In this document: one piece after another, positions 1-7,062 of the stretch
Layout of the letters: each line of letters begins with the position of its first letter
How positions within the stretch are numbered: position 1 is the stretch's first letter
Assembly (NCBI GenBank): GCA_027037705.1
Contig: JALVYZ010000367.1
Span: 1-7,062 of the forward strand
Reading direction: 5' to 3'
DNA length: 7,062 nucleotides
From: a bacterium
Lineage (GTDB): Bacteria > DYJV01 > JALVYZ01
The notes under the pieces: model-generated
Database searches by the model: none
Told to the model about the DNA's origin: nothing
Seen by the model: the letters and a program-made list of their open reading frames with translations, nothing else
Made by a program: the position numbers and the translations under genes

Positions 1-48
1 AAAAAAAATATTGATATGCAAATGCTAATAAAAATTATTGGTTTATAA
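1..48 (+). CDS. 3' end of upstream gene, possibly cobyric acid synthase (CbiP/CobQ)
   Basis: Frame 1 is open from the window edge to a TAA at 46-48 and encodes KKNIDMQMLIKIIGL. The stop lies 4 bases before the ATG of cbiB, the spacing expected inside an operon. A 'N-(I/L)-D-M-x-x-(I/L)' ending is typical of the extreme C terminus of cobyric acid synthases, and cbiP commonly sits beside cbiB. Only 15 residues are visible, so the family call is an inference. That some coding sequence ends here is more likely than its identity. Confidence 0.4.
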   Translation, partial: KKNIDMQMLIKIIGL

Positions 49-52
49 ACTT

Positions 53-994
53 ATGTCTAATGAGATTTTACTACTTGCTTCATTTATATTAGATTTAATT
101 TTTGGAGATCCACCTTTACTTTTTCCTCATCCAATAGCATTAATTGGAAAATTAATTGAAAAAACAGAAAGTATTTTCTATGAAGATAATAAATTAAATG
201 GAATAATTTTTGTCATTTTCAATGTCATTGTTGTATATGTATCTATTGAAGTATTACTAAAAATCTTCTTTCTTTTGAATGTCTACATAAATTTCCTATT
301 ATCCTCAATTTTATTAAGTTTTACTATCTCTTTAAAATCTTTACATTTTGAAACTTTAAAAGTTTATAATGCGTTAAAAAACAATAATTTAAATCTTGCA
401 AGACAAGAACTTTCACTTTTAGTTAGCAGAGATACCAATGAACTTGAAGAAAAGGATATTATTAGAAGTGTAATTGAAACAATTTCTGAAAATTTTACAG
501 ATGGGATAGTTGCTCCAATTTTTTATTTTGCAATTGGAGGATTAAAATTAGCGTTTATTTATAAAGTAATAAATACATTAGATTCAATGATTGGTTATAA
601 AAATGAAAGATATATTAATTTTGGATATTTTACAGCAAAATTAGATGACATTTTGAATTTTATACCAGCACGAATTGCAGGATTTTTAACTGTGATTTCA
701 GCTTTTTTATTAAGATATGATTTTAAAAATAGTTTCAGAATAATGTTAAGGGACAAAAATAATACAGACTCCCCAAATAGCGGATGGACAGAATCTGCTT
801 ACGCTGGAGCATTAAAAGTTCAGCTTGGTGGTCCCACTCCTTATTTTGGGGTCTGGTATGATAAACCATTTATAGGAGATGAATTTGAAAATTTAAGCCT
901 TAAACATATAAAAAAAAGTTATTATTTGCTTTATCTATCATCTATTCTCTTTTTAATATTGACATTAACTTTTTTAACTGTTATTAAATCATAA
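53..994 (+). CDS. cbiB: Adenosylcobinamide-phosphate synthase CbiB (CobD family), cobamide biosynthesis
   Basis: This is an integral membrane protein of the CbiB/CobD family, which joins an aminopropanol(-phosphate) arm to adenosylcobyric acid to give adenosylcobinamide (phosphate) late in cobamide synthesis. The family signatures are all present: N-terminal LDLIFGDPP followed by HPIALIGKLI, a central SRDT, then ETISENFTDGIVAPIFYF and NTLDSMIGYKNERY, and near the C terminus DSPNSGWTESAYAGAL with QLGGP. Several hydrophobic segments alternate with these motifs, and the protein ends in a membrane helix. I chose the ATG at 53 (MSNEILLLASF, 313 residues, normal for the family). A TTG at 38 would add five residues but overlaps the preceding frame's stop at 46-48. 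No strong Shine-Dalgarno sequence is visible, so translational coupling to the upstream gene is likely. The stop overlaps the rhomboid start as TAATG. Confidence 0.95.
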   Translation: MSNEILLLASFILDLIFGDPPLLFPHPIALIGKLIEKTESIFYEDNKLNGIIFVIFNVIVVYVSIEVLLKIFFLLNVYINFLLSSILLSFTISLKSLHFETLKVYNALKNNNLNLARQELSLLVSRDTNELEEKDIIRSVIETISENFTDGIVAPIFYFAIGGLKLAFIYKVINTLDSMIGYKNERYINFGYFTAKLDDILNFIPARIAGFLTVISAFLLRYDFKNSFRIMLRDKNNTDSPNSGWTESAYAGALKVQLGGPTPYFGVWYDKPFIGDEFENLSLKHIKKSYYLLYLSSILFLILTLTFLTVIKS

Positions 995-1692
995 TGTTTC
1001 CAATTAAAGATACAATCCCTCATAGATATACTCCTTTTGTTGTTTACTTTTTAATTGCAATAAATGTTTTTGTGTTTATTATTGAATTAAGTCTCCCCTA
1101 CCCTCAAAGACAGTTGTTTTTTTATACTTTTGGACTTGTACCTTTAAAAATCACACAGAATGGCTGGGATTTTTACTCTTTATTTACAAATATGTTTCTT
1201 CATGGTGGATGGTTTCATATAATTAGCAACATGTGGGCATTATGGATTTTTGGAGACAATGTTGAAGACAGAATGGGGCATTTTAGATTTTTTATTTTTT
1301 ACATTTTATGTGGTTTAGCTGCTAATATTGTTCATTACTATTTTAATCAGTTTGCACCTGTACCTGTAATTGGAGCATCAGGTGCTATTGCAGGTGTAAT
1401 GGGAGCATATATGATTATGTTTCCAACTTCCAGAATTATAACATTAATTCCAATATTTTTTATTCCATTTTTCTTTGAAATTCCAGCAGTAATTTTTCTA
1501 TTTTTCTGGTTTATGTCACAAGTAATATCTGGAACATTTACAAAATTATTTATGCCTCCAAATGTTGGAGGAATTGCATGGTGGGCTCATATTGGAGGTT
1601 TTGTTACAGGAATGATTTTACATAAATTTTTCATTAAAAAAGATAGATACAGAAATTTTTATGATGATGAAGTTTTGATAAGATATTTGTAA
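994..1692 (+). CDS. Rhomboid-family intramembrane serine protease
   Basis: This 232-residue polytopic membrane protein is of the rhomboid (GlpG/S54) type, which cleaves transmembrane substrates inside the bilayer. The catalytic dyad is visible: Ser129 in GASG (127-130) on the fourth core helix and His199 in AHIGGF on the sixth. The conserved HGGWFHIISNMWAL segment (70-83) supplies the helix-2 His75 and Asn79 of the oxyanion site. The N-terminal PIKDTIPHRYTPFVVYFLIAINV start is common in bacterial rhomboids, and about six to seven hydrophobic segments can be drawn. The short cytosolic-looking tail is charged (KKDRYRNFYDDE). The ATG overlaps the cbiB stop by one base (TAATG), so the gene is probably translated by reinitiation. 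A link to cobamide synthesis is not implied by the family. The substrate cannot be told from the sequence. Confidence 0.93.
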   Translation: MFPIKDTIPHRYTPFVVYFLIAINVFVFIIELSLPYPQRQLFFYTFGLVPLKITQNGWDFYSLFTNMFLHGGWFHIISNMWALWIFGDNVEDRMGHFRFFIFYILCGLAANIVHYYFNQFAPVPVIGASGAIAGVMGAYMIMFPTSRIITLIPIFFIPFFFEIPAVIFLFFWFMSQVISGTFTKLFMPPNVGGIAWWAHIGGFVTGMILHKFFIKKDRYRNFYDDEVLIRYL

Positions 1693-1695
1693 AAA

Positions 1696-1727
1696 TAGGC
1701 TATAGGCACTGGGCTATGGGCTATAGG
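1696..1727 (+). repeat. Short GGGCTAT-type heptamer repeat
   Basis: The unit GGCTAT(A/G) appears three times, starting near 1698, 1712 and 1719. The last two are in exact 7-base register (GGGCTATGGGCTATAGG). The stretch is clearly richer in G than its surroundings and sits between the rhomboid stop and the shared terminator. It may be one copy of a genome-wide heptamer element. No function is evident. Confidence 0.5.
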
Positions 1728-1731
1728 AAAT

Positions 1732-1753
1732 AAAAAACCCGGCAGAAGCCGGG
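1732..1753 (-). terminator. Rho-independent terminator of the 70-residue gene, in the convergent gap
   Basis: A perfect 6-bp GC stem, CCCGGC (1738-1743) with GCCGGG (1748-1753) and a 4-base loop, starts 3 bases beyond the stop codon of the - strand gene. Read on the - strand it is followed at once by six T (1737-1732), a textbook terminator. On the + strand the stem is followed by ATTTTAAA, so it may also weakly stop transcription coming from the rhomboid gene. Confidence 0.9.
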
Positions 1754-1756
1754 ATT

Positions 1757-1969
1757 TTAAATTATTGCTGAACTATTTGAGTAAACAATTCTTTCAACAC
1801 AAGGTAAATTTTTTAACATATTTGGAGAAATTGAAACATTTGGCTCTTTTACAACTGAAATCGCATTTTCATTTTCAACATAAACAGGCTCAGCATACTG
1901 TTGCTTGATTAAATCAATTAACCTAATCACCTCATCTCTTTTTGCTGTTTTTTTAAGTAAAATAATCAT
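1757..1969 (-). CDS. Free-standing DAHP synthase N-terminal (ferredoxin-like, ACT-like) regulatory domain protein
   Basis: This 70-residue soluble protein matches from end to end the N-terminal ferredoxin-like domain of type I-beta DAHP synthases (Thermotoga type). The shared features are MIILLKK at the first strand, an amphipathic helix EVIRLIDLIKQQY, a middle strand with VYVENENAISVV, and a closing L-x-C-V-E-R-I-V (residues 54-62). In fused enzymes this domain carries Phe/Tyr feedback control. Here the protein ends where the linker to the catalytic barrel would begin, and a terminator follows within 3 bases, so no catalytic part is encoded nearby. The ATG has an excellent Shine-Dalgarno AGGAGGTG (1982-1975). 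Upstream lies a double Phe/Tyr leader-peptide attenuator, which independently ties the gene to aromatic amino acids. It may act in trans on a DAHP synthase elsewhere. That role is inference. The resemblance was judged from memory of the family, not by search. Confidence 0.75.
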   Translation of the reverse strand: MIILLKKTAKRDEVIRLIDLIKQQYAEPVYVENENAISVVKEPNVSISPNMLKNLPCVERIVYSNSSAII

Positions 1970-1992
1970 TGTAACACCTCCTAAATTTTTGT

Positions 1993-2032
1993 AAAAAAAA
2001 AGCCGTGAGTTCTTATTTTAGAACCCACGGCT
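1993..2032 (-). terminator. Attenuator B terminator (gene-proximal)
   Basis: On the - strand a 13-bp stem runs AGCCGTGGGTTCT (2032-2020), loop AAAATA, AGAACTCACGGCT (2013-2001), followed by eight further T (2000-1993). All pairs are Watson-Crick except one G-U (2025 with 2008). Read on the + strand the same position is an A-C mismatch and no T-run follows, which fixes the functional strand as minus. It lies just upstream of the AGGAGGTG of the 70-residue gene, so its formation would stop expression of that gene. Confidence 0.92.
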
Positions 2033-2067
2033 TGGGATTTTATTATAATACACCCCTACCGTGGGTT
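2022..2067 (-). promoter_or_regulatory. Attenuator B antiterminator pairing
   Basis: AACCCACGG (2067-2059), which is the Asn-Pro-Arg end of leader peptide 2, is perfectly complementary over 9 bases to CCGTGGGTT (2030-2022), the 5' arm of terminator B. Pairing would exclude the terminator. A ribosome stalled on the upstream Phe/Tyr codons leaves this arm free; a ribosome reaching the stop codon covers it and lets the terminator form. The pairing is read from the sequence; the mechanism follows classical trp/phe/his attenuation. Confidence 0.85.
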
Positions 2068-2118
2068 ATCTCCATAAAAATAATAAAAGTAAAAAAAGTT
2101 AAAGTTATTTATTTTCAT
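2056..2118 (-). CDS. Leader peptide 2, Phe/Tyr-rich attenuator peptide
   Basis: This 20-codon ORF (ATG 2118-2116, TAG 2058-2056) has FNFFYFYYFY at residues 6-15: nine of ten residues are Phe or Tyr, with no Trp anywhere. Residues 16-20 are GDNPR, then stop. The Pro-Arg codons CCA CGG lie inside the antiterminator arm. An AGGGAG Shine-Dalgarno (2134-2129) sits 10 bases before the ATG. The peptide is expected to have no role of its own; translating it measures charged tRNA-Phe and tRNA-Tyr. T-rich DNA inflates Phe and Tyr codons by chance. The matching architecture of leader 1 and the fixed three-codon gap between the last Tyr and Pro-Arg argue against coincidence. Confidence 0.85.
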   Translation of the reverse strand: MKINNFNFFYFYYFYGDNPR

Positions 2119-2139
2119 TTTTTCATTTCTCCCTAAAAT

Positions 2140-2176
2140 AAAAAAGCCGTGAGCAAACTTTCCTTTGCCCACGGCT
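2140..2176 (-). terminator. Attenuator A terminator (promoter-proximal)
   Basis: The - strand stem AGCCGTGGGCAAA (2176-2164), loop GGAAAG, TTTGCTCACGGCT (2157-2145) is 13 bp with a single G-U at 2169/2152, followed by a T-run to 2140. The lower seven pairs match terminator B exactly; the upper five differ in sequence but keep pairing (GCAAA/TTTGC here, GTTCT/AGAAC in B). As in B, the + strand version has an A-C mismatch and no T-run. Confidence 0.92.
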
Positions 2177-2210
2177 TTATAATCTGATAAAATCTACACC
2201 TACCGTGGGC
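2167..2210 (-). promoter_or_regulatory. Attenuator A antiterminator pairing
   Basis: GCCCACGG (2210-2203), formed by the Arg-Pro-Arg codons that end leader peptide 1, is perfectly complementary over 8 bases to CCGTGGGC (2174-2167), the 5' arm of terminator A. The base just 5' of CCCACGG is G here and A in copy B. Its partner changes with it (C versus T), so the alternative pairing is kept in both copies. Confidence 0.85.
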
Positions 2211-2271
2211 GTTCTATATAGTAGCTAAAAAAGTAAAAATATGTTGCCACGATAGCTGTAGATTTCATCAT
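2200..2271 (-). CDS. Leader peptide 1, Phe/Tyr-rich attenuator peptide
   Basis: This ORF has 23 codons from the first of two adjacent ATGs (2271, 2268) to a TAG at 2202-2200. Residues 11-18 are YFYFFSYY: seven of eight are Phe or Tyr, four of them Tyr, and no Trp is present. Then comes IERPR and stop. TGGAG (2280-2276) lies 4 bases before the first ATG and 7 before the second, so the second ATG (22 residues) has the better spacing. As in leader 2, exactly three codons separate the last aromatic codon from Pro-Arg, and CCA CGG forms the antiterminator arm. This region is less T-rich than leader 2, so its aromatic run is stronger evidence. The expected role is to sense charged tRNA-Phe and tRNA-Tyr in cis. 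Confidence 0.85.
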   Translation of the reverse strand: MMKSTAIVATYFYFFSYYIERPR

Positions 2272-2278
2272 ACTGCTC

Positions 2279-2305
2279 CATATACTATTAAAAAACTTTT
2301 GTCAA
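2279..2305 (-). promoter_or_regulatory. Candidate sigma-70 promoter for the attenuated transcript
   Basis: A consensus -35 TTGACA lies at 2305-2300 on the - strand. Possible -10 elements are TATATG (2284-2279, 15-base spacer) or TATGGA (2282-2277, 17-base spacer); neither is strong. Either would start transcription at about 2268-2273, right at the ATG pair of leader 1. That would leave the TGGAG outside the message, so the real start may lie further upstream. Confidence 0.4.
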
Positions 2306-2383
2306 CATTTTTCTTGCATTTTTTTCTTAATTTTAATAATGCTCTTAATCCCCTGAGTTTAAACTGATAACATACATTCTATT

Positions 2384-3610
2384 ATGAAAAGTGCTTTAAT
2401 ATTTTTTTACAAAAAAAGTAATAGATATTCATATAACGCACTAATTGGAGCATTGGAAAAATATTTTCAACTTTCAGGAATTGATATTTTTATCCCATCT
2501 AATGAACAAAATCTTTTACAAATTTTAAAAAATATTTCCAATAACTATAAATTGATTATTTTAACTATTTCCTTTTTTACTACCCAAGTTTTCGAAACAA
2601 TTGAACTAATAAAAAAAGTAAAATTTCTTAATATAAAAAATCTAAAATTAATTGCTGGTGGTCCACATCCAACAGGAGAACCTGAAAGAACACTTAAAAT
2701 AGGTTTTGATTTTGTTTTAGTGGGTGAAGGAGAAATAACTTTTCCTGAGGCAATCATAAAGATTATAAATAACGAATCAATTCCTCAAATAATTTATCCT
2801 CAAAATAAAATAGATTTAAATGATTTTTTTCCACTTCCAAGACTTAAAATAAAAAAATTTGGACCTATTGAAATTACTCGAGGATGTCCTTTTTTTTGTA
2901 ATTTCTGTCAAACTTCAAGGATTTTTGGAGGTAAAGTAAGACATAGATCAATAGAGAATATATTAGACATTATTAAATATTTAAAAAAAGAAAATAGAAC
3001 TGATATAAGATTCATAACGCCAAATGCTTTTGCATATGGTTCAAAAAATGGAAGAGAAATAAATTTCAAAGCCATTGAAATTCTTTTAAAGGAAATAAAA
3101 AACATTTTAAAAGATGATGGAAGAATCTTTTTTGGTTCATTTCCATCAGAAGTAAGACCAGAACATGTAAATGAAGATACTGTTTCTATAATTAAAAAAT
3201 ACTGCTCAAATGATAATATCGTAATTGGTGCACAATCTGGCAGTGAAAAAATATTAAAATTATCCAATAGACAGCATGGAGTTAAAGATATTTTTAATGC
3301 AGTAAAAATAACAAAAAAATTTGGATTAACTCCAAATGTTGATTTTATTTTTGGACTTCCAGGAGAAGATGAAAATGATATTATAGAAACATTAAATGTA
3401 ATGAGAGAACTTATTACATTAGGAGCAAGAATTCATGCACATACTTTTATGCCTCTTCCCCAAACTCCTTATAAAAAAAGTCCTCCAGGGAAAATATCAA
3501 AACTGTTTTACAATGAATTTAAACATGATATTCCTGATGGTATTATCTTTGGCAATTATATTCAACAGGAAAAATTAGCTGAAAAAATTTACAATTATTT
3601 TAATTCTTGA
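2384..3610 (+). CDS. B12-binding-like / radical SAM domain protein, MJ1487-type
   Basis: This 408-residue protein has an N-terminal Rossmann-like cobalamin-binding-type domain (about 1-140, with AGGPHPTGEPERTLKIG at 91-107 and VLVGEGE at 111-117) and a radical SAM core. The core carries the [4Fe-4S] motif CPFFCNFC (Cys168, Cys172, Cys175), a SAM-binding GGK-type turn after it, and a GAQSGSEKIL (282-291) plus FIFGLPGE (321-328) segment typical of the B12/rSAM class. The classical DxHxxG cobalamin ligand is not seen, as is common in this subgroup. The combination EITRGCPFFCNFCQTSRIFGGKVRHRS resembles the MJ1487 family of archaea and anaerobes, whose substrate is unknown to me. The start agrees with the family N terminus, but no Shine-Dalgarno precedes it. 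The gene is transcribed away from the attenuated - strand unit and appears monocistronic. Confidence 0.88.
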   Translation: MKSALIFFYKKSNRYSYNALIGALEKYFQLSGIDIFIPSNEQNLLQILKNISNNYKLIILTISFFTTQVFETIELIKKVKFLNIKNLKLIAGGPHPTGEPERTLKIGFDFVLVGEGEITFPEAIIKIINNESIPQIIYPQNKIDLNDFFPLPRLKIKKFGPIEITRGCPFFCNFCQTSRIFGGKVRHRSIENILDIIKYLKKENRTDIRFITPNAFAYGSKNGREINFKAIEILLKEIKNILKDDGRIFFGSFPSEVRPEHVNEDTVSIIKKYCSNDNIVIGAQSGSEKILKLSNRQHGVKDIFNAVKITKKFGLTPNVDFIFGLPGEDENDIIETLNVMRELITLGARIHAHTFMPLPQTPYKKSPPGKISKLFYNEFKHDIPDGIIFGNYIQQEKLAEKIYNYFNS

Positions 3611-3768
3611 TGTAAAGCTTATAGTTACCTTTTCAAAATAATTTTTTAAAATTTTATTGTAATATTTTCTAAAAATGTCTATGACATAATTACACAATTT
3701 ATAAAGTCAAAATTACTCTATTTTAAATTTTAAAAATAAAATCCTTTATATTACGCGATATCCATTTT

Positions 3769-3784
3769 TGGCACAAAACATGCA
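3769..3784 (+). promoter_or_regulatory. Candidate sigma-54 (RpoN) promoter
   Basis: TGGCACA-AAAC-ATGCA matches the -24/-12 consensus (TGGCACG-N4-TTGCA) with GG (3770-3771) and GC (3782-3783) separated by exactly 10 bases. The expected start is near 3795, about 138 bases before the hydrogenase small-subunit ATG. RpoN control of uptake hydrogenase operons is known in other bacteria, which supports the call. No activator site was identified. Confidence 0.6.
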
Positions 3785-3788
3785 AAAT

Positions 3789-3865
3789 AAATTTTCACAA
3801 CTATAAAATTATAAAAAAAAGTTATATGATCTATAAAATTTTCTCATAGATATTGTGAAAAATTT
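3789..3865 (+). repeat. Inverted and direct repeats between the two hydrogenase promoters
   Basis: TTTTCACAA (3792-3800) and TTGTGAAAA (3853-3861) form a perfect 9-base inverted repeat separated by 52 bases. Between them CTATAAAATT occurs twice, at 3801-3810 and 3831-3840, exactly 30 bases (about three helical turns) apart. A further inverted pair, ATCTAT (3829-3834) and ATAGAT (3846-3851), lies inside. They may be operator sites, but in such AT-rich DNA some repeats are expected by chance. Confidence 0.45.
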
Positions 3866-3867
3866 CC

Positions 3868-3897
3868 TTGACAATATATCTTTGTATACATTATAAA
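3868..3897 (+). promoter_or_regulatory. Sigma-70-type promoter of the hydrogenase operon
   Basis: A perfect -35 TTGACA (3868-3873) is followed after 18 bases by TATAAA (3892-3897, five of six consensus positions), or after 17 bases by TTATAA. The start would be near 3904, giving a short leader that contains the strong AAGGAGG (3916-3922) placed 10 bases before the small-subunit ATG. Confidence 0.75.
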
Positions 3898-3932
3898 AAA
3901 TTTATTAAACATAAAAAGGAGGGGAGAAATTC

Positions 3933-5039
3933 ATGAAAAAGTCTGAGTTCAGAAAGAAATTAAAAGAAAAGGGAATTTCAAGACGAGATTTTTTAAAATT
4001 TTGTTCCATCATGGCTGGAACCCTTGCTCTTGATGTAACATTTGCTCCAAAAATTGCTCATGCGTTAGAGACAAAAAAAAGACCTCCTGTAATCTGGCTT
4101 GAATTCCAAGATTGTGCTGGCTGTAGTGAATCATTTTTGAGAGCAACAAGGCCTCCTGTTGAAGAAATAGTCCTTGATATTCTATCAGTAGACTACCATG
4201 AAACATTAATGGCAGCATCAGGTTATCTTGCAGAAGAAGCCAAAGAAAAAACATTAAAAGCTGGAAAATATATTTTAGTTGTAGAAGGATCTATTCCCAC
4301 AGCAGATAATGGGGTTTATTGTACAATAGGAGGGAAAACAGCTTTACAATCACTTCATGAAGCCGCAAAAAATGCAATTGCAATAATTGCTGTTGGAAAT
4401 TGTGCTGCATTTGGGGGATTACCAAAAGCGCAACCTAATCCAACAAAAGCTGTGGGAGTTATGGATATTATAAAAGATAAACCTATAATAAACCTTCCAG
4501 GATGCCCAGTTAATGTAGTTAATATAACAGCAACAATCGTTCATTATTTAACCTTCAAAAAATTACCAAAAGTAGATAAATTGAAAAGACCTCTATTTGC
4601 ATATGGATTTAGAATTCATGATAATTGCGAAAGAAGAGCTCATTTTGATGCTGGAGAATTTGTAAAAGAATGGGGAGATGAAGGACATAGAAAAGGTTGG
4701 TGTCTGTATAAAATGGGATGTAAAGGTCCTATGACATTTGCTAATTGTCCAAGGGTTAGATGGAATGATGGGACAAGCTGGCCAGTTGCTTCAGGTCATG
4801 GATGTTTAGGATGCACAGAACCTGATTTTTGGGAAGTTGGAGCTTACAATAGAGTTGATATTCCAGAATTCATACCTCCTACATCATATCCAGATGCAAT
4901 TAAACCAAAAAAAGAATTACCTTCTTCTACAAATGCAGTATTAGGTGGGATAATTGGAGCAGCAGTTGGAGGTGCAGTTGCAGTAGGATTAACCAAAACT
5001 GGAGAAAAGTTAAAAACTAAAGAAAAAGAAGAAGATTAA
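3933..5039 (+). CDS. hybO: [NiFe]-hydrogenase small subunit, Tat-exported, group 1 (HybO-like)
   Basis: This is the electron-transfer subunit of a periplasmic H2-uptake hydrogenase. A Tat signal (SRRDFLKF at 16-23, hydrophobic core to about 43, likely cleaved after AHA) directs export of the folded complex. All cluster ligands are present: proximal [4Fe-4S] Cys61, Cys64, Cys157, Cys191; distal [4Fe-4S] His229, Cys232, Cys257, Cys263; medial [3Fe-4S] Cys272, Cys291, Cys294. CAGC (61-64) and GNCAAFGG have Gly at the two positions that carry supernumerary Cys in O2-tolerant enzymes, so this should be an ordinary O2-sensitive type. A Gly/Ala-rich C-terminal helix (about 336-353) followed by a Lys/Glu tail would anchor it in the membrane. 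At 368 residues it is the usual length. It is first in the operon, with AAGGAGG before it and hybA 12 bases after. The symbol follows the E. coli hyb gene order. Confidence 0.96.
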   Translation: MKKSEFRKKLKEKGISRRDFLKFCSIMAGTLALDVTFAPKIAHALETKKRPPVIWLEFQDCAGCSESFLRATRPPVEEIVLDILSVDYHETLMAASGYLAEEAKEKTLKAGKYILVVEGSIPTADNGVYCTIGGKTALQSLHEAAKNAIAIIAVGNCAAFGGLPKAQPNPTKAVGVMDIIKDKPIINLPGCPVNVVNITATIVHYLTFKKLPKVDKLKRPLFAYGFRIHDNCERRAHFDAGEFVKEWGDEGHRKGWCLYKMGCKGPMTFANCPRVRWNDGTSWPVASGHGCLGCTEPDFWEVGAYNRVDIPEFIPPTSYPDAIKPKKELPSSTNAVLGGIIGAAVGGAVAVGLTKTGEKLKTKEKEED

Positions 5040-5051
5040 AGGAGGTATTTA

Positions 5052-5924
5052 ATGTCTTTAAATAGAAGAAATTTTCTAAAAATATTAGGAATATCTTCAG
5101 GGGGTCTTCTTTTAAAACCTGTAAAATCAAAAGCATCAAATAAAAAATCTTTTAAAAATGAGATAGCAGTACTGTATGATGCATCTAAATGTGTTGGATG
5201 TAAATCTTGTCAAAATGCATGTAAAAGGGTGAATGGATTGCCTCCTGAAATTTCAGCAAATGGGTTATATGATGCACCTTTAGAATTATCAGAGAAAACA
5301 TGGTCTTTAATAGAACTTGCAAAACCTAAAGATAAACATCCATTTTTCTTTAAAAGGTGTTTTCATTGCACAGAGGCAAGTTGCGTTAATGTGTGTCCAA
5401 CTGGTGCATGTCATCATTTAAGCAATGGAGTGGTTGTAATAGACCAGAATTGGTGTATTGGTTGTGGATATTGTGCTCAAGCTTGTCCATTTGAAGTTCC
5501 TCATCTTGGAGAAGGAGAGGAAAAATCAACGGCAAGAAAATGTTTTTTATGTATTCAAAGATTAAAAAAAGGAGAAAAACCAGGATGTGTTGCCAACTGT
5601 ACAACTGGAGCTTTACAATTTGGGAAAAGAAAAGATTTAATCACCTATGCGAGAATAAGAGTTGATGAATTAAAGAAACAGGGTTATGAAAATGCAAATA
5701 TTTATGGCGATAATGAACTTGGTGGATTACATCATATAAGCATACTTTTAGATAAACCTTCAGTTTATGGACTCCCAGAATCTCCACAGGTAGCTACAAG
5801 TATCATGGCTGAAAGTTGGTTAAGCGGATTGATAGGTGCAGGATTGTTATCTGTTTTAATTATGCCTTTCTGGTTAGCATTTAAGAAAGAAAAAAAAGAC
5901 TCCAAGGAGGGTCAAAATGCATAA
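5052..5924 (+). CDS. hybA: HybA-like periplasmic four-cluster ferredoxin subunit of hydrogenase
   Basis: This 290-residue Fe-S protein relays electrons between the hydrogenase small subunit and the membrane quinone-reactive subunit. An N-terminal Tat motif (NRRNFLK at 4-10, then a short hydrophobic stretch) indicates export. Sixteen Cys form four [4Fe-4S] motifs of the DmsB/HybA kind: 47/50/53/57, 103/106/111/115, 135/138/141/145 and 164/167/179/183. The third-to-fourth spacing (C-x2-C-x11-C-x3-C) is typical of HybA/NrfC-like proteins. A C-terminal hydrophobic helix at about 257-277, followed by a Lys-rich tail, should anchor it, as in HybA. GGAGG lies 6 bases before the ATG. The end overlaps the next gene by 8 bases. 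Closely similar subunits occur in polysulfide and nitrite reductases; the hydrogenase assignment rests on the neighbours. Confidence 0.93.
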   Translation: MSLNRRNFLKILGISSGGLLLKPVKSKASNKKSFKNEIAVLYDASKCVGCKSCQNACKRVNGLPPEISANGLYDAPLELSEKTWSLIELAKPKDKHPFFFKRCFHCTEASCVNVCPTGACHHLSNGVVVIDQNWCIGCGYCAQACPFEVPHLGEGEEKSTARKCFLCIQRLKKGEKPGCVANCTTGALQFGKRKDLITYARIRVDELKKQGYENANIYGDNELGGLHHISILLDKPSVYGLPESPQVATSIMAESWLSGLIGAGLLSVLIMPFWLAFKKEKKDSKEGQNA

Positions 5925-6765
5925 TGAACTTTTATGGAAATGGCAAATATGGTTATATTTATGGGCTGCTGGAGTTGCTGGCGGTGGATACTTTATTGCT
6001 TCTCTTATTAATGTATTTACAGGGTTTACACAGGAAAAATTACTAAAATACTCAATCTCTATAGGATTACCATTTGTAATTTTTGGAACTTTAATGCTTT
6101 TAATAGATTTAGGAAGAATGGAAAGATTCTGGCATTTAATGGTAAGATTTTATTTTCATTCTCCAATGTCAATTGGAACTTGGGTTATTACCTTCTGGAT
6201 TATATGTGGTTTCCTATTGATCCTAATTTGGTTATCTGAGATGAATCTTCCACTTTTTAAATGGTGTTCAAGATTTTCTAATTTCAAAAATTTGATAGGT
6301 GGAATTGAGTTTGTATTATCTCCAATATTAATTGCATACACAGGAGTTCTTCTCAGTTGCACAAATATTCCATTATGGAAATCTTATTTATTACCTCCAC
6401 TATTTGTTATTTCTGCATCATCAACAGGACTTGCTGCAATTCTTTTAGTTATGATTGTTAGAGGAGAAGAAATTCACCATGTAATGGGACAAACATCAGT
6501 TTTATTAAGTATGTTTGAAGCAATTACACTTGTTTTGTTTTTACTGAGTGTTCCATCGCACATAATAGTAAAAGGTGCTTTAAGCTTTGCATTTTGGGGT
6601 GGTGTAGTTGTTGTAGCTTTGTTTATTCCGTTATGGTTAAAATTATGGAATCTTGGCCAGGAAAGAGAGAGTGATAAGTTACTTATGATTGCCGCATGGT
6701 GGATATTGTTAGGAGGTGTTATATTAAGAGCAATAATAGTTATTGGCGGACAGGTTTCTGCTTAA
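5917..6765 (+). CDS. NrfD/PsrC-type integral membrane subunit in the HybB position
   Basis: This membrane protein would take electrons from the HybA-like subunit and pass them to the quinone pool. About eight transmembrane helices can be drawn: 13-33, 47-66, 86-106, 130-147, 155-180, 195-213, 223-243 and 256-278. NrfD-family signatures include LGRMERFWHLMVR (65-77), the SPMSIGTW turn (82-89), YTGVLLS (141-147), LLPPLFVISASSTGLAA (158-174) and a late LRAIIVIGGQ. At 282 residues it is shorter than E. coli HybB (about 390 residues, ten helices) and closer to NrfD/PsrC, so I leave the symbol open. AAGGAGG (5904-5910) lies 6 bases before the ATG inside the hybA end, and the 8-base overlap implies coupled translation. 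The stop is 31 bases before the large subunit. Confidence 0.9.
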   Translation: MHNELLWKWQIWLYLWAAGVAGGGYFIASLINVFTGFTQEKLLKYSISIGLPFVIFGTLMLLIDLGRMERFWHLMVRFYFHSPMSIGTWVITFWIICGFLLILIWLSEMNLPLFKWCSRFSNFKNLIGGIEFVLSPILIAYTGVLLSCTNIPLWKSYLLPPLFVISASSTGLAAILLVMIVRGEEIHHVMGQTSVLLSMFEAITLVLFLLSVPSHIIVKGALSFAFWGGVVVVALFIPLWLKLWNLGQERESDKLLMIAAWWILLGGVILRAIIVIGGQVSA

Positions 6766-6796
6766 AATAAATTTTTTTAAATAGAAGGAGGAAGCA

Positions 6797-7062
6797 ATGG
6801 CAAAAATTGTAGTTGATCCAATAACGAGAATAGAAGGACATTTAAGAATTGAAGCTGAAGTAAAAGATGGGAAAATAACAAACGCATGGTCTTCAAGCAC
6901 CATGTGGAGAGGCATAGAAAAAATTTTAAAAGGTAGAGACCCAAGGGAAGCATGGACATTTGCTCAAAGAATCTGTGGTGTATGTACAACTGTTCATGCA
7001 ATTGCTTCAATAAGAGCAGTTGAAAATGCTCTTGGGATAGTTATTCCTGATAATGCAAGAAT
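6797..7062 (+). CDS. hybC: [NiFe]-hydrogenase large subunit, 5' part (cut by window end)
   Basis: This is the catalytic subunit that holds the Ni-Fe(CN)2CO site; 88 complete codons of an expected roughly 550-570 are visible. [13 protein letters not shown] (7-19) includes the conserved Glu13 region, and the L1 signature follows: [26 protein letters not shown] (38-63) with Cys60 and Cys63, two of the four NiFe ligands, and the HAIAS stretch after it. The remaining Cys pair lies beyond the window near the C terminus. AAGGAGG (6785-6791) sits 5 bases before the ATG. There is no signal peptide, as expected for a subunit exported with its Tat-tagged partner. Placement after the NrfD-type gene reproduces the hybO-A-B-C order of E. 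coli. The frame runs open to the edge. Confidence 0.96.

Follow-up and report, generated by a model that had tools for sequence, protein, structure and literature searches.

Two predicted Phe/Tyr leader-peptide attenuators in series precede a small gene distantly related to the DAHP synthase regulatory domain

Analysis of a 7,062-nucleotide stretch of bacterial DNA (the window) revealed that its minus strand carries, in this order, two short open reading frames (ORFs), each followed by a terminator, and then a gene of 70 amino acids with a terminator of its own (Table 1). Very probably these elements form a monocistronic, Phe/Tyr-responsive unit made up of attenuator 1, attenuator 2, the small gene for a putative feedback subunit and its terminator. 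As judged from the sequence, the unit would almost certainly be controlled by ribosome-mediated attenuation in response to Phe/Tyr supply, and both attenuators probably function in series. Each leader ORF contains a run of the regulatory codons, an intrinsic terminator lies between leader and structural gene, and the gene downstream can be assigned, through its domain relationship, to the pathway of the amino acids sensed; in the predicted folds, a ribosome at the stop codon masks the 5' arm of the antiterminator, and a stalled one leaves it exposed.

Table 1. Features of the minus-strand unit, in window coordinates
Feature	Position	Strand	Description
Possible promoter	2305-2279	-	TTGACA (2305-2300), 15 nt, TATATG (2284-2279); candidate
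Leader peptide 1	2271-2200	-	MMKSTAIVATYFYFFSYYIERPR-stop
Attenuator 1 strand 1, protector arm	2261-2247	-	CTACAGCTATCGTGG; pairs with 2208-2194; z -3.6
Leader 1 Phe/Tyr run	2241-2218	-	YFYFFSYY
Attenuator 1 strand 2	2209-2194	-	CCCACGGTAGGTGTAG; 5' arm of the antiterminator, overlaps Pro-Arg-stop
Terminator 1 with T tail	2178-2137	-	hairpin 2178-2143, 15 pairs; z -7.2
Attenuator 1 strand 3	2175-2168	-	GCCGTGGG; common to antiterminator and terminator
Leader peptide 2	2118-2056	-	MKINNFNFFYFYYFYGDNPR-stop
Leader 2 Phe/Tyr run	2103-2074	-	FNFFYFYYFY
Attenuator 2 strand 2	2065-2059	-	CCCACGG
Terminator 2 with T tail	2033-1992	-	hairpin 2033-2000, 14 pairs; z -8.9
Attenuator 2 strand 3	2031-2024	-	GCCGTGGG
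70-aa gene	1969-1757	-	distant relative of DAHP synthase ferredoxin-like regulatory domain; GGAGGT at 1981-1976
Terminator of small gene	1753-1730	-	found by terminator search

Leader ORFs and predicted folding of the minus-strand unit

The first leader reads YFYFFSYY-IER-PR-stop, with four Tyr and three Phe in its run, and the second FNFFYFYYFY-GDN-PR-stop, with five Phe and four Tyr; neither contains Trp, and ribosome-binding-site-like GGAG and AGGGAG sequences lie upstream of the ORFs. The original prediction of two aromatic-run ORFs without Trp, each ending in three codons and Pro-Arg-stop, was borne out exactly for ORFs and stops, while the start of leader 2 had to be corrected to 2118 and the spacer of exactly three codons, present in both window leaders, turned out not to be kept in a relative described below. 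Among 2,000 dinucleotide-preserving shuffles of positions 1993-2280, none contained an ATG-initiated ORF of 14-40 codons with at least 8 Phe/Tyr codons in 10.

In each related unit the candidate promoter motif TTGACA likewise precedes the first leader, and it is absent before the downstream leaders. TTGACA-N15-TATATG did not give a clean promoter for leader 1, as the transcript start would fall at about the leader ATG. The same spacing occurs in the window (2305-2269) and around 6630-6588 of a trp locus of the same genome described below (L018), where TTGACA-N15-TATATG or -TATAAA is followed 7-8 nt later by ATGATGAAA. From this sequence arrangement, the leader-peptide mRNAs may start at or next to the start codon, i.e., they may be leaderless.

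A search of both strands found five terminator-like sites, compared to 0.5 expected by shuffling, and recovered both leader terminators, each with its T tail, independently of the original prediction. Each terminator carries CCGTGGG in its 5' arm, the complement of the CCCACGG motif in its leader (at 2209-2203 and 2065-2059, respectively), and the antiterminators reached z scores of -2.7 (attenuator 1) and -4.0 (attenuator 2) against shuffled sequences. In the predicted fold of untranslated attenuator 1, strand 1 (CTACAGCTATCGTGG) pairs with strand 2 (CCACGGTAGGTGTAG), so that strand 3 remains available for the terminator. With a ribosome stalled in the aromatic run, strands 2 and 3 are predicted to pair at -13.7 kcal/mol (-11.5 when stalled at the last Tyr), and with a ribosome at the stop codon only the terminator is predicted to form. 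Attenuator 2 gave the corresponding states, with 2:3 pairing on stalling at -20.8, stronger than in attenuator 1, and the terminator at the stop codon. These complementarities and mutually exclusive folds agree with the earlier proposal that a CCACGG arm inside the ORF competes with a terminator of about 13 bp and its T-run, and they fit classical ribosome-mediated attenuation.

Both attenuators are complete, as originally predicted; the 1:2 protector hairpin occurs in attenuator 1 only. Because attenuator 2 lacks a protector and its antiterminator is the stronger, an untranslated leader 2 would be expected to read through. In full-length folding the terminator was more stable even in the stalled state, and the decision must therefore be kinetic, as in classical attenuators.

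According to the proposed mechanism, when tRNA-Phe and tRNA-Tyr are charged the ribosome would reach Pro-Arg-stop and cover CCCACGG, so that the GCCGTGGG arm would pair with its 3' partner and RNA polymerase would terminate. When Phe or Tyr is short, the ribosome would stall in the aromatic run, CCCACGG would pair with CCGTGGG and the polymerase would read on. The additional 1:2 hairpin of attenuator 1 would favour termination when the leader is untranslated. A transcript would have to pass both decisions, from which we infer a lower basal leak and a steeper induction, i.e., multiplied repression. The product, a relative of the DAHP synthase domain that senses Phe/Tyr, would be made together with the aromatic pathway.

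Divergent from this unit, the plus strand of the window carries a gene (2384-3610) for a B12-binding radical SAM protein that belongs to the uncharacterised family TIGR04013 (MJ_1487). The plus strand also carries a membrane-bound NiFe hydrogenase operon (3933-7062) with genes for a small subunit bearing a Tat signal and, by sequence reading alone, for an iron-sulfur protein, an integral membrane subunit and the start of the large subunit.

The same switch in a relative and before trpE

The genomes compared included one relative of the same order, here called G001, which belongs to a different family within the order. This metagenome-assembled genome carries the label 'Candidatus Methylomirabilis sp. 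isolate SulCav_AS07-7_3_33_596'. Its homolog of the small gene is also stand-alone, encodes 75 amino acids with a strong ribosome-binding site of its own, and shares 38% identity in the search and 33% over the full alignment. Upstream of it come a leader (MTISNIFYFYFYFIYPR-stop), an antiterminator (z -6.0) and a pair of consecutive terminators. Instead of keeping the hairpins and losing the aromatic ORF, G001 thus retains the whole leader architecture, namely the Phe/Tyr run, Pro-Arg-stop and the antiterminator and terminator arms. The small gene has a single leader in G001, and the double-leader form was seen once for this gene.

At the G001 locus (contig C73, 1364-1460; L003), the one leader is followed by two terminators with a shared arm sequence. 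Strand 4 (CTCACGGC) perfectly matches the 5' arm of terminator 2 (GCCGTGAG) and can pair with it once strand 3 is occupied by strand 2, in which case the last arm stays single-stranded; precisely this chain is the predicted full-length minimum-energy fold. From sequence and predicted folding, one leader may thereby disarm two terminators by relay.

A further G001 leader (MSTHFNFYFFYFYYNKTVEGISLR-stop), with an aromatic run and the same terminator, precedes an operon encoding ADTH synthase (TIGR01949), 3-dehydroquinate synthase II (DHQS II), a prephenate-dehydrogenase-like protein (tyrA) and chorismate mutase-prephenate dehydratase (pheA), which include the archaeal-type entry to aromatic biosynthesis; the antiterminator of this leader was no stronger than in shuffles (z 0.1). 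In the window genome, a Trp-run leader (MIIQNSTWCWWWNNLSFREYPR-stop) with the same terminator arms stands before trpE, and a second Trp leader (MMKNNYWWSWWKIFRFRG-stop) with the same arms lies farther upstream, with a RelB/ParE-type pair between them. At this locus (L018; G000, contig C285, 6590-5848, minus strand), the two Trp-rich leaders and their terminators form a series upstream of trpE and flank the RelB-like/ParE-like pair. The toxin-antitoxin-like pair may be under Trp attenuation, or it may be an insertion between duplicated attenuators.

The pattern GCCGTG-N-CACGGCTTTT had nine hits in the two genomes (palindromic sites counted on both strands), and nine of nine fall in these leaders. 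The leader codons track the pathway, Phe/Tyr before Phe/Tyr genes and Trp before trp genes. Since the codons match the pathway and the arms are confined to such leaders, chance is untenable and antisense-only transcription is unlikely; the latter was set aside on this comparative result. Serial control recurred in three forms: paired Phe/Tyr leaders, paired Trp leaders ahead of trpE, and a single leader with two chained terminators. An Rfam search of the window and its relatives gave no leader family above the cut-off, and a weak match to the trpB motif was discarded, as it mirrors the hairpin pattern.

The 70-aa protein and the aromatic pathway

The original prediction had noted one small gene downstream of the attenuators; the gene is present, and its identity, added here, is the most interesting part of the unit. 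Its product matched PF18152 (DAHP_snth_FXD) with an E value of 6.5e-5 and 23.1 bits, below the gathering score of 27, and the G001 homolog likewise stayed below this cut-off (23.1 bits vs 27). Because the score lies below the curated cut-off, the protein is termed a distant relative and not a member of the family. The AlphaFold model (pLDDT 74) was most similar to residues 1-71 of the Thermotoga maritima DAHP synthase TM0343 (Z 10.6, 2.3 A over 69 residues); the top three entries had Z scores of 10.1-10.6 and the next ones, unrelated ferredoxin folds, at most 7.7. The predicted model thus has a ferredoxin-like fold matching the N-terminus of the T. maritima enzyme, a domain that carries Tyr/Phe feedback inhibition. 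A scan of the genome contigs with the 70-aa protein gave no match, nor did a profile of the two homologs against PDB sequences.

Across 386 genomes surveyed, the PF18152 matches listed fell almost without exception in frames of the length usual for DAHP synthase. Among them was one domain standing alone; the survey gave no places for weak matches, and more orphan domains may exist. This strongly conserved stand-alone ferredoxin-like domain of 69 aa (L060; G309, contig C17, 2587-2085, minus strand) belongs to an unrelated genome, where its neighbour is a gene for chorismate mutase.

Neither type I nor type II DAHP synthase was found in the window genome or in G001: the PF00793 matches in both genomes were KdsA only, and PF01474 (type II) had no match. 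The absence of a detectable DAHP synthase in two genomes indicates that the orphan domain probably regulates another component of the aromatic pathway. In the window genome, the assembly of which is fragmented and about 93% complete, ADTH synthase and DHQS II were not found, and pheA is cut at the contig end (C285, about 9221-9223). The genes expected upstream of pheA (ADTH synthase, DHQS II and tyrA) may have been lost in an assembly gap, and such a gap is as likely an explanation as true absence of the first two.

The chances are about even that the 70-aa product would act as a separate trans-acting regulatory subunit. Its production along with the aromatic pathway would have an analogy in acetohydroxyacid synthase, whose small regulatory subunit is synthesised together with the catalytic one. 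A more specific reading is held tentatively, that of a free-standing allosteric Phe/Tyr sensor acting in trans on the ADTH synthase/DHQS II entry; the regulatory domain would then possibly have outlived DAHP synthase, been redeployed, and come to be co-regulated with the alternative route by serial Phe/Tyr attenuators.

Alternative readings and known systems

If one attenuator worked and the other were a fail-safe terminator or a decaying recent duplicate, repression would not be multiplied. The protector found in attenuator 1 and not in attenuator 2, the differing default states, and the single leader with which G001 manages, though with two terminators, are all compatible with that view; a decaying copy would nevertheless be expected to lose its ORF, run, antiterminator or terminator, whereas both units retain an intact ORF, an aromatic run of 8-10 codons, an antiterminator and a terminator despite differing surroundings, and we consider such a division unlikely. 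It is quite unlikely that the leaders sense different things, one mainly Tyr and the other mainly Phe, and form an AND gate in place of a multiplied single signal: Phe and Tyr are mixed throughout both runs and a stall at almost any run codon frees strand 2, even though the run closes with Tyr-Tyr in the first leader and with Tyr-Phe-Tyr in the second, just ahead of the spacer.

The distant domain match and the failure to find a DAHP synthase of either type in the two genomes would suit a 70-aa gene that is the remnant of a lost DAHP synthase and no working regulatory subunit. Such a remnant would not be expected to sit behind a conserved switch, and yet the G001 homolog is free-standing too, of similar length, with a strong ribosome-binding site and a conserved attenuator, and an unrelated genome holds a free-standing domain adjoining chorismate mutase; this makes the remnant very unlikely. 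As for T-rich ORFs lying by chance beside ordinary terminators, with no regulation, TTT codons are indeed common on a T-rich strand, but the shuffles (0/2000), the same layout in G001, the Trp versions before trpE and the confinement of the terminator arms to such leaders render this extremely improbable.

The preferred reading, two Phe/Tyr attenuators acting in series, draws on a classical mechanism, leader-peptide attenuation. Like the pheA/pheL and trp-type attenuators, the unit has leader ORFs with cognate codons, a stop overlapping the antiterminator arm and an intrinsic terminator before an aromatic-pathway gene, and attenuator 1 shares their 1:2:3:4 protector layout; unlike them, it comprises two complete units in series, mixed Phe/Tyr codons and a single small regulatory-domain gene. 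The 70-aa product resembles the N-terminal domain of TM0343 (PF18152) in predicted fold and domain length, and differs in being free-standing, with about 16% identity, a score below the Pfam cut-off and no DAHP synthase found in the genome.

The mgtCBR operon of Salmonella has tandem attenuators, in which two leader ORFs sense ATP and proline and the hairpins are unlike intrinsic terminators (PMC3641672). There too, two serial leader ORFs control one downstream unit by attenuation, whereas here Phe/Tyr would be the signal for both leaders and an intrinsic terminator follows each of them. Tandem riboswitches, such as those of Bacillus clausii metE, likewise place two RNA switches in series, and each switch has a terminator (PMC3641672); in these the RNA binds metabolites directly, while in the present unit the sensor would be the translating ribosome. 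A text search of open-access papers (subscription literature being outside its scope) retrieved no case of tandem leader peptides that sense the same signal and have an intrinsic terminator each, and a limited open-access search retrieved no regulator described for the archaeal-type aromatic route.

The mechanism is thus a known one, and the arrangement and the target are new. The results locate predicted leader-peptide attenuation of the classical kind in the aromatic biosynthesis of a bacterial lineage that has been little studied, present serial attenuation built in three ways, and point to a stand-alone feedback subunit, with a small protein as the candidate, in bacteria whose aromatic route is of the archaeal type.
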